A stretch of DNA of 64,000 bases from Propioniciclava sp. MC1595 (GTDB lineage Bacteria; Actinomycetota; Actinomycetes; Propionibacteriales; Propionibacteriaceae): NCBI RefSeq assembly GCF_017569205.1, contig NZ_CP071870.1, positions 1,984,001 to 2,048,000 of the forward strand, written 5' to 3'. Of the stretch, positions 1 through 64,000 are shown piece by piece. The notes beneath the pieces were generated by a model. The model ran no database searches, was not told the DNA's origin, and saw only the letters and a program-made list of their open reading frames with translations. The stretch's first letter is position 1, and each line of letters begins with the position of its first letter. Both the position numbers and the translations under genes were made by a program.

Positions 1-192
1 GGCAGCCAGTTCGACGACGTCTCGGTGGTCCTCCCGCCCCCGGGTTCGCCGTTGCTGACCCGCGAACTGCTGTACACGGCGGTGTCCCGCGCGCGGTCCT
101 CGGTGCTGCTCCTGGGTGACCCCGAGGCCGTCGCCGAGGCCGTCGCGAACCCCGCTCGCCGGATGAGCCGGTTGGCGCAACGCCTGCGGTGA
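1..192 (+). CDS. recD: RecD, exodeoxyribonuclease V alpha subunit, C-terminal end only
   Basis: This is the last 63 codons of a gene that begins outside the window; the frame is open from base 1 to the TGA at 190-192. The peptide begins GSQFDDVSVVLPP and continues through LLTRELLYTAVSRAR. The TAVSRAR segment is superfamily 1 helicase motif VI as found at the end of RecD, where its arginine contacts ATP. RecD is the 5'-3' helicase subunit of RecBCD, which processes double-strand breaks. The upstream recB and recC genes are presumably just outside the window (inference). A second end-resection machine, AdnAB, is encoded 4.5 kb downstream on the other strand. The family assignment is confident for the visible part; nothing can be said about the rest of the protein. 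Confidence 0.85.
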   Translation, partial: GSQFDDVSVVLPPPGSPLLTRELLYTAVSRARSSVLLLGDPEAVAEAVANPARRMSRLAQRLR

Positions 193-230
193 CGGTGGCA
201 ACAGACGGCAACCATCGCACGCATGTTCGA

Positions 231-236
231 TAGAAT
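231..236 (+). promoter_or_regulatory. Probable -10 box of the broken carD-like gene
   Basis: TAGAAT matches the actinobacterial TANNNT -10 consensus. It lies 32 nt before the GTG at 269, which is preceded by a purine-rich GAGAGGGAG ribosome binding site. The promoter and start region therefore look intact although the gene behind them is broken. Confidence 0.4.
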
Positions 237-268
237 CGGACCACCGAACGACGTAGTGAGAGGGAGCC

Positions 269-480
269 GTGCAGTTCACCGTGGGCCAGACCGTCATCCA
301 TCCGAACGTGGGCTCTCGCTGGCCGAGAAGGACCTCCTGCAGGAGGGCGTCGCGCCCCTCGTGGCCGAGGTCGCCATCGCCGTGCGCTCCGACGAGGAGG
401 ACGCCCTCGCCGTGCTCGAGGCGATGGTCGCCGAGCGCAGCGACGACGTCCTGCAGCGCCGTGGGCTGGTGGCCGCCTAG
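269..480 (+). pseudogene. CarD-like RNA polymerase-binding regulator, broken by an internal deletion
   Basis: The GTG start at 269 gives MQFTVGQTVIHP, the first residues of the CarD/CdnL Tudor-like RNA polymerase-interaction domain. The frame then leaves the family. From about 312 a different frame, open to the TAG at 478-480, encodes ERGLSLAEKDLL followed by a helical segment ending RRGLVAA, which is the C-terminal end of the same family (compare the ERGLSAGEK stretch of mycobacterial CarD). About 100 codons expected between these two parts, covering most of the polymerase-interaction domain and the first helices of the DNA-contacting domain, are missing, and the two ends are out of frame. 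CarD proteins bind RNA polymerase beta and stabilise open complexes. The remnant cannot make a working protein. A housekeeping carD elsewhere in the genome is likely because the family is often essential; that is inference. The stop codon uses the TA target duplication of the adjacent insertion sequence. Confidence 0.8.
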
Positions 481-497
481 GGCGTGTCGCGTAACTG
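480..497 (+). repeat. Left terminal inverted repeat of the IS5-family element
   Basis: GGGCGTGTCGCGTAACTG, 18 bp, is identical to the reverse complement of 1363-1380. The TA target duplication lies immediately outside it at 478-479. Confidence 0.92.
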
Positions 498-503
498 ATT
501 TGG

Positions 504-1379
504 GTGGTGGGGGTCAGGGTTGTCTTTGTGACCAGGAGTCCTCAGTTCAGTGACGAGATGTGGGCGCGGATTGAGCCGTTGATGCCGCGTGGGGGCGCGA
601 AGGGCGGCCGTCCGTGGAATGACCACCGGCGGACGGTGGAGGGCATCTGTTGGCGGTTGCGGACGGGGTCGCCGTGGCGGGACGTGCCGGCCGAGTTCGG
701 ATCGTGGTCGAGCTTGTGGCGCCGCTTCAACGCGTGGGCCCAGGACGGTACCTGGGACAAGATCCTCACCGCCATCGCCGGTTCACCGGAGGCAGAAGGT
801 CTGGTCGCGGTGGTGGACGGCACGATCGTGCGGGCCCACAAGCACGCTGCCGGCGCCCGAAAAGGGGGATCCACCGAACTACAAGAATCCTCGGGCCGAA
901 CCAGCTGATCACGCCTTGGGGCACTCCCGTGGCGGGTGGACGACGAAGTCCCACGCCCTGGTCGACGCCTCCGGTCACCTGTGCTCGCTGGTGGTCACCC
1001 CGGGTCAGGCCGGTGAGAACCCCCGCCTGTTGGATGTGATCGATCTTGCCCCTCACCGGGTTGTCCGGGTGGTCGCGGACAAGGCCTACTCCCATCCCTC
1101 GACCCGAACCGAGCTCCGGCGGCGAAGGATCAAGGTGACCATCCCCGAACGCTCCGACCAGATCGCCCGTCGCAAGGCCAAGGGCAGCCGCGGCGGTCGC
1201 CCACCTGCCTTCGATCCCACCATCTACAAGGGCAGGAACGTGGTGGAACGCTTCTTCAACCGGATCAAGGAGTTCCGCGCCATCGCCACCCGCTACGACA
1301 AACTCGCTCGCAACTACCGCGCCGGCCTCGTCCTGGCCAGCACCATCATCTGCCTACGAGACCAGTTACGCGACACGCC

Positions 1380-1383
<4 letters not shown>
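504..1383 (+). CDS. IS5-family DDE transposase, two overlapping frames needing a frameshift
   Basis: The first frame runs from GTG 504 (or the in-frame GTG at 528, giving VTRSPQFSDEMW) to the TGA at 906-908. It carries the N-terminal helical DNA-binding region and the first catalytic Asp in VAVVDGTIVRAH (about residue 105). The second frame, ending at 1383, carries the second Asp in VVADKAYSHPSTR and the Glu in NVVERFFNRIKEFRAIATRY, completing the DDE triad. A +1 (or -2) shift joins them in the overlap. The A4G5 run at 860-868 is a plausible slip site, and the join restores the conserved ADHALGHSRGGWTTKSHALVD region. The stop TAG at 1381-1383 lies outside the element: TA comes from the target duplication and G from the flank. 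Whether this is programmed frameshifting or a mutation cannot be decided from one copy, but this arrangement is common in the IS427 group. Confidence 0.85.
1363..1380 (-). repeat. Right terminal inverted repeat of the IS5-family element
   Basis: This is the reverse complement of the left end, 18 of 18 matching. It is followed by the TA target duplication at 1381-1382. The terminal C at 1380 completes the CTA that is the stop codon of the UvrA-like gene on the minus strand. Confidence 0.92.
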
Positions 1384-3734
<2,351 letters not shown>

Positions 3735-3841
3735 GGGTCCCCCTGATCGGTCGCTGCCCGGCCGGTCGGCGTGGGCCAGCCAAGCATAGGGATCGACCGA
3801 TCCGTTGTCCTCAGGGTGCAGCGTCGACGAAGGCGACGAGG

Positions 3842-4708
3842 TCAGGCCGTGAGCCGACCCTCGCGCCAAGCGGTGATGATCCGCGAGGCGATGGACGACG
3901 TCATGGGCAGGGTCAGCTCGCCCGCGTCGACCAGCCGGTCGAGCTCCCCGACGGTGTAGAAGTTGGCCCACTCGATCTCGGCGCCGTCGACGGCGACCTC
4001 GGCGCCGACCGCCCGGGCGACGAAGCCCAGCATCAGCGACCGCGGGAAGGGCCAGGGCTGGCTGCCGACGTAGCGCAGCGAGCGCAGTTCGAGACCCGAC
4101 TCCTCGCGGATCTCGCGGTGCACGGCCATCTCGAGGCTCTCCCCCGCCTCGACGAAGCCGGCCAGGATCGACACCCGGGTCGGCTCCCACCCGGCGTGGT
4201 GGCCCAGAAGCAGGCGGTCGGCGTCGTCGAGGATCGCGACGATCACCGCCGGGTCGGTGCGCGGGAAGCGCGCCCGCTGGCACGCCTCGCACCAGCGCAT
4301 GTGCCCGCCCTCGCGGACCTCGGTGAGCGCACCGCAACGCCCGCAGTAGGGGGCGACCCGGTGCCAGTTGACCAGCGCCACGGCGGTCGTGGCGATGTCG
4401 GCCTCGGTCTCGGGCAGCACGCCGCCCAGTTGCCGCAGGGACGCCGAGGGCCCCTCGGGCGTCGCGGCGACGGCGAACCACGGGGCGCCGTCGACCGAGC
4501 CGATGAGGAAGTGGTGCTCGGGGTCGTAGGCGCCGCCGGGGGTGATCCAGCGCAGCTGGTCGCCCGTGTCGTCGGAGGAGACGTTCGACCGGTCGTCGAC
4601 GCCGATCACGCGCGCGCCGGTGTGCCGCCACTGCTCGGCCACCCAGGCCGAGTCGAGGCGCCCGTCCAGCACGCGTTCGAGCCGGCTCGTCGAGACCCAC
4701 GGTTCCAT
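3842..4708 (-). CDS. nudC: NAD(P)H pyrophosphatase / NAD-RNA decapping Nudix hydrolase NudC
   Basis: 288 aa. A central zinc ribbon (CGRCGAL ... CEACQ, residues about 122-145) is followed by the Nudix box GFVEAGESLEMAVHREIREE ending SG (about 185-207). Downstream is SQPWPFPRSLMLGF, the SQPWPFPxS signature that separates NudC from other Nudix enzymes. The family hydrolyses NADH to NMNH and AMP and removes NAD caps from RNA 5' ends. The N-terminal domain is divergent, as usual. The gene lies 10 nt downstream of adnB on the same strand. Proximity of nudC to adnAB is also seen in mycobacteria (Rv3199c near Rv3201c-Rv3202c), so the block is conserved rather than acquired. Confidence 0.92.
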   Translation of the reverse strand: MEPWVSTSRLERVLDGRLDSAWVAEQWRHTGARVIGVDDRSNVSSDDTGDQLRWITPGGAYDPEHHFLIGSVDGAPWFAVAATPEGPSASLRQLGGVLPETEADIATTAVALVNWHRVAPYCGRCGALTEVREGGHMRWCEACQRARFPRTDPAVIVAILDDADRLLLGHHAGWEPTRVSILAGFVEAGESLEMAVHREIREESGLELRSLRYVGSQPWPFPRSLMLGFVARAVGAEVAVDGAEIEWANFYTVGELDRLVDAGELTLPMTSSIASRIITAWREGRLTA

Positions 4709-4718
4709 GGGGCCGACC

Positions 4719-7700
4719 CTAGCGAGTGGGCGTCAGCCTGCCCACCAGGCGTTCCAGCCCCGCGCGGTCGGGCAGCCCGGACGGCCGCACCAGCACCCCG
4801 CGGGTGACGTCGAAGAACGCGGCGTCCACGTCGTCGACGGCCAGCCCGTTCAGCTCGGCCCACGCGAGCCGGTAGACGGCGAGCTGCAGCGGGTTGGCCC
4901 GGCCCCAGCCGGTCTTCCAGTCCACGACCTCGGGTCGGCCCCGGTCGGTGAACACGGCGTCGATCCGCCCCCGCACGACCTGGCCGGCGAGGAACAGCGA
5001 GAACGGCACCTCGGTGGCGTGCGGCGTCCGGTCGGCGAAGGGACCGGCCTCGAACGCGGCCACCAACCGGGTGAGGTCGGCGTCGGTGGCCACGTCCTCG
5101 TCGGGGTCCTCCAGCAGCGTGGGGGTCGCCACGAACCGGCGCTCGAGCCACGCGTGGAACAGCTCGCCCACCCGGGCGGCCCGGCGGGGCGGGCGGGGCA
5201 TCGGCCGGGCGAGGGCGGCGAGGTAACCCTCGGCGTCGTCCTCGAGCGCGATCAGGGCGGTCGCCGACAGGTAGGGCGGCAGGGCCACCCCGGCGTCCGC
5301 CCGGCGCAGGCGTGCCTCGGCCAGCAGCTGGTCGGCTGCCGCGTCCCACGTCGCGACGACGGCCGCCTCGTCGAGCAGCAACCCGTCGGGGTCGGGCCGG
5401 TCGCCTGCCCGCGCCCGCTCCACGGACGCCGCGGCCTCGGCCCGGCGGGCCCGGGCGGCGGCGTCCATCGGCGCCGGCCACGGGAAGCCCCGGCCCTCAC
5501 CCAGGAGCGGGTTCTCGGCGGAGACCTCGGCGTGGGTGGCCTCGGCGGCGAACCGCTCGAGCACCCGCAGGTAGGGCGAATGCTGGCGGGGGTTCTTCAG
5601 GTCGCTCCACGCGTGGGTGGTGGCCACGAGGTGCTGGCGCGCCCGCGTGACCGCGACGTAGGCGAGCCGGTCGTCGGCCCGGCGGGCCTCGTCCTTCAGC
5701 GCCTGTGCGTAGCCCTTGCTGGCCGCATCCGACACGTCCGTCAGCTGCGGCACGTTCGCCGCGTCGCCGCGCAGGTCGGCGGGCAGCACGGCCGAGGCGC
5801 TGAGCCAATTGCCCTGCACCCGGTCGGAGGGGAACACCTTGTCGGCCAGCGCGGGCAGGTACACGTCCTCCCACTCCAGGCCCTTGGCCTTGTGGATCGT
5901 GAGCAGCTTCACCGAGTCGGACGCCGTGGGCACCGCCTGTTCCAGGCCCACCCCCCGGTCCTCCTCGGCGGCCAGCCAGGCGAGCAGCCCGGTCAGGGAC
6001 CCGTCGCCGTCCACGTCGGTGTAGCCCGAGACCTGCGCGACGAAGGCGTCCAGCTGGCGGGTGCCGCCCGGGCCGCGCAGCGCGAGCTCGACCTCCAGCC
6101 CCAGGCTGGTGACCACGCGCCGGACCAGGTCGGTGACCGGCCCCCCGGCGTGGGCGCGCAGCGCAGCGAGCTCGGCCGCGCACGCGGCCATGCGCCGGCG
6201 CGCCTCGGCCGAGTACGGCCCGTCCCCGAGGTCGGCGAGTGCCTCGGCGAGGCTCGGGGCGTGGGCGGCCTCGGTGGTGTCGATGATGCGCGCGATCTGC
6301 TCGGCGGGGGGCACGTCGTCCCAGGAGGGGGCGCCGGCCAGCTCGCGGGCCCGGCGCCCGAGGGTCGCGAGGTCTGCCGGACCGATCGCCCAGCGGGGGC
6401 CCGTGAGCACCCGGACCAGGTCGGGGTTCGCCGTCGCGTCGCCGAGCACGCGCAGCACCGCGACCACGTCGGCGACCTCGGGCACCTGCAGCAGCCCGTC
6501 CAGGCCGACGATCTCGACCGGGATCCCGCGGGCGACGAGCTCGGCGTACAGCGGCCGGATGTGGGCGTTGCGCCGGGCCAGCACCGCGATGTCGGACCAG
6601 GCCCGGGCCCGGCCGGAGTCGTGCGCGGCCGCGATGTCGTCGGCGACCCAGCGCACCTCGTCGGGCCACGTGTCGAAGCTGGCGACCCGGATGTCCCCGG
6701 GCGGCGTGCCGGGCGGGGCGACGAGGTCGGTGTCGATGCCGTCCCACTGCAGCTCCTCGTCGGCGCGCAGCGGCGCCGACAGGGCGTTGGCGGCGTCCAG
6801 GATGCGCTGCCCCGAGCGGCGGTTCACGGTGAGGGCGTACGGCGTGGCCGGCGTGCCGTCGGCCTGCGGGAACTCGTGCGCGAACGTGATGATGTTCGCC
6901 GCGGCCGCACCGCGCCAGCCGTAGATCGCCTGGCACGGGTCACCAACCGCGGTCACCGGGTGCCCGCGCCCGTCGGCGGCGGTCGCCCCCGAGAACAGCG
7001 CCTTGAGCAGTTCGGCCTGGGCCGAGGAGGTGTCCTGGTACTCGTCGAGCAGCACCACCGCGAACTGCTCGCGCAGCAGGGCCGACACCGCCGGCACGCG
7101 GCGGGCCAGCTCGGCGGCCACGCCCATCTGGTCGGCGAACTCCACCGCCCCCAGCTGGCGCTTTGCCCGCTGGTAGCCCTCAACGAGGCCGGCCAGCTCC
7201 ACCCGCTCGGCGGCCACCGCGGCGGCCTTCTTCATCGACGCGTAGAGGTCCTTGGTCCGCGAGCGCGGCGACTGCTCGACGTCGCGGAGGAATTCCTCGG
7301 CGTGCGGCACGAGGTCGGCCGGGTCGACCAGGTGCGAGGCCAGGTCGCCGTCGAGAGCCAGCACCTTGTCGGTGACCGAGTCGGGCCGCAGCCGGGCGAC
7401 CTGGTGGAACGGCCCCGGCGCCGCGGCCACGACCCGCGAGGCGATCCGGAACCGGGCCGCCCCGGTCACCATCCGCGCGTCGCCCTCGACCCCGATCCGC
7501 AGCCCGTGGTCGGCGACCAGCCGGGCGGCGAACGCGTCGTAGGTCATGATCAGCTGCTCCCCGGCGTCGTCGATGCCGTCGGTGTCGACCACCCCGGCCC
7601 GGGCCAGCGCCTCGCGGACCCGGGAGCTGAGCTCGGCCGCGGCCTTGCGGGTGAACGTCAGCCCCAGCACCTGCTCGGGCCGCACCTGCCCCGTCCCCAC

Positions 7701-7862
7701 GAGCCACACCACACGGGCGGCCATCACCGTCGTCTTGCCCGACCCCGCGCCGGCGATGATGACGCCGGGCTCCAGCGGGGCGGTGATCGCGTCGAGTTGT
7801 TGGTCGGAGAACGGGATGCCCAGGGCGTCCGACACCTGGGACCGGTCGGTGAAGCGCGCCAC
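4719..7862 (-). CDS. adnB: AdnB-type helicase-nuclease subunit (UvrD/RecB family)
   Basis: 1047 aa. Superfamily 1A helicase motifs are in order: QQLDAITAPLEPGVIIAGAG with Walker A GAGSGKT near residue 40, DEYQDTSSAQ (motif II), GDPCQAIYGWRGA (motif III), VNRRSGQRIL, LTIHKAKGLEWEDV (motif V) and YVAVTRARQHL (motif VI). A RecB-type nuclease domain closes the protein with VVDWKTGWGRANPLQLAVYRLAW. There are no clustered iron-sulfur cysteines, which fits AdnB rather than AdnA. AdnAB is the actinobacterial motor-nuclease that resects double-strand ends; AdnB is the main motor subunit. The start GTG at 7862 is one nucleotide from the adnA stop, indicating translational coupling, and its product VARFTDRSQ leads directly into the Q motif. 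Confidence 0.9.
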   Translation of the reverse strand: MARFTDRSQVSDALGIPFSDQQLDAITAPLEPGVIIAGAGSGKTTVMAARVVWLVGTGQVRPEQVLGLTFTRKAAAELSSRVREALARAGVVDTDGIDDAGEQLIMTYDAFAARLVADHGLRIGVEGDARMVTGAARFRIASRVVAAAPGPFHQVARLRPDSVTDKVLALDGDLASHLVDPADLVPHAEEFLRDVEQSPRSRTKDLYASMKKAAAVAAERVELAGLVEGYQRAKRQLGAVEFADQMGVAAELARRVPAVSALLREQFAVVLLDEYQDTSSAQAELLKALFSGATAADGRGHPVTAVGDPCQAIYGWRGAAAANIITFAHEFPQADGTPATPYALTVNRRSGQRILDAANALSAPLRADEELQWDGIDTDLVAPPGTPPGDIRVASFDTWPDEVRWVADDIAAAHDSGRARAWSDIAVLARRNAHIRPLYAELVARGIPVEIVGLDGLLQVPEVADVVAVLRVLGDATANPDLVRVLTGPRWAIGPADLATLGRRARELAGAPSWDDVPPAEQIARIIDTTEAAHAPSLAEALADLGDGPYSAEARRRMAACAAELAALRAHAGGPVTDLVRRVVTSLGLEVELALRGPGGTRQLDAFVAQVSGYTDVDGDGSLTGLLAWLAAEEDRGVGLEQAVPTASDSVKLLTIHKAKGLEWEDVYLPALADKVFPSDRVQGNWLSASAVLPADLRGDAANVPQLTDVSDAASKGYAQALKDEARRADDRLAYVAVTRARQHLVATTHAWSDLKNPRQHSPYLRVLERFAAEATHAEVSAENPLLGEGRGFPWPAPMDAAARARRAEAAASVERARAGDRPDPDGLLLDEAAVVATWDAAADQLLAEARLRRADAGVALPPYLSATALIALEDDAEGYLAALARPMPRPPRRAARVGELFHAWLERRFVATPTLLEDPDEDVATDADLTRLVAAFEAGPFADRTPHATEVPFSLFLAGQVVRGRIDAVFTDRGRPEVVDWKTGWGRANPLQLAVYRLAWAELNGLAVDDVDAAFFDVTRGVLVRPSGLPDRAGLERLVGRLTPTR

Positions 7863-7863
7863 G

Positions 7864-10800
7864 TCAGACCACCTGCCCGGTGCGGGCCGGGCAGCTCGAC
7901 CGGACCGGGCACCACTGGCAGTGCCCGCCGGGCTGCGCGTCGAACCGGCCGGAGGCGAGCACCCGCCGCGCCTGCGCCACCTTGTGGTGCACCCAGGTCG
8001 GGTAGGCCCGCTCCTCGGGGTCGTCGGTGAGGTGCGGCTTCTCGGCCAGCGAGGGCTGCCGGAAGTCCTTGGGCCAGCCCGGTGAGCCGTCGTGCCGCAG
8101 GTAGACCAGGCTCGCGCCCACCGCGTGCGCCCCCGGCGCGTGCTGATCGAAGCCGCCGTGCTCGATGGCGAGCTGGTACACCCCCAGCTGGGGGCTGGCC
8201 GCCGCATCGGCCACCGTGGGCAGCGACCGGCCGGTCTTGAAGTCGACCACGCGCAGGTCCCCGGCCGGGGTGCGCTCGAGCCGGTCCACCGACCCCGCCA
8301 GCACCACCGTCTCGCCGTCCACCTCGACCTCGGCGCGGAACGGCACCTCCACCCCGACCACGTCGGCGTGCTCGTGCCCCGCCTGCCAGGCCACGAACCG
8401 CTCCACCGCGGCGTCGGCCTCGGCCCGCTCGGAGGCCGACAGCCACGCGGCCGGGAACGGGATCGTCGCCCACACCTCGTCCAGCAGCTCGGACGCCGAC
8501 GCCTGCGTCAGCTCCCCCGTGGCCGCGCGCTCCGCGACCGCGTGGATGACCGAGCCCAAGATGGTGGTGGAGCCGCGCGGGGGGTCGGCCTTCACCTCGC
8601 GGCCAAGGAAGTACTGCCGCGGGCAGGTGAGCACCGACTCGAGCTGGCTGGGGCTGAGCCGGATCTCGTCGCCGCGCGGCGGGGCCGTCGTCCCGGTCGG
8701 GTCGAGCAACCCCCACCACCGTGCGGGGTCGGCGTCGGGCGCCAGCGGACGCCCGTCGTCGTCGACCGCGTCGGCCAGCGTGGCCAGGCGTGCGGCGGCG
8801 GCCTCGCGCAGGCCCGGGGACAGCTCCGCGTCCTGGGCCACGCGGCGCAGCTCGGCCACCAGGGCACGCAGGGTGTGCAGCCGGGCGGGCGGGTCGCCCA
8901 CGTGCCTGATGGGCAGGCCGAGCTCGGTGAGGAACCGGGACGGGCGGTCCTCCTCCCCCTCGGTGCCCTCGACCGCGGTGACCAGGAGCCGGCCCTGCGC
9001 GCGCGAGCACGCGAGCAGGAAGAGCCTCCGCTCGCTGGCCACCAGCTCGCGCGTCACCACGCCCTCGCCCAGCCCGGTCGAGGTGAGGCGCTGCGCGTCG
9101 AACACCGAGCCGCGCCGGCGCACGTCGGGCCACACGCCCTCCTGGACCCCGGCCACGACGGTGAACGCCCAGTGGCGGCCCTTGGCCCGGTGCGCGGTCA
9201 GCACCCGGACCCCCCGGCCCGAGACGGCCGACTCGCGCTGGCTGTCGGCCGGGATCTGCTGCTGGGCGACCTCGGCGAGGAACCACGCCACGCCGTCGGC
9301 GCCGCCGGGCGCCAGCGACTCGTGCGCCAGCTGGAACAGCGCCACGATCGCGTCCAGGTCGCGGTTGGCCCGGGCCGCACCATCGCCGGACCGCAGCGCC
9401 TCGGCCCGCAGCGCCTCGGGCCACGCGGTGCCCGACCACAGCTCCCACAGCACCTCGTCGGGGCGCGCCCCCTCAGCGACGAGCCGGGCCGCCGACGCGA
9501 GCAGGTCCCGGCGGCGTTCCAGCTCGGGCTGCTCGGGCGGCAGGGCCCGCAGCCCACCGAGGGCCTCGGCCACCAGGGTGGGGGCGGGCGTGCCGCCGGC
9601 TGCGGCGTCCGACCCCCGCAGCAGGCGGCCGAGCGTGCGGATGCTGACCGCGTCGAGCCCACCCCAGCCCGACAGCAGCAGGCGGTGCGCCTCGTCGGCG
9701 TCGGGGACGCCCCCGCGGCCGGCCACCTCCAGCGCCAGCAGCAGCGGCCGGACGGCGAGCTCGGAGGCCAGGCCCACCTCGTCGCCCGCCACCTCGACCG
9801 GGATGCCCGCGTCGGCGAGCGCCCGGGCCAGGGGCGGGATCTGGGAGCGCCCCGACCGCACCAGCACCGCCATCTCACCCCAGGCCAGCCCCTCGTCCAG
9901 GTGTGCGGCGCGCAGCTCGCCGGCGATGTGCCGCGCCTGCGTCGCCTCGTCGGGGAAGGTGAGCGCCTGCACCGTGCGCAGCTCGGTTGCGCCGGCCGGG
10001 CGCGGCGTGCGATAGGCCTGCGCCAGGTCGGCGTCGACGGCCGGCGCCCCCAGCCGCCGGGCCACGGACGCCAGCGCCCCGGCTTGGGCCTGCGACCGGC
10101 CCCATGCCGTGCCGAGCACCTCGACGCGCGGGGTCACTGCGGGCCCGGTGAACAGCTGCAGGAACGCGGACGCGGCCCGGGGGTGCGCGCCCCGGAAGCG
10201 GTAGATGGACGTGTCGGGGTCGGCCAGCGCCACCACGGGCAGGCCGTCGGGCACCAGCGCCCGCACCAGCTCCATCTGGGCGGGGTCGAGTTCGGCCCAG
10301 TCGTCGACCCAGACCGCGCCGAACTGGCGGCGCACCGAGGCGAGCACGTCGTCGCGCTCGAGCAGGATGCGCGCCCGGTGCACCAGCTCGGAGTAGTCGA
10401 GCTTGGCCTCGGCGTCGAGGATCGTCAGGTACTCGGCCATGAACGCCCCGACCGTCACCCAGGCCGGCTCGCCCGCGGCGGCCCCGAAGGCCGCCACGTC
10501 CTCGGGGCCGAGCCCCAGCTGCCGCGCGCGGGCCAGCACCGCGCGCACCTGCTGGGCGAAGCCCCGCGTGCCGACCGCGCCCTCGAGCTCGGCGGGCCAC
10601 TCCCCCCGCCAGCCGCGGAGCAGCTCACGGATGCGGAACTCCTGCTCGGGCGCGGTCAGTAGGCCCGGCACCTCGTCGTCGGGGTCGCCCCACCGGTGCA
10701 CCAGCGCCAGGCAGAACGCATGGATGGTGAGCACCTGCGGCGCCAGCGTGGTGCGCCCGGCGGCCCGCACGATGCCGTCGCGCAGCTCGGACGCCGCCTG

Positions 10801-10974
10801 CCGCGTCGCCGCGAACACCAGCGGCTGGGCCGCCCCCGAGCGGATGCGCTCGGCCACGGCCTCGACCAGCAGGGTCGTCTTGCCCGTGCCGGCCGCCCCC
10901 AGGACGAGCACCGGGCCCGTCGCGTCGGCCACCACGTTCACCATGGCAACCATCCCAGCACACGCCTCGGACAT
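7864..10974 (-). CDS. adnA: AdnA-type helicase-nuclease subunit with iron-sulfur cluster
   Basis: 1036 aa with start ATG 10974 (MSEACAGMVAM); ATG 10953 and ATG 10944 are alternatives and the start is not certain. Walker A is GAAGTGKT near residue 30. Motif II is degenerate (VWVDDWAELDPAQ). The helicase region also has FRGAHPRAASAF and VLTAHRAKGRHW. The C-terminal RecB-like nuclease contains LRVVDFKTGRSLP and a four-cysteine cluster, one Cys in LTCPRQYFLGREV and three in CQWCPVRSSCPA, the pattern that coordinates [4Fe-4S] in AdnA. The partner AdnB follows after one nucleotide. The window also holds the end of recD, so RecBCD and AdnAB appear to coexist, as in mycobacteria. Confidence 0.88.
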   Translation of the reverse strand: MSEACAGMVAMVNVVADATGPVLVLGAAGTGKTTLLVEAVAERIRSGAAQPLVFAATRQAASELRDGIVRAAGRTTLAPQVLTIHAFCLALVHRWGDPDDEVPGLLTAPEQEFRIRELLRGWRGEWPAELEGAVGTRGFAQQVRAVLARARQLGLGPEDVAAFGAAAGEPAWVTVGAFMAEYLTILDAEAKLDYSELVHRARILLERDDVLASVRRQFGAVWVDDWAELDPAQMELVRALVPDGLPVVALADPDTSIYRFRGAHPRAASAFLQLFTGPAVTPRVEVLGTAWGRSQAQAGALASVARRLGAPAVDADLAQAYRTPRPAGATELRTVQALTFPDEATQARHIAGELRAAHLDEGLAWGEMAVLVRSGRSQIPPLARALADAGIPVEVAGDEVGLASELAVRPLLLALEVAGRGGVPDADEAHRLLLSGWGGLDAVSIRTLGRLLRGSDAAAGGTPAPTLVAEALGGLRALPPEQPELERRRDLLASAARLVAEGARPDEVLWELWSGTAWPEALRAEALRSGDGAARANRDLDAIVALFQLAHESLAPGGADGVAWFLAEVAQQQIPADSQRESAVSGRGVRVLTAHRAKGRHWAFTVVAGVQEGVWPDVRRRGSVFDAQRLTSTGLGEGVVTRELVASERRLFLLACSRAQGRLLVTAVEGTEGEEDRPSRFLTELGLPIRHVGDPPARLHTLRALVAELRRVAQDAELSPGLREAAAARLATLADAVDDDGRPLAPDADPARWWGLLDPTGTTAPPRGDEIRLSPSQLESVLTCPRQYFLGREVKADPPRGSTTILGSVIHAVAERAATGELTQASASELLDEVWATIPFPAAWLSASERAEADAAVERFVAWQAGHEHADVVGVEVPFRAEVEVDGETVVLAGSVDRLERTPAGDLRVVDFKTGRSLPTVADAAASPQLGVYQLAIEHGGFDQHAPGAHAVGASLVYLRHDGSPGWPKDFRQPSLAEKPHLTDDPEERAYPTWVHHKVAQARRVLASGRFDAQPGGHCQWCPVRSSCPARTGQVV

Positions 10975-11006
10975 TCCCCGATCGGCCCCCGCCCGGCGGA
11001 CCGAAC

Positions 11007-11074
11007 CCACTCCACCGGGTGGCTCGCGCGCGAGGTTCTGACACTTCCCGTGCCCGAGCCACCCGGTGGAGTGG
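11007..11074. repeat. 20-bp perfect inverted repeat between divergent genes
   Basis: CCACTCCACCGGGTGGCTCG at 11007-11026 is the exact reverse complement of 11055-11074, with a 28-nt loop. It lies in the 156-bp gap between adnA (minus) and the small membrane protein gene (plus). No T-run follows on either strand, so it is not a standard terminator. The inner part CCGGGTGGC recurs in the palindrome at 37258-37315, suggesting a dispersed repeat family (inference). It could also be an operator for one or both divergent promoters. Confidence 0.7.
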
Positions 11075-11130
11075 CTTTCGTCCAGCCTCCCGATCACCCA
11101 CCCCGCAACCCAGACGGGTACCGTGTGCCC

Positions 11131-11307
11131 ATGGCGATGAACGGTTTCGAGTGGTTCGCACTCGTCGGCTTGATGATCCCGCTGGTGACGCTCGTGGTGG
11201 GCCTCATCGTGGCCTACTTCGTCATCAGGATGGCCGTGCGCGACGGCATGCGCGAGGCCCTGCGCGACGACTCCCTCCGCAGCCACCTGCCGCCGCGCGT
11301 CCTGTGA
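11131..11307 (+). CDS. Small single-span membrane protein
   Basis: 58 aa. After MAMNGFEWF there is one strongly hydrophobic segment (ALVGLMIPLVTLVVGLIVAY, about residues 10-30) followed by a charged tail rich in Arg, Asp and Glu ending HLPPRVL. The first ATG is preceded by TACCGT seven bases upstream, a possible -10 box of a leaderless transcript; the second ATG at 11137 is an alternative. The stop is 4 nt before the LigD-type polymerase gene on the same strand, so the two are probably co-transcribed. I recognise no family and assign no function. Confidence 0.6.
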   Translation: MAMNGFEWFALVGLMIPLVTLVVGLIVAYFVIRMAVRDGMREALRDDSLRSHLPPRVL

Positions 11308-11311
11308 GCCC

Positions 11312-12223
11312 ATGTCCGATGTGATGACCGAGGTGGACGGGCGCACCCTCAAGCTGTCCAACCTCGACAAGGTGCTCTACCCGAACGGGTTCACCAAGGG
11401 CGAGGTCATCGCCTACTACCACGCGATCGCGCCGGTCATGCTCCCCCACCTGGCCGGACGCCCCGTCACCCGGATCCGCTTCCCCAACGGCACCGACGCC
11501 GCGAACTTCTTCGAGAAGAACATCCCCAACGGGACACCCGAGTGGGTGCACGTCCACCATGTCGTCGGCAGCAGCGAGGACATCACCTACCCGATCGTCG
11601 ACGACACCCCCACGCTGGTCTGGCTGGCCAACCTGGCCGCCCTCGAGTTGCACACCCACCAGTGGCGCGCCGACCCCGACGCACGGCAGACCACCATCGA
11701 CGACGACCTCCCCCTCGACCAACTCGTCATCGACCTCGACCCCGGCCAGGGCGTCGAGATGCCGCTCATCGCGACCGCCGCGCTGATCATCTCGGGGGAA
11801 CTCGCCGACGCGGGGCTGACCCCCTTCGTGAAGACCTCCGGCTCCAAGGGGCTCCAGCTCTACGCCCCCTTGGAACCGACCCCCGCCGGCACCCTCGTCC
11901 CGTGGGTGCGCACCTTCGGGGAGAAGCTGGTCGAACTCCACCCCGAGCTGTTCGTCACCGAGATCGCCAAAGCCGCCCGCGCGGGCAAGATCCTGGTCGA
12001 CGTCAACCAGAACCTCCCGGGTCGCACGACGGTGTGCGCCTACTCGCTGCGGGCCAAGGCCGAGCCCACGGCGTCCACACCGCTCACCTGGGACGAGGTC
12101 GAGGCCGCCACCGAGGGTGCCCCACTCACCTTCACCTCCGCCAACGTGCTGGCCCGCGTCGAGCGGCACGGCGACCTGTTCGAGCCCCTCCTGACCGGAC
12201 GCCGCGGGCGCCTGCCCGACTGA
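11312..12223 (+). CDS. Stand-alone LigD-type polymerase (NHEJ primase-polymerase)
   Basis: 303 aa. The whole protein corresponds to the polymerase domain of LigD, an archaeo-eukaryotic primase fold. KLSNLDKVLYP near the N-terminus and FFEKNIPNGTPEWV are family hallmarks. The metal-binding DxD is in QLVIDLDPGQGVEMP (about residues 132-146), and FVKTSGSKGLQLYAPL carries the nucleotide-binding Ser/His-region residues. No ligase or phosphoesterase domain is attached, so this is a separate polymerase (like Rv0269c/Rv3730c-type proteins) that could fill ends during Ku-dependent end joining. Ku is encoded at 24417-25223. It lies 4 nt after the small membrane protein gene. Confidence 0.88.
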   Translation: MSDVMTEVDGRTLKLSNLDKVLYPNGFTKGEVIAYYHAIAPVMLPHLAGRPVTRIRFPNGTDAANFFEKNIPNGTPEWVHVHHVVGSSEDITYPIVDDTPTLVWLANLAALELHTHQWRADPDARQTTIDDDLPLDQLVIDLDPGQGVEMPLIATAALIISGELADAGLTPFVKTSGSKGLQLYAPLEPTPAGTLVPWVRTFGEKLVELHPELFVTEIAKAARAGKILVDVNQNLPGRTTVCAYSLRAKAEPTASTPLTWDEVEAATEGAPLTFTSANVLARVERHGDLFEPLLTGRRGRLPD

Positions 12224-12274
12224 GCCCGTGTTCGCCCCCCGCGAAGCGCGCCGGGACCTGTCGCTGCGCGCGGG

Positions 12275-12280
12275 TAGTGT
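12275..12280 (+). promoter_or_regulatory. Probable -10 box for the DUF3107 gene
   Basis: TAGTGT (TANNNT) lies 29 nt before the ATG at 12310. A good AGGAGG ribosome binding site lies between them, 7 nt before the start. Confidence 0.4.
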
Positions 12281-12309
12281 GAACGCGCAACCAGCACAGG
12301 AGGCTCCCC

Positions 12310-12540
12310 ATGGAAGTCAAGATCGGCATCCGCAACGTCGCCCGCGAACTCGCGGTCGAGACCAAGTCCTCGGCCGACGACGTGGAGGCCGCGCTGGCCG
12401 ACGCGCTGGCCAAGAACGGCGTGTTCACGCTCATCGACGAGAAGGGCCGCAAGGTCCTCGTGCCGGCCGCGCAGGTGGCCTACGTCGACCTGGGTGCGGA
12501 GCACACCCGCACGGTGGGTTTCGGCGCGCTCACCTCCTGA
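12310..12540 (+). CDS. DUF3107 family protein
   Basis: 76 aa, MEVKIGIRNVARELAVETKSS at the N-terminus and VDLGAEHTRTVGFG near the C-terminus. Both segments are characteristic of DUF3107, a small actinobacterial family of unknown function usually encoded next to a helicase gene. It has its own AGGAGG ribosome binding site and an upstream TAGTGT -10 candidate. The DEAD-box helicase gene begins about 130-175 nt downstream with its own promoter, so the two need not be one transcript. Family assignment is confident; function is unknown. Confidence 0.85.
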   Translation: MEVKIGIRNVARELAVETKSSADDVEAALADALAKNGVFTLIDEKGRKVLVPAAQVAYVDLGAEHTRTVGFGALTS

Positions 12541-12543
12541 GCG

Positions 12544-12666
12544 CTACGATGGGCGGGTACGCACGGCACATGTGCGTCCCCGCCGCCTGAGCGCACCCCT
12601 GTGCGTCGCGCTTCGCAGCGGGTAACGATGCCCGGCCTCGCGGCCGGAAAGTAGTGAGGCACGACG
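12544..12666 (+). promoter_or_regulatory. Promoter and structured leader of the DEAD-box helicase gene
   Basis: TACGAT at 12547-12552 is a good -10 box directly behind the DUF3107 stop codon. The following leader of about 100 or more nucleotides can form consecutive hairpins: ACGCAC paired with GTGCGT (around 12559-12579), GCGCAC paired with GTGCGT (around 12590-12606) and CCGGCC-tcgc-GGCCGG (around 12632-12647). Long structured leaders occur in other bacterial RNA helicase genes and can mediate cold-shock or autogenous control. Any function here is inference. Confidence 0.45.
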
Positions 12667-12714
12667 CTGAACGAGACCACCCTGCCCGAGCAGGCAGAGA
12701 CCGAGACCATCTCC

Positions 12715-14232
12715 GTGACCGTGCCCCCCGAGGCACCCAAGCCCACCTTCGCCGACCTGGGCGTGCGCGCCGAGATCGTCGAGTCGCTGGCCCGCAAGGG
12801 CATCACGCACCCGTTCCCGATCCAGTCGATGAGCCTGCCGATCGCGATGGCGGGCACCGACATGATCGGCCAGGCCCGCACCGGCACCGGCAAGACCCTC
12901 GCGTTCGGCATCGCCGTCCTCGAGCAGGCCGTCGTGCCGACCGACCCCGGCTACGCCGACCTGAAGTACCCGGGCAAGCCGCAGGCGCTGATCATGACGC
13001 CCACCCGTGAGCTGGCCCTGCAGATCACCGACGACCTCAAGGACGCCTCACAGGTGCGCCACGCGCGCATCCTGACCGTCTACGGCGGCGTCGGCTACGA
13101 GCCGCAGCTGGAGGCCCTCGAGAGCGGCGTCGACGTGGTCGTCGGCACGCCCGGACGCCTGCTCGACCTGGCCAACCGCCGCAGCCTCGACCTGAGCCAC
13201 GTGAAGGTGCTCGTGCTCGACGAGGCCGACGAGATGCTCGACCTGGGCTTCCTGCCCGACGTGGAGCGCCTCATCGCCCGCACCCCCGCCTCCCGCCAGA
13301 CGCTGCTGTTCTCGGCCACCATGCCGAGCGCGATCGTCGGCTTGTCGCGCAGCCACCTCACCCAGCCGGTGAACATCCGCGCCGAGGCCCACGACGCCGA
13401 GATGACGGTCCCGGACACGACCCAGTTCGTGTACCAGGCCCACGACCTCGACAAGCCCGAGATCGTCGCCCGCATCATCCAGGCCGACCACGCCGGCAAG
13501 GTCATGGTCTTCACGCGCACCAAGCGCGCCGCCCAGCGCCTGGCGGACGACCTCGAGGAGCGCGGCTTCTCGGCCACCAGCATCCACGGCGACCTGTCGC
13601 AGGTGCTGCGCGAGAAGGCCCTGAACAAGTTCCGCGAGGACCGCGTCAAGGTCCTGGTCGCGACCGACGTGGCCGCCCGCGGCATCGACGTCTCGGACAT
13701 CACGCACGTCATCAACTACGAGTGCCCCGACGACGACAAGACCTATGTGCACCGCATCGGCCGCACGGGCCGGGCCGGCGCCAAGGGCGTGGCCGTCACG
13801 CTGGTGGACTGGAAGGACATCACCCGCTGGAAGGTCATCAACAAGACCCTGGACCTGGCCCATCCCGAGCCGCCCGAGACGTACTCCACCAGCGCGCACC
13901 TGTTCACCGACCTGAACATCCCCGAGGGCACCAAGGGCCGCCTGCGCGACCCCAAGCCCCGCGAGGACGCCGCCCCGCGCGAGCGCGCCCCCCGCAAGCC
14001 GCGCGAGGAGCGTCCGCGCCGCGACCGCACCCGCCGGCGCCTGCGCAACGGCGAGGTCGTGACGGACGCCGAGGGCTCGGCCCCGGCGCCCGGCCGGACC
14101 GGCGAGACGGCCGAGTCGACGGACCAGGGCATCGAGGCATCCGAGGGTGACGCTCCGCGTCGCCGCCGCCGTCGTGGCGGCCGCGGGCGGGGTCGGGGAA
14201 CCGGCGAGGCCGGCGCCCCCGCCGCCGAGTAG
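12715..14232 (+). CDS. DEAD-box ATP-dependent RNA helicase (RhlE/CshA-like)
   Basis: 505 aa from GTG 12715. The frame extends upstream to a CTG at 12667 with GAGG eight bases before it, which would add 16 residues; that start is possible but unusual. Helicase motifs are in order: F-9A-Q motif (TFADLGV...PFPIQSMSLPIAM), Walker A ARTGTGKT, PTRELALQ, TPGRLLDL, DEAD in VLDEADEMLDLGF, SAT, HGDLSQVLREKALN, ATDVAARGIDV and HRIGRTGRAGAKG. The C-terminal 110 residues are rich in Arg, Pro, Glu and Gly and end in an RRRRRGGRGRGRG-like tract, typical of RNA-binding tails. The role is RNA duplex unwinding in ribosome assembly or mRNA turnover (family knowledge). A structured leader precedes the gene. Confidence 0.9.
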   Translation: MTVPPEAPKPTFADLGVRAEIVESLARKGITHPFPIQSMSLPIAMAGTDMIGQARTGTGKTLAFGIAVLEQAVVPTDPGYADLKYPGKPQALIMTPTRELALQITDDLKDASQVRHARILTVYGGVGYEPQLEALESGVDVVVGTPGRLLDLANRRSLDLSHVKVLVLDEADEMLDLGFLPDVERLIARTPASRQTLLFSATMPSAIVGLSRSHLTQPVNIRAEAHDAEMTVPDTTQFVYQAHDLDKPEIVARIIQADHAGKVMVFTRTKRAAQRLADDLEERGFSATSIHGDLSQVLREKALNKFREDRVKVLVATDVAARGIDVSDITHVINYECPDDDKTYVHRIGRTGRAGAKGVAVTLVDWKDITRWKVINKTLDLAHPEPPETYSTSAHLFTDLNIPEGTKGRLRDPKPREDAAPRERAPRKPREERPRRDRTRRRLRNGEVVTDAEGSAPAPGRTGETAESTDQGIEASEGDAPRRRRRRGGRGRGRGTGEAGAPAAE

Positions 14233-14277
14233 TGCTCCGGGGGCCTCTCGACCCCCGGCGGTGGCCCGCGCCGCGCC

Positions 14278-15135
14278 TCAGAACCGGTCGGGCTCCTCAG
14301 CGTTGAACGGCAGCGCCTTGTGGCCGTCCGCGCGCACCACGAGCCGGTCGAACCCGCCGCCGGTCGCGCCGAGGACCTCGGTGGTGTGCGGCCCGAACAG
14401 CAGGCCGACCTGCGTGGCCGGGTCGGCCGATCGCTTGCGGTCCTGCCGCAGCCAGCGGCGTCCGTGGGCCGTCAGGGCGAGCGTGGTGCCCTGGCGCACG
14501 ATGAGTTCCACCCGCTCGCCGGCGTCGTTGGTGCCGTAGTCGAGGCGGACGGCGTGCACCAGGCCCGGGTAGCCGAACTCGATCCGCTCACGCTCCACCG
14601 GGCGGCGCCCGGCGGTGTCGCGGACGACGGCCTCGGCCCGGTCGGCCTCGGCGTCCACGGCGGCCCAGTGCTGGGCACCCGGGTCGACCGAGGCGAAGCC
14701 AGCCGGGACGACCCGCTCGCGCAGCGCCGCCACCAGCCGGGGCGCCTCGTCGTCGGAGAAGCCCGGGAAGAGGTCCTGCTCGATGCCGGATCCGCCGCGC
14801 ACGGCGACGACCGGGGTCTCCCGGCCGTCGACGAGGCCGGTGCCGATCGCCAGGACGTCGGCCCAGGCGCGTCGGCGTCCGAGGGGGGTGGCGAAACCGG
14901 CGGGGTCGAGGCGCACCATGCCCTGGGTCAGGCCCTCCAGGGCGAGCACGATCGCCATCACCAGGAACGGCGTGACGATGGCCACGAGCACGCCGGAGTC
15001 GACGTGCGGGGCCCGGACGAACCCCACCAGCGCCGCGACGAAGGCGGCACCGAACAGCGCCACGCCCAGCAGGCCCCAGAACCCGCGGCGGCCGGAGCGG
15101 CGCGAGACGACCCACGTGGGGTTCGCGGTCTCCAT
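14278..15135 (-). CDS. Membrane protein with two N-terminal TM segments, unknown function
   Basis: 285 aa. Two hydrophobic stretches, about residues 20-42 (FWGLLGVALFGAAFVAALVGF) and 50-70 (VLVAIVTPFLVMAIVLALEG), are followed by a soluble cytoplasmic-type domain of about 200 residues with no motif I recognise. The spacing resembles bacterial PH-like domain membrane proteins, but that is only a guess. Its ATG overlaps the trpS stop (ATGA), so it is translationally coupled to trpS and probably shares its attenuator-controlled transcript. Confidence 0.6.
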   Translation of the reverse strand: METANPTWVVSRRSGRRGFWGLLGVALFGAAFVAALVGFVRAPHVDSGVLVAIVTPFLVMAIVLALEGLTQGMVRLDPAGFATPLGRRRAWADVLAIGTGLVDGRETPVVAVRGGSGIEQDLFPGFSDDEAPRLVAALRERVVPAGFASVDPGAQHWAAVDAEADRAEAVVRDTAGRRPVERERIEFGYPGLVHAVRLDYGTNDAGERVELIVRQGTTLALTAHGRRWLRQDRKRSADPATQVGLLFGPHTTEVLGATGGGFDRLVVRADGHKALPFNAEEPDRF

Positions 15136-16265
15136 CAGTAGACCATGCCCATCGCCTGCCGGACCTCGGCGAGGGTGGCGTCGGCCACCGCGTTGGCCCG
15201 CTCGTTGCCCGCGCGCAGGACCTGCTCGATGTGGCCCCGCTCGGCCTCGAGCTCGGCCCGGCGGGCGCGGATGGGCGCGAACTTCTCGTTGAGAACCTCG
15301 GTGAGGTACTTCTTCAGGCCGCCCCCGCCGCCGTCGCCGATCTCCTCGGCGACGGCAGCCGGGTCACGGTCGGCGCACAGCCCCGCGAGCGTGAGCAGGT
15401 TGGCCACGGTCGGGCGGTTGACCGGGTCGAAGGTGATGTGGCGGTCGGAGTCGGTGACCGCGCGCTTGATGATCTTCGCCGTCTCGTCGGCGGTCATGCG
15501 CAGCTCGATCGTGTTGCCCTTGGACTTGCTCATCTTGGTGCCGTCCATGCCCAGGATCAGCGACCCCGAGCTGAGCAGCGCGTCGGCCTGCGGGAAGATC
15601 GGGCGGGCCGGGTCGACGCGGCCGTAGCGCTCGTCGAACCGACGCGCCACCACGCGGGTCTGCTCCAGGTGCGGCAGCTGGTCCTTGCCGACGGGCACGA
15701 GGTTGGCCTTGCAGAACAGGATGTCCGCGGCCTGGTGCACCGGGTAGGTGAGCAGCAGGCCGGACATGGGGCGTCCGGCGGTGGCCTCGTGCTCGGCCTT
15801 GACCGTGGGGTTGCGGTACAGCTCGGAGTCGGTGACCAGCGACAGGAACGGCAGCATCAGCTGGTTCAGCGCCGGGATCGCCGAGTGGGCGAAGATGGTC
15901 GTGCGCTCCGGGTCGATGCCGACCGCCAGGTAGTCGGTGACCAGCGAGCGCACCCGGTCACCGATCTCCCCCACGCCGTCGCGGTCGGCGATCACCTGGT
16001 AGTCCGCCACCAGCACGAAGGTCTCGACGCCGTCATCCTGCAGGCGCACCCGGTTGGCCAGCGACCCGAAGTAGTGCCCGATGTGCAGGTGGCCGGTCGG
16101 CCGGTCGCCGGTGAGCATGCGGAAGCCCGAGGGGTCCTTGGCGATCTGGTCCTCGATCGCCCGGCTGCGCTCCTCCGAGCGGCGCAGGGACGCCTCGGAG
16201 GTCGAGGCGGCCAGGGCGTCCGCGGCCTCGGTGTCGACCTCGGTCGCGGTGACCTGCTCGGTCAT
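15135..16265 (-). CDS. trpS: Tryptophanyl-tRNA synthetase
   Basis: 376 aa class Ic aminoacyl-tRNA synthetase that charges tRNA-Trp. The HIGH motif is in TGHLHIGHYFGSL (residues about 57-69) and the KMSKS motif in MDGTKMSKSKGN (about 243-254). The Trp-binding segment includes YPVHQAADIL. The N-terminal 40 residues are an acidic/Ala-rich extension, so the protein is longer than the usual 335-340 aa. The start ATG at 16265 has AGGAG six bases upstream. A leader with a tandem-Trp peptide and a terminator hairpin lies directly upstream (separate entries), so expression is probably raised when charged tRNA-Trp is scarce. The gene downstream overlaps its stop codon. Confidence 0.95.
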   Translation of the reverse strand: MTEQVTATEVDTEAADALAASTSEASLRRSEERSRAIEDQIAKDPSGFRMLTGDRPTGHLHIGHYFGSLANRVRLQDDGVETFVLVADYQVIADRDGVGEIGDRVRSLVTDYLAVGIDPERTTIFAHSAIPALNQLMLPFLSLVTDSELYRNPTVKAEHEATAGRPMSGLLLTYPVHQAADILFCKANLVPVGKDQLPHLEQTRVVARRFDERYGRVDPARPIFPQADALLSSGSLILGMDGTKMSKSKGNTIELRMTADETAKIIKRAVTDSDRHITFDPVNRPTVANLLTLAGLCADRDPAAVAEEIGDGGGGGLKKYLTEVLNEKFAPIRARRAELEAERGHIEQVLRAGNERANAVADATLAEVRQAMGMVY

Positions 16266-16300
16266 GGGTTACTCCTGTTCGTTCGGTCCCACGGGCACGC

Positions 16301-16326
16301 AAAACGGCCGCCCGCTGGACGGCCGT
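16301..16326 (-). terminator. Attenuator terminator hairpin in the trpS leader
   Basis: On the minus strand ACGGCCG, a 9-nt loop and CGGCCGT are followed by TTT, a rho-independent terminator shape, 36 nt before the trpS start codon. The 5' arm can alternatively pair with the upstream ACGGCC segment, giving an antiterminator. Confidence 0.7.
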
Positions 16327-16345
16327 GGTGTGCGTGGGGGGACGG

Positions 16346-16361
16346 GGCCGTCGTTACGGCC
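16346..16361 (-). promoter_or_regulatory. Pause (1:2) hairpin of the trpS attenuator
   Basis: GGCCGT-aacg-ACGGCC is a perfect 6-bp stem. Its first arm overlaps the last two codons and stop of the tandem-Trp leader peptide, so a ribosome stalled on the Trp codons would block this stem and free the second arm to pair with segment 3. Confidence 0.65.
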
Positions 16362-16383
16362 GCCACCATCCCCCGCGTGTCAT
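16354..16383 (-). CDS. trpS leader peptide MTRGGWWRP
   Basis: A 10-codon open frame (ATG ACA CGC GGG GGA TGG TGG CGG CCG TAA) with two adjacent Trp codons lies in the trpS leader. TAGGAT, a -10 box, sits six bases before its ATG, so the peptide is probably translated from a leaderless 5' end; the same bases also offer AGGA as a ribosome binding site. Tandem Trp codons followed by mutually exclusive hairpins are the hallmark of ribosome-mediated attenuation, as in classical trp operons. Here the controlled gene is trpS. It is too short for ordinary gene finders. The evidence is entirely in the sequence; regulation is inferred. Confidence 0.75.
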   Translation of the reverse strand: MTRGGWWRP

Positions 16384-16389
16384 GGGGCC

Positions 16390-16395
16390 ATCCTA
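16390..16395 (-). promoter_or_regulatory. -10 box of the trpS transcript
   Basis: TAGGAT on the minus strand fits TANNNT. Transcription would start about seven bases downstream, at or next to the ATG of the leader peptide. Confidence 0.55.
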
Positions 16396-16440
16396 ACGTG
16401 CCAGACGGTGACCCTGCGCACCGCGTCCGACCGGGCGTCC

Positions 16441-17289
16441 TCAGGGGCGGCCACCGCGGGCCTGGATCCTGCGCACGATCTCGGCGTGGGCGTCCGGGTG
16501 GGTCAGGCCGGCCCCCAGCGGGTTGTTGCGCTTGCCCAGGCCGTGGTGGTCGCTCGACCCGGTGACGATGACGCCGAGCCGCTCGGCGACCGCCCGAAGG
16601 TCGGCCCGGGTGTCGTCGTCGTGGTCGGGGTGGTCGACCTCGATGCCGTCCAGGCCGTGCTCGAGGACCAGTTCGGCGAGGAACGCCTCGGGCAGGTCGC
16701 CCCGGCGGCCCCGGCCCCACGGGTGGGCCAGCACGGCCACGCCCTTCGCGCGGCGCACCAGCTCGATCGCGCGGGTCAGCTCCGTGGAGTACCGGTCGAC
16801 GTAGGCGGGGCTGCCCTCGTGCAGCCACAGCCTGAACGCCTCGTCCCGGTGCGCCACGTAGCCCTTCTCGACCATCGCGTCGGCGATGTGGGGGCGGCCC
16901 AGCGAGGTCCCGGTCGCGTGCCTGAGCACGTCCTCGACCGTCAGCGGCATGCCCAGCTCGGTCAGCCGCGCGGCCATCGTCGGCACGCGGTCGGACCGGC
17001 CGACGCGCACGCGGGCCAACTCGTCGAGGAGGTCCTCGTCGTGCGGGTCGCAGCCGTAGGCCAGCAGGTGCACCGAGGCCCCGCGCCGTTCGGTCGAGAA
17101 CTCCATGCCGGCCAGGACCTGCACGCCGGCCTCCTCGCCCGCCAGCCTCGCCTCGCGCAGGCCGTCGAACGTGTCGTGGTCGGTCAGGCCGATCACGTCC
17201 AGACCCTCCTGCGCCGCCTTGCGGACGAGCTGGGTCGGGGTGTCCGTCCCGTCCGAGACGAGGGTGTGCGTGTGCAGGTCGATCCGCAT
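16441..17289 (-). CDS. PHP-domain phosphoesterase (YciV/TrpH-like)
   Basis: 282 aa. PHP metal-binding motifs are visible: RIDLHTHTLVSDGT (motif I), GLTDHDTFDG (motif II), a Glu in LAGMEFST, LLAYGCD, VLAHPWGRG (motif III) and GSSDHHG (motif IV). The family includes the 3',5'-nucleotide bisphosphate phosphatase/RNase AM (YciV, RnmA) and similar 5'-3' exonucleases. The likely substrate is therefore a nucleotide bisphosphate or short RNA, by family. The start ATG at 17289 places the first metal ligand at residue 5, as in relatives. It lies upstream of trpS on the same strand but the trpS promoter separates them. Confidence 0.85.
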   Translation of the reverse strand: MRIDLHTHTLVSDGTDTPTQLVRKAAQEGLDVIGLTDHDTFDGLREARLAGEEAGVQVLAGMEFSTERRGASVHLLAYGCDPHDEDLLDELARVRVGRSDRVPTMAARLTELGMPLTVEDVLRHATGTSLGRPHIADAMVEKGYVAHRDEAFRLWLHEGSPAYVDRYSTELTRAIELVRRAKGVAVLAHPWGRGRRGDLPEAFLAELVLEHGLDGIEVDHPDHDDDTRADLRAVAERLGVIVTGSSDHHGLGKRNNPLGAGLTHPDAHAEIVRRIQARGGRP

Positions 17290-17341
17290 CCCCCCATTCA
17301 ACCGGACGCCGCGCCCGCACCCCGGCAGGCGCGGCGCCGGC

Positions 17342-20300
17342 TCACACCAAGAGGGTCCGGATCGTGCGCAGCGCCACCGACATCCGGGCGAGCGTCGCCT
17401 CCTCGGACGCGATCTCGACCAGTTCCTCCGCCTCGCGCTCGACGCCCCCGGCGGCGTCCACCCACGCCTCGATGGCGTCGGCGCCCGCCGTCGCCTCGGG
17501 CGAGCGCTCCAGGACGGCGCGGGCCAGGTCGGAGTGCAGGCGGGTGAGGTCGTCGCGCAGGGCCGCGCGCGCCATGGTGTCCCACCGGCTCGTGCGCGGC
17601 AGCTCGTTGACCCGGTCGGCGACCTTGTCCAGGCCGAGGTGCTCGGCGAGGCCGAAGAACACCTCCGCCACCACCTCCAGCGGACGCCCCAGCCTGGTCG
17701 CGAGGTCGACGACGGCGAGTGCCAGGTGCAGGTACGGGGCCTGCCCGGCCGTACGCGCCAGGTCCTCCGGCACGCCCGCGGCGAGCAGCGCCGCACGCGC
17801 CTCCTCGGTCTGCTCGCGCAGGTGCGCCGTGGCGAGCCGGTCGAACGAGGAGGACACCTCGGCGACGGCGTCGGTGAAGACGGCTGCCTCGCCCTTGATG
17901 TCGAGCTCGCCCCGGCGGTTGTGCAGCAGCCAGCGCGTTGCGCGCTCGATCATCTGCTGCAGCGCCACCCGGACCTGCAGCTCCACCTCCGCCGGGACGC
18001 CGGCCTCCGCGACCGCCAGCTCGTCGCGGGCCACGGCGAAGATCGTGCGGGCAGCCAGCTGGGCCCGGACGATCTCGGCGACGCTCGAGCTGGTCTCGTG
18101 GGCGAGGCGGCTGAACGCCGTGATGCCCTGGGAGTTCACGAACCGGTTGACCGTCACCATCGTGACGATCTCGCGCTTCAGCGGGTGGGCCTGCAACGCG
18201 TCGGCGAACTGGTCGTTCCGCAGGGGCCGCGGGAAGTACGTCACCAGCCGGTCGGCCAGGTACGGGTCGTCGGGCAGCGTGGAGTCGTTGACCAGGGCCT
18301 CGAGGTGGATCTTGGTCCAGGCCAGCAGCATCGCCAGCTCGGGACGGGTGAGGCCCTCCCCCTCGGCGAGCCGCCGGGCCATCTCGGCCCGGCTGGGCAG
18401 GGACTCGAGCTCGCGGTCGAGCAGGCCCACCTTCTCCAGCGAGCGCATCCACGCCTCGTGGGCACCCCCCATCGAGTCGTCCTGGGCCTGCTCGGTCGAC
18501 AGCGCGATGTTCTGGTCCACGTTGTGGGTCAGCACCAGCTGGGCCACCTCGTCGGTCATCGAGGCGAGCAGGGCCACGCGGTCGTCGGGGTCGAGGCGTC
18601 CGGCGGCGACCTCGGGCTGCAGCAGCACCTTGATGTTGACCTCGTGGTCGGAGGTGTCCACGCCGGCGGAGTTGTCGATGAAGTCGGTGTTGACCCGGCC
18701 GCCGGCCTGTGCGAACTCGATGCGGCCGCGCTGGGTCCAGCCCAGGTTGCCGCCCTCGCCCGCGATCCGCGCCCGGACGTCCCGCCCGTCGACGCGGACC
18801 GCGTCGTTGGTCTTGTCCCCCACCTCGGCGTGCGTCTCGTCGGACGCCTTCACGTAGGTCCCGATGCCGCCGTTCCAGAGCAGGTCCACGGGCGCGAGCA
18901 GGATCGCCCGGATCATCTCGGTCGGGGTCAGGGACTTCACGCCGGCGTCCAGACCCAAGGCCTCCCGCACCTGCGGCGTGACCGGGATGGTCTTCGCCGT
19001 CCGCGGGAACACCCCGCCACCCGCGGAGATCAGGTCCTCGTCGTAGTCGGCCCAGGTCGAGCGGGGTAGCTCGAACAGCCGCTTGCGCTCGGCGAAGGAG
19101 GCGGCGGCGTCCGGGGTCGGGTCGAGGAACACGTGCATGTGGTTGAACGCCGCGACCAGGCGGGTGTGCTCGCTGAGCAGCATCCCGTTGCCAAACACGT
19201 CGCCGGCCATGTCGCCGATGCCGACGCAGGTGAAGTCCTCGGCCTGGCAGTCGACGCCGACCTCGTAGAAGTGCCGCTTGACCGACTCCCACGCGCCGCG
19301 CGCGGTGATGCCCATGCCCTTGTGGTCGTAGCCCACCGACCCGCCCGAGGCGAAGGCGTCCCCCAGCCAGAACCCGCGCTCGAGCGCGATCCGGTTCGCG
19401 GTGTCGGAGAACGTGGCCGTGCCCTTGTCGGCGGCCACGACGAGGTAGGTGTCGTCGCCGTCGTGGCGGACCACGTCCGGCGGCGGGACGACCTCGCCGT
19501 CGACCAGGTTGTCGGTCAGGCTGAGCAGCGAGGAGATGAAGATCTCGTAGCAGGCGGTGCCCTCGGCCAGCCACGCCGCGCGGTCCACGCGCGGGTCGGG
19601 CAGGCGGGCCGGCACGAAGCCGCCCTTGGCGCCCACGGGCACGATCACGGTGTTCTTCACCATCTGCGCCTTGACCAGGCCCAGCACCTCGGTACGGAAG
19701 TCCTCCGCACGGTCGGACCAGCGCAGGCCGCCGCGGGCGACCGACCCGAAGCGCAGGTGGACGCCCTGGACCCGCGGGCTGTACACGAACACCTCGTGCG
19801 CCGGGCGGGGTTCGGGCAGCAGGTCCAGCTCGCCGGGGGCGATCTTGAAGGCCAGCGCCGGGCGGTCCTCGGCGAAGGCGTTGGTGCGCTTGATGGCGCG
19901 CATGACGGCGACGAACATGCGCAGGATGCGGTCCTGGTCGAGGCTCTCGACGGCGTCCAGCGCCCGCAGGATCTCGCCGACCTCGAGGTCGTGGTCCTGG
20001 TTGCGCGCGTCGTCGTTGGGGTGCTGGGCCGGGTCGAACCGCGACTCGAAGGCAGCCACGAGCGCCGCGGTGATCTCGGGGTTGGCGTTCAGTGCGGCCG
20101 CGACGTACTGCTGGCTGTAGGGGATGCCGGCCTGCTGCAGGTAGCGGGCGATGCCGCGCAGCCAGGAGACCTGCACCCAGGTCAGGCCGGCCCCCATCAC
20201 GAGGCGGTTCATCTGGCCGGCATGCGCCTGGCCGGTGTAGGACGCCTCGAACGCCTCGGCGAACCGGGCGCGGTCGTGCAGCTGCCAGTCGTCGAACGTC

Positions 20301-22102
20301 TGGCCCGGGGGCAGCATGAACCCGAAGTCGTAGACGTTCACCACGTCGCCGCGCAGGTCCCAGCTGAAGGGCCGCTCGTCGATCACCTGCAGGCCCAGGG
20401 CGTCCAGGTGCGGCATGACGCGCGACAGCGACATGGTGCCCTTGGTGATCACCTTGAAGCGCAGGTCGGCCGGGTCGTCGTCGCGGTCGGGCTTGAACAG
20501 CGCGAACCGCAGGTCGTCGTCGGAGGTGATGGTGTTGGCAAGGCGGAGGTCGGCCAGCGCCTGCTTGGCGGTGTAGGCCGACTCGTAGGCCTCGCCGAAC
20601 TCGACCCCGCGCTCCTCGGCGGGCAGCGCGTCGGCGACCTCGTTGAACTCGTCGTCCCAGGTGAGGGTCGCCGCGACGACCTCCGCCTCGAGGGCGGCCA
20701 GGTCGAGGTCGGGCTCGGGGGCGCCGTCGGGGCGCTTCACGATGAGCAGGAGCCGGGCCATCGAGCTCTCGTTCACCAGGGCCCGGAAGTCGATGCTCTC
20801 CCCGCCGAGGCGATCCTTCAGGAGCGCGGTGATCCGCTCGCGCGTGATGGTGCGGTACCGGTCGCGGGGCACGTAGACGAAGCACGACCAGAACCGGCCG
20901 TGCGGGGCCCGCTGCACGAGCAGGCGGGCGTGCCGCTGCTCGTGGACGCCGGCGATCCGGCGGACCAGGGAGACGAGGTCGTCGACCGTGTCGGCGAACC
21001 AGTTGTCGCGCGGGAGGGAGGCCATCGCCTCGCGTGCCAGCTGGCCGCTGTGGGAGGAGGGGACCACGTCCAGGGCCTCCCAGACCCACTGGGCCTTGTC
21101 CTTGACCAGCGGGATCGACTCGACCGGCTCGGAGTAGGCACGGGAGGACCACAGGCCCAGGAACCGGCGCTCCCCCACGAGGCGGCCCTGTCGGTCGTAG
21201 TCCCGGATCGCGACGTAATCGAGGTAGCCCGCCCGGTGCACCGGCGAGGGCCGGGAGTCCTTGGTCACCACCATCACCTCGGGTCCCTCGGTGATCTGCC
21301 GTGCGTCGAACACGTCGGGGCCGGCATCGCGCAGCAGGCCCAGGCCGGTGCCCTCGACAGGGGTGAAGGTGTCGCCGTCGACGGTGTACTCGCGGTAGCC
21401 GAGCAGCTCGAAGTGGTCGTCGGCCATCCAGCGCAGCAGGTCGCCGATCCGGCGCACCCACGCGGCCACCACGGGCTGTGGCGTCTCCTCGAGGTGGTGG
21501 ATCGCGTCCAGGAGGCGGTCGTGCATCAAGGCGTCGTCGTCGTGGGCGAGGCGGGACGCCGCCAGGCCCTCCTGCACGCGGGCCACGGTGGCGGGTCGCA
21601 GGTCCTCGGCAGCGGTGCCCAAGGGCGGGTAGGCCTCGACCGTCATCCACGACTCCGGCTCGCCGCCACCCGGCGTGCCGTGCGGGGCGACGCCGGCGAG
21701 GACGCCGTGCGCGTCGCGCCGGACCACCAGGATCGGGTGGCGCACGGCCCGGATGCTCCAGCCCAGCTCGGTCAGCGCGGTCGAGACCGTGTCGACGATG
21801 AAGGGCCGGTCGTCGGTGACGACCTGCAGCAGCGTCGAGCCGCCCGCGCTCCACCCGTCGGCCTTCTCGCTCGGGGTGGAGAGCGCCACCAGGTCCTCGC
21901 CCCGGTGCCGCGTGCGGCCCAGGTCGAGGTGAGCGGCCGCCTGGCGCCCGGCGCGGCCGACCGGCACGCTGCCGTCGTCGCCGACCACGTGTTGCCCCAG
22001 GTAGGCGCCCACGAACGCCTCGGGGTCGGGGGTGGTGGTGATCTGCGCGAGGTCTCCGGCGACCTGCGCGAGGTATTCAGACGTCCCGACGACGGATGAC
22101 AT
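17342..22102 (-). CDS. gdh: NAD-specific glutamate dehydrogenase, large (about 180 kDa) type
   Basis: 1586 aa, the size of the L_180 class of NAD-dependent glutamate dehydrogenases known from Streptomyces and mycobacteria (Gdh). Reaction: L-glutamate + NAD+ to 2-oxoglutarate + NH4+ + NADH. The N-terminal about 700 residues contain ACT-like regulatory regions. The catalytic core has the Gly-rich substrate region with the conserved Lys in VIVPVGAKGGFVPARLP, GGLRWSDRAEDFRTEVLGL upstream, and the nucleotide-binding GIGDMAGDVFGNGMLLS. The start ATG 22102 gives MSSVVGTSEYLAQ. Pairing with pruA 600 bp upstream on the same strand fits proline/glutamate catabolism feeding the TCA cycle. In actinobacteria this enzyme is controlled by GarA-type regulators (family knowledge). 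Confidence 0.93.
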   Translation of the reverse strand: MSSVVGTSEYLAQVAGDLAQITTTPDPEAFVGAYLGQHVVGDDGSVPVGRAGRQAAAHLDLGRTRHRGEDLVALSTPSEKADGWSAGGSTLLQVVTDDRPFIVDTVSTALTELGWSIRAVRHPILVVRRDAHGVLAGVAPHGTPGGGEPESWMTVEAYPPLGTAAEDLRPATVARVQEGLAASRLAHDDDALMHDRLLDAIHHLEETPQPVVAAWVRRIGDLLRWMADDHFELLGYREYTVDGDTFTPVEGTGLGLLRDAGPDVFDARQITEGPEVMVVTKDSRPSPVHRAGYLDYVAIRDYDRQGRLVGERRFLGLWSSRAYSEPVESIPLVKDKAQWVWEALDVVPSSHSGQLAREAMASLPRDNWFADTVDDLVSLVRRIAGVHEQRHARLLVQRAPHGRFWSCFVYVPRDRYRTITRERITALLKDRLGGESIDFRALVNESSMARLLLIVKRPDGAPEPDLDLAALEAEVVAATLTWDDEFNEVADALPAEERGVEFGEAYESAYTAKQALADLRLANTITSDDDLRFALFKPDRDDDPADLRFKVITKGTMSLSRVMPHLDALGLQVIDERPFSWDLRGDVVNVYDFGFMLPPGQTFDDWQLHDRARFAEAFEASYTGQAHAGQMNRLVMGAGLTWVQVSWLRGIARYLQQAGIPYSQQYVAAALNANPEITAALVAAFESRFDPAQHPNDDARNQDHDLEVGEILRALDAVESLDQDRILRMFVAVMRAIKRTNAFAEDRPALAFKIAPGELDLLPEPRPAHEVFVYSPRVQGVHLRFGSVARGGLRWSDRAEDFRTEVLGLVKAQMVKNTVIVPVGAKGGFVPARLPDPRVDRAAWLAEGTACYEIFISSLLSLTDNLVDGEVVPPPDVVRHDGDDTYLVVAADKGTATFSDTANRIALERGFWLGDAFASGGSVGYDHKGMGITARGAWESVKRHFYEVGVDCQAEDFTCVGIGDMAGDVFGNGMLLSEHTRLVAAFNHMHVFLDPTPDAAASFAERKRLFELPRSTWADYDEDLISAGGGVFPRTAKTIPVTPQVREALGLDAGVKSLTPTEMIRAILLAPVDLLWNGGIGTYVKASDETHAEVGDKTNDAVRVDGRDVRARIAGEGGNLGWTQRGRIEFAQAGGRVNTDFIDNSAGVDTSDHEVNIKVLLQPEVAAGRLDPDDRVALLASMTDEVAQLVLTHNVDQNIALSTEQAQDDSMGGAHEAWMRSLEKVGLLDRELESLPSRAEMARRLAEGEGLTRPELAMLLAWTKIHLEALVNDSTLPDDPYLADRLVTYFPRPLRNDQFADALQAHPLKREIVTMVTVNRFVNSQGITAFSRLAHETSSSVAEIVRAQLAARTIFAVARDELAVAEAGVPAEVELQVRVALQQMIERATRWLLHNRRGELDIKGEAAVFTDAVAEVSSSFDRLATAHLREQTEEARAALLAAGVPEDLARTAGQAPYLHLALAVVDLATRLGRPLEVVAEVFFGLAEHLGLDKVADRVNELPRTSRWDTMARAALRDDLTRLHSDLARAVLERSPEATAGADAIEAWVDAAGGVEREAEELVEIASEEATLARMSVALRTIRTLLV

Positions 22103-22206
22103 GCGGTCCCGCTCCTTTGCGTTGCCAGTGGCGATCCACAGTAGCTGGCGGCGCGTCCGCTGGGAACGTCACGGCGCAAACCGCCTCCGACCGCAATAAT
22201 CGGGGC

Positions 22207-22677
22207 ATGCAGCTCACCAGCCGTCAGGAGTTCCCGGCACCGCCCGCCGACGTGTACGCCATGGTCACCGACGAGGCGTTCCTCCGCCACGCCGCCGCCG
22301 AGATGGGGTCGCCCGACGCCCGGGTGGCCGCCTCGGGCGGCCACACCGCGGTGGAGGCCAGCGTCGAGGCGCCGCCGGAGGTGCGCCCGTTCGTCGGGGA
22401 TCGGCTCGCGATCATCCAGGAGGTCCGCTGGGGCCCGGCCGAGGCCGACGGGGGCCGGTCGGGGACGTTCTCCATCACCGTCCCCGGCAAGCCGGTGACG
22501 TTCGAGGGCACCGCCCGGCTGGAGCCCACGGCGTCCGGCAGCGTGATCGACCACGCCGGCGACCTGAGCGTCCGCATCCCGCTGCTGGGGGCGCGCATCG
22601 AGAAGGAAGCGGCCCCCGCGATCCTCGAGGCGCTGGACGCCCAGGCCCGCGTCGGCCGCGCCTGGCTCACCCGCTGA
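22207..22677 (+). CDS. DUF2505 family (SRPBCC-like) protein
   Basis: 156 aa. The N-terminus MQLTSRQEFPAPPADVYAMVTDEAFLR is the typical start of a START/SRPBCC fold, where a strand is followed by the helix that closes a hydrophobic pocket. The C-terminal helix (IPLLGARIEKEAAPAILEALDAQ) is also typical, and the family is best matched by actinobacterial DUF2505. A ligand-binding role is likely by fold but no ligand is known. The gene stands alone on the plus strand between gdh and pruA. Confidence 0.75.
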   Translation: MQLTSRQEFPAPPADVYAMVTDEAFLRHAAAEMGSPDARVAASGGHTAVEASVEAPPEVRPFVGDRLAIIQEVRWGPAEADGGRSGTFSITVPGKPVTFEGTARLEPTASGSVIDHAGDLSVRIPLLGARIEKEAAPAILEALDAQARVGRAWLTR

Positions 22678-22692
22678 CGCGGGCCCGCCCGC

Positions 22693-24324
22693 TCACCGCA
22701 TGTGCGGGTAGCCCGTGGACGTGGGCGGGACCAGCGTCTCCTTGATCGCCCGGGGGCTCGCCCAGCGGATCAGGTTCCACATCGACCCGGCCTTGTCGTT
22801 GGTGCCCGAGGCGCGCGCGCCGCCGAACGGCTGTTGGCCGACGACCGCGCCGGTCGGCTTGTCGTTGATGTAGAAGTTGCCGGCGGTGAAGCGCAACCCC
22901 TCGAGCGCGGCGTCCACCGCGGCGCGGTCGGTGGCGAAGACGGCCCCGGTCAGCGCGTAGGGCGAGGCCTGGTCGACCAGCTCGATGACCTGCTCGAACT
23001 CGTCGTCGGGGTAGACGTACACGCCGAGGATCGGGCCGAAGTACTCGGTGACGAAGATGTCGGCCTTCGGGTCGGTGGAGGTGACGATCGTCGGCCGCAC
23101 GAACCATCCCTTGGAGCGGTCGTACGTCCCGCCGGCGATGACCTCCATGGTCGCGTCGGCCTTGCAGGTGTCGATGACCTTCGCGAGCTTGGTGAAGGCG
23201 CGCTCGTCGATGACGGCCGAGGTGAAGTTCGCCAGGTCGCGGACGTCGCCGACCGCCAGGGCCTCGGTCTGGGCGACCAGGTCGTCGCGGATGTCCTCCC
23301 ACACCGAGGCCGCGATGTAGGCCCGCGAGGCGGCCGAGCACTTCTGGCCGGAGTACTCGAAGGCGCCTCGCACCAGCGCGGTGACCAGGGCTGTGCGGTC
23401 GGCTGTCGGGTGCGCGAGCACGAAGTCCTTGCCGCCGGTCTCGCCGACCAGGCGCGGGTAGGAGCGGTAGCCGGCGATGTTGGCGCCGACCTGGCCCCAC
23501 AGGCCCTGGAACACCGCGGTCGAGCCGGTGAAGTGGATGCCGGCCAGCGCCGGGTGCCTCAGGACGACGTCGGAGATCTCCTTGCCGTGGCCCGGCAGCA
23601 TGTTGATCACGCCGGCGGGAAGGCCGGCCTTCTCCAGCACCTCCACCAGGAAGTGCGCGGCGAAGGTCTGGGTGAGCGCGGGCTTCCAGACCACCGGGTT
23701 GCCCATGATGGCCGCCGAGGTCGGCAGGTTGCCGGCGATGGCGGTGAAGTTGAACGGGGTGATGGCGTACACGAAGCCCTCCAGGGGGCGGTACTCCATC
23801 CGGTTCCACACCCCCGGGGAGTTGTCCGGCTGGTCCGCCATGATCTGCTGCGCGTAGGCCACGTTGTAGCGCAGGAAGTCGACCAGCTCGCACGCCGCGT
23901 CGATCTCGGCCTGCTGCACCGTCTTGCCCTGGCCCAGCATCGTGGCGGCGTTCATCGTGGCGCGGTACGGCCCGGCGATCAGGTCGGCGGCGCGCAGGAA
24001 GATCGCGGCCTTCTGGTCGAACGGCAGGGCCGCCCACGCGGGCGCGGCCGCCAGCGCGGCCTCGATGGCCGCCTCGGCGTCGGTGCCGTCGGCCTGCACG
24101 ACCACGCCCAGCACGTGCGCGTGGTCCGACGGCATGGTCACCTCGAAGGTGTCGCCGCCGGAGCCGGGGCGGCGCTCGCCGCCGATCCAGGCGTCGAGGG
24201 CGATGGGCCCGCCGCCGGCCAGCTCGGCCAGACGCACCTCGAGCTCGGCGCGCTCGGGCGATCCGGGGGCGTAGCCCAGCACGGGCTCGTTGACGGGCAC
24301 GGGAACTCGGGTCACGGCGTCCAT
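22693..24324 (-). CDS. pruA: L-glutamate gamma-semialdehyde (P5C) dehydrogenase
   Basis: 543 aa, aldehyde dehydrogenase superfamily, group 1 P5CDH. It converts glutamate semialdehyde to glutamate with NAD+, the second step of proline degradation. FNFTAIAGNLP and VVWKPA form the nucleotide-binding part, FTGSTAVFQGLWGQ the Gly loop, LVGETGGKDFVL carries the catalytic Glu, and GAFEYSGQKCSAASRAY the catalytic Cys. I chose ATG 24324 (MDAVTRVPVPVNEPV), where homology to other actinobacterial PruA proteins begins and where a TAAGAT -10 box sits 7 nt upstream, implying a leaderless mRNA. Longer starts at 24333 and 24342 would overlap that box. The product glutamate is the substrate of the neighbouring glutamate dehydrogenase. 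Confidence 0.93.
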   Translation of the reverse strand: MDAVTRVPVPVNEPVLGYAPGSPERAELEVRLAELAGGGPIALDAWIGGERRPGSGGDTFEVTMPSDHAHVLGVVVQADGTDAEAAIEAALAAAPAWAALPFDQKAAIFLRAADLIAGPYRATMNAATMLGQGKTVQQAEIDAACELVDFLRYNVAYAQQIMADQPDNSPGVWNRMEYRPLEGFVYAITPFNFTAIAGNLPTSAAIMGNPVVWKPALTQTFAAHFLVEVLEKAGLPAGVINMLPGHGKEISDVVLRHPALAGIHFTGSTAVFQGLWGQVGANIAGYRSYPRLVGETGGKDFVLAHPTADRTALVTALVRGAFEYSGQKCSAASRAYIAASVWEDIRDDLVAQTEALAVGDVRDLANFTSAVIDERAFTKLAKVIDTCKADATMEVIAGGTYDRSKGWFVRPTIVTSTDPKADIFVTEYFGPILGVYVYPDDEFEQVIELVDQASPYALTGAVFATDRAAVDAALEGLRFTAGNFYINDKPTGAVVGQQPFGGARASGTNDKAGSMWNLIRWASPRAIKETLVPPTSTGYPHMR

Positions 24325-24331
24325 GGGATTC

Positions 24332-24337
24332 ATCTTA
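24332..24337 (-). promoter_or_regulatory. -10 box for leaderless pruA transcript
   Basis: TAAGAT on the minus strand, with seven bases between it and the ATG at 24324, so the transcript should start at or just before the start codon. Confidence 0.5.
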
Positions 24338-24416
24338 GGCACGCGCGCCGGACGATCCCCACACGGGCCCCCGCGCCGCCGGGAAACCTCGCGCGCTCAC
24401 GCGCCTCGACGCGCAA

Positions 24417-25223
24417 TCATCCCGCCTTGGCGGCGGCCTCCCGGCGCTTCTTCGCGGCCTCCACCGACGCCTTGAGGGCCGCCACGAGGTCGACCACGTC
24501 GCCGCCCCCGGCCGCCGGCTCCTCCGTCGCCTCGGGGGCCGGGGCGTCGCCCAGCTTCGCCGCCACCACGGCCTCCAGCGCCTCGCGGTAGGAGTCGGTG
24601 AACTGCTCGGGGTCGTACGGCGCGGTCAGCTGGTCGATGAACATCCTGGCCATGTCGACCTCGCCCTTGGACGCCTTGATCTCGTCCGACGGCGCCGCGA
24701 ACGAGCCGTCGCGCAGCTCGTCGGGCCACAGCAGCGTGTGCAGGACCAGCAGCTCGTCGGTCGCGCGGATCAGCGCCAGCGACTCCCGCGAGCGCAGCGC
24801 GACCTTGACCACGGCCACCTTCTTCGCCTTGCGCAGCGCCTCGCGCAGCAGCACGTAGGGCTTGGCCCCGGGGCCCTCGGCCTCCAGGAAGTAGGACTTG
24901 TTGAACGCCGTCGGCTCGATCTCGTCGAGCTCGACGAACTGGACGATCTCCACCTGCTTGGCGGTGGGCAGCGGCAGGTCGTCGAAGTCGGACGCCTCGA
25001 GGATCACCATCCGCCCGTCGGCCGACTCGTACCCCTTCGCGATCTCCGCGTAGGGGACCTCCTCGCCGCACACCTCGCAGACGCGCTTGTACTTGATGCG
25101 TCCGCCGTCCTTGGGGTGCACCTGCCGGAACGTGACGTCCTTCTCCTCGGTGGCGCTGTAGAGCTTCACCGGGATCGTGACGAGGCCGAAGCTGACGGCA
25201 CCCTTCCACAAGCTACGAGGCAT
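24417..25223 (-). CDS. ku: Ku, non-homologous end-joining DNA-end-binding protein
   Basis: 268 aa. MPRSLWKGAVSFGLVTIPVKLYSATEEKDVTFRQVH is the canonical bacterial Ku N-terminus. CEVCGEEVPYAEIAKGYE (residues about 45-62) carries the conserved CxxC. The core beta-barrel ring region follows, including ADELLVLHTL-like sequence, and the C-terminus is Lys/Ala-rich (KASVEAAKKRREAAAKAG), the basic tail that helps recruit LigD and bind DNA. Ku homodimers encircle DNA ends. A LigD-type polymerase is encoded 12 kb away; the ligase is not in the window. The next gene upstream, 25229-25687, ends 5 nt before the start, so they are likely co-transcribed. Confidence 0.95.
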   Translation of the reverse strand: MPRSLWKGAVSFGLVTIPVKLYSATEEKDVTFRQVHPKDGGRIKYKRVCEVCGEEVPYAEIAKGYESADGRMVILEASDFDDLPLPTAKQVEIVQFVELDEIEPTAFNKSYFLEAEGPGAKPYVLLREALRKAKKVAVVKVALRSRESLALIRATDELLVLHTLLWPDELRDGSFAAPSDEIKASKGEVDMARMFIDQLTAPYDPEQFTDSYREALEAVVAAKLGDAPAPEATEEPAAGGGDVVDLVAALKASVEAAKKRREAAAKAG

Positions 25224-25228
25224 GCCCC

Positions 25229-25687
25229 CTAGTGTGACAGGCGCTCCCACTCGGAGGAACCGTGCCACAGCAGCTCGGTGGTGCGCAGCAGGTCGCTGAC
25301 CTCGTCCGCCTCCCACGCCGCGTCGAGGTCGGTATCCCCCACGGCGGCCCGCGCGGCCGTGGCCTTGGCGGCGCCCGCCTCGTCGTCGGCGAAGAGGCTC
25401 TCCACGGCCGACCAGGCGACGCGCTCGGCCACCACCGCGCCGAACTCGGCGGGTTCCGCGCCGGCCGCGTCGGTTCCGCACACGGCCACGAGCCGGACGC
25501 CGTGGGCCAGCATCCCCGCCACCCCGGCGACCTCGAGCAGGGTCAGGTCGGTGTCCTCGCCCTCGGGCCCACCCAGGCCGAACGCCTCGAGGAACAGGGG
25601 CGTCGCGGCGAAGCCGGTCACGTCACGAACGCCGGTGGAGGCCCAGTCCGCCAGGTCGGCGGGGGCCAGAGGCACGAAGACGAGCAT
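25229..25687 (-). CDS. Conserved hypothetical protein (possibly DUF6912)
   Basis: 152 aa, acidic and alanine-rich. It begins MLVFVPLAPADLADWASTG and ends LLWHGSSEWERLSH. The opening VFVPL strand and overall size resemble actinobacterial proteins now filed under DUF6912; this is from memory and uncertain. No catalytic motif, signal peptide or membrane segment is visible. It sits 5 nt upstream of ku on the same strand, so co-expression is likely, but there is no sequence evidence for a role in DNA repair. Confidence 0.6.
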   Translation of the reverse strand: MLVFVPLAPADLADWASTGVRDVTGFAATPLFLEAFGLGGPEGEDTDLTLLEVAGVAGMLAHGVRLVAVCGTDAAGAEPAEFGAVVAERVAWSAVESLFADDEAGAAKATAARAAVGDTDLDAAWEADEVSDLLRTTELLWHGSSEWERLSH

Positions 25688-25769
25688 GGCCCCATCGTCT
25701 CACGCGCCATCCACAAGGGGCGCCACCAGTCTCTGGCTCCGGGACACCGATCCCGCGCACAGTGGGGTC

Positions 25770-26264
25770 ATGAGCCTGCCTGCCACCCCCCTGGCGCCGC
25801 CGTCGGCCCCCTCGACCCGGCCGCCCCTGCTGCGCCTGGTGCCACCGCCACCCGAGGACGCCCCGACCCAGGAACCCCTTCCGGGCGAGCACGACGCGGC
25901 GCCCACCACGACCACCGAGGGGGTGGCCGCCGACGCCGAACGTGCCGCGGTCACGATCGCACGGGCGCTCGCCGAGGTACTGGCCGGAAATCGGAACCCG
26001 GCCCAGGTGCGGCCGGCGCTGGTGCCGCGCGTGGCCCACCTGCTCGACCACCTGGTGCGCAGCGGTGCCGCCGAGGGCATGCGGCTGGCAGGCCTGCGGC
26101 TGCAGAGCCCCCGCGACGGGGTCGTCGAGGCGACGGGCAGGCTGGCGTCCCCGCGGCGGTGCGCCGCGTTCGCCCTGCGCCTGGAGCGCCGGCCACGGCG
26201 CTGGGCCGTCACCGTCCTGGAGGCCGCCCTCGCCCCCGACGGGCGGGTGGCCGCCCGCTCGTGA
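25770..26264 (+). CDS. Rv3235-family conserved protein
   Basis: 164 aa. A Pro/Thr-rich, low-complexity N-terminal half (residues 1-50) is followed by a compact alpha/beta domain: AAVTIARALAEVLAGNRNPAQV, LVPRVAHLLDHLVRSG, and then strands ending FALRLERRPRRWAVTVLEAAL. This layout matches the actinobacterial Rv3235 family, which is encoded next to secA as here (the secA stop is only 4 nt away, convergent). Function is unknown. Confidence 0.7.
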   Translation: MSLPATPLAPPSAPSTRPPLLRLVPPPPEDAPTQEPLPGEHDAAPTTTTEGVAADAERAAVTIARALAEVLAGNRNPAQVRPALVPRVAHLLDHLVRSGAAEGMRLAGLRLQSPRDGVVEATGRLASPRRCAAFALRLERRPRRWAVTVLEAALAPDGRVAARS

Positions 26265-26267
26265 GGA

Positions 26268-28982
<2,715 letters not shown>

Positions 28983-29061
28983 GTCTCGTGCTTCCTCGTC
29001 GTCCACTCAGGCGCCGGGGTCGGCACCATCCCCCATCGTAGGGGGTCCGCCTGGGGGCGGC

Positions 29062-29451
29062 TCACACCGCCGGTGCGAGCCGTGCGGCCAGTGTGCCGCG
29101 CGGCGCCACCGCGACCTCGGACAGGCCCAACCAGCCCGCCATCAGGTGCAACTCGGACGCCAGCGCCCCGGCCACGTCGCCGGCGCGGTCCCCCGCCCAG
29201 TCCTCCAACCAGGCGGACTGGACCCGCAGGACGCCGGCGGCACGGTCGGCCTTGAGATCGACCCGGGCGGCGGGCCGGTCGCCGAACCAGAAGAGGTACA
29301 CGTAGTAGCCGTACTGCCGCTGCGGCTCGGGCACGTAGATCTCGATGCGGAAGTACGTGCCGAACAGCTTCTCCAGCCGCTTCCGCTCGAAGACCGACGA
29401 GTCGAACGGGCTGACCAGGGCCTGCGCGTGGGACAGGCGGCGGCCGGGCAT
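29062..29451 (-). pseudogene. C-terminal remnant of a YcaQ-like winged-helix DNA glycosylase
   Basis: The 129-residue frame encodes ALVSPFDSSVFERKRLEKLF, then FRIEIYVPEPQRQYGYYVY, ARVDLKADRAAGVLRVQ and GWLGLSEVAVAPRGTL. These are the last third of the HTH_42/YcaQ family (crosslink-repair DNA glycosylases, about 400 aa). The first two thirds, containing the winged helices and catalytic region, are absent: only 40 nt separate the frame from the hpf stop. In other actinobacteria a full-length winged-helix gene of this family can lie between hpf and secA, so this is most simply a deletion remnant. The frame is still open over 129 codons, so either the loss is recent or the domain is retained. Confidence 0.75.
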
Positions 29452-29491
29452 CAGGATCGCTCCCGACGCCCAGCCGCCTCGTACTGCGAGG

Positions 29492-30100
29492 TCACTCCTT
29501 GCCGGCGACGTCCAGGTGGATCACGCCGTAGTCGTAGGCCTTGCGGCGGTAGACGACGCTGGGGGCGCCGGACTCGGCGTCCACGTAGAGGAAGAAGTCG
29601 TGGCCCACGAGCTCCATCTCGTCCAGGGCCTGCGCCAGCGTCAGCGGGGTCGCGGGGAAGATCTTCTCGCGGACGACCAGCGGGCCGTCACCGGTGACCT
29701 CGAGCCCGGCGATGCGGCGCACCTGCGGGCCGTCCTCGGCCTGCGCGCCGGCGTCGGCGGTCGCGGGCACCTCGAGGGTGTCGGACACGCGGAGCCCGCG
29801 GTGGACCTTGCGCCGGTCGGCGGCACGACGCAGCTGCGCCTTCATCTTGTCGAGCGCGTGCTCGAAGGCGACCGACTTGTCGTCGGCGGACGCGACGGAC
29901 CGGACGACCGGTCCCTTCCCGATGAGGGTGATCTCCACCTGGATGGCCTGGTCCGGTTGCTTGTGCTGGTTCGTCGAGACCTGCACCTCCACCCGCTGGA
30001 CCCGATCGCGGAACCGCTCGATGCCGGTGATGCGCTCGGCAACCTTCTCCCGGAAGTCGTCCGAGATGGTGCAGCGACGGCCGGTGACGATGACGTCCAT
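29492..30100 (-). CDS. hpf: Long-form ribosome hibernation promoting factor
   Basis: 202 aa. The N-terminal domain (MDVIVTGRRCTISDDFREKVAERI, residues 1-100) is the S30AE fold that binds the 30S decoding site. A linker follows. The C-terminal domain (VVREKIFPATPLTLAQALDEMELVGHDFFLYVDAESG...VVYRRKAYDYGVI, about 140-198) is the dimerisation module that drives 100S ribosome formation. A strong AGGAGG lies 6 nt before the ATG. A 7-bp hairpin (TCCGACC-ctc-GGTCGGA) lies in the leader at about 30150-30166, and TAGGTT farther upstream could be the -10 box. The neighbours comF and secA are conserved in actinobacteria. Confidence 0.93.
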   Translation of the reverse strand: MDVIVTGRRCTISDDFREKVAERITGIERFRDRVQRVEVQVSTNQHKQPDQAIQVEITLIGKGPVVRSVASADDKSVAFEHALDKMKAQLRRAADRRKVHRGLRVSDTLEVPATADAGAQAEDGPQVRRIAGLEVTGDGPLVVREKIFPATPLTLAQALDEMELVGHDFFLYVDAESGAPSVVYRRKAYDYGVIHLDVAGKE

Positions 30101-30191
30101 GTCAACCTCCTGTGTCGGGAAACAACAACGGCACCCGCGCCCACCCCTCCGACCGAGGGTCGGAAGCTGGCGTGTGTGCCATACCCACAAC

Positions 30192-30884
30192 CTAGCACCG
30201 GCGACCGTCCCGGCGGGGGGTGGCGGCCACGATCGCGCAGGCCGTCGGCGGGGTCCCCGCCGACGCGAGCGCGCGACACGCCTCGACGAGGCTTGCCCCC
30301 GTGGTGGCGAGGTCGTCGACCACCACCAGCGTCCCCTCCGGGGCGGGCCGGGCGCCCAGCGCGCCCGCCAGGTTCGTGCGGCGCTGCCGCTCGTCCAGGC
30401 CGGACTGGTCGGCCACCGCCCGGGTGTGGGACAGCACCGGGGCCACCCGTGTCGCCAGCCCGGACGCCGCGAGCCGGCGGGCCGCCGTCCGGGCCAGCAG
30501 GAGCGTGGTGTCCAGCCCGCGCTCACGCACGGTCGCCCGCTGCGAGGGCATGGGCACGAGCACCAGCGGGTCGGGGCGTCCGGGACCGCGCCGGAGGGCG
30601 TCCGCCACCGCCAGGGCGAGCGCGGCCCCGAGCACGCCGCCCAGCCACCAGCCCGTGCGCTCCTTGTAGGCGAGGATGCAGCGCTGCCACAGCTCCTCGT
30701 ACCGGGCCGCGGCCACAACGGGCACGAACGGCACCGGCGCGGCCGGCAGCGCCACGGCGAAGGGTTCGGCCGCAGCCACCTCTGCGGCGCAGGCCGCGCA
30801 CAGGTGGGCGCACGGCGCGCGGCACCCCGGGCACGCCGAGCCGAGCAGCAACGACGCCGCGGCGTCCACCCAACCGGCCAGCAC
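30192..30884 (-). CDS. comF: ComF family phosphoribosyltransferase-like protein
   Basis: 230 aa. The N-terminal zinc-finger region has clustered cysteines, CPGCRAP...HLCAACAAE (residues 18-33). The central LVLVPMPSQRATVRERGLDTT is the ComF-specific segment. The C-terminal PRTase signature is TLVVVDDLATTGASLVEACRA. ComF proteins assist natural transformation in competent bacteria; in non-competent lineages the role is unclear. The gene lies between lpqB and hpf, as is usual in actinobacteria. Confidence 0.88.
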   Translation of the reverse strand: MLAGWVDAAASLLLGSACPGCRAPCAHLCAACAAEVAAAEPFAVALPAAPVPFVPVVAAARYEELWQRCILAYKERTGWWLGGVLGAALALAVADALRRGPGRPDPLVLVPMPSQRATVRERGLDTTLLLARTAARRLAASGLATRVAPVLSHTRAVADQSGLDERQRRTNLAGALGARPAPEGTLVVVDDLATTGASLVEACRALASAGTPPTACAIVAATPRRDGRRC

Positions 30885-30909
30885 GCCCTACAGGTATAGG
30901 CGGCCCGTG

Positions 30910-32604
30910 TCAGGGATAGAAGATCGTCGTCAGGCCGGTCGCGTGGCTCGACCAGCGGAAGTCGCTGTTGTAGCGCCACACCGCGCCCTCGGCCGAGCGC
31001 ACCATCGGGGGCACGCCGGGCGCGACGGCGAGTTCCACCAGGTCGGTGGCCGCGGACGGCCCGATCGGGACCACGGTGGAGCCGTCCTGGGCGACCGCCA
31101 GCACGCTGGTGGTGCGCCCGTCGGAGACCAGGACCAGCAACGAGTCCGCCGCACGCCAGCCCACGTCGAGCACCGTCAGTTGGGCCAGGGACCCGGTGGC
31201 CACGTTGAGCTCGCGCCACCCGTCGACCACGGGCAGCGTGTCGGCGTCGGTGACCCGGGCCAGCCCGAGCACCTGCTGGCCGCCCGGGCGCTGCACGACG
31301 AGGGCGACGCGCGTCCCGTCCGGGGACAGCCGGAAGGCCTGGATCAGTCCCTCGCCGAGGTCGGTCGCCGTGCCGAGCGCCCACTCCCCCTGCGGGGAGA
31401 CCACCGCGAGCTCGCCGGCGTCGTTGTTGACCCACACCGCGCCCTCGCGCGAGAACTGCGGGCGGCGCAGCCCGGCGGAGGTGCCGAGCGGCCGCAGCAC
31501 CGCCTCGCCGAGGGGGGCCAGCTCCAGCCCGGACCGGTCCGCGCTGACCGCCACGGCCACTAGGGCGTCCTGACGCACGGCCGCGTGCGTCGCAGCGGTG
31601 ACGCCGGGCGCGACGCGCAGGTTCTGGCCGCTCCCGGGGCCCTCCATGACGCGGACGACCTGCCCCTGCTCCAGCCCGAACAGCTGGCGGCTGCCCTGGC
31701 GGGGGGCGGGGTCGGCCTCGGGGAAGCCCGTGACCGGGATGACCTGGCCGTACGGCTCGACGGCCCAGGGCTCATCGCCGGCCCAGCCGACCGAGACGGC
31801 GACGACCGACTCGAACGAGCGGTAGCTCCACACCAGTTGCGTGGCCAGCGCGATCCGCTGCGCGGGGTCGAGGTCGGACGCCCCGCGGGTCAGTTCGACG
31901 CGGGCCACCCCGGTGGAGGTGACGACCGCGCTCGCGAGCCGGATGCCCGGCAGGGCCGGCTCGACCGCGGGGGCCAGCCACTCGGTGGCGCCCCAGACGA
32001 CCGCACGGGCGGTGCCCTCGTAGGCCCCCGGACCCCGGGGGTAGAAGCGCGGGTCGGGCACCAGCCAGCTTCCGCCCGGCGCGTAGAAGTACGGGGTGAC
32101 CCGGGTGAACGCGCTCGAGAACAGGTACTCCGAGATCAGCAGTCCCGCGGGCGGGTTGCTGATCCTCCACTGGTCGTCGTCGTCGCGGACCAGCCCGAAG
32201 TCGTGCTCGATCGTCTCCGTCGACTGCCGGTAGGCGCCCTGGGAGTCGAGGGTGCCGACCACGGGGGCGCGCAGCGTGGCGTTGGTCTCGGTGGCGACCA
32301 CGGGGTTGCCCTCGGCGTAGATGCGCACGCCGGCCTCCGGGCTCCAGGTCCGGGACGCCTCGGGCGTCAGGTAGGCCCGGGCCACCGAGTAGTCGGGCTG
32401 GTAGGACGCCATGGCGTGCAGGAAGCCCTCGACCACCGTGATGGCGGTCGCGTTGCGGCCCGGGGGCGCGGGCGCGATCTCCACGCCGGGGTTGAGCCGG
32501 CCCGGGGCCGCGGACACGCGCTCGACGGGGCCGGTGGTGGGCACGCCGCTGCAGCCGGCCAGGGCCACGGCCAGCACGAGCACGGCCAGGAGCAGGCGCC
32601 TCAC
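30910..32604 (-). CDS. lpqB: Lipoprotein LpqB, MtrB-associated
   Basis: 564 aa. A short signal peptide VRRLLLAVLVLAVALAGC ends in the lipobox LAGC, so the mature protein starts at Cys18 and is lipid-anchored outside. A GerMN-type domain (about residues 180-300) is followed by a C-terminal beta-propeller-like region (WVNNDAGELAVVSPQGEW, LSPDGTRVALVVQRPG and so on). LpqB modulates the MtrAB system that controls cell-wall and division genes. GTG 32604 overlaps the mtrB stop in GTGA and GAGGA lies upstream, so translation is coupled. mtrA-mtrB-lpqB form one operon. Confidence 0.93.
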   Translation of the reverse strand: MRRLLLAVLVLAVALAGCSGVPTTGPVERVSAAPGRLNPGVEIAPAPPGRNATAITVVEGFLHAMASYQPDYSVARAYLTPEASRTWSPEAGVRIYAEGNPVVATETNATLRAPVVGTLDSQGAYRQSTETIEHDFGLVRDDDDQWRISNPPAGLLISEYLFSSAFTRVTPYFYAPGGSWLVPDPRFYPRGPGAYEGTARAVVWGATEWLAPAVEPALPGIRLASAVVTSTGVARVELTRGASDLDPAQRIALATQLVWSYRSFESVVAVSVGWAGDEPWAVEPYGQVIPVTGFPEADPAPRQGSRQLFGLEQGQVVRVMEGPGSGQNLRVAPGVTAATHAAVRQDALVAVAVSADRSGLELAPLGEAVLRPLGTSAGLRRPQFSREGAVWVNNDAGELAVVSPQGEWALGTATDLGEGLIQAFRLSPDGTRVALVVQRPGGQQVLGLARVTDADTLPVVDGWRELNVATGSLAQLTVLDVGWRAADSLLVLVSDGRTTSVLAVAQDGSTVVPIGPSAATDLVELAVAPGVPPMVRSAEGAVWRYNSDFRWSSHATGLTTIFYP

Positions 32605-34154
32605 CACGTCCTCCTCTCGGCGGGGACGACCGGCAGGGGCGACTCCCCGACCTCCCCGCCCGCGTCCCAGGGCAGGGTGAGCCGGAACTGGGCCCCGTGG
32701 CCCGGACGCCCCCACGCGTTGAGCCAGCCGCCGTGCAGCTGGGCGTCCTCGAGGGCGATCGACAGGCCGAGGCCGGAGCCGCCGACGGTGCGCTGGCGGG
32801 ACGGGTCGGCCCGCCAGAACCGGGTGAAGACCTGGTGGGCCTGGGCGGCGCTGAAGCCGACCCCGTGGTCGCGCACGGTGACGGCGACCGCGGTCTGGTT
32901 GGCCCCGATGGTGAGCACCACGTCGCGCCCCTCGCCGTGCTCGATGGCGTTGCTGAGCAGGTTGGAGATGATCCGCCGCACCCGGCGCGGGTCGACGCGG
33001 CAGCGCACCTCCTCGGGGGCGTCCAGGACAAGGCGGGTGGCGTTGGCGTCGGCGAGGGGCCGCTGGGCGGCGACCTCTGCGGCGACCAGCGAGACCAGGT
33101 CGACGTCGTCGACCTGGAGTTCGGCGGCGCCGGCATCGAAGCGGCTGATCTCGAGCAGCTCGGTGAGCAGCGACTCGAACCGGTCCAGCTCCCCCTTGAG
33201 CAGCTCGGTGGAGCGGCGGGTCACCACGTCGAACTCCTCGCGCTCGTCGTAGAGCACGTCGGCGGCCATGCGGACGGTCGTCAGCGGCGTCCGGAGCTCG
33301 TGGCTCACGTCGGAGACGAACTGCCGCTGCACCAGCGACAGGTTCTCCAGCTGCTGGATCTTGCGGCCGAGCTCGTCGGCCATGTGGTTCATGGAGCGGC
33401 CGAGGCCGGCGAGGTCGTCGGAACCCCGGATCTGCATGCGCTCGTCGAGGTGCCCCGCCGCGATCCGCTCGGATGTCACGCGCGCCGCCCGAATCGGCCG
33501 CAGCGCCTGCAGGGAGATCAGGTACATCAGGCCGGTGATCAGCGGCAGGAACACCGCGGCGGCGGTGAGGGCCGAGCGCTGCACGACCTGGAGCGTCTGC
33601 TCCTCCTGCTCCATCCCGAACAGGAAGTAGACCGGGTAGCGCCCCGAGCCGGGCGCGAGCAGCGCACCGCCCACCACGAGGCCGGTCCGCGGCGTCCGCC
33701 CGTCGGTGAACTCGATGGAGGTCGGGGTGGTGAACAGGTCCTGTCCCCCCTCCTGCACGGCCTCGCGGATCGGCTCGGGCACCGACGCGACGTCGACACC
33801 GGCCGAGGTGATGTCGGAGACCGGTCCGGTGATCACCACCTCGTACTGGTTGCCGACGTTGCCGCGGCTGGCGGCGTCGCGGGCCAGCAGGGTGAGGCGC
33901 TCGTTGACGGTGGACGTGCGCAGGTCGGCGTCCCGGAGGGAGGCCTGCATGCCCTCGAGCACCGCGGACGCCTCGGACACCGACTGCTGCGTCTTGGCCT
34001 CGAGGATGCCGCGGGTCGACTGGTCGACCAGCAGCCAGCCGGTCACGCCGAACACCGCCAGGGCGGCGAGCACGCTGTTCGTGACCACCCGGAACGACAG
34101 GGAGCGGGACCACCAGCGTGCCGGGGCCCGGAGCACCCTGCCGATCCAACTCAT
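32601..34154 (-). CDS. mtrB: Sensor histidine kinase MtrB
   Basis: 517 aa. TM1 (VVTNSVLAALAVFGVTGWLLV, about residues 24-44) and TM2 (ALTAAAVFLPLITGLMYLISL, about 180-200) enclose an extracellular sensor domain. A HAMP domain (RPIRAARVTSERIAAGHLDERM) precedes the phospho-accepting His in FVSDVSHELRTPLTTVRMA. The N box is NLLSNAIEHG, and VRDHGVGFSAAQ and GGSGLGLSIALEDA form the ATP lid and G2 box. It phosphorylates MtrA. The ATG overlaps the mtrA stop (ATGA) and its own stop overlaps the lpqB start. Confidence 0.95.
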   Translation of the reverse strand: MSWIGRVLRAPARWWSRSLSFRVVTNSVLAALAVFGVTGWLLVDQSTRGILEAKTQQSVSEASAVLEGMQASLRDADLRTSTVNERLTLLARDAASRGNVGNQYEVVITGPVSDITSAGVDVASVPEPIREAVQEGGQDLFTTPTSIEFTDGRTPRTGLVVGGALLAPGSGRYPVYFLFGMEQEEQTLQVVQRSALTAAAVFLPLITGLMYLISLQALRPIRAARVTSERIAAGHLDERMQIRGSDDLAGLGRSMNHMADELGRKIQQLENLSLVQRQFVSDVSHELRTPLTTVRMAADVLYDEREEFDVVTRRSTELLKGELDRFESLLTELLEISRFDAGAAELQVDDVDLVSLVAAEVAAQRPLADANATRLVLDAPEEVRCRVDPRRVRRIISNLLSNAIEHGEGRDVVLTIGANQTAVAVTVRDHGVGFSAAQAHQVFTRFWRADPSRQRTVGGSGLGLSIALEDAQLHGGWLNAWGRPGHGAQFRLTLPWDAGGEVGESPLPVVPAERRTW

Positions 34155-34852
34155 GGCGCCGACGGCGTCCCCGCGCGGTAACCGATGCCGCGCACCGTCA
34201 CGATGATCTCGGGGTGCTCGGGGTCGCGCTCGATCTTGCTGCGCAGCCGCTGCACGTGGACGTTCACCAGCCGGGTGTCGCCGGGGTGGCGGTAGCCCCA
34301 CACCTCCTGCAGGAGGAGCTCGCGGGTGAACGCCTGGCGCGGCTTGCGGGCCAGCGCGAGGAGCAGGTCGAACTCCAGCGGGGTGAGCGCGATCGGCTCG
34401 TCGCCGCGGTGGACCGTGTGGGCGTCCACGTCGATGACGATGTCGCCGATGCGGAGGACGGCTGCGTCCTCCCCCGCCGCGGCCGAGCGGCGCAGGCGGG
34501 TCTTGACGCGGGCCAGCAGCTCCTGGGTCTTGAAGGGCTTGGGCACGTAGTCGTCGGCGCCGGCCTCGAGGCCCTCTACGACGTCGGAGGTGTCGGACTT
34601 GGCGGTGAGCATCACGATCGGCACGTCGGACTCGGCGCGCAGGTCGCGGCACACGTCGACGCCGTCGCGGCCGGGCAGCATGAGGTCGAGCAGCACGAGG
34701 TCGGGCCGGAAGCGCCGGAACTCCTCCAGCACCTCGTCGCCGCGACCCACCCAGACCGTGTCGAAGCCCGACGCCTGCAGCACGATCTGCAGCATCTCGG
34801 CCAGCGCGGCGTCGTCGTCGACCACCAGCACCTTGGTGCCGTTCACACTCAC
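34151..34852 (-). CDS. mtrA: Response regulator MtrA
   Basis: 233 aa, OmpR/PhoB family. The receiver domain has the acidic triad in VLVVDDDAALAE, the phospho-accepting Asp in DLVLLDLMLPGRDG, and K in YVPKPFKTQEL. The winged-helix effector domain ends VNVHVQRLRSKIERDPEHPEIIVTVRGIGYRAG. MtrA controls cell-wall hydrolase and replication/division genes in actinobacteria. GTG 34852 was chosen with AAGGGGGA just upstream; GTG 34846 is an alternative. First gene of mtrA-mtrB-lpqB. Confidence 0.95.
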   Translation of the reverse strand: MSVNGTKVLVVDDDAALAEMLQIVLQASGFDTVWVGRGDEVLEEFRRFRPDLVLLDLMLPGRDGVDVCRDLRAESDVPIVMLTAKSDTSDVVEGLEAGADDYVPKPFKTQELLARVKTRLRRSAAAGEDAAVLRIGDIVIDVDAHTVHRGDEPIALTPLEFDLLLALARKPRQAFTRELLLQEVWGYRHPGDTRLVNVHVQRLRSKIERDPEHPEIIVTVRGIGYRAGTPSAP

Positions 34853-34869
34853 CGGATCCCCCTTGGTCG

Positions 34870-35445
34870 TCAGTTCAGTTCCGGCGTGGGCGTCCACGTG
34901 GACAACCAGCCTAGTTGGCCCCCCTGGCGGGCGAGCACGCGCCGCCACAGCGTTTCGGGATCCGGGTCGAACACATCCGCGTGGAGCGCCCGGACCGGGT
35001 GCCACATCCCCTGCGCCACCTCGCCCTGCAACTGGCCCGGCGCCCACCCGGCGTAGCCGGCGAAGATGCGCAGGTCGCTGTAGGCATCGGTGGCCAGCTC
35101 GATCGGCGTCTCCAGGTGCAGCAGGCCCACCCGGTCGAACAACGGACGCCAGCCCGGCGGCTCCTCGGTGGGGTGGCTGGGGGTGGCCAGGCAGATCGCC
35201 CCCTCCTGCGACACCGGGCCCCCGTCGTAGAGGCGGTGGGGCCAGGTCGTCAGCGCGTCCCAGCCGGGCAGCACGCTGGCCAGGTCCACCCCGGTGAAGG
35301 CGTTGAGCACCACGCCGAGGGCGCCCGAGGCGTCCACGTCGAGCAGGAGCACCACGGACCCGTCGAACACCCCGTCGGTCAGTTCGACCCCGGCCACGAG
35401 CAGCGTGCCGGGCTCGATCGGCGCGCTGGTGATCTCCGGGTCCAC
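34870..35445 (-). CDS. YqgE/AlgH family (UPF0301) protein
   Basis: 191 aa. IEPGTLLVAGVELTDGVFDGSVVLLLDVDASGALGVVLN is the family N-terminus, and LYDGGPVSQEG and AGYAGWAPGQLQGE are its two conserved signature segments. The function of the family is unresolved. GTG 35445 is preferred because AGGA lies about 7 nt upstream and homology starts at IEPGTLL; GTG 35472 is also in frame. It ends 17 nt before mtrA, so transcription may run on into mtrAB-lpqB. Confidence 0.88.
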   Translation of the reverse strand: MDPEITSAPIEPGTLLVAGVELTDGVFDGSVVLLLDVDASGALGVVLNAFTGVDLASVLPGWDALTTWPHRLYDGGPVSQEGAICLATPSHPTEEPPGWRPLFDRVGLLHLETPIELATDAYSDLRIFAGYAGWAPGQLQGEVAQGMWHPVRALHADVFDPDPETLWRRVLARQGGQLGWLSTWTPTPELN

Positions 35446-35503
35446 GGGCCCATCCTGCCACGGCGCCCCCACCCGGGGTCCGAGCCGGGCCGGACGCCCC
35501 GCG

Positions 35504-36064
35504 TTAGGTGTAGCCGATGCCCAACCCCGCCGCGAGGTGGGATCCGTTCGGGCTGGACCCCAGCAGCCAGCTCTGCGGCACCTCGGGCACGGTGGTCATC
35601 AGTGGGTGCCCGGCGAACGGGTGGTCCTCGGGGAAGACTCGTACAACCAGGCCAGCGTCTCCAGGACCTGCTGCTGGTGATCGGCCTGCGCGGGGTGCTG
35701 GCGGTTCTGCTGCAACGCCAGGTCGAGCACCGGGCCGGCGGTCGCCCGCCCCATGCCCAGGTCGATCCGCCCGGGCGCCATCGCCTCCAACTGCTCGAAC
35801 AGCTCGGCGACCTTGAAGGGGCTGTAGTGGTTCATCAGGACCGCCCCGACCCCAACCTGATCCGGGACGTGGTGGCTGCCGCGGCGGCGATCAGCAGCTC
35901 GGGGTGGTGGGACGCCCCCGAGCGGCTCAGGTGGTGCTCGGCGAACCAGGCCCGGTGGTAGCCCAGGCCCTCGGCGTGCCGGACGTTCTCCAGCGCGTCG
36001 GCCAGGGCGTCCTTCTCGGAGGTACCGGGGCCACGGTCCCGAGGTCGACGATGGACAGTCTCAT
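35504..36064 (-). pseudogene. Luciferase-like flavin monooxygenase, frameshifted and truncated
   Basis: Read on the minus strand, ATG 36064 gives MRLSIVDLGTVAP. One missing base then moves the frame to GTSEKDALADALENVRHAEGLGYHRAWFAEHHL and onward to TSRIRLGSG. A second missing base leads to MNHYSPFKVAELFEQLEAMAPGRIDLGMGRATAG. A third shift leads to VFPEDHPFAGHP, PEVPQSWLLGSSPNG and GLGIGYT, ending at a TAA at 35504-35506. All four segments are collinear with the LLM-class MsnO8-type oxidoreductases (about 330 aa), so three frameshifts and loss of the C-terminal 40% are visible. The gene is dead. No insertion sequence lies at the break. Confidence 0.88.
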
Positions 36065-36191
36065 GACGAGCGGCTCCTCGACGTCGATGGTGCGAAACGC
36101 ACGATGCGACGAGGGTAATGGGCCGGGACAAGGGCGTTTGGGTGAGCGAAGGGCCCGGCTGCACGAGCAGCCGGGCCCTTCACAACACAGG

Positions 36192-36560
<369 letters not shown>

Positions 36561-36597
36561 TGTTGAGTTGTCCCTCCCGGTCTCCCGGGAGCACTCC

Positions 36598-36603
36598 AGT
36601 ATA
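36598..36603 (-). promoter_or_regulatory. Promoter of ssrA
   Basis: TATACT on the minus strand is a near-consensus -10 box. TGGAAC lies 17 nt farther upstream as a -35 candidate. The mature 5' end at 36560 is about 30 nt from the expected start, so a short 5' precursor would be removed by RNase P. Confidence 0.6.
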
Positions 36604-36627
36604 CGTCCCCGGAGCGCGGCGTTCCAG

Positions 36628-37194
36628 TCAGCGCATCGGGTCCAGCACGCGGAGGCGGATCAGGCGCGTCAGCGGGTTGTTCCAGCGCTGGCCGGACAGG
36701 GCCCGGGCACCGCCGACGATGGTGAGCAACAGCCAGCCGACCCAGCCCAGCGGCATGATGACCTCCATCGCCGCCTCGGGCAGCAGGATGCCCCCCACGA
36801 TGGCGGTGACGAGGAACGTCAGGCCCGCGACCAGCTGGTAGTTGAACGCGTGGGCCGCCTCGCGCCGCGCCGGGGTCCCCGGGGTCGAGCAGGCGTAGAG
36901 GAACAGCGGCCCGAAGATCCAGGTGAGCAGGCCCGAGAAGTGCGCGGTGGCTCCCAGCGAGGTCGCCTGGGGGCTGCGCGGCGCGACCGCCCGCGGGGCC
37001 ACGAAGCGGGCCGGGAGGCCCGCCACGGAGGCGTTGAGGTCACGACGCGTCTGCGCCGTCATCACCATCCCCAGCCGCTCGTCGAGCTCGACCTCGTCGA
37101 GGCGTCCGGCACAGTACGCGTCCTGCAGCAGGGCTTCGGCCCGCGCACGCTCGGTGTCGCCGACCCGCAGGTCCAGGGAGGGGAGGTTGCTCAT
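36628..37194 (-). CDS. DUF1707 and DUF4870-like membrane protein
   Basis: 188 aa. The N-terminal DUF1707 domain (LDLRVGDTERARAEALLQDAYCAGRLDEVELDERL, residues 6-42) is the common actinobacterial SHOCT-like module. It is followed by membrane segments at about 85-105 (ATAHFSGLLTWIFGPLFLYA), 120-145 (FNYQLVAGLTFLVTAIVGGILL) and 150-170 (PLGWVGWLLLTIVGGARAL), matching the DUF4870/TM2-like layout. The start MSNLPSLDLRVG has GGAGGGGAG-like sequence nearby. Function is unknown. Confidence 0.8.
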   Translation of the reverse strand: MSNLPSLDLRVGDTERARAEALLQDAYCAGRLDEVELDERLGMVMTAQTRRDLNASVAGLPARFVAPRAVAPRSPQATSLGATAHFSGLLTWIFGPLFLYACSTPGTPARREAAHAFNYQLVAGLTFLVTAIVGGILLPEAAMEVIMPLGWVGWLLLTIVGGARALSGQRWNNPLTRLIRLRVLDPMR

Positions 37195-37257
37195 GGCGCC
37201 ATCCTGCCCGCCGTAGGACACATACCCATCGGGCCTTCCCCCGACCCGTCCCCCGAA

Positions 37258-37315
37258 TGCACTTCCGGGTGGCAGGTCCCCAAGGATCCTTGGGGTCCTG
37301 CCACCCGGAGATGCA
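37258..37315. repeat. 58-bp near-perfect palindrome
   Basis: The two halves mirror around 37286/37287: TGCA, CCGGGTGGCAGG, CCCCAAGGA and then TCCTTGGGG, CCTGCCACCCGG, TGCA. The only departures are a T/T mismatch at 37277/37296 and a short imperfect step near the outer TGCA. It sits 21 nt downstream of the FKBP gene stop (minus-strand sense reads from FKBP toward it would cross it) and upstream of the DUF1707 gene. No T-run follows on either strand. CCGGGTGGC is shared with the inverted repeat at 11007-11074, so a dispersed palindromic element is possible. Confidence 0.75.
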
Positions 37316-37336
37316 CACGGGGACGTCACACGCCGG

Positions 37337-37705
37337 TCAGCGCACACCCACCAGGTCGCAGACGAAGACAAGGGTCTCGTTGGGCTTGATCACACCGCCG
37401 GCGCCGCGCGCGCCGTAGCCGAGGTGCGGCGGGATGGTGATGCGGCGACGGCCGCCGACCTTCATGCCGGCGATGCCGGAGTCCCAGCCCTGGATGACCT
37501 GACCGGCGCCCAGGCCGAAGACCAGCGGCTCGCCGCGGTCGTAGGAGTTGTCGAACTCGGTGCCGTCGGACCAGGCGACGCCGACGTAGTGCACGGCGAC
37601 CTGCTGGCCCGGCTTGGCCTCGGGGCCGGTGCCGACCTCGAGGTCGTCGAGCACGAGCTCGGCGGGGGCGTCGGTGTCGGGGATCTCAATGGTTGGCTTG
37701 TCCAT
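37337..37705 (-). CDS. FKBP-type peptidyl-prolyl cis-trans isomerase
   Basis: 122 aa, a minimal cytoplasmic FKBP. LVLDDLEVGTGPEAKPGQQVAVHYVGVAWSDGTEFDNSYDRGEP, FGLGAGQVIQGWDSGIAGMKVGGRRRITIPPHLGYG and NETLVFVCDLVGV contain the active-site residues (Tyr, Phe, Asp, Trp, Tyr, Phe) of the family. ATG 37705 was chosen; an in-frame start three codons upstream is possible. It catalyses prolyl isomerisation in protein folding. It ends before the 58-bp palindrome and lies 15 nt downstream of the DUF2207 gene, so it may be in that transcript. Confidence 0.92.
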   Translation of the reverse strand: MDKPTIEIPDTDAPAELVLDDLEVGTGPEAKPGQQVAVHYVGVAWSDGTEFDNSYDRGEPLVFGLGAGQVIQGWDSGIAGMKVGGRRRITIPPHLGYGARGAGGVIKPNETLVFVCDLVGVR

Positions 37706-37720
37706 GGGCCCCAACCCTAC

Positions 37721-39580
37721 TCACCAGCTGCCGCCGCCGCCTCCGCCGCCACCGCCGCCGGAGAAGCCGCCACCGAAGCCACCGCCCCCACCGAAGGCCG
37801 AACCGCCGCCACCGAAGCCGATGTCGTTGCTGAAGCTCGGCCCGTGCGAGGCCACCGACGGCGCCGTGGCCGGCGGGATCGACCGGCCCAGGCTGTCGAG
37901 GTGCCACAGGATCATGTGGGTGTCGAAGTAGGCCCCGCCGTACCACGAGGCGTCCGGCTGCCGCAGGCGGCCCAGGGCGATGGCCTGCTCACACACGCGC
38001 ACCCACCGCTCGGCCAGGCCGAACAGCACGGCCCAGGGCAGGTACTTGCTGAAGATGTCCTCCCCCTCCTCGAACTGGAGCTGGTCCGCCTCGGCGGTGG
38101 CGATGTAGGTGCGGAAGCCCTCGACCTGGTCGGTCCAGGCCCGGCCCAGGGCGGTGCGCTGGCCGCGCGCCATCTTGGTCTGCACGACGATCCACGTGAT
38201 GACCAGGGCCACCGTCGCCGGCCCGAGCAGCCAGGCCAGTCCGGACAGCGCGCGCACGTCGAAGAAGAACGACCCCATCATGACGACCCACAGCAGGCCC
38301 ATGATCGAGAAGCTCTTGCGTCCGCGCGCGACGCCGCGGAACCACTTGTTGCCCAGCGCGACCGAGCGGGCGTCGGCCTCGAGGGCGTCGGACGCCTCGG
38401 CGAGCTGGCCCGCCCTGTCGAGCCGGACGGTGGTGCGGCGTCCGTCGAAGAGCTCGGACAGCAGGATCTCGCTGGGCTCGTCGGGCGCCCTGCGGGGGTC
38501 GCGGAGCTCCGCCTCGGGGCGTCCCTCGGAGGTCAGCGTGATCGCCCCGTTCGTGGCGAGCCCGACCAGCGTGGCGGTGAGGTGCTCGGTCTTGTACTGG
38601 CCGTCGAGGAGGAAGCCGGCGTAGGTGAGCGGCAGCTTCGGCGGCGCGAACGAGACGGGCACGGGGATCTTCGGGTCGTTGCGCTCCACGTGCGTGGGCT
38701 GGCCCGCGAGCGGCACCGTGCCCGGCGGGACGCCGGCGTAGCGCTCGTCGTGCCCGCGGCGGCGGTAGTAGAGCCAGCCGACGACGGGGATCGCGAGGGC
38801 GGCCGCCCCGCCCGCGACCTGCATGACCCGCGTGGAGCGCTGCTGGGCTGCGTCCCCGCGCTCGACCCGGATCGGGGTGGCGTTCGACACGGACGCCGGT
38901 TCCAGCTGCACGCCGATCGTCAGCAGGCTGCCGGTCGGGATGCCGTCGGGCTGGGTGAACGTCGCGGTGTCCCCGCTGGTGGAGACGTCGGAGCAGGGAT
39001 TCTCGGCCCGGGGCGGGCCGGCGAAGCAGACGGCGTCCTGGACGGCCCCGGGGGCCGTGACCCGGACCGTGGACGAACGGATGGCTCCCATGGTGGAGCC
39101 CGTGACGTCCCAGTAGAACTCGGGCAGTCTGGTCTGCTCGGGCGTGCGCAGGGCCCCGCGCACGTCGTAGGAGATGACGTAGGTCGCCGTCGGGCCGGTG
39201 TTGCGCCGGTCGGGGTCGCCGATGCGGATCTTCACCACCGACTCGCGCGGCGTGTTGGAGTAGTTGCTCACCTGGGTGGCCGTGGAGACCGCGTCGGGGC
39301 TGGTGACGCGGACGTTGGTCACCTCGTAGAGCATGTCCTCGTCGTCGTCGAACGGTTCGCGGGTGACGAGGTAACGCTCGTAGCCCCGCCTGCCCGAGTT
39401 GGGGCCGAAGCGCAGCACGATGGTCTCGGTGACGTGGACGGTGCCCTGGGGCGTGATCGTGTAGTCGACGTCGAACCGGTCGTAGGTGTCTCCGGCGGCG
39501 TGCGCGGGGGTCGCGACACCGAGCACGAAGGCGAGGGCGACCACCACGGCCACGGCCAGGCGTCGGGCGGCGCGCAGCAT
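37721..39580 (-). CDS. DUF2207 exported membrane protein
   Basis: 619 aa. A signal peptide (LAVAVVVALAFVLGVATPAHAA, cleavage after AHA near residue 28) precedes a beta-rich extracellular domain beginning DTYDRFDVDYTITPQGTVHVTETI, the DUF2207 N-terminal signature. A TM segment (STRVMQVAGGAAALAIPVVGWLYY, about 265-288) is followed by a cytoplasmic domain, two further TM segments (MGLLWVVMMGSFFF and GLAWLLGPATVALVITWIVV) and a Gly-rich C-terminus ending in a poly-Gly tract and SW. The Gly-rich end is usual for the family. Function is unknown. It starts one nucleotide after the smpB stop. Confidence 0.85.
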   Translation of the reverse strand: MLRAARRLAVAVVVALAFVLGVATPAHAAGDTYDRFDVDYTITPQGTVHVTETIVLRFGPNSGRRGYERYLVTREPFDDDEDMLYEVTNVRVTSPDAVSTATQVSNYSNTPRESVVKIRIGDPDRRNTGPTATYVISYDVRGALRTPEQTRLPEFYWDVTGSTMGAIRSSTVRVTAPGAVQDAVCFAGPPRAENPCSDVSTSGDTATFTQPDGIPTGSLLTIGVQLEPASVSNATPIRVERGDAAQQRSTRVMQVAGGAAALAIPVVGWLYYRRRGHDERYAGVPPGTVPLAGQPTHVERNDPKIPVPVSFAPPKLPLTYAGFLLDGQYKTEHLTATLVGLATNGAITLTSEGRPEAELRDPRRAPDEPSEILLSELFDGRRTTVRLDRAGQLAEASDALEADARSVALGNKWFRGVARGRKSFSIMGLLWVVMMGSFFFDVRALSGLAWLLGPATVALVITWIVVQTKMARGQRTALGRAWTDQVEGFRTYIATAEADQLQFEEGEDIFSKYLPWAVLFGLAERWVRVCEQAIALGRLRQPDASWYGGAYFDTHMILWHLDSLGRSIPPATAPSVASHGPSFSNDIGFGGGGSAFGGGGGFGGGFSGGGGGGGGGGSW

Positions 39581-39581
39581 G

Positions 39582-40055
39582 TCAGCGCCTGCCCTTGTTG
39601 CGGGCCGACAGCGCGCGCTGGGCCTCGCGGTTGGCGTCCCGCTCGGCGATGGTCTGGCGCTTGTCCCAGTCCTTCTTGCCCGTGGCGACGGCGATCTCCA
39701 CCTTGGCGTAGCCATCGCTGAAGTAGATCGACAGCGGGACCAGCGTGCGGCCGGAGTTGGCGACCTCCTTCTCCAGCTTGGCGATCTCGCGGCGGTGCAT
39801 GAGCAGCTTGCGGTTGCGCAGCGGGCCGTGGGAGTGGGTGCCGAACTTGTACTCGGGGATGTTCACGCCACGGAGCCAGACCTCGCCGTCGTCGATCGTG
39901 GCGAAGCCGTCGACCAGCGACGCGCGGCCGGCGCGCAGGGACTTCACCTCGGTGCCGAGCAGCACCAGGCCGGCCTCGACACGGTCACCGATGTGGTAGT
40001 CGTGGCGGGCCTTCTTGTTCTGGGCGACGAGGATGCGCCCCTCGGGTCGCGGCAT
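39582..40055 (-). CDS. smpB: SsrA-binding protein SmpB
   Basis: 157 aa. [45 protein letters not shown] is the RNA-binding OB-fold N-terminus, and [26 protein letters not shown] is a second conserved segment. The C-terminal basic tail ([32 protein letters not shown]) becomes helical in the mRNA channel. It delivers tmRNA to stalled ribosomes; ssrA is 3.0 kb downstream on the same strand. The gene order M23 peptidase-smpB downstream of ftsEX is conserved. Confidence 0.96.
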
Positions 40056-40130
40056 GGCCGGTGTGCTCCTTCGAAAGCGAGAGTGCCGCCCAGCATATAG
40101 CCGGGCGGCACTCGGGCCGGGTGGTGCGGG

Positions 40131-41624
40131 TCAGGGGACGTAGCGGACCGGGTTGACCGGCGTCCCGTTGAGGCGCAGCTCGAAGTGGAGGTGCGGCGTG
40201 GTCGACAGGCCGGTGTTGCCCACGTAGCCGATCAGCTGGCCGCGCTCGACCTTCTGGCCGGCCCGGACCACGATGCGCGACTGGTGCGCGTAGCCGGTGG
40301 TGGTGGTCTTGCCGTCCACCAGCCGGCCGTGGGAGATCAGCGTGTACTGGCCGAAGCCGCCGTTGACGCCGGCCTGCAGCACGGTGCCGGACTGGGCCGC
40401 GTAGATCGGCGTGCCGGTCGGCGCCCCCATGTCGACGCCGTTGTGCGGGCGCCAGATCTTCAGGATCGGGTGGAACCGCATGCCGAAGGCCGAGCCGTAG
40501 TTGGCCTTGACCGGGCGGATGAAGCCCCAGGCGGACGTGGCACGGGACTCCGTCCGAGAGGGCTTGGCGGCGGCGTCCGCGCGGGCCGACTCGACCTGCT
40601 TGGCGTTGGCCTGACGGCGCTTCTCCTCGGCGTCCCTGGCCTTGGCGCGCTCGGCGGCGTCCGCGGCGGCCTTGGCGCGGGCGGCCTCCTCGCGCTTGAT
40701 GCGGGCCTCCTCCTCACGACGGGCGCGCTCCTCGGCCTCACGCTTGAGGCGGGCCTGCTCCTCGAGGTAGAGGCGGTGCATCTCCTGCTCGATCAGGCGC
40801 TGGGTGTCGCGCTCGGCGGCCTGGAGGGTCGCGTAGGAGGCCTCGTCGGCGGCCAGCTCGTCCTGGGCGGCGGCGCGGGCCTGCTCGTTGGCGGCGACCA
40901 GCGCGGCCACGGTGTTGCGCTGCTCCTCGGCCCGGCGCTCCAGGGTGGCGATGCGGGCGACGGTGCGCTCGGACTCGGCCTTGTCCTCGGCGATGCGGGC
41001 CTCGATCTCGGCCTGCGCCTGGCGCGCGGCCTCGAGCTCGGCGAGCACCTGGTCGAGGCGCGACTTCTCGGCGGCCTGGGTGTCGAAGATCGTGGTGTTC
41101 CACTGCAGCCGCTGGCTCAGCTCGGCCGGGGTCTCGGAGCCGAACACGACCGTGAGGCCGCGCAGGTCGGTCTGCTGCTGGAAGGACTCGCGGGCGGCGG
41201 TGCCGATCAGGGCGAGCTGCTGGGCGACGTCGGCCTCGGCCTTGGCGACGCGCTGCTTGGCCCGCTCCAGCTCCTGGCGGGCGGCCTCGAGCTCGGCGGC
41301 GATGCGGGCGTCGTCCTCGCGGGCGGCCTGCAACTGCACGGTGATGTCGGAAAGAATGGCCTGCGCATTCGCCAGCTCATTCTGCGACTGAATGAGGCGC
41401 TGGGTGGCGGAATTCACATTCTCCTGCGCCTGGGAAATCTCATTGCGTGCCACATCCTGCTGCGCGGAATTCGCCTGCTGGGCGGCCTTCAGGTCGGACA
41501 GGGTGTCGGCGGCGGCGAGGGGGGCGATCAGTCCCGCGGACAGGGTCGTTGCGACGAACAGGGTGGCCATGCGGCGCCCGAGGGCACCCCGCCGGCCGTG
41601 CCTGTCGGCGTGGACGTGACTCAC
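40131..41624 (-). CDS. M23 (LytM) peptidase with coiled coil, FtsEX-linked cell-wall hydrolase
   Basis: 497 aa. A signal peptide (RRMATLFVATTLSAGLIAPLAAA) is followed by a long coiled coil from about residue 40 to 340 (NEISQAQENVNSATQRLIQSQNEL, later Glu/Ala/Arg-rich repeats). The C-terminal LytM domain carries the zinc ligands in RPHNGVDMGAPTGTPI and TPHLHFELRLNG, both intact, so it should be an active glycyl-glycine-type or peptidoglycan DD-endopeptidase. The layout equals EnvC/PcsB/RipC-like partners of FtsEX. Its position directly after ftsX supports activation by FtsEX. An AT-richer patch (about 41340-41480) falls in the first coiled-coil segment. Confidence 0.88.
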   Translation of the reverse strand: MSHVHADRHGRRGALGRRMATLFVATTLSAGLIAPLAAADTLSDLKAAQQANSAQQDVARNEISQAQENVNSATQRLIQSQNELANAQAILSDITVQLQAAREDDARIAAELEAARQELERAKQRVAKAEADVAQQLALIGTAARESFQQQTDLRGLTVVFGSETPAELSQRLQWNTTIFDTQAAEKSRLDQVLAELEAARQAQAEIEARIAEDKAESERTVARIATLERRAEEQRNTVAALVAANEQARAAAQDELAADEASYATLQAAERDTQRLIEQEMHRLYLEEQARLKREAEERARREEEARIKREEAARAKAAADAAERAKARDAEEKRRQANAKQVESARADAAAKPSRTESRATSAWGFIRPVKANYGSAFGMRFHPILKIWRPHNGVDMGAPTGTPIYAAQSGTVLQAGVNGGFGQYTLISHGRLVDGKTTTTGYAHQSRIVVRAGQKVERGQLIGYVGNTGLSTTPHLHFELRLNGTPVNPVRYVP

Positions 41625-41669
41625 TACGAACTCCCAACGATCGCCGGTGCGACCGTCGGGGCGAAGGGA

Positions 41670-42572
41670 TCACACCTTCAGGAAACGACGTGTCGCGATC
41701 AACGTGGGGATCATAGATAGGGCGATGGCCACCGCCACAAGCCAAACCATCGCGATTCCCACGTGCTCCCAGCCGATCCACGTGAATCCCTGAAGGGCAG
41801 GTTTAGCCTTTTCCACGATCGCGAACTGCTGGATGCCGGCCAGGGTGGCGCATGCCAAGGCCGCCCCGGCGAGGGCGACGAGCAGGCTCTCGAGCAGGAA
41901 CGGCAGCATGATGTAGGTGTTCGAGGCCCCCACCAGCCGCATGATCCCGATCTCCCGGCGACGCGCGTGGGCGGCCATCCGGATGCTGTTGCCGATCTGC
42001 AGCGCGGCGGCCAGCAGCAGCAGCCCGGACGCCCCGACGGCCAGCCAGCGGCCCCAATTCAGCCAGTCGAACAATGGGTCGAGGAATTGTCGCAGGTCCT
42101 GCACGTTCTGGACGCCCGGCATTCGGGCCGCCTCGGCGGTGACAATCTGATATTCCTCAGGATTCACGAGCTTGATCCTGAAGAGATCCTGCATGTCCTC
42201 AGCTTTCATGGACGCGAGGATCGGGGAGTCGGCGTAGGTCTCGCCGAACTCGTCGAAGACCTCCTCCTGGCTCTGGTAGAAGACCTCGGCCACCTCGGGG
42301 TTGGCCTCCAGCGCCGCGCGGATGTCGGCGCGCTGGGCCTCGGTGGTGGCCTGCCCCGGCGTGCAGTTCTCGCCCTGCGTGGCCGGCGTGCACAGGAACA
42401 GGGTGATCTCGATGCGGTCGTACCAGCGACCCTTGATCAGGTCGACCTGCTGGGTGACCAGCGTGCCGAGGCCGAAGAGGGTGAGCGAGACCCACATGGT
42501 GACCAGGACGGCGAGGTTCATGCTCGCGTTGCGGCGCAGGCCCGACAGGACCTCGGTGAGTGCGTGGCGCAT
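41670..42572 (-). CDS. ftsX: Cell division protein FtsX (permease)
   Basis: 300 aa. Four TM helices: residues about 22-45 (LAVLVTMWVSLTLFGLGTLV), 172-192 (WLAVGASGLLLLAAALQIGNS), 220-245 and 265-288. A large extracellular loop lies between TM1 and TM2, about residues 46-170, with two cysteines (FLCTPATQGENC) that could form a disulfide. NSIRMAAHARRREIGIMRLVGAS is the conserved FtsX/MacB-type cytoplasmic segment. It works with FtsE to activate a peptidoglycan hydrolase across the membrane. The C-terminal part of the extracellular loop (about 42050-42185) is AT-richer than its surroundings. Confidence 0.94.
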   Translation of the reverse strand: MRHALTEVLSGLRRNASMNLAVLVTMWVSLTLFGLGTLVTQQVDLIKGRWYDRIEITLFLCTPATQGENCTPGQATTEAQRADIRAALEANPEVAEVFYQSQEEVFDEFGETYADSPILASMKAEDMQDLFRIKLVNPEEYQIVTAEAARMPGVQNVQDLRQFLDPLFDWLNWGRWLAVGASGLLLLAAALQIGNSIRMAAHARRREIGIMRLVGASNTYIMLPFLLESLLVALAGAALACATLAGIQQFAIVEKAKPALQGFTWIGWEHVGIAMVWLVAVAIALSMIPTLIATRRFLKV

Positions 42573-42595
42573 GGTGTGTGTTCTCCCCTACCCGA

Positions 42596-43282
42596 TCACT
42601 GGTACCCGTAGACGCCCTGCGCCTGGTCGCGCACGAGCTCGCCACCGCTGAGCTCGACGACGCGCCTCCGCATCTGGTCCACCACGGTCGAGTCGTGGGT
42701 CGCCATCAGGATCGTGGTCCCGTCCCGGTTGATCTGGTCCAGCAGCTTCATGATCCCGACCGAGGTGGTGGGGTCGAGGTTGCCGGTGGGCTCGTCGGCG
42801 AGCAGGATCCGCGGCCGGTTCACCACGGCGCGGGCCAGGGCCGCGCGCTGCTGCTCTCCGCCGGAGAGTTCCTCGGGCAGGCGGTCGGCCTTGTCCGCGA
42901 GCCCGACGAGCTCGAGCGTCTCGGGCACCACGCGCCGGATCTCGCGCCCGGGGCGTCCGATCACCTGGAGGGCGAACGCCACGTTCTCGTGGACGGACTT
43001 GCCGGGCAGCAGGCGGAAGTCCTGGAAGACGGTGCCGATCCCCCGTCGCAGCTTCGGGATCCGCCAGCCGGACATGCGGCCCACGTCGCGACCGTCGACC
43101 ACGACCTTGCCGGAGGTGGCCCGCGCCTCACGCAGCACCAGGCGCAGGAAGGTGGACTTGCCCGACCCGGAGGGCCCGACGAGGAAGACGAACTCGCCGT
43201 CGTCGATCGTGGTGCTGACCCCGCTGAGCGCCGGGCGCTTCTGCCCGGGATACCGCTTGGTGACTTCGGTGAAGGTGATCAC
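42596..43282 (-). CDS. ftsE: Cell division ATP-binding protein FtsE
   Basis: 228 aa. Walker [16 protein letters not shown]-loop [16 protein letters not shown], signature [16 protein letters not shown], Walker [14 protein letters not shown] and the switch His in ATHDSTVVD are all present. It energises FtsX. A TAGTCT -10 candidate and a hairpin (CCTGAG-gatt-CTCAGG on the minus strand, 43319-43334) lie in the 106-bp gap after prfB, so ftsE probably heads its own transcript with ftsX and the M23 peptidase. Confidence 0.95.
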
Positions 43283-43318
43283 GTGGGTGTTCCGGCCGGG
43301 TCGGCGATGGGGAATTTT

Positions 43319-43334
43319 CCTGAGAATCCTCAGG
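43319..43334 (-). terminator. Small hairpin between prfB and ftsE
   Basis: CCTGAG-gatt-CTCAGG on the minus strand forms a perfect 6-bp stem. There is no T-run, so it is only a weak terminator candidate for prfB, or a structure in the ftsE leader. Confidence 0.35.
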
Positions 43335-43388
43335 CCGGCCTCGTCCAGACTAGGTCACCCGGACGCCGCCACGGCGACACCACGCCGC

Positions 43389-44507
43389 TCAGTCGGCCTC
43401 GCCCATCTCCACCTGCTTGCGCCAGCGGATGCCCGCGTCGATGAATCCGTCGATGTCGCCGTCGAACACGGCGTCGGGGTTGCCGACCTCGTGGTTGGTC
43501 CGCAGGTCCTTGACCATCTGGTACGGGTTCAGCACGTAGCTGCGCATCTGGTCGCCCCACGAGGCCTTCACGTCACCCGCGAGCTCCTTCTTCTTGGCGT
43601 CCTCCTCCTGCTTCTTCAGCAGCAGCAGGCGCGACTGGAGCACGCGCAGCGCGGCCGCGCGGTTCTGGATCTGGCTCTTCTCGTCCTGCATCGACACGAC
43701 CAGGCCCGTGGGCAGGTGGGTGATGCGGACGGCGGAGTCGGTGGTGTTGACCGACTGGCCGCCGGGCCCCGACGAGCGGAACACGTCGACGCGGATGTCG
43801 GACTCGGGGACCTCGATGTGGTCGGTCGCCTCGATGAGCGGGATGACCTCGACGGCGGCGAAGGACGTCTGGCGCCGGCCCTGGTTGTCGAAGGGGCTGA
43901 TCCGGACGAGGCGGTGGGTGCCGCCCTCGACCGAGAGGGTGCCGTAGGCGAAGGGGGCGCTGACCTCGAAGGTGACCGACTTCAGGCCGGCCTCCTCGGC
44001 GTAGCTGGTGTCCATCACCTTGGTGGCGTGGCCGTGGCGCTCGGCCCAGCGCAGGTACATGCGCAGCAGCATCTCGGCGAAGTCGGCCGCGTCGACGCCG
44101 CCGGCGCCCGAACGGATGGTGACCACGGCGTCCCGCTCGTCGTACTCGCCCGACAGCAGGGTGCGGATCTCGAGGGCGGCGATCTCGTCCTTCAACCCCG
44201 TGAGCTCGCGCTCGGCCTCCGCACGCGAGGCCTCGTCGCCCTCCTCGGCGGCGAGCTCGAAGAGCACCGGCAGGTCGTCGAGGCGTCCGCGGAGCTTCTC
44301 GAGCCGCTCCACCTCGGACTGGAGGCGGGACAGGCGCGAGGTGACGCGCTGGGCGTTCTCCTGGTCGTCCCACAGGTCCGGTGCCGCGACCTCCTCCTGG
44401 AGAGTCGCGATCTCGGCGCGCTTGGCATCGGGGTCGAGGACCGCTTCGATGCTGGAGAGGGCGCGGTCGAGGTCCGCGAGCTCGGTGCTGGTGTCTTGGG
44501 CTGCCAC
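43389..44507 (-). CDS. prfB: Peptide chain release factor 2
   Basis: 372 aa. The stop-codon-recognition tripeptide SPF is in [18 protein letters not shown], and the peptidyl-tRNA hydrolysis motif GGQ is in [18 protein letters not shown]. It reads UGA and UAA. The gene is contiguous with no internal stop, so the autoregulatory +1 frameshift known from many bacteria is absent here, as is usual for actinobacteria. GTG 44507 ([13 protein letters not shown]) follows a TAGACT -10 box by 8 nt, implying a leaderless transcript. Confidence 0.96.
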
Positions 44508-44515
44508 GAGGGTCG

Positions 44516-44521
44516 AGTCTA
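44516..44521 (-). promoter_or_regulatory. -10 box for leaderless prfB transcript
   Basis: TAGACT on the minus strand, eight bases before the GTG at 44507. It sits between prfB and the 3' end of tRNA-Val. Confidence 0.5.
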
Positions 44522-44532
44522 CGCCATGGCGG

Positions 44533-44606
44533 TGGGCGCAGAGGGACTCGAACCCCCGACCCCCTCCTTGTAAGGGAGGTGCTCTAACCAACTGAGCCAT
44601 GCGCCC
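44533..44606 (-). tRNA. tRNA-Val (anticodon UAC)
   Basis: 74 nt. The acceptor stem GGGCGCA pairs with TGCGCCC followed by discriminator A. The D-arm region is GGCTCAGTTGGTTAGAGC, the anticodon stem CCTCC/GGAGG encloses the loop CTTACAA giving anticodon UAC, and the T arm GGGGGTTCGAGTCCC has the standard GTTCGA. CCA is not fully encoded. Confidence 0.95.
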
Positions 44607-44660
44607 GCACGCCGCCACGCACCCGCGGCGACGACGCCCCATTCTGGCAGACAACGGCAG

Positions 44661-44688
44661 GCAACCTTTCCGGTGCCTGCTCCGTGTA
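44661..44688 (+). promoter_or_regulatory. Candidate ECF-type promoter upstream of the sigma factor gene
   Basis: GCAACC (44661-44666), a 16-nt spacer and CGTGTA (44683-44688) resemble the -35/-10 pattern of many ECF sigma factor targets. Autoregulation of the sigma gene would explain it (inference). Confidence 0.35.
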
Positions 44689-44736
44689 CGACGATGACCC
44701 CGCCACGACGGGCGGGCGACACACCCAGGAGGAGCT

Positions 44737-45255
44737 GTGCTGCAGGGTTGGGGCAAGGCCACCCGCGATGCGGAGTTCACGGCCTTCGTCGAGGAGTCGA
44801 CCCCCCGGCTGGTCCGGCTGGGTGTCGGCCTCACCGGGTCCGGCGACGCGGCCCGCGAGCTGGTCCAGGCCAGCCTGGTCAAGACGTACGTCGCCTGGCC
44901 GCGCATCCGCCAGGGTGAGGCCTACGCGTACACGCGCCGCATCATGGCCAACGAGAGGGTGGACGCCTGGCGCTCCACCCGCAAGGAGGTGTCGACGGGC
45001 GACGCCCCGGACCGGCCCTCCTCCCCCGCCTCGCGCACCGAGGACCACGACCAGCTCGTCCGCCTGCTGGCCACGCTGCCGCAGCGTCAACGCGCGGTGG
45101 TCGTCCTGCGCTACTACGACGACCTCTCGGAGGCCCAGGTGGCCGACCTGCTCGGGATCTCGGTCGGTGCCGTCAAGAGCGCCGCCTCCCGCGGGCTGGC
45201 CAGCCTCCGCGCCACCCACTCCTCCCACGACACCACGGAAGCAGGTGCCCGATGA
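44737..45255 (+). CDS. SigE-family ECF RNA polymerase sigma factor
   Basis: 172 aa. Region 2 spans about residues 12-75 ([41 protein letters not shown]...AYTRRIMAN), and region 4 spans about 108-160 ([52 protein letters not shown]) with its helix-turn-helix. Domain 3 and region 1.1 are absent. GTG 44737 has AGGAGG upstream. The stop overlaps the next gene's ATG (ATGA), so sigma factor and its probable membrane partner are made together. The environmental signal cannot be read from the sequence. Confidence 0.9.
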
Positions 45256-46394
45256 ACACCACCCAGGACGAGTTCCGCCTCGACCTCGCCGACGCGCTGG
45301 ACGCCTCGGCCCACGACCTCGCCCCCCTCGACACGGACGCCCTCGTCGCGGCCGGCACCCGCCGGGTCCGGCAGCGCCGCCTGGCCACCGTGGCCGGTGT
45401 CGGAGCCCTCGCCGTCGTCGTCGGGCTGGGTGCCTCGTGGCTGCCCTCGCTCACCGGGACGCCGTCGCCGGCGGCCCCCACCCCGATCGCCACCGCCCAC
45501 TCGGCCGCAACGGCGCGGGTCGAACTGCCCCTGAACGGCGGCACCGTGGAGAGCAACCCGAACATCACCTTCGAGGTGAGCATCCTGCCCGGTCAGGAAC
45601 CGGATCTCGTCTACTCGTCGGTCGCCGAGGATGGCACGGTGACACGCATGGGCGGCTCCAGCACCGACGGGCTCGTCGGCCAGAGTACGCTGGGCACGAG
45701 CGGTGACGACATCGTGCTCGGCATCGTGCCCAGCGACGCGGTCGCCGCCACGTTGATGGACCCCACCTTCTCCATCGGCGGGTTCACCTCCGCGGGCCCG
45801 GTCGACCTGCCCGGGACGCCGTGGGCGGCGGTGGGCTTCCGCCTCGACTCCTCCGCCGGTTCGATCGCCGGCGTGGAGACCCTGTGGTGGCGCGCCGACG
45901 GCACCCCCGTCACGAACGCGGGGTCGGGGTCGAGTGCCCGGATCGCGCAGGGCGAGGTGGTCCTCGAGGGTCGCGACGGCGCGAAGCTCACGGTCCCCGC
46001 GGGCAACCTCGACGTCTGGCTGCTCCCCCAGAGCAGGCAGGTCGGCATCCGGGGCCCGGCGGGCACCTCGTCCACCCCCCTGTCCGGTGACCGCGTGCAG
46101 GTGCTCAGCGCGACCAACGACCTCCTCGACGAAACCCGGACGCCCTCGGTGGCCCTCAGCCGCATCACCTCGGCCTACCTCGTCAGCGGCACCGCGGCGG
46201 ACGTGACGCCCGCGTGGGCCGACGGCCTGGAGGCCGAGGAGGTCACGGTGGTGCCGTGGCCCGCAGCCGACCGGACCGTCGTCTTCATCACCGCGAACGC
46301 GGAGGGAACCCGCGCAGGTCAGCCGATCTCGGATGCCCTGACCGGCCTCTCATGGACGGACGCCGACGGCGTCCGGCAGGAGTGGAAGCCGTGA
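45252..46394 (+). CDS. Membrane-anchored probable anti-sigma partner with large extracellular domain
   Basis: 380 aa. A short cytoplasmic N-terminus ([44 protein letters not shown]) precedes one TM helix (ATVAGVGALAVVVGLGASWL, about residues 44-63). About 300 extracellular residues follow, rich in Thr/Ser/Gly/Asp with alternating strand-like segments. No zinc-containing ZAS HxxxCxxC motif is visible, so it is not a classical zinc anti-sigma. The start overlaps the sigma factor stop. The coupling and topology support an anti-sigma or sensing role, which is inference; I do not recognise the ectodomain. Confidence 0.65.
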   Translation: MNTTQDEFRLDLADALDASAHDLAPLDTDALVAAGTRRVRQRRLATVAGVGALAVVVGLGASWLPSLTGTPSPAAPTPIATAHSAATARVELPLNGGTVESNPNITFEVSILPGQEPDLVYSSVAEDGTVTRMGGSSTDGLVGQSTLGTSGDDIVLGIVPSDAVAATLMDPTFSIGGFTSAGPVDLPGTPWAAVGFRLDSSAGSIAGVETLWWRADGTPVTNAGSGSSARIAQGEVVLEGRDGAKLTVPAGNLDVWLLPQSRQVGIRGPAGTSSTPLSGDRVQVLSATNDLLDETRTPSVALSRITSAYLVSGTAADVTPAWADGLEAEEVTVVPWPAADRTVVFITANAEGTRAGQPISDALTGLSWTDADGVRQEWKP

Positions 46395-46398
46395 ACCG

Positions 46399-46776
46399 CT
46401 AGCGGCGACCGGCCTTGGGGCGCACGATCTTCTGCGCCTGCCACTCACGCGACACCGACGCCGGGTTGGCCAACACCAGCCCGGCTGTCGCGGTGCCTTC
46501 GGCGATGTCGGCCGGGTCGACGTAGCCGTCGCGGCCGATCTTGGGGGTCAGCAACCAGATGTGCCCCGTCGTGGAGAGGTCGCGCAGGGCATCGACGAGG
46601 GCGTCCCCCACGTCACCGTCCTCCTCGCGCCACCACAGCAGCACCGCGTCGACGGCCTCGAGGGCGTCGTCGACCAGGTCGGCATCGATGGCGTCCATGA
46701 TCTCGTCGCGCAGCGACTCGTCGACGTCGGAGTCCCACCCGAGTTCCTGGACCACCTGGCCCTGCTCGAAACCCAT
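46399..46776 (-). CDS. DUF3052 family protein
   Basis: 125 aa from ATG 46776. GFEQGQVVQELGWDSDVDESLRDEI, VDAVLLWWREEDGDVGDALVDAL and GHIWLLTPKIGRDGYVDPADIAEGTATAGL are the signature of DUF3052, an actinobacterial family encoded next to aceE (Rv2239c in M. tuberculosis). A GGGGG ribosome binding site lies 8 nt before this ATG. The frame is open to a TTG at 46830, but that codon lies inside a TACGTT -10 box (46829-46834); GTG 46815 is another possibility. Function is unknown. Confidence 0.78.
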   Translation of the reverse strand: MGFEQGQVVQELGWDSDVDESLRDEIMDAIDADLVDDALEAVDAVLLWWREEDGDVGDALVDALRDLSTTGHIWLLTPKIGRDGYVDPADIAEGTATAGLVLANPASVSREWQAQKIVRPKAGRR

Positions 46777-46828
46777 GGTCACGACCCCCGACAAACCACC
46801 CTGCTTACCGGGCACCGGCGTGCTGCCC

Positions 46829-46834
46829 AACGTA
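46829..46834 (-). promoter_or_regulatory. -10 box for the DUF3052 gene
   Basis: TACGTT on the minus strand fits TANNNT. Its position makes a TTG start at 46830 impossible if used and favours a downstream start. Confidence 0.4.
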
Positions 46835-46886
46835 GGACACCCCCTCGTTAACGTTCTCGCTTGCCCCTAGCGTGCCAGAGTACGCG

Positions 46887-46934
46887 CGAGCGCGCGAGGC
46901 ACACCGACAACTATCGGTACGCCTCGCGCGCTCG
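46887..46934 (-). terminator. Long hairpin after aceE
   Basis: A 14-bp perfect outer stem (CGAGCGCGCGAGGC at 46887-46900 and its complement at 46921-46934) encloses an inner 5-bp stem ACCGA/TCGGT. It lies 10 nt beyond the aceE stop and before the DUF3052 promoter. There is no T-run, which is common in high-GC actinobacterial terminators. Termination is likely but inferred. Confidence 0.6.
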
Positions 46935-46943
46935 TGGTTCGAC

Positions 46944-49706
46944 TCAGGCGTCGCCGCCGCTGTTGCCGGAGGTCCCGGCGTTCACGTCCAGCAGCTGGTA
47001 CTTCTCGGCCGCCTGGCCCGGCCACGCCGGGTCGACCTCGCCGCGGGCGGCGAGCATCTGCAGGGCCTTGACCACCATCGACGGGCCGTCGATGTGGAAG
47101 TACCGCCGCGCGGCCGCGCGGGTGTCGGAGAAGCCGAAGCCGTCCGCACCGAGCGAGGCGTAGTCCCCGGGCACCCACTGGGCGATCTGGTCCTGCACCT
47201 GCTTCATGTAGTCCGAGGTCGCGATGACCGGGCCCACGGTGTCCTTCAGCTTCTGCACGATCCACGACTCGCCCGCATCCTCGTTCGGGTGCAGGAAGCG
47301 CTGGTCGTCGACGGCCATCGCGTCGCGGCGCAGCTCGGTCCACGAGGTGACCGACCACACGTCGGCGACGACGCCCCAGTCGTCGTGCAGGAGCTTCTGG
47401 GCCTCCAGCGCCCACGGCACGCCCACGCCCGAGGCCAGCAGCTGGACCTGGCGGGCGTCGGGGTTGACGCCCTCCCAGCTGCCCTTGGCCAGCAGGTACA
47501 TGCCCTTCTTGATGCCCTCGACGTCCACACCCTCGGGCTCGGCCGGCTGCACGATCGGCTCGTTGTACACCGTGAGGTAGTAGATGATGTCCTCGGGGTT
47601 CTCCCCGTACATCCGCTCGAGGCCGTCCTGCATGATGTGGGCGATCTCGTAGCCGTACGCCGGGTCGTAGTGCACGACCGCCGGGTTGGTGGCGGCCAGC
47701 AGCGGGCTGTGCCCGTCCATGTGCTGGGTGCCCTCACCGGTCAGCGTGGTGCGGCCGGCGGTGGCGCCGATCATGAAGCCGCGGCTGAGCTGGTCGGCGG
47801 CGGCCCAGATCGCGTCACCGGTCCGCTGGAAGCCGAACATCGAGTAGAAGATGTAGATCGGCACCATGTGGACGCCGTGGGTGGCGTAGCTGCTGCCCAC
47901 CGCGGTGAAGGACGCCAGCGAGCCGGCCTCGTTGATGCCGGTGTGGATGATCTGGCCCTCGCGGGACTCGCGGTAGGACAGCATCAGGTCGTGGTCCACC
48001 GGCGTGTAGTTCTGGCCGTGCGGGTTGTAGATCTTGATGGTCGGGAACAGCGAGTCCATGCCGAACGTGCGCGCCTCGTCGGGGATGATCGGCACCACGT
48101 GGGCGCCGAACTCCTTGTCGCGCAGCAGGTCCTTGAGCAGGCGGACCCACGCCATGGTGGTGGCGACCTCCTGCTTGCCCGAGCCCTTCTTCACCGAGTC
48201 GTAGGCCTTGGCGTCCGGCAGCTTGATGGGCTTGGGGTTGTTGCGGCGCTGCGGCACCGGGCCACCGAGTGCACGCCGGCGCTCGAGGGCGTAGGCGATG
48301 CGGTCGTCGGAGGCGTCGGGGCGCACGTACGGCGGCTGGTAGGGGTCCTCCTCCAGCTGCGCGTCGGTGATCGGCATGTCGAGCCGGTCACGGAACTGCT
48401 TGAGGTCGTCCAGGGCCAGCTTCTTCATCTGGTGCGTGGCGTTGCGGCCCGCGAAGTGCTGCCCGAGGAAGTAGCCCTTGATGGTGTGGGCCAGGATGAC
48501 CGTCGGCGCGCCGGTGAACTTCGTGGCGGCGTCGTAGGCGGAGTACACCTTCTGGTAGTCGTGGCCACCGCGGGTGAGGTTCCAGATCCGCTCCGGCGTC
48601 CAGCCGTCGACCATCTTCGCGGTGCGCGGGTCGCGTGCGAAGAAGTGGTCGCGCACGTAGGCGCCGTCGTTGGCCTTGAAGGTCTGGTAGTCGCCGTCGG
48701 AGGTGGCGTTCATGACGTTGACCAGGGCGCCGTCCTTGTCGGCGGCGAGCAGCGGGTCCCACCCGCGGCCCCAGACGACCTTGATGACGTTCCAGCCGGC
48801 GCCGCGGAAGAAGCTCTCCAGCTCCTGCATGATCTTGCCGTTGCCGCGGACCGGGCCGTCGAGGCGCTGCAGGTTGCAGTTCACGACGAAGGTCAGGTTG
48901 TCGAGCTCCTCGAAGGCCGCCCACTGCAGGGCGCCACGGCTCTCGACCTCGTCCATCTCGCCGTCACCGAGGAACGCCCACACGCGCTGCTGCGAGGTGT
49001 CCTTGATGCCGCGGTTGTGGAGGTACTTGTTGAACTGGGCCTGCCAGATCGCGTTGATCGGGCCGATGCCCATCGACACGGTCGGGAACTCCCAGAAGTC
49101 GGGCATCTGGCGCGGGTGCGGGTAGCTGGGCAGGGCCCGGATCTTCCCGTCCACGATGTGGCTCTTCTCCTGGCGGAAGCCGTCCAGGTCGGCCTCGTCG
49201 AGGCGTCCCTCGAGGAACGCACGCGCGTAGGGGCCGGGGCTGGCGTGGCCCTGGAAGAAGACCTGGTCGCCGCCGCCGGGGTGGTCCTTGCCGCGGAAGA
49301 AGTGGTTGAAGCCCACCTCGTAGAGGGTCGCCGAGGAGGCGAACGTCGAGATGTGACCGCCGACGCCGACGCCGGGGCGCTGGGCGCGGTGCACCATGAC
49401 CGCAGCGTTCCAGCGCAGCAGGCGGCGGAACTGGCGCTCCAGGTCCTGGTCGCCGGGGTACCACGGCTCGGACTCGGCCGGGATCGTGTTGACGTAGTCG
49501 GTCGCGGTCAGCGACGGGACGCCCAGGTGGCGCTCACGCGAGCGCTCCAGCAGCTTGAGCATGATGTAGCGCGCCCGGTTGCGGCCCTGCTCGTCGATCA
49601 TCCCGTCCAGGGACTCCAGCCATTCGGCGGTCTCCTCGGAGTCGATGTCCGGCAGGTTGGTCGGCAGCCCGTTCAGAATGGGGCCCGCGTTGTCGCGAGA
49701 TGCCAC
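46944..49706 (-). CDS. aceE: Pyruvate dehydrogenase E1 component, homodimeric type
   Basis: 920 aa, thiamine-diphosphate enzyme that decarboxylates pyruvate in the pyruvate dehydrogenase complex. [22 protein letters not shown], the ThDP-binding [18 protein letters not shown]...[19 protein letters not shown] (GDG-N motif) and the C-terminal [31 protein letters not shown] and [22 protein letters not shown] are as in AceE. The start GTG 49706 has AAAGGA upstream. It supplies acetyl-CoA, the precursor used by the fab operon 2.5 kb away on the other strand. TAGGAT around 49770-49775 may be its -10 box. Confidence 0.96.
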
Positions 49707-49800
49707 GGATGGTGTCCTTTCTCAGACCGTCAAGGGCAGGCCGGGGCACGTCGCGGCCCCGCCATGGACTCGAAGGCCATCCTAGCCGCCCGCGAGCAGG

Positions 49801-50841
49801 CTAGGCCCCCCGGTTTGCTGACGGGTTGCCACCGGCCGCCCACGCGACGACGCGGTCGGCGTCCCAACACGTCACGATGCGGTCGGGGGTGAGGCCGACG
49901 GACGCCGCGCGCGCGGCCCCGTACTCGCTGAAGCCGAGCTGCCCCGGGGCGTGCGCGTCGGTGTCGATGGCGAACAGGCATCCCATCTCCGCCGCGAGAG
50001 CGAGGAGGTCGTCGGGCGGGTCCTGCCGCTCGGGTCGGGAGTTGATCTCGACGGCGACGTCGAACTGGCGGCAGGCCTCGAACACGACCTCGGCGTCGAA
50101 CGTGCTCTGCGGCCGGACGCCCCGGTCGCCGGCCACGAGGCGTCCGGTGCAGTGCCCCAGCACGTTGGTGCGGGGGTTGGCGATGGCGGTGACCATGCGC
50201 ACGGTCATGGCGTCGGCGTCCATGCGCAGCTTCGAGTGCACGCTGGCGACCACCACGTCGAGCGGGTCGAGGGCCGCCGCCTCCCCGTCGAGGGAGCCGT
50301 CGTCGAGGATGTCGACCTCGGCCCCGGCCAGCACGCGGAAGCCCCCGAGCGCCTCGTTGAGCGCCGCGATGTGCTCGCGTTGGCGGTGCCGCCGCTCGGT
50401 GTCGAGCCCGTTCGCGACGCGCAGCCGCGGGCTGTGGTCGGTGATGGCGAGCCAGTCCCGGCCCAGGCGGCGGGCCTCCAGGGCCATCTCCTCCAGCGGG
50501 CTCGAGCCGTCGGACCACTCCGTGTGGGTGTGCAGGTCGCCCCGGATGTGCGCCAGGAGCGGGTTGGGGCCGTCCACGAGCGGGCCGTCGGCGGCCTGCA
50601 GCTCGGCGAGGTAGGCCGGCACCCGGCCGGCGTGGGACTCGGCGACCACCTTCGTCGTCGTGGCCCCGATGCCGGTCAGGTTCCCCCACGCGCGGCGGCG
50701 GTCGACGTCGGCCCGCTCGGCCGGGTCGAGCGCGGCGAGCGTCGCGGCCGCGCGCCGGAACGCCTGGGCGCGCCGGGTCTGCCCGCCGTGGCGGTCCAGC
50801 AGCCGGGCGATCTCGCGCAGGTCGACGACCGGGTCTCGCAT
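49801..50841 (-). CDS. PHP-domain protein, PolX-like without polymerase domain
   Basis: 346 aa. The N-terminal helical region (LREIARLLDRHGGQTRRAQAFRRAAATLAAL...GIGATTTKVVAE, residues 8-70) includes a helix-hairpin-helix-like GIGATTTK. The PHP domain then has IRGDLHTHTEWSDGSSPLEEM, LAITDHSPRLRVANGL, VLAGAEVDILDDGSLD, VVASVHSKL, VLGHCTGR and FAIDTDAHAPGQL, the same motif order as the C-terminal exonuclease of DNA polymerase X. The pol beta nucleotidyltransferase core is missing. A phosphoesterase or 3'-5' exonuclease role is likely by family. It is divergent from the PucR-type regulator. Confidence 0.85.
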   Translation of the reverse strand: MRDPVVDLREIARLLDRHGGQTRRAQAFRRAAATLAALDPAERADVDRRRAWGNLTGIGATTTKVVAESHAGRVPAYLAELQAADGPLVDGPNPLLAHIRGDLHTHTEWSDGSSPLEEMALEARRLGRDWLAITDHSPRLRVANGLDTERRHRQREHIAALNEALGGFRVLAGAEVDILDDGSLDGEAAALDPLDVVVASVHSKLRMDADAMTVRMVTAIANPRTNVLGHCTGRLVAGDRGVRPQSTFDAEVVFEACRQFDVAVEINSRPERQDPPDDLLALAAEMGCLFAIDTDAHAPGQLGFSEYGAARAASVGLTPDRIVTCWDADRVVAWAAGGNPSANRGA

Positions 50842-50896
50842 GCGGCGACCCTAGCGGCATCCGCCGTCGCGATAGGGTCGCCCCGAGGAGGTGGCG

Positions 50897-52078
50897 ATGC
50901 CCGACGAGACGCCCGACTGGATCCCGGCACCCCGCCCCCGCGCGGCGATGGCCAAGCGCCTGCGGGCAGCCTCCTCGGCGATGACGACCGCGGCGCTGGC
51001 CGAGATCACGCGCCGCTACCCGTGGTTCTCCGACCTGGACGCCGACAACCGCGCCTCGGTCACGCTCGTGGTGCGCGCCGGCGTGGACGGCTTCGTCGAC
51101 TGGTTCGCCTCGGGCGCGACGGGCCTGGAGCAGCGCAACATCTTCGCCGCCGCCCCACGCTCGCTCACCACGCGCCTGGCCCTGCAGCAGACCGTCGACC
51201 TGATCCGCACCACGGTCGAGACCGTGGAGCAGCAGATCAACACGGCGCTCCCCCGCTCCGACCGGCAGGTCCTCACGCTGGCCGTGCTGCAGTACTCGCG
51301 CGAGATCGCGTTCGACGCCGCCGAGGTGTACGCCCGCGCCGCTGAGACCCGCGGCGCCTGGGACGCCCGCCTGGAGGCCCTCGTCATGGACGCCGTCGTG
51401 CGCGGCGACGCCGACGAGTCGGTCGTCTCCCGGGCCTCGACGCTCGGGTGGCACTCCCCGGCCGGCCTCTGCGTCGTCATCGGCGACCTGCCCGCCGGCG
51501 ACCCCTCCCTGCGCGACCTGCGGTACGCCGCCGGCAAGGCCGGGCTCGACATCCTCGCCTCGGCCCAGGGCCCGCGCCTGGTCGTCCTGCTCGGCGGCGA
51601 CTTCGACCACGAGGACGAGGCCCTCGAGCACGTCGCCGACCTCGTCGACGCGTTCGGTGAAGGCCCCGTCGTGGTCGGCCCCGTGGTCACCGACCTCGTC
51701 GAGGCCGTGGTCAGCGCCCGCGCCGCCACCTCGGGCCGCCGCGCCGCCGCGGCCTGGGTGGACGCCCCGCGTCCCATCTCCGCCCGCGCGCTCCTGCCCG
51801 AGCGCGCCCTCGCCGGCGACGGGCACGCCCGCCGCGAACTGGCCCACGACATCTTCGGGCCGCTGGCGGCCCACTCCGGCGACCTGATCACCACCCTGGA
51901 GGCCTACTGGGCCTGCGGGACGTCCATCGAGGCGACCGCCCGGCGTTTGTTCATCCACGCCAACACGGTCCGCTACCGCCTGGGCCGGATCGAGGACCTG
52001 ACCGGCTACTCCCCCTCCGACCCGCGCGGCTCGTACGTGCTCAGGCTGGCGGGCACCCTGGGCCGCCTGCTCGACTGA
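50897..52078 (+). CDS. FasR-like PucR-family regulator of fatty-acid synthesis
   Basis: 393 aa. The N-terminal half is a RsbRD/PucR-like helical domain, the middle a GGDEF-like remnant (AGLCVVIGDLPAG, RLVVLLGGDFDHEDEALEHVADL), and the C-terminus the PucR helix-turn-helix LITTLEAYWACGTSIEATARRLFIHANTVRYRLGRIEDLTGYSP. It matches the Rv2242 / Streptomyces SCO2386 (FasR) family in sequence layout and position directly upstream of fabD; SCO2386 activates the fabD-H-P-F operon. ATG 50897 follows GAGGAGG by 5 nt. A TTTGTGGG/CCCACAAA palindrome lies between this gene and fabD and could be its operator. Confidence 0.85.
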   Translation: MPDETPDWIPAPRPRAAMAKRLRAASSAMTTAALAEITRRYPWFSDLDADNRASVTLVVRAGVDGFVDWFASGATGLEQRNIFAAAPRSLTTRLALQQTVDLIRTTVETVEQQINTALPRSDRQVLTLAVLQYSREIAFDAAEVYARAAETRGAWDARLEALVMDAVVRGDADESVVSRASTLGWHSPAGLCVVIGDLPAGDPSLRDLRYAAGKAGLDILASAQGPRLVVLLGGDFDHEDEALEHVADLVDAFGEGPVVVGPVVTDLVEAVVSARAATSGRRAAAAWVDAPRPISARALLPERALAGDGHARRELAHDIFGPLAAHSGDLITTLEAYWACGTSIEATARRLFIHANTVRYRLGRIEDLTGYSPSDPRGSYVLRLAGTLGRLLD

Positions 52079-52104
52079 CGAATCCCGGACGCCCCGCGCC
52101 GGGG

Positions 52105-52123
52105 TTTGTGGGAACCCCACAAA
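52105..52123. promoter_or_regulatory. Candidate operator upstream of fabD
   Basis: TTTGTGGG-aac-CCCACAAA is a perfect 8-3-8 inverted repeat in the 103-bp gap between the FasR-like gene and fabD, centred about 68 nt before the fabD start. Spacing and symmetry suit a dimeric activator. Assignment to the FasR-like protein is inference. Confidence 0.5.
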
Positions 52124-52181
52124 GGGGCCCCCGAAACACTGTGTGGCAATGCGCGACATCCGACAAGGACCGCGCGCCAAG

Positions 52182-53120
52182 ATGGAACACGTGCTTGCGA
52201 TCGTCGCGCCCGGACAGGGCGCCCAGACCCCCGGATTCCTCGCCCCCTGGCTCGAGGACGCCCACTTCGCGTCCCGCCTGCAGGAGCTGAGCGACGTCGT
52301 CGGGCTCGACCTCGTCCACTACGGCACCGAGGCCGACGCCGAGACCATCAAGGACACTGCGATCGCCCAGCCGCTCCTCGTCGCCGCCGGCCTGCTGGCC
52401 GGTGAGGCCCTCACCCGCAGCGTCCCCTTCGCCGGCGTCGACGTGCTCGCCGGTCACAGCGTGGGCGAGGTCACCGCGGCCGCCGCCGCGGGCGTCCTGG
52501 CCGGGAGCGACGCGATCGTCTTCGTGCGGGAGCGGGCCAACGGCATGGCCGAGGCGTCCGCCCTGCGCCCCACCACCATGGCCGCCGTGGTGCGCGGCGA
52601 GCCCGACGCCGTGCTGGCCGCCATCGAGGCCGTCGGCGCGACCGCAGCGAACAACAACGGTGCCGGCCAGATCGTGGCCGCGGGCACCGTCGAGCAGATC
52701 GAGGCCCTCAAGGCCAACCCGCCCGAGAGGGCCCGCGTGATCGGCCTATCGGTCGCCGGGGCGTTCCACACCGAGCACATGGAGCCGGGTCGCGTCCGGG
52801 TCGAGGCCACGGCGTCCGGGATGACCGCCCACGACCCGAGCACCACCCTGCTCTCCAACGCCGACGGGCAGGCCGTCGACTCGGGTGCCGACTACGTCGC
52901 GCGCCTCGTCTCGCAGGTCACCTCGCCCGTGCGCTGGGACCTGTGCATGGCCACGATGGCCGAGCTCGGCGTGACCGGCATCCTCGAGCTGCCGCCGGCC
53001 GGCACCCTGACCGGCATCGCCAAGCGCAACATGCCCGGGGTCGAGCTGTTCAACCTCAACACCCCCGACCAGATCGACGAGGCGCGGGAGTTCATCGCCC
53101 GCCACAACGGAAAGGCGTGA
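52182..53120 (+). CDS. fabD: Malonyl-CoA:ACP transacylase FabD
   Basis: 312 aa. MEHVLAIVAPGQGAQTPGF carries the first active-site Gln region. The nucleophile Ser lies in VDVLAGHSVGEVTAAAAAGVL (GHSVG), the Arg in IVFVRERANGM and the catalytic His in VAGAFHTEHM. It transfers malonyl from CoA to ACP. I chose ATG 52182 over the longer frame starting at GTG 52143, because the family begins at MEHVLAIVAPGQG and AAGGA lies 12 nt upstream. The stop TGA and fabH ATG are one nucleotide apart, so translation is coupled. Confidence 0.94.
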   Translation: MEHVLAIVAPGQGAQTPGFLAPWLEDAHFASRLQELSDVVGLDLVHYGTEADAETIKDTAIAQPLLVAAGLLAGEALTRSVPFAGVDVLAGHSVGEVTAAAAAGVLAGSDAIVFVRERANGMAEASALRPTTMAAVVRGEPDAVLAAIEAVGATAANNNGAGQIVAAGTVEQIEALKANPPERARVIGLSVAGAFHTEHMEPGRVRVEATASGMTAHDPSTTLLSNADGQAVDSGADYVARLVSQVTSPVRWDLCMATMAELGVTGILELPPAGTLTGIAKRNMPGVELFNLNTPDQIDEAREFIARHNGKA

Positions 53121-53121
53121 C

Positions 53122-54114
53122 ATGGCGCTGAAGGCCAGCCAGGGAGCCGCGTACTCCCGCGTGGAGGGGATCGGTTCGGCCATCCCGTCCCGCGTCGTGG
53201 ACAACCACGAGATGACGACCTACATCGAGACCTCCGACGAGTGGATCCAGCAGCGCACCGGCATCGTCGAGCGCCGCTGGGTCGGCGAGGGCGAGACCGT
53301 CGAGTCGCTGACCCTCGAGGCCGCCCGCAACGCCATGGAGCACGCCGGCGTCGAGGCCACCGACATCGACGCCGTGATCGTGTCGACCGTCAGCCACCTC
53401 GTGCAGACGCCCTCGCTGGCCGCCATCGTGGCCGCGAAGCTGGGCACCGACGGCGCCGCCGCGTTCGACATCTCCGCCGCGTGCGCCGGCTTCTCCTACG
53501 GCCTGGCCCAGGCCGACTCGCTGGTCCGCTCCGGCGCGGCCCGCCGCGTGGTCGTGATCGGCGCGGAGACGCTCAGCCAGATCACCGACCTGCACGACCG
53601 GGCGACGGCGTTCCTGTTCGCCGACGGCGCGGGCGCCGCGGTCGTCGGCCCCTCCGACGTGCCCGCCATGGGCCCGGTGGTGTGGGGCTCCGACGGCGAC
53701 CAGGCCGACGTGATCGAGATGAACCGCGACTGGAACGAGGCCGTGGCCACCGGCCAGACCTCCCAGATCACGATGCAGGGCCAGGCGGTGTTCCGCTGGG
53801 CGACCAGCTTCATCGCCGATGCGGCGCGACGCACGCTCGAGGCGTCCGGGCTCACCCCCGACGAGCTCGACCTGTTCGTCCCGCACCAGGCCAACAACCG
53901 CATCACCGACTCGATGCTGCGCCACCTCAAGCTGCCCGAGACCGTCACGGTCGCCCGCACGATCAGGAACTTCGGCAACAACTCCGCCGCGTCCATCCCG
54001 ATCGCGCTCGACGCGATGATCGCCTCCGGCGAGGCCAAGTCCGGCGACACCTGCCTGATCATCGGGTTCGGTGCCGGCCTGGTCTACGCCGGCCAAGTCA
54101 TCACGATCCCCTGA
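53122..54114 (+). CDS. fabH: Beta-ketoacyl-ACP synthase III
   Basis: 330 aa. The catalytic triad is visible: Cys in FDISAACAGFSYGL (about residue 121), His in VPHQANNRI and Asn in RNFGNNSAASIP. It condenses acyl-CoA primers with malonyl-ACP; in actinobacteria it often prefers branched primers, which cannot be judged from sequence alone. It starts one nucleotide after fabD. A GC-rich hairpin (CCGGCCGG/CCGGCCGG near 54140-54157) separates it from acpP. Confidence 0.95.
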   Translation: MALKASQGAAYSRVEGIGSAIPSRVVDNHEMTTYIETSDEWIQQRTGIVERRWVGEGETVESLTLEAARNAMEHAGVEATDIDAVIVSTVSHLVQTPSLAAIVAAKLGTDGAAAFDISAACAGFSYGLAQADSLVRSGAARRVVVIGAETLSQITDLHDRATAFLFADGAGAAVVGPSDVPAMGPVVWGSDGDQADVIEMNRDWNEAVATGQTSQITMQGQAVFRWATSFIADAARRTLEASGLTPDELDLFVPHQANNRITDSMLRHLKLPETVTVARTIRNFGNNSAASIPIALDAMIASGEAKSGDTCLIIGFGAGLVYAGQVITIP

Positions 54115-54180
54115 CCACCCACCCCCACGATTTTCCGGCCGGCCCGGCCGGGTGACAACCCAACCAGAAGGAGAAGGAAC

Positions 54181-54423
54181 ATGGCCACCACCGAAGAGAT
54201 CCGCGCCCAGCTCGCCGAGCTCGTCAACGAGGTCGCCGGCGTGCCCGTCGAGGACGTGCAGCTCGACAAGTCGTTCGTCGACGACCTGGACGTCGACAGC
54301 CTCGCGATGGTCGAGATCATCGTCGGCTGCGAGGAGAAGTTCGGTGTGACGATCCCCGACGAGGAGAGCAAGAACCTCAAGACCGTCGGCGACGCCGTCG
54401 CCTACATCGAGCAGCACGCCTGA
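54181..54423 (+). CDS. acpP: Acyl carrier protein
   Basis: 80 aa, acidic four-helix protein. The phosphopantetheine attachment Ser is in DDLDVDSLAMVEI (Ser at about residue 40), and EKFGVTIPDEE is the conserved helix III region. It carries the growing acyl chain. AAGGAGAAGGAAC upstream is a very strong ribosome binding site, suiting the high ACP demand. Confidence 0.95.
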   Translation: MATTEEIRAQLAELVNEVAGVPVEDVQLDKSFVDDLDVDSLAMVEIIVGCEEKFGVTIPDEESKNLKTVGDAVAYIEQHA

Positions 54424-54430
54424 TCGCCCG

Positions 54431-54456
54431 GACGCCCGGGCCCCGGCCCGGGCGTC
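54431..54456 (+). terminator. Very stable hairpin between acpP and fabF
   Basis: GACGCCCGGGCC-cc-GGCCCGGGCGTC is a perfect 12-bp all-GC-rich stem eight nucleotides after the acpP stop. There is no T-run. It could stabilise the upstream acpP mRNA or partly terminate transcription, giving more acpP than fabF message (inference). Confidence 0.6.
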
Positions 54457-54499
54457 CACCCACCCCCACCCCGTTCGTCCCACCACCGTTAGGAACCCG

Positions 54500-55756
54500 A
54501 TGAAGGACATCGTCATCACAGGCATGGGCGCCACCACCCCGTTGGGCGGCGACCTGGCCAGCACGTGGCAGGCCATGCTGGCGGGAGAGTCCGGCATCGT
54601 GCGCATCCCCGAGGAGTGGGCCGACGAGATCGCCGTCAAGATCGCCGGCTACGTCAAGGTCGACCCCAGCGAGAAGATCGACCGGGTCAAGGCCCGCCGC
54701 CTGGACCGCAACACCCAGCTCGCCCTGATCGCCGCCGAGGAGGCCTGGCTCGACGCCGGCCTGGCCCTCGGCGAGGACAACCCCGTCGACCCCGAGCGCC
54801 TGGCCGTCTGCCTGGGCACCGGCATCGGCGGCCTGCACACGCTCCTGGGCAACTGGGACGTGTACAAGGAGAAGGGGGCGCGCCGCGTCACGCCCTTCAC
54901 CATCCCCATGCTGATGGCCAACGCCTCGGCCGCCAACGTCGGCCTGATGGTCAACGCCGCCGCCGCGGTGCACGCGCCGGTGTCGGCGTGCGCGTCCTCG
55001 AACGAGGCGCTCGCGCTGGCGGTCGACCAGATCCGCCTGGGCCGCGCCGACATCATCGTCGCCGGCGGCACCGAGGCCACGATCCACCCGCTGCCGATCG
55101 CGGCGTTCGCCCAGATGCAGGCGCTGAGCAGGCGCAACGACGACCCGACCGCGGCGTCCCGGCCGTGGGACAAGGGGCGCGACGGCTTCGTGCTGTCGGA
55201 GGGCTCCGCCGTCCTGGTGCTGGAGTCGCTCGAGCACGCGCAGGCGCGCGGCGCGAAGATCTACGGCACCATCGCGGGCGCGGGCGTCTCCGACGACAAC
55301 CACGACATCGTCCAGCCCGAGCCCAACGGCAACGGCCAGTCGGCGGCGATGCTGAAGGCCCTGCGCGAGAGCGGGCTGTCGGCCTCCGACATCGTGCACG
55401 TGAACGCGCACGGCACCTCGACCCCGCAGGGCGACATGACCGAGGCCGGTTCGATCCGGCGCGCGCTCGGTGCCGCCGCCGACCGGGTCGTCGTGACCTC
55501 CACCAAGTCGATGACCGGGCACCTGCTGGGTGCGGCCGGCGCGCTCGAGACGGTCGCCACGGTGCTGGCCCTCAAGGAGCGCCTGGTCCCGCCGACGATC
55601 AACCTGGTCGACCCCGAGGAGGGCCTCGGCATCGACGTGGCCGCGAACGAGCCGCGCCCGCTGCCCGAGGGCGACCTCGCCGCGCTGAACAACTCGTTCG
55701 GCTTCGGCGGCCACAACGTCGCCGTCGCGCTGACGAACGCGAACATCAACCGCTGA
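54500..55756 (+). CDS. fabF: Beta-ketoacyl-ACP synthase II
   Basis: 418 aa. The catalytic Cys is in APVSACASSNEALA (about residue 169), His in VHVNAHGTSTPQGDMTEAG and the second His in STKSMTGHLLGAAGALET; NNSFGFGGHNVAV closes the active site. It elongates acyl-ACP with malonyl-ACP. Last gene of fabD-fabH-acpP-fabF; only 30 bp separate its stop from the convergent ribokinase-like gene. Confidence 0.95.
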   Translation: MKDIVITGMGATTPLGGDLASTWQAMLAGESGIVRIPEEWADEIAVKIAGYVKVDPSEKIDRVKARRLDRNTQLALIAAEEAWLDAGLALGEDNPVDPERLAVCLGTGIGGLHTLLGNWDVYKEKGARRVTPFTIPMLMANASAANVGLMVNAAAAVHAPVSACASSNEALALAVDQIRLGRADIIVAGGTEATIHPLPIAAFAQMQALSRRNDDPTAASRPWDKGRDGFVLSEGSAVLVLESLEHAQARGAKIYGTIAGAGVSDDNHDIVQPEPNGNGQSAAMLKALRESGLSASDIVHVNAHGTSTPQGDMTEAGSIRRALGAAADRVVVTSTKSMTGHLLGAAGALETVATVLALKERLVPPTINLVDPEEGLGIDVAANEPRPLPEGDLAALNNSFGFGGHNVAVALTNANINR

Positions 55757-55786
55757 CCCGGACGCCCACGGCCCGGCCCGCCCTGC

Positions 55787-56611
55787 CTACAGGCGCGGGT
55801 CGGGCTGTGCGCCGTGGTGGCGGACGTTGTCGGCCGCCGCGGACAGCGCCGCGAACGCCGCGGCGTGCCGGTTCGTGCCCTTGACCAGTTCGGCGGCCAG
55901 CGTGCCGATGAGGGCGTCGGTCGCGCCCACAGTGTCGACCACGTCGCCGGCCGGGACCACCGGGCCGGGGATGTGTTCGCCGTCCCAGTCCAGCCCGTCC
56001 TTGCCGCGCAGCACCACCAGCGACCGCGGCCGGACGCCCAGCGCCTCGAAGGCCGCCAGGTCGGGCGCCGGGATCACCAGCGGGTCGGCGACCTCGATGA
56101 CGTCGGCCGGGAGCGCCGCGAACGGGGCGAGGTTCAGCACCACCCGGGCGCCGTACTTCGTGGCGTAGCGGACCGCGTCGACCACCGTGTCCGCCGGGGT
56201 CTCGAGCTGGGTGAGCAGGATGTCGTCGGGGCCCAGCCCGTGGATGGGCCGCAGCGGGCTCGGGCCGATCTTGGCGTTGGCCCCGGGCAGCACGACGATG
56301 GCGTTCGTGCGGCCGTCGGAGAACACGATCGCGTGACCCGTCGGGACGAGCGGGATCCGCTCGACGCGCAGCTTGATGCCCTTGGCGAACAGACGGTTCA
56401 GCGAGGCCCGCCCGGCGTCGTCGTCGCCGACCGCGCCCACCATCTCGACCTCGACCCCCCGGGCCCGGGCGGCCACCGCCTGATTGGCCCCCTTGCCACC
56501 CGCGTACCGCTGCAGCGACTCCCCGACGACCTTCTCACCGGGGTTCGGGTAGGAATCGATCTTGGTCTCCAGGTCGACGTTGATCGAACCCAGGACGATG
56601 ACGCGGCCCAT
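55787..56611 (-). CDS. PfkB-family sugar kinase, ribokinase-like
   Basis: 274 aa. GRVIVLGSINVDLETKIDSYPNPGEKV and GGKGANQAVAARARG (PfkB signature 1) are typical of ribokinase. The catalytic Asp lies in VVDTVGATDALIGTLAAEL; here the usual DTxGAGDAF signature reads DTVGATDAL, with Gly changed to Thr in the anion-hole loop. Length is slightly short for ribokinase (about 300). AAGGAGG precedes ATG 56611. Substrate may be ribose or another sugar; the altered loop makes activity less certain. Confidence 0.8.
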   Translation of the reverse strand: MGRVIVLGSINVDLETKIDSYPNPGEKVVGESLQRYAGGKGANQAVAARARGVEVEMVGAVGDDDAGRASLNRLFAKGIKLRVERIPLVPTGHAIVFSDGRTNAIVVLPGANAKIGPSPLRPIHGLGPDDILLTQLETPADTVVDAVRYATKYGARVVLNLAPFAALPADVIEVADPLVIPAPDLAAFEALGVRPRSLVVLRGKDGLDWDGEHIPGPVVPAGDVVDTVGATDALIGTLAAELVKGTNRHAAAFAALSAAADNVRHHGAQPDPRL

Positions 56612-56697
56612 GGCCCTGCCTCCTTCGGCTTGGCTGATGTTCCATCTCACCACCAAACCGGGTCGTCAGGGGCCCCTTTGGGCCGATGTGTCGCCGA

Positions 56698-57192
56698 TCA
56701 GCCGACGGCGGTGATCCAGCGCACGGGCTCGCCGTCGGCGGCGTGCCGGAACACGTCGAGCTCGGCGTCCCACGGCGCGCCGAGGAGGTCGTCGAGGGCC
56801 TCCCGCAGCGAGCGCTCGTCGCGCGCGCCGAGCATGGCGTGCCGGATCCGGTCCTCGGGCACGACGATGTCGCCGTGCAGGCCCATCGTGGCGTGGAAGA
56901 CGCCGAGGGTCGGGGTGTAGGAGTAGCGCTCCCCCTCGGAGGCGTCGGTGGCGTGCTCGGTCACCTCGAACCGGATCCGCGGCCAGCGCTTGAGGGCGCT
57001 CGCCAGACGGGTGGCCGTGCCGACGGGGCCGCTCCACGTGAACTCGGCGCGGTAGCTGGCGCGCTCGGCGGGTTGGGGCTTCCAGTCCAGGGAAACAGGC
57101 GCGCCGAAGGCGCCGCCCACCGCCCACTCGACGTGTGGGCACATCGGCGACGGCGCGGAGAGGATCTGCAGGACCCCGCGGGTCGTTGTCAT
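56698..57192 (-). CDS. DUF3145 family protein
   Basis: 164 aa. MTTTRGVLQILSAPSPMCPHVEWAVGGAFG and DWKPQPAERASYRAEFTWSG are the hallmark of DUF3145, an actinobacterial family found close to the fab genes (SCO2391 in Streptomyces). Two cysteine-poor halves of similar length are seen, with no catalytic motif. ATG 57192 has AAAGGGG upstream. Function is unknown; proximity to fabF suggests a link with fatty-acid metabolism only by association. Confidence 0.85.
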   Translation of the reverse strand: MTTTRGVLQILSAPSPMCPHVEWAVGGAFGAPVSLDWKPQPAERASYRAEFTWSGPVGTATRLASALKRWPRIRFEVTEHATDASEGERYSYTPTLGVFHATMGLHGDIVVPEDRIRHAMLGARDERSLREALDDLLGAPWDAELDVFRHAADGEPVRWITAVG

Positions 57193-57321
57193 GGCGGTAC
57201 CCCTTTCCGGCTGAAGTGCTGCCTTCCCCTGCATCACCTCGACCGGGCGCGGAATCACGCCGTTGTGGTTCATTGTGCACCCCGCGTCAAGCCGGGGCCA
57301 CCCGGCGACGGGGCGCGGAGC

Positions 57322-59007
57322 TCAGCCCCGGGACGCCTCGGCCAGCAGCTCGGCCGCGTGGGCGCGGGCGGCGTCGGTGCCCTCGAGCCCGGCCATCATC
57401 CGGGCCAGCTCGTGAACGCGGTCGGCGGCGGCGACCTCGCGGACGCCGGAGGTGGTCACCTGCCCGTCGTCGGCCTTGTGCACCACGAAGTGCCGGTCGG
57501 CGAAGGCGGCGACCTGGGCCAGGTGGGTGACCACGACGACCTGCGCGTGCTCGGCCAGGCGGGCCAGCCTGCGGCCGATCTCGAGCGCGACCGCGCCGCC
57601 CACCCCGGCGTCCACCTCGTCGAAGACGAAGGTGTGCCCCTCGGCGCCCTGGGCGAGCACGACCTCGAGGGCCAGGCGCACGCGCGACAGCTCGCCGCCG
57701 GAGGCCACCTTGGCCAGCGGCGCGGGCGCCGACCCCGGGTTGGCCGAGAACACCAGCACCACCTGGTCGGCACCGTGGGGCCCGGGCTCGGGCAGCGGCG
57801 TGACCTCGAACGCGAGCCGGGCACGGGGCATGGCGAGCGCGGCGAGCTCGGCCTCGACCAGCCCGGCCAGCTCGGACGCCGCGGCCGTGCGGGCCGCGGT
57901 GATCCGCCCCGCGAGCCTGGCCAGCTCCTCGCCCACGGTGGCCAGCAGCCCGTCGAGCTCGGCGATGCGGTCGTCTGACCCGGAAAGCCGGCCGGCCTCG
58001 GCCGCGGCCCGCTCGCCCCAGGCGAGGACCTCGTCGATGCTGTCGCCGTACTTGCGGGTGAGGCCCTGCAGGTCGGCCAGGCGGGCGGCGATCCACTCCA
58101 GCCGGGCGGGGTCGGCGTCGAGGCCGGTGGCGTAGGAGGCGAGGTCGCCGACGGCGTCGGAGAGCAGGAAGGCCGCCTCGTCCACCCGGCGGCCCAGGTC
58201 GGCGGCGGCGGGGTCGTCGGCCGCGATGGACGCCAGCGCCTTGCGCGCCGCGCCGACCAGGCCCAGCGCGGTCGGGGCGTCGGAGAACGCCTCGTCGTCG
58301 CCGGCCAGCGCGACGATGGCCTCGCGCGCGCCGAGGCGCAGGTCGTCCACCCCCTGCAGGCGGCGCTGCTCGGCCACCAGCGCGGTGTCCTCCCCCGGCG
58401 TGGGGTCGACCTTCTCGATCTCGCCGAGCCCGAACTCCAGCAGCGCGAGCTCGCGGGCGCGGGCCTGCGACTGGGCGACGAGCTCGGCCCGCTCGGCGAC
58501 CCACGCGCGCTGCTGGGCCCAGCGGGCGCGGTAGTCGGTCAGCAGCGTGGCCAACTCCGGTCCGCCGAAGGCGTCCAGCACCTCGCGCTGCCGCTCGGTC
58601 GATCCGAGCCGGATCTGCTCGCTCTGCCCGTGGATCGTGATGCGCTCCCCAACGGCCTCGACCAGGCCGGGCAGGGTCACCTGCGCCCCGCCCACCAGCG
58701 CGCGCGAGCGCGACGGGGTGAGGACCCGGGTGAGCAGCACCTCGCCGTCCTCCACCTGCCCGCCGACCTCGTCGACGTGGGCGGCGAGCGCGGCGTCGGC
58801 GGCGAGCCGGCCCTCGACCAGCGCCCGGGAGGCCCCGTGCCGGATCAGCCGGCTCTCGGCCTTGCCGCCCGAGAGCAGCCCGAGCCCGGAGACCACCATC
58901 GTCTTGCCCGCGCCGGTCTCGCCGGTGACGGCGGTGAACCCGGGCCCGAGCTCGAGGGTCGCGTCGTCGATGACGCCCAGGCCGCTGATGCGGAGCTCAG
59001 CCAGCAT
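57322..59007 (-). CDS. recN: DNA repair protein RecN
   Basis: 561 aa SMC-like ATPase. MLAELRISGLGVIDDATLELGPGFTAVTGETGAGKTMVVSGLGLL contains Walker A. A coiled-coil middle (about residues 150-360) includes the GLTRKYGDSIDEVLAW segment. The C-terminus has VASGGELSRVRLALEVVL (signature) and TFVFDEVDAGVGGAVALEIG (Walker B), then VVVTHLAQVAAFADRHFVV. It holds broken DNA ends together for recombination. The start overlaps the nadK stop by 11 nt. Confidence 0.95.
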   Translation of the reverse strand: MLAELRISGLGVIDDATLELGPGFTAVTGETGAGKTMVVSGLGLLSGGKAESRLIRHGASRALVEGRLAADAALAAHVDEVGGQVEDGEVLLTRVLTPSRSRALVGGAQVTLPGLVEAVGERITIHGQSEQIRLGSTERQREVLDAFGGPELATLLTDYRARWAQQRAWVAERAELVAQSQARARELALLEFGLGEIEKVDPTPGEDTALVAEQRRLQGVDDLRLGAREAIVALAGDDEAFSDAPTALGLVGAARKALASIAADDPAAADLGRRVDEAAFLLSDAVGDLASYATGLDADPARLEWIAARLADLQGLTRKYGDSIDEVLAWGERAAAEAGRLSGSDDRIAELDGLLATVGEELARLAGRITAARTAAASELAGLVEAELAALAMPRARLAFEVTPLPEPGPHGADQVVLVFSANPGSAPAPLAKVASGGELSRVRLALEVVLAQGAEGHTFVFDEVDAGVGGAVALEIGRRLARLAEHAQVVVVTHLAQVAAFADRHFVVHKADDGQVTTSGVREVAAADRVHELARMMAGLEGTDAARAHAAELLAEASRG

Positions 59008-59947
59008 CCCCGGCCTCGGCTGCCTTGCGGGCGGCGGCGTCGCGCTCGGCCTGCCCGCGCCACCCGTGGACGGGCAGGTCGAACTTGCGCACGAGGCGCT
59101 GCACGAACGGTTGCTCGGAGGTGCGGGCCAGCCGCAGCTTCAGCGGGCTGCGCCGCACGGTGACCTCGCTGGACGGCTTCACCGACGTGCTGCGCCGGCC
59201 GTCGCACCAGAGCACACCGCCCACCGGTGGGTTCTCGAGCATGCGGATCACGACCGTCGAGCTGGGGCTGAGCACCAACGGCCGCGCGAACAGGGCGTGG
59301 GCCAGGAGCGGCACGACGAGCAGCGCATCGAGGTCGGGCCACAGCACGGGCCCCTGGGCCGAGAACGCGTAGGCGGTCGACCCCGTGGGCGTCGACACGA
59401 GCACGCCGTCGGTGCCCCAGCGCGACAGGGGGTGGCCGTCGATGTCGACCAGCACCTCGATCATGCGCTCGCGGGCCGCCTTCTCGAGCGAGACCTCGTT
59501 GATCGCGTAGCTCGACCAGGTCACCTCGCCGCCGGGGGTCTCGCGCAGCTCGACCTCGAGGCAGAGCCGCTCCTCCACCCGGTAGTCGCGGTGGACCACC
59601 CGGTCGACCAGGTCGTGCGCCTCGGAGGTCTCGAGCTCGGCCAGGAAGCCGACGTGGCCCAGGTTCACGCCCAGCACGGGGTAGCCCAGCGGCACGGCCC
59701 ACTCGGCGGCGCGCAGGATGGTGCCGTCGCCGCCGAAGACCACGACCAGCTCGACCTCGGCGCCGGGCCGGGTGTCGAACCGGCGCACGTCGGCGCTCGG
59801 AACCCGCTCGGCGATGACGTCGTGGGCGGTGTCCCGCACCCAGCAGACGAACCCGTGCCCGGCGAGCCGTTCGATGAAGTCACTCGCCGCGTCGACGGCC
59901 TCCTCCCGCTGGTGGTGGATGCCCAGGGCGATGTGTCGCTGCGTCAC
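58997..59947 (-). CDS. nadK: NAD kinase
   Basis: 316 aa. The GGDGT motif is in VVFGGDGTILRAAEW (catalytic Asp), with NEVSLEKAARERMIEV and DGVLVSTPTGSTAYAFSAQGP as the second conserved sites. It phosphorylates NAD to NADP. GTG 59947 start. Part of the tlyA-nadK-recN run conserved in actinobacteria, with the small gap and overlap suggesting one transcript. Confidence 0.95.
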   Translation of the reverse strand: MTQRHIALGIHHQREEAVDAASDFIERLAGHGFVCWVRDTAHDVIAERVPSADVRRFDTRPGAEVELVVVFGGDGTILRAAEWAVPLGYPVLGVNLGHVGFLAELETSEAHDLVDRVVHRDYRVEERLCLEVELRETPGGEVTWSSYAINEVSLEKAARERMIEVLVDIDGHPLSRWGTDGVLVSTPTGSTAYAFSAQGPVLWPDLDALLVVPLLAHALFARPLVLSPSSTVVIRMLENPPVGGVLWCDGRRSTSVKPSSEVTVRRSPLKLRLARTSEQPFVQRLVRKFDLPVHGWRGQAERDAAARKAAEAGDAG

Positions 59948-59957
59948 GCCCGCCAGC

Positions 59958-60701
59958 CTAACGGGCCGGGCCGACAGCGCCGGGCTCCGCGACGAGCTTG
60001 AGGAACACCTCGCGGTTGCCCGACTCCCCCGGCAGCGGGCTCAGGCCGCGCCAGACCTCGCGCCAGCCCGCCTCGGCGGCGGCCCGGGCGACCAGGTCGG
60101 CCGCCTCCGGGACGCGGGCGGGGTCGGCGACGACGCCCCGGGAGTCGAGCGCCGCGCGGCCGAGCTCGAACTGCGGCTTCACCATGAGCAGGGCGACGGC
60201 GCCGTCGCGGGCGACCGACCGCAGCGGCGCGACGAGCAGGGTCAACGAGATGAAGGAGACGTCGGCCACGACGAGGTCGACGGGCGCGGCGACGTGGGCG
60301 GGGGTCAGGTCGCGCAGGTTGAGCCCCTCGTGGCTCGTCACCCGGGGGTCGGACGCCACGGGCTCGGCCAGCTGCCCGTGCCCGACGTCGACCGCGGTCA
60401 CGTGCTCGGCACCCCGGGCCAGGAGTACCTGGGTGAAGCCGCCCGTGGACGCCCCGGCGTCCAGGGCGCGGCACCCGGCGACCTCGGTGCCGGAGGCATC
60501 CAGCGCGCCGAGGAGCTTGTGCGCGGCCCGCGAGACCCACGGGTCGGTCTCGGCGGCGAGCGTGTCGTCGGGGCCCACGGGGAGGGAGGCCTTGGCCGCG
60601 GGGCGTCCGTTGACGGTCACGCGACCGCCGTCGATGAGGTCGCGGGCCTGCCCGCGGGACCGGGCCAGCCCCTGCGCGACGAGGGCGGCGTCCAGCCTCA
60701 C
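59958..60701 (-). CDS. tlyA: TlyA-type rRNA 2'-O-methyltransferase
   Basis: 247 aa. An N-terminal S4 RNA-binding domain (MRLDAALVAQGLARSRGQARDLIDGGRVTVNGRPA) is joined to an FtsJ-like methyltransferase domain with the SAM-binding RALDAGASTGGFTQVLLARGA and the catalytic DVSFISLTLL and MVKPQFELGR. In mycobacteria TlyA methylates 16S C1409 and 23S C1920 and confers capreomycin sensitivity. GTG start overlaps the previous small gene's stop (GTGA). Confidence 0.93.
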   Translation of the reverse strand: MRLDAALVAQGLARSRGQARDLIDGGRVTVNGRPAAKASLPVGPDDTLAAETDPWVSRAAHKLLGALDASGTEVAGCRALDAGASTGGFTQVLLARGAEHVTAVDVGHGQLAEPVASDPRVTSHEGLNLRDLTPAHVAAPVDLVVADVSFISLTLLVAPLRSVARDGAVALLMVKPQFELGRAALDSRGVVADPARVPEAADLVARAAAEAGWREVWRGLSPLPGESGNREVFLKLVAEPGAVGPAR

Positions 60702-60910
60702 CGGCGCGGCAGCGGGGGCTGCGGGGTGGGGTTGAGGGCCTGCTGGACCACGTCGAGCACCGTGGCGATCTCGTCGTGGTGGGTGTGCACGTCCTCGCCG
60801 AGCGACAGCTCGGCCAGCGCGGCGTCGATGGCCGGGTGGCCGGTGACCGGCAGGGCGGCGTCCGTCGACGCCTCGGTGGGCTGGGGGGCCTCGGGCTCGG
60901 TGGTGCTCAC
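60698..60910 (-). CDS. Small acidic hypothetical protein upstream of tlyA
   Basis: 70 aa, MSTTEPEAPQPTEASTDAAL followed by HPAIDAALAELSLGEDVHTHHDEIATVLDVVQQAL and a Pro/Arg tail. Position equals the small Rv1693-type gene between the HAD phosphatase and tlyA. The central helical segment is the conserved part. It overlaps tlyA by GTGA, so the two are coupled. Function is unknown. Confidence 0.65.
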   Translation of the reverse strand: MSTTEPEAPQPTEASTDAALPVTGHPAIDAALAELSLGEDVHTHHDEIATVLDVVQQALNPTPQPPLPRR

Positions 60911-60919
60911 CGGGCCATC

Positions 60920-61543
60920 CTACGAGTCGTCCTCGTCGCCGAGGCCGCGGGCCATGAGCGCGTCGCCGGTCGTGCGCGCGTAGGCAACGGCCTGGATGAC
61001 CACCGGCGTCACCGAGGCCAGCGGGTTGCGGTCGAGGCCGCGGGCGCGTGCGGCATCCCTGACCTCGCCGAAGGACGCGATCACGTACGGGATCGAGCGG
61101 ACCAGCACCGCGACGGCCAGCCCGAACCGCTCGGGGCTCGCGCCGAAGCGGGCGAGGGGGCGCGTGGCGGTGACCAACGCGTCGATGAGCACGGGCATCG
61201 GGGTGGTGATCAGCACGATCCGGCCGGCGTAGAGGGCGGTCAGCGTGGTGCCGACGACCTTCACCGCCATGGTCGGGTCGCCGAAGAGCAGGTGGTAGCC
61301 GGCCACGAAGGCGAACAGGACCACGAGGCCGAGCGGCATCCCCCAGGCCAGCCGCAGCGGGGCCCGGGTGGTGGCGACCAGCGCCAGGGTGAGCACGAGG
61401 GCACCGACCACGACGGGCCAGGACCCGAAGACCGCGGGCACGGTCAGGGCGAGGAAGACGAGGTACTTCCAGCCGACACCCATCCGGTGCCAGACCGTGG
61501 TGCCGGGGACGTGGATGCCCAGCAGGGCGCGCGCGGCGTTCAC
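60920..61543 (-). CDS. bioN: Biotin ECF transporter transmembrane (T) component BioN
   Basis: 207 aa, five to six TM segments (MGVGWKYLVFLALTVPAVFG, SWPVVVGALVLTLALVAT, AWGMPLGLVVLFAFVAGYHLLF and others). The two Ala-Arg-Gly coupling motifs of EcfT proteins appear as RDAARARGLDRN and GDALMARGLGDE. The start overlaps the bioM stop in ATGA. It links the ATPase BioM to the substrate protein BioY. Confidence 0.88.
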   Translation of the reverse strand: MNAARALLGIHVPGTTVWHRMGVGWKYLVFLALTVPAVFGSWPVVVGALVLTLALVATTRAPLRLAWGMPLGLVVLFAFVAGYHLLFGDPTMAVKVVGTTLTALYAGRIVLITTPMPVLIDALVTATRPLARFGASPERFGLAVAVLVRSIPYVIASFGEVRDAARARGLDRNPLASVTPVVIQAVAYARTTGDALMARGLGDEDDS

Positions 61544-62244
61544 GCCATCATCGCCTCGTAGTGGGCGATCGCCTCGCCCGGGGCGCCGTCGGCGACGATG
61601 CGGCCGCCGTCGACGACCAGGACGCGGTCGGCGTCGGCGGCGAGGTCGAGGTCGTGCGTGGCGAGCACGACCTGCTGGTCGAGCTCCGTGAGCACCCGCC
61701 GCAGCACGAGGCGGTTGCGCAGGTCGAGCAGGGTCGTCGGCTCGTCCGCGACGAGGATCGCCGGGTCGACGGCCAGCACGGCGGTCAGGGCCGCGAGCTG
61801 CCGCTCCCCGCCCGACAGGTCGTAGATCGACTGCTCGGCCACGTGGTCGAGGCCGCGGGCGGCCAGGAGGGCGCGGGCGGCGTCCCGGCGCTGCGAGCGG
61901 TCGCGGATCGTGCGGCGCAGGCTGAGCTCGACGTCCTCGAGCGGGGTCGGCATGACGAGCTGGCTGAGCGGGTCGGTGAAGACGAAGCCCACCCTGCGGC
62001 GCACGCCCTTGCCGTCGGACGCCGGGTCGAGCCCGTCGACCAGCACCCGTCCCGACGAGGCCACGACCAGACCGTTGAGGAGCCGCAGGAGCGTGGACTT
62101 GCCAGAGCCGTTCGCGCCGACGAAGGCGACGCGCCGCTCGGGCAGGTCGAGGGTGATGTCCTCCAGCAGGGTGCGGGTGCCCCAGCCCTGCCCCGGTGCA
62201 CCGGGCACGGGGACGCGGACCGAGACGCCCTGCAGCTGGATCAT
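61540..62244 (-). CDS. bioM: Biotin ECF transporter ATPase BioM
   Basis: 234 aa ABC ATPase. Walker A VGANGSGKSTLLRLLNGL, Q-loop VFTDPLSQLVMPTP, signature DLSGGERQLAALTAVLA, Walker B ILVADEPTTLLDL and switch His in ATHDLDLAADADRV are intact. Sequence features (TDPLSQLVMPT) match EcfA/BioM proteins. Start overlaps the bioY stop, end overlaps the bioN start, so the three genes are one coupled unit. Confidence 0.9.
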   Translation of the reverse strand: MIQLQGVSVRVPVPGAPGQGWGTRTLLEDITLDLPERRVAFVGANGSGKSTLLRLLNGLVVASSGRVLVDGLDPASDGKGVRRRVGFVFTDPLSQLVMPTPLEDVELSLRRTIRDRSQRRDAARALLAARGLDHVAEQSIYDLSGGERQLAALTAVLAVDPAILVADEPTTLLDLRNRLVLRRVLTELDQQVVLATHDLDLAADADRVLVVDGGRIVADGAPGEAIAHYEAMMA

Positions 62245-62867
62245 CGGGCGGGGACGGGCTCCTGCGCCTGCGCGCGCTCGACCGCCGGGTGGACCAGCAG
62301 CCCCGGGAACGCGCGGTGCACGGCCACGGCGACGCCGGACGCCGCGATGTTCTTGATGACGTCGCCGGGCCAGTAGACGATGTCGGCCAGGAACGCCTTG
62401 TCGACCGGGATGCCGGCGTTGATCGCGATGCCGGCGATGCCCATCGGGTGCACGAAGGCGAACGAGCCGGCCAGGCCGGCCAGGAACAGCAGCGCCCAGC
62501 GCACGCCGGTGCTCTTCTGGTTGCGGGAGACGATCGCGCGGGCCAGGAAGCCGATGAGGAGCGCCGCGAGGGGGAAGGCCAGCAGGTAGCCCGCCGAGGG
62601 CTTGGCCAGCACGCCGATGCCGGACGCCCCGCCGGCGAACACGGGTAGCCCGGCGAGGCCGACGATGACGTACAGCGCGGTGGCGGCGAAGCCGCGCCAC
62701 GGGCCGAGGATCATCGCGGTGAGCGCGACGGCCAGCGTCTGCAGGGTGATCGGGACCCCGACCGCCCCCACGGGGATCGCGGGCGCGAGCGTCGCGGCCG
62801 AGATGACCCCGGCGAAGACGGCGACCAGCGCGAGGTCGGTGACGGTGGACTGGCGTCGCTGAGCCAT
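62241..62867 (-). CDS. bioY: Biotin transporter substrate-binding component BioY
   Basis: 208 aa with six TM segments. VPITLQTLAVALTAMILGPWRGFAATALYVIVGLAGLPVFAGGASGIGVLAKPSAGYLLAFP is the BioY core including the GG-SGxGVL-PT/SxGY motif that lines the biotin site. The ATG at 62867 has AGAGGAG 6 nt upstream; ATG 62873 is also in frame but too close to that ribosome binding site. A BioQ-like operator overlaps its promoter (separate entry), so expression should rise when biotin is limiting. Confidence 0.92.
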   Translation of the reverse strand: MAQRRQSTVTDLALVAVFAGVISAATLAPAIPVGAVGVPITLQTLAVALTAMILGPWRGFAATALYVIVGLAGLPVFAGGASGIGVLAKPSAGYLLAFPLAALLIGFLARAIVSRNQKSTGVRWALLFLAGLAGSFAFVHPMGIAGIAINAGIPVDKAFLADIVYWPGDVIKNIAASGVAVAVHRAFPGLLVHPAVERAQAQEPVPAR

Positions 62868-62878
62868 GTTCATCTCCT

Positions 62879-62895
62879 CTTGAACGGTGTTCAAG
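62879..62895. promoter_or_regulatory. BioQ-like operator at the bioY promoter
   Basis: CTTGAAC-ggt-GTTCAAG is a perfect 7-3-7 inverted repeat. It contains TGAAC-N3-GTT, which matches the actinobacterial BioQ (TetR-family biotin regulator) motif TGAAC-N3-GTTAC as I recall it, in 4 of the 5 bases of the second half-site. TAGACT (62897-62902), the -10 box of bioY on the minus strand, abuts it, so the start site lies within the palindrome and binding would block transcription. No BioQ gene is in the window. Confidence 0.65.
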
Positions 62896-62896
62896 A

Positions 62897-62902
62897 AGTC
62901 TA
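62897..62902 (-). promoter_or_regulatory. -10 box of bioYMN
   Basis: TAGACT on the minus strand overlaps the stop codon of the HAD phosphatase gene and directly abuts the BioQ-like palindrome. Confidence 0.5.
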
Positions 62903-63892
62903 GGGCAGCAGGTCGAGCCGCGCGAACACGGCCTCGCCCGTGGACACGGAGCCGTCCCAGAACAGCTGGGCGAGTGCCCAGGCGGCGTCGAGTTGGGCCT
63001 CGCGCTTGGTGACGTCACCCTCCAGCAGGGCGTTGCCCGCCTCGGCGCGCACCGTGACCGCCCCGCAGGTCGCGACCCCGTCGGCGATCGCGGCGGTACG
63101 GCGGGGTTCGAACAGGGACTCGACGTTCCAGCCGATGGCGGTCGGGCGTCCGTCGACCGGGGCCAGGCACAGGTCCCGGACGCCGTGCGCCCCGGTGAAC
63201 ACCAGGAACGAGTCGATGCCCACCGCGTGCGCGCCCATGATGTCGGTGTCGATGCGGTCACCCACGAAGACCGGACGCCCCGCTCCCGAGCGCCGCAGCG
63301 CCTCGTCCATGAGCGGGCGGAACGGCTTGCCGACCACCTCGGGATCGTGGTCGACCGTGTTGCGCACCGCCTGGATCGCCGCGCCGGCGCCGGGGACGAG
63401 GCCGTGCTCGGTCGGACGGGTGGAATCGGTGTTGGTCGCGAACCACCGGGCGCCGCGCTGGATGGCGATCGCCGCCTGGTCGAGGCGCGGCCACGTCATC
63501 GCCGGGTCGTAGCCCTGGATGACCGCCACGGGCTCCTCCGCGAAGGTCGTGACGACCTCCATGCCGGCGAGGCGCACCTGCTCGACGAGGTTGTCGGTGC
63601 CGGCGACCAGGACCTTGCTGCCGGCGGGAAGCTCCTGGCGCAGGAGACCGCTGGCGGCCTGCGCGCTGGAGACCACCTCCTGCTCCTGCGCCCCGAAGCC
63701 GAGCTCGGCCAAGTGGTGGGCCACCACGGCGGTGCTACGCGCGGCGTTGTTGGTCACGTAGACCGTCGCGACACCGGCCTCGTGCAGGCGCCGGACGCCG
63801 TCCACCGCCCCCTCGACCGCCTCGGGCCCGAGGTACAGGACCCCGTCCAGGTCGAAGAAGACCGCGTCGTACCCCTCGATGAAGGCGGTCAC
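62900..63892 (-). CDS. HAD-IIA family sugar-phosphatase-like hydrolase
   Basis: 330 aa. Motif I DAVFFDLDGVLYLGPE has the nucleophile and general-acid Asp pair; motif II is in YVTNNAARS; the Lys and motif III are in VGKPFRPLMDEAL and PVFVGDRIDTDIMGAHAVGIDSFLVFTG. The cap region lies between motifs II and III as in NagD/PGP-type subclass IIA enzymes. A C-terminal extension of about 70 residues is typical of the actinobacterial Rv1692 type, a glycerol-phosphate phosphatase. Start GTG 63892 overlaps the previous stop (GTGA). Confidence 0.9.
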   Translation of the reverse strand: MTAFIEGYDAVFFDLDGVLYLGPEAVEGAVDGVRRLHEAGVATVYVTNNAARSTAVVAHHLAELGFGAQEQEVVSSAQAASGLLRQELPAGSKVLVAGTDNLVEQVRLAGMEVVTTFAEEPVAVIQGYDPAMTWPRLDQAAIAIQRGARWFATNTDSTRPTEHGLVPGAGAAIQAVRNTVDHDPEVVGKPFRPLMDEALRRSGAGRPVFVGDRIDTDIMGAHAVGIDSFLVFTGAHGVRDLCLAPVDGRPTAIGWNVESLFEPRRTAAIADGVATCGAVTVRAEAGNALLEGDVTKREAQLDAAWALAQLFWDGSVSTGEAVFARLDLLP

Positions 63893-64000
63893 GACTCGTC
63901 GTCCTCCCCCAGCAGCTCGGCCACCTCGGCCTCGATGTCGTCGTCCTCCTCGGCCCCCTCGGCCTCATCAGCCTCGACGGCCTCGTCCTCGGGGTGGCCG
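63889..64000 (-). CDS. C-terminal end of an acidic-tailed protein (Rv1691-like position), partial
   Basis: Only the last 36 codons are in the window, read from the right edge. They are almost entirely acidic: EDEAVEADEAEGAEEDDDIEAEVAELLGEDDES then TGA, overlapping the HAD phosphatase start (GTGA). In M. tuberculosis the gene before this phosphatase is Rv1691, a TPR-like hypothetical; identity here is inferred from position only. Confidence 0.5.
   Translation of the reverse strand, partial: GHPEDEAVEADEAEGAEEDDDIEAEVAELLGEDDES

Follow-up and report, generated by a model that had tools for sequence, protein, structure and literature searches.

The gene for tryptophanyl-tRNA synthetase (TrpRS), trpS, of Propioniciclava sp. 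MC1595 appears to be preceded by a ribosome-mediated transcription attenuator that would sense charged tRNA-Trp and set the expression of the only trpS found in this genome. We assign this reading a probability of about 0.88. A first-pass annotation of the window, the 64,000-nucleotide stretch of DNA analyzed here, had proposed a classical attenuator before trpS, and this proposal was supported by the recurrence of the leader in relatives, covariation in the predicted terminator stem, and competing computed folds.

The leader and its competing folds

The features of the locus are listed below, with pairing segments numbered 1 to 4 in the order of transcription.

16390–16395, minus strand: −10-like box TAGGAT, a sequence recurring as TANNNT in the leaders of the family
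16354–16383, minus strand: leader ORF MTRGGWWRP* (ATG ACA CGC GGG GGA TGG TGG CGG CCG TAA)
16368–16363, minus strand: tandem UGG codons of the leader ORF
16356–16361, minus strand: segment 1, GGCCGU, overlapping the 3′ end of the leader ORF
16346–16351, minus strand: segment 2, ACGGCC, partner of segment 1 (predicted pause hairpin) or segment 3 (predicted antiterminator)
16317–16326, minus strand: segment 3, ACGGCCGUCC
16304–16313, minus strand: segment 4, GGGCGGCCGU; the 3:4 pairing is the putative terminator stem, 10 bp with a 3-nt loop
16301–16304, minus strand: UUUU after the 3:4 stem, its first U being the last paired base
16272–16276, minus strand: Shine-Dalgarno-like AGGAG of trpS, outside the 3:4 stem
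15135–16265, minus strand: trpS, class A in the grouping given below, above the cut-off of the equivalog model TIGR00233
14278–15135, minus strand: ORF of 285 aa overlapping the trpS stop codon, with an N-terminal part that is hydrophobic by eye

On the minus strand, between a PHP-domain gene and trpS, segments 1 and 2 are joined by the loop AACG, and segment 2 is followed by a C-rich linker leading to segment 3. TAGGAT lies six bases ahead of the leader ORF (16395–16390), and the 1:2 hairpin GGCCGT-aacg-ACGGCC overlaps the end of that ORF (16361–16346), both as first annotated; the ability of segment 3 to pair with either segment 2 or segment 4 was borne out by the sequence and by the computed folds. 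Other details needed correction. The leader ORF and its tandem Trp codons are present, but the ten codons ascribed to it comprise nine residues and the stop codon. The 3:4 stem and the following T-run are also present, but the stem has 10 bp rather than 7, and the run is UUUU with a paired first U rather than TTT. The distance from the T-run (ending at 16301) to the trpS ATG (16265) is 35 nt and not 36 nt.

Judging from the position of the −10-like box, the RNA probably begins on or close to the leader ATG, so that the leader ORF would be leaderless. A simple consensus scan of the minus strand (15100–16700) called no sigma-70 promoter and no intrinsic terminator at the leader, probably because it contains no −35-like hexamer and no run of five Ts. 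As an intrinsic terminator, 3:4 has a strong, covarying GC stem, yet only UUUU and no scan call. The position of the trpS Shine-Dalgarno sequence outside this stem points to control at the level of transcription and not of translation.

In the proposed mechanism, whose leaderless start, stalling, termination, and induction we infer, the transcript would begin on the leader ATG or adjacent to it, and a ribosome would load on the leaderless ORF. With plentiful Trp-tRNA-Trp, the ribosome would reach the UAA and cover segment 2, segments 3 and 4 would pair, and the polymerase would terminate before trpS. When Trp-tRNA-Trp is scarce, because tryptophan is lacking, TrpRS is in short supply, or an inhibitor blocks TrpRS, a ribosome stalled at UGG-UGG would cover segment 1, segments 2 and 3 would pair, and trpS would be transcribed with no terminator formed. 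If the leader were untranslated, 1:2 and 3:4 would form and transcription would stop. The circuit would amount to negative feedback, more TrpRS giving more charged tRNA and hence more termination.

The window leader folded at −55.9 kcal/mol (z −4.0), which was matched by none of 200 shuffles. The 3:4 hairpin alone (−19.0 kcal/mol) was likewise matched by 0/200, and the 2:3 pairing alone (−12.0 kcal/mol) by 6/200. Folds with a stalled or terminating ribosome were computed for 19 aligned leaders with an assumed ribosome footprint of 12 nt. With the ribosome at the first W codon, 2:3 paired in all 19 folds up to segment 3 (7–12 pairs), the free stretch folding at −10.5 to −18.9 kcal/mol; a ribosome placed at the stop codon gave 3:4 in all 19 (9–10 pairs; −15.5 to −19.6 kcal/mol). 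The leader stop codon lies 1 nt before segment 2 in 13 of the 19 leaders and within or beyond segment 2 in the other six. At equilibrium with a stalled ribosome, 3:4 still beat 2:3 in 15/19 leaders, so antitermination would have to depend on the order of synthesis, that is, on a kinetic switch. Kinetic switching is a feature of other attenuators. The real 2:3 duplexes were equalled by 152 of 5,700 shuffled linkers. Three leaders (L014, L016, and L049) have mismatches in the ungapped 2:3 register; their duplex energies were the best of the set, together with that of L107 (−18.0), and 0/300 shuffles were as good for each of the three. These folds suggest that the mutually exclusive pairings, 1:2 with 3:4 on the one hand and 2:3 on the other, are positioned for a stalled or terminating ribosome.

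The 285-aa ORF behind trpS is perhaps co-transcribed with it. It had no Pfam or NCBIfam match and, among the loci checked, stands behind trpS only in the window's genus and not in all of its members. The genes upstream of trpS, named by similarity, are presumably a PHP-domain gene and a glutamate dehydrogenase gene. Several further candidates were rejected. No T-box or other Rfam element matched the locus at gathering scores, the only such matches in the window being a tmRNA (36191–36560, minus strand) and one tRNA (44533–44606, minus strand). For a Trp attenuator on the genome's own trp genes, WW ORFs in the stretch around hisI-trpE (L152) were found only inside coding regions, the sole location on the gene strand, or antisense to them, and L153 and L154 contained none. 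A search for viral relatives of this trpS yielded eight pattern matches, none of them a relative.

Recurrence and covariation in relatives

The best named trpS loci were those of a Propionibacterium MAG (93%) and P. sinopodophylli (88%), a set from which very near records may be absent. Leaders of named relatives read MKQLGWWQA (Propionibacterium MAG), MEQRVWWRP (P. sinopodophylli), and MKQTGWWRS (P. flava). Among 23 family leaders with W codons, picked by eye, a TANNNT box stands 6–7 nt ahead of an ATG or GTG in every one; a box so near the start codon argues for a leaderless leader ORF. Some family members, L092, L094, L105, L106, L110, and L112, have just one W codon.

At least TTT follows the 3:4 stem in most of the 23 leaders; the T-runs are short, with UUUU in the window, UUUC in several relatives, and no U-run in L097. 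The same Trp sensor could instead act on another output, stalling governing Rho-dependent termination or the translation of trpS, an alternative that we consider unlikely. The weak U-tract, the absence of a terminator call at the window leader, and L097 agree with it, as do S. lividans trpL2, likewise described without a U-rich stretch in the available part of PMC8079986, and the Mycobacteriales trpS leaders, which have another layout with, by eye, a possible pairing partner near the trpS start. It is countered by the compact, covarying GC hairpin with its T-run and by the Shine-Dalgarno sequence lying outside it.

Nineteen of the 23 leaders were aligned; the divergent L094, L105, L106, and L112 were left out, which flatters the following conservation figures. 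The 3:4 helix was paired in 96.8% of cells, and four of its ten pairs were changed on both sides, the doubly changed cells coming from few lineages (three from L014, L016, and L049 together and the others from single rows). The covariation score of 1:2 plus 3:4 was reached by 0/500 shuffles, which ignore relatedness, and one of five covariation measures was reached by 48/500. The 2:3 helix was paired in 93.2% of cells with no pair changed on both sides. The first-pass annotation had suggested looking for conserved Trp codons and covarying arms in related genomes; the 3:4 stem covaries, and the W codons, the TANNNT box next to a start codon, and the 1:2, 2:3, and 3:4 pairings recur upstream of trpS in relatives.

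A covariance model (CM) built from the 19 leaders gave a single strong match, at trpS, in the genome of the window (E 2.2e-19), the next best having an E of 0.37. Matches at E 0.01 or better occurred in 40 of 197 family genomes, and the other 157 had none. The match lay directly upstream of trpS in 31/197 (places compared by eye), which include all of the 26 best-matching genomes (E 1.3e-6 or better). Ten matches, all with E 2.8e-5 or weaker, were treated as chance; eight were away from the listed trpS place, and two, classed as chance only provisionally, were in genomes without a listed trpS place (G141 and G161). One further match was the antisense of the G167 leader. The window's genus had matches in 10 of 13 genomes, G103, G117, and G133 having none, and Trp leaders missed by the CM exist (L185, L260, and L262).

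Loss of the Trp codons and pairing arms in close relatives had been named beforehand as evidence against an attenuator; they are conserved there, although L086 (95%) and L088 (92%), among the closest relatives, have no leader before trpS. In L088, a segment-4-like GGCGGCCGTTT and a T-run stand almost directly after a −10-like TAGGCT, as if the rest of the leader had been deleted. The two assemblies are fragmented (480 and 260 contigs; 72% and 91% complete, respectively), and the missing leaders are thus possibly assembly faults. Within the family, leader-positive and leader-negative rows were intermixed; a tree of 129 class-A proteins showed at least 18 changes (FastTree, with many weak forks; seven rows whose leaders have a single W or depart from the spacing were scored manually as positive).

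TrpRS classes and the distribution of Trp leaders

We labeled the TrpRS types found in this study as classes A, B, and C. The nearest solved structures to class A, the class of the window's enzyme, are 1yi8 and 2a4m, of which 2a4m bears the name tryptophanyl-tRNA synthetase II and is a Deinococcus enzyme; the nearest to class B is 7el8. Class B was matched in 246 of 296 class genomes at E 1e-70 and, as the common type, was labeled housekeeping. Class C was the second enzyme in 10 of 12 genomes searched and is 44–50% identical to the class-B query. At the His position of the motif VADLHAL, Gln stands in each of the 129 class-A proteins, and His was found in 68/68 class-B and 10/10 class-C proteins. 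From the motif, this His would correspond to His43 of B. stearothermophilus, which is implicated in indolmycin sensitivity according to the accessible portion of PMC4899734.

In the window's genome (3.43 Mb, single contig), the class-A query found only one trpS at a cut-off of E 0.001 and class-B queries found none. The same class-A query recovers class-B genes of relatives at about 1e-45, and it could miss a trpS of far greater divergence.

A strict leader test counted ORFs of 6–25 codons with two W codons no more than 1 residue apart, a TANNNT box 4–9 nt before the start, and a position within 350 nt of trpS; upstreams below 200 nt, proteins below 250 aa, and repeated TrpRS were excluded, which removed the short stretches L244–L263. 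It was positive for 57/129 class-A, 1/68 class-B, and 8/10 class-C upstreams, sets that are not random samples. Trp leaders are found before class-A and class-C genes across many families and hardly ever before class-B genes. Overall, 66 of 207 real upstreams were positive versus none of the 207 opposite strands and none of 4,140 shuffles (0/2,580 for class-A upstream shuffles). These counts bear on whether the locus could be accounted for by hairpins of chance or other origin in GC-rich intergenic DNA, together with an accidental WW ORF. Palindromic GGCC segments arise easily in GC-rich DNA, and two very close relatives lack the leader, as this explanation allows; nevertheless, it was rejected by the fold-energy shuffles, the strict test, and the duplex shuffles, is contradicted by the recurrence in relatives, the single strong genome-wide CM match, and the covariation, and is very improbable.

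In the class-wide sample of 296 genomes, class A was matched at E 1e-90 in 42, of which 35 also matched the class-B query at E 1e-70, a threshold at which class C may count as class B (perhaps in G463). The remaining seven did not (five were listed as without class B, and G334 and G404 were assigned by absence from the match list); a weaker second trpS is possible in them, the window's own genome excepted. Leaders were sought here with an ORF test within 450 nt that is looser than the strict test and was passed by 2 of 42 opposite strands. A leader preceded all 35 class-A genes accompanied by a class-B-like trpS, 31 of them with a TANNNT box, versus two of the seven unaccompanied genes (Fisher p 2.5e-5, relatedness ignored); the 35 span ten family codes, many being from f19. 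These counts indicate that the leader goes with accompanied class-A genes. The two unaccompanied genes with a leader are those of the window's genome and of G013, and within this sample a leader on an unaccompanied class-A gene occurred only in the window's family. In genus g49, a WW leader stands before a second trpS of class A (L189, L196, L198, and L200) or class C (L275–L279 and L281), and its large genomes carry MTTRTCTQLWWAA or close variants before the class-C gene. We took g49 as Streptomyces from the resemblance of MTTRTCTQLWWAA to the S. lividans leader MMTRTCTQLWRAA (PMC8079986) and not by name.

Leaders of another layout were observed before Mycobacteriales-type class-A trpS (e.g., VIDIRQAWWWLLQQPV; L062, L067, L068, L073, L076, L077, and L080). 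By eye, they contain a long hairpin and, close to where trpS begins, one more pairing segment, and they perhaps exert translational control.

One species of the window's genus, G068 (40 contigs, 100% complete, 1% contamination), carries the leader before a different enzyme. Its leader, MHERLRWWRP*, has the same hairpins (CM E 1.4e-16), and directly behind it lies a class-B, housekeeping-type trpS that is 33% identical to the window's class-A enzyme (L129/L155). With the class-A query, this genome gave just one trpS-like match, for which no place was listed (E 2.6e-45), and its class-B gene matches at that strength. The PHP gene and glutamate dehydrogenase lie upstream, as in the window. In G103 of the same genus, a class-B gene 86–87% identical to that of G068 occupies the same place with no leader (L156). 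Family class-B loci were obtained for 30 of 31 matching genomes, and the other 28 had neither the PHP nor the dehydrogenase neighbor within about 1.5 kb. The simplest reading is that, in G068, class B replaced class A in place beneath a retained leader.

It could also be supposed that the hairpin is a fixed terminator keeping trpS low and that the leader peptide is an unresponsive relic of an older auxiliary gene that is now the sole TrpRS. The lack of a leader in five of the seven unaccompanied class-A genomes and the scatter of leader-negative rows within the family tree would agree with such a history. In all 19 aligned leaders, that of the window included, the alternative pairings and the W codons (one or more) are nevertheless intact, and the G068 leader stands before another enzyme class, so that this explanation seems highly unlikely to us beside a responsive attenuator.

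In actinobacteria, most class-A and class-C trpS that bear a leader are accompanied by another trpS. The window's family usually yields no class B, and the attenuator would thereby have become the throttle of the only TrpRS. We moderately favor a reading in which the leader is a regulatory slot independent of the enzyme, has become the throttle of the only TrpRS in the window's family, and had class B swapped in beneath it in one species. If so, an essential synthetase would be under pure negative feedback, its product acting on one leader ribosome. Trp attenuation would extend from an auxiliary gene to an apparently sole, essential TrpRS, with regulator and regulated step closing into a loop. 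The apparent exchange of enzymes at the locus and the leaderless close relatives offer ready comparisons for the worth of the leader, and, if the 35/35 association holds in larger samples, the leader would be a usable marker of auxiliary TrpRS genes.

Relation to known systems

Ribosome-mediated attenuation reportedly controls the auxiliary, antibiotic-resistant trpRS1 of S. coelicolor (Vecchione and Sello 2010). The Streptomyces trpS attenuators share with the window a Trp leader peptide, competing hairpins, and trpS as the target; trpRS1 is auxiliary by the title of that report, whereas the window's trpS is the only one found and belongs to class A. The first-pass annotation had regarded Trp attenuators as usual before trp biosynthesis genes, and its view of trpS control as unusual is tempered by the 2005 prediction for Streptomyces: the available text of that study describes classical attenuators predicted before trpS in some Streptomyces, including S. 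avermitilis trpS2, and trp leaders in Corynebacterium and Streptomyces, and has Propionibacterium acnes among the genomes used with no trpS attenuator mentioned for it there (Seliverstov 2005, PMC1262725). TrpRS1 is listed as indolmycin-resistant, and producers carry a second, insensitive copy, according to the part of a review at hand (PMC9437257). In S. lividans, trpL2 before trpS is described in the accessible text as leaderless with one Trp codon (PMC8079986); a leaderless leader ORF directly upstream of trpS is thus stated for that species, whereas the window's start is deduced from the −10 box.

The attenuators of trp operons have tandem UGG codons and competing hairpins, as in the window, but control trp genes, whereas the target of the window's leader would be trpS. 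In E. coli trpL, the stop codon lies between segments 1 and 2, as in the window leader. T-box riboswitches sense uncharged tRNA upstream of synthetase genes; the window, with no Rfam match to a T-box at gathering scores, would instead sense through a translated leader.

The matches listed for the open-access literature searched included no description of an attenuator before trpS in Propionibacteriaceae. PMC4833913 cites two works that may contain one (Lopatovskaya 2010; Korolev 2015, the latter on tryptophan attenuators in Actinobacteria), and we therefore make no claim of priority. Trp attenuation of trpS is known as a kind from Streptomyces. As far as the open-access literature was searched, three aspects of the present case are new: the placement of the attenuator before an apparently sole TrpRS gene in Propionibacteriaceae, its association with accompanied genes across the class, and the apparent enzyme swap under a kept leader.
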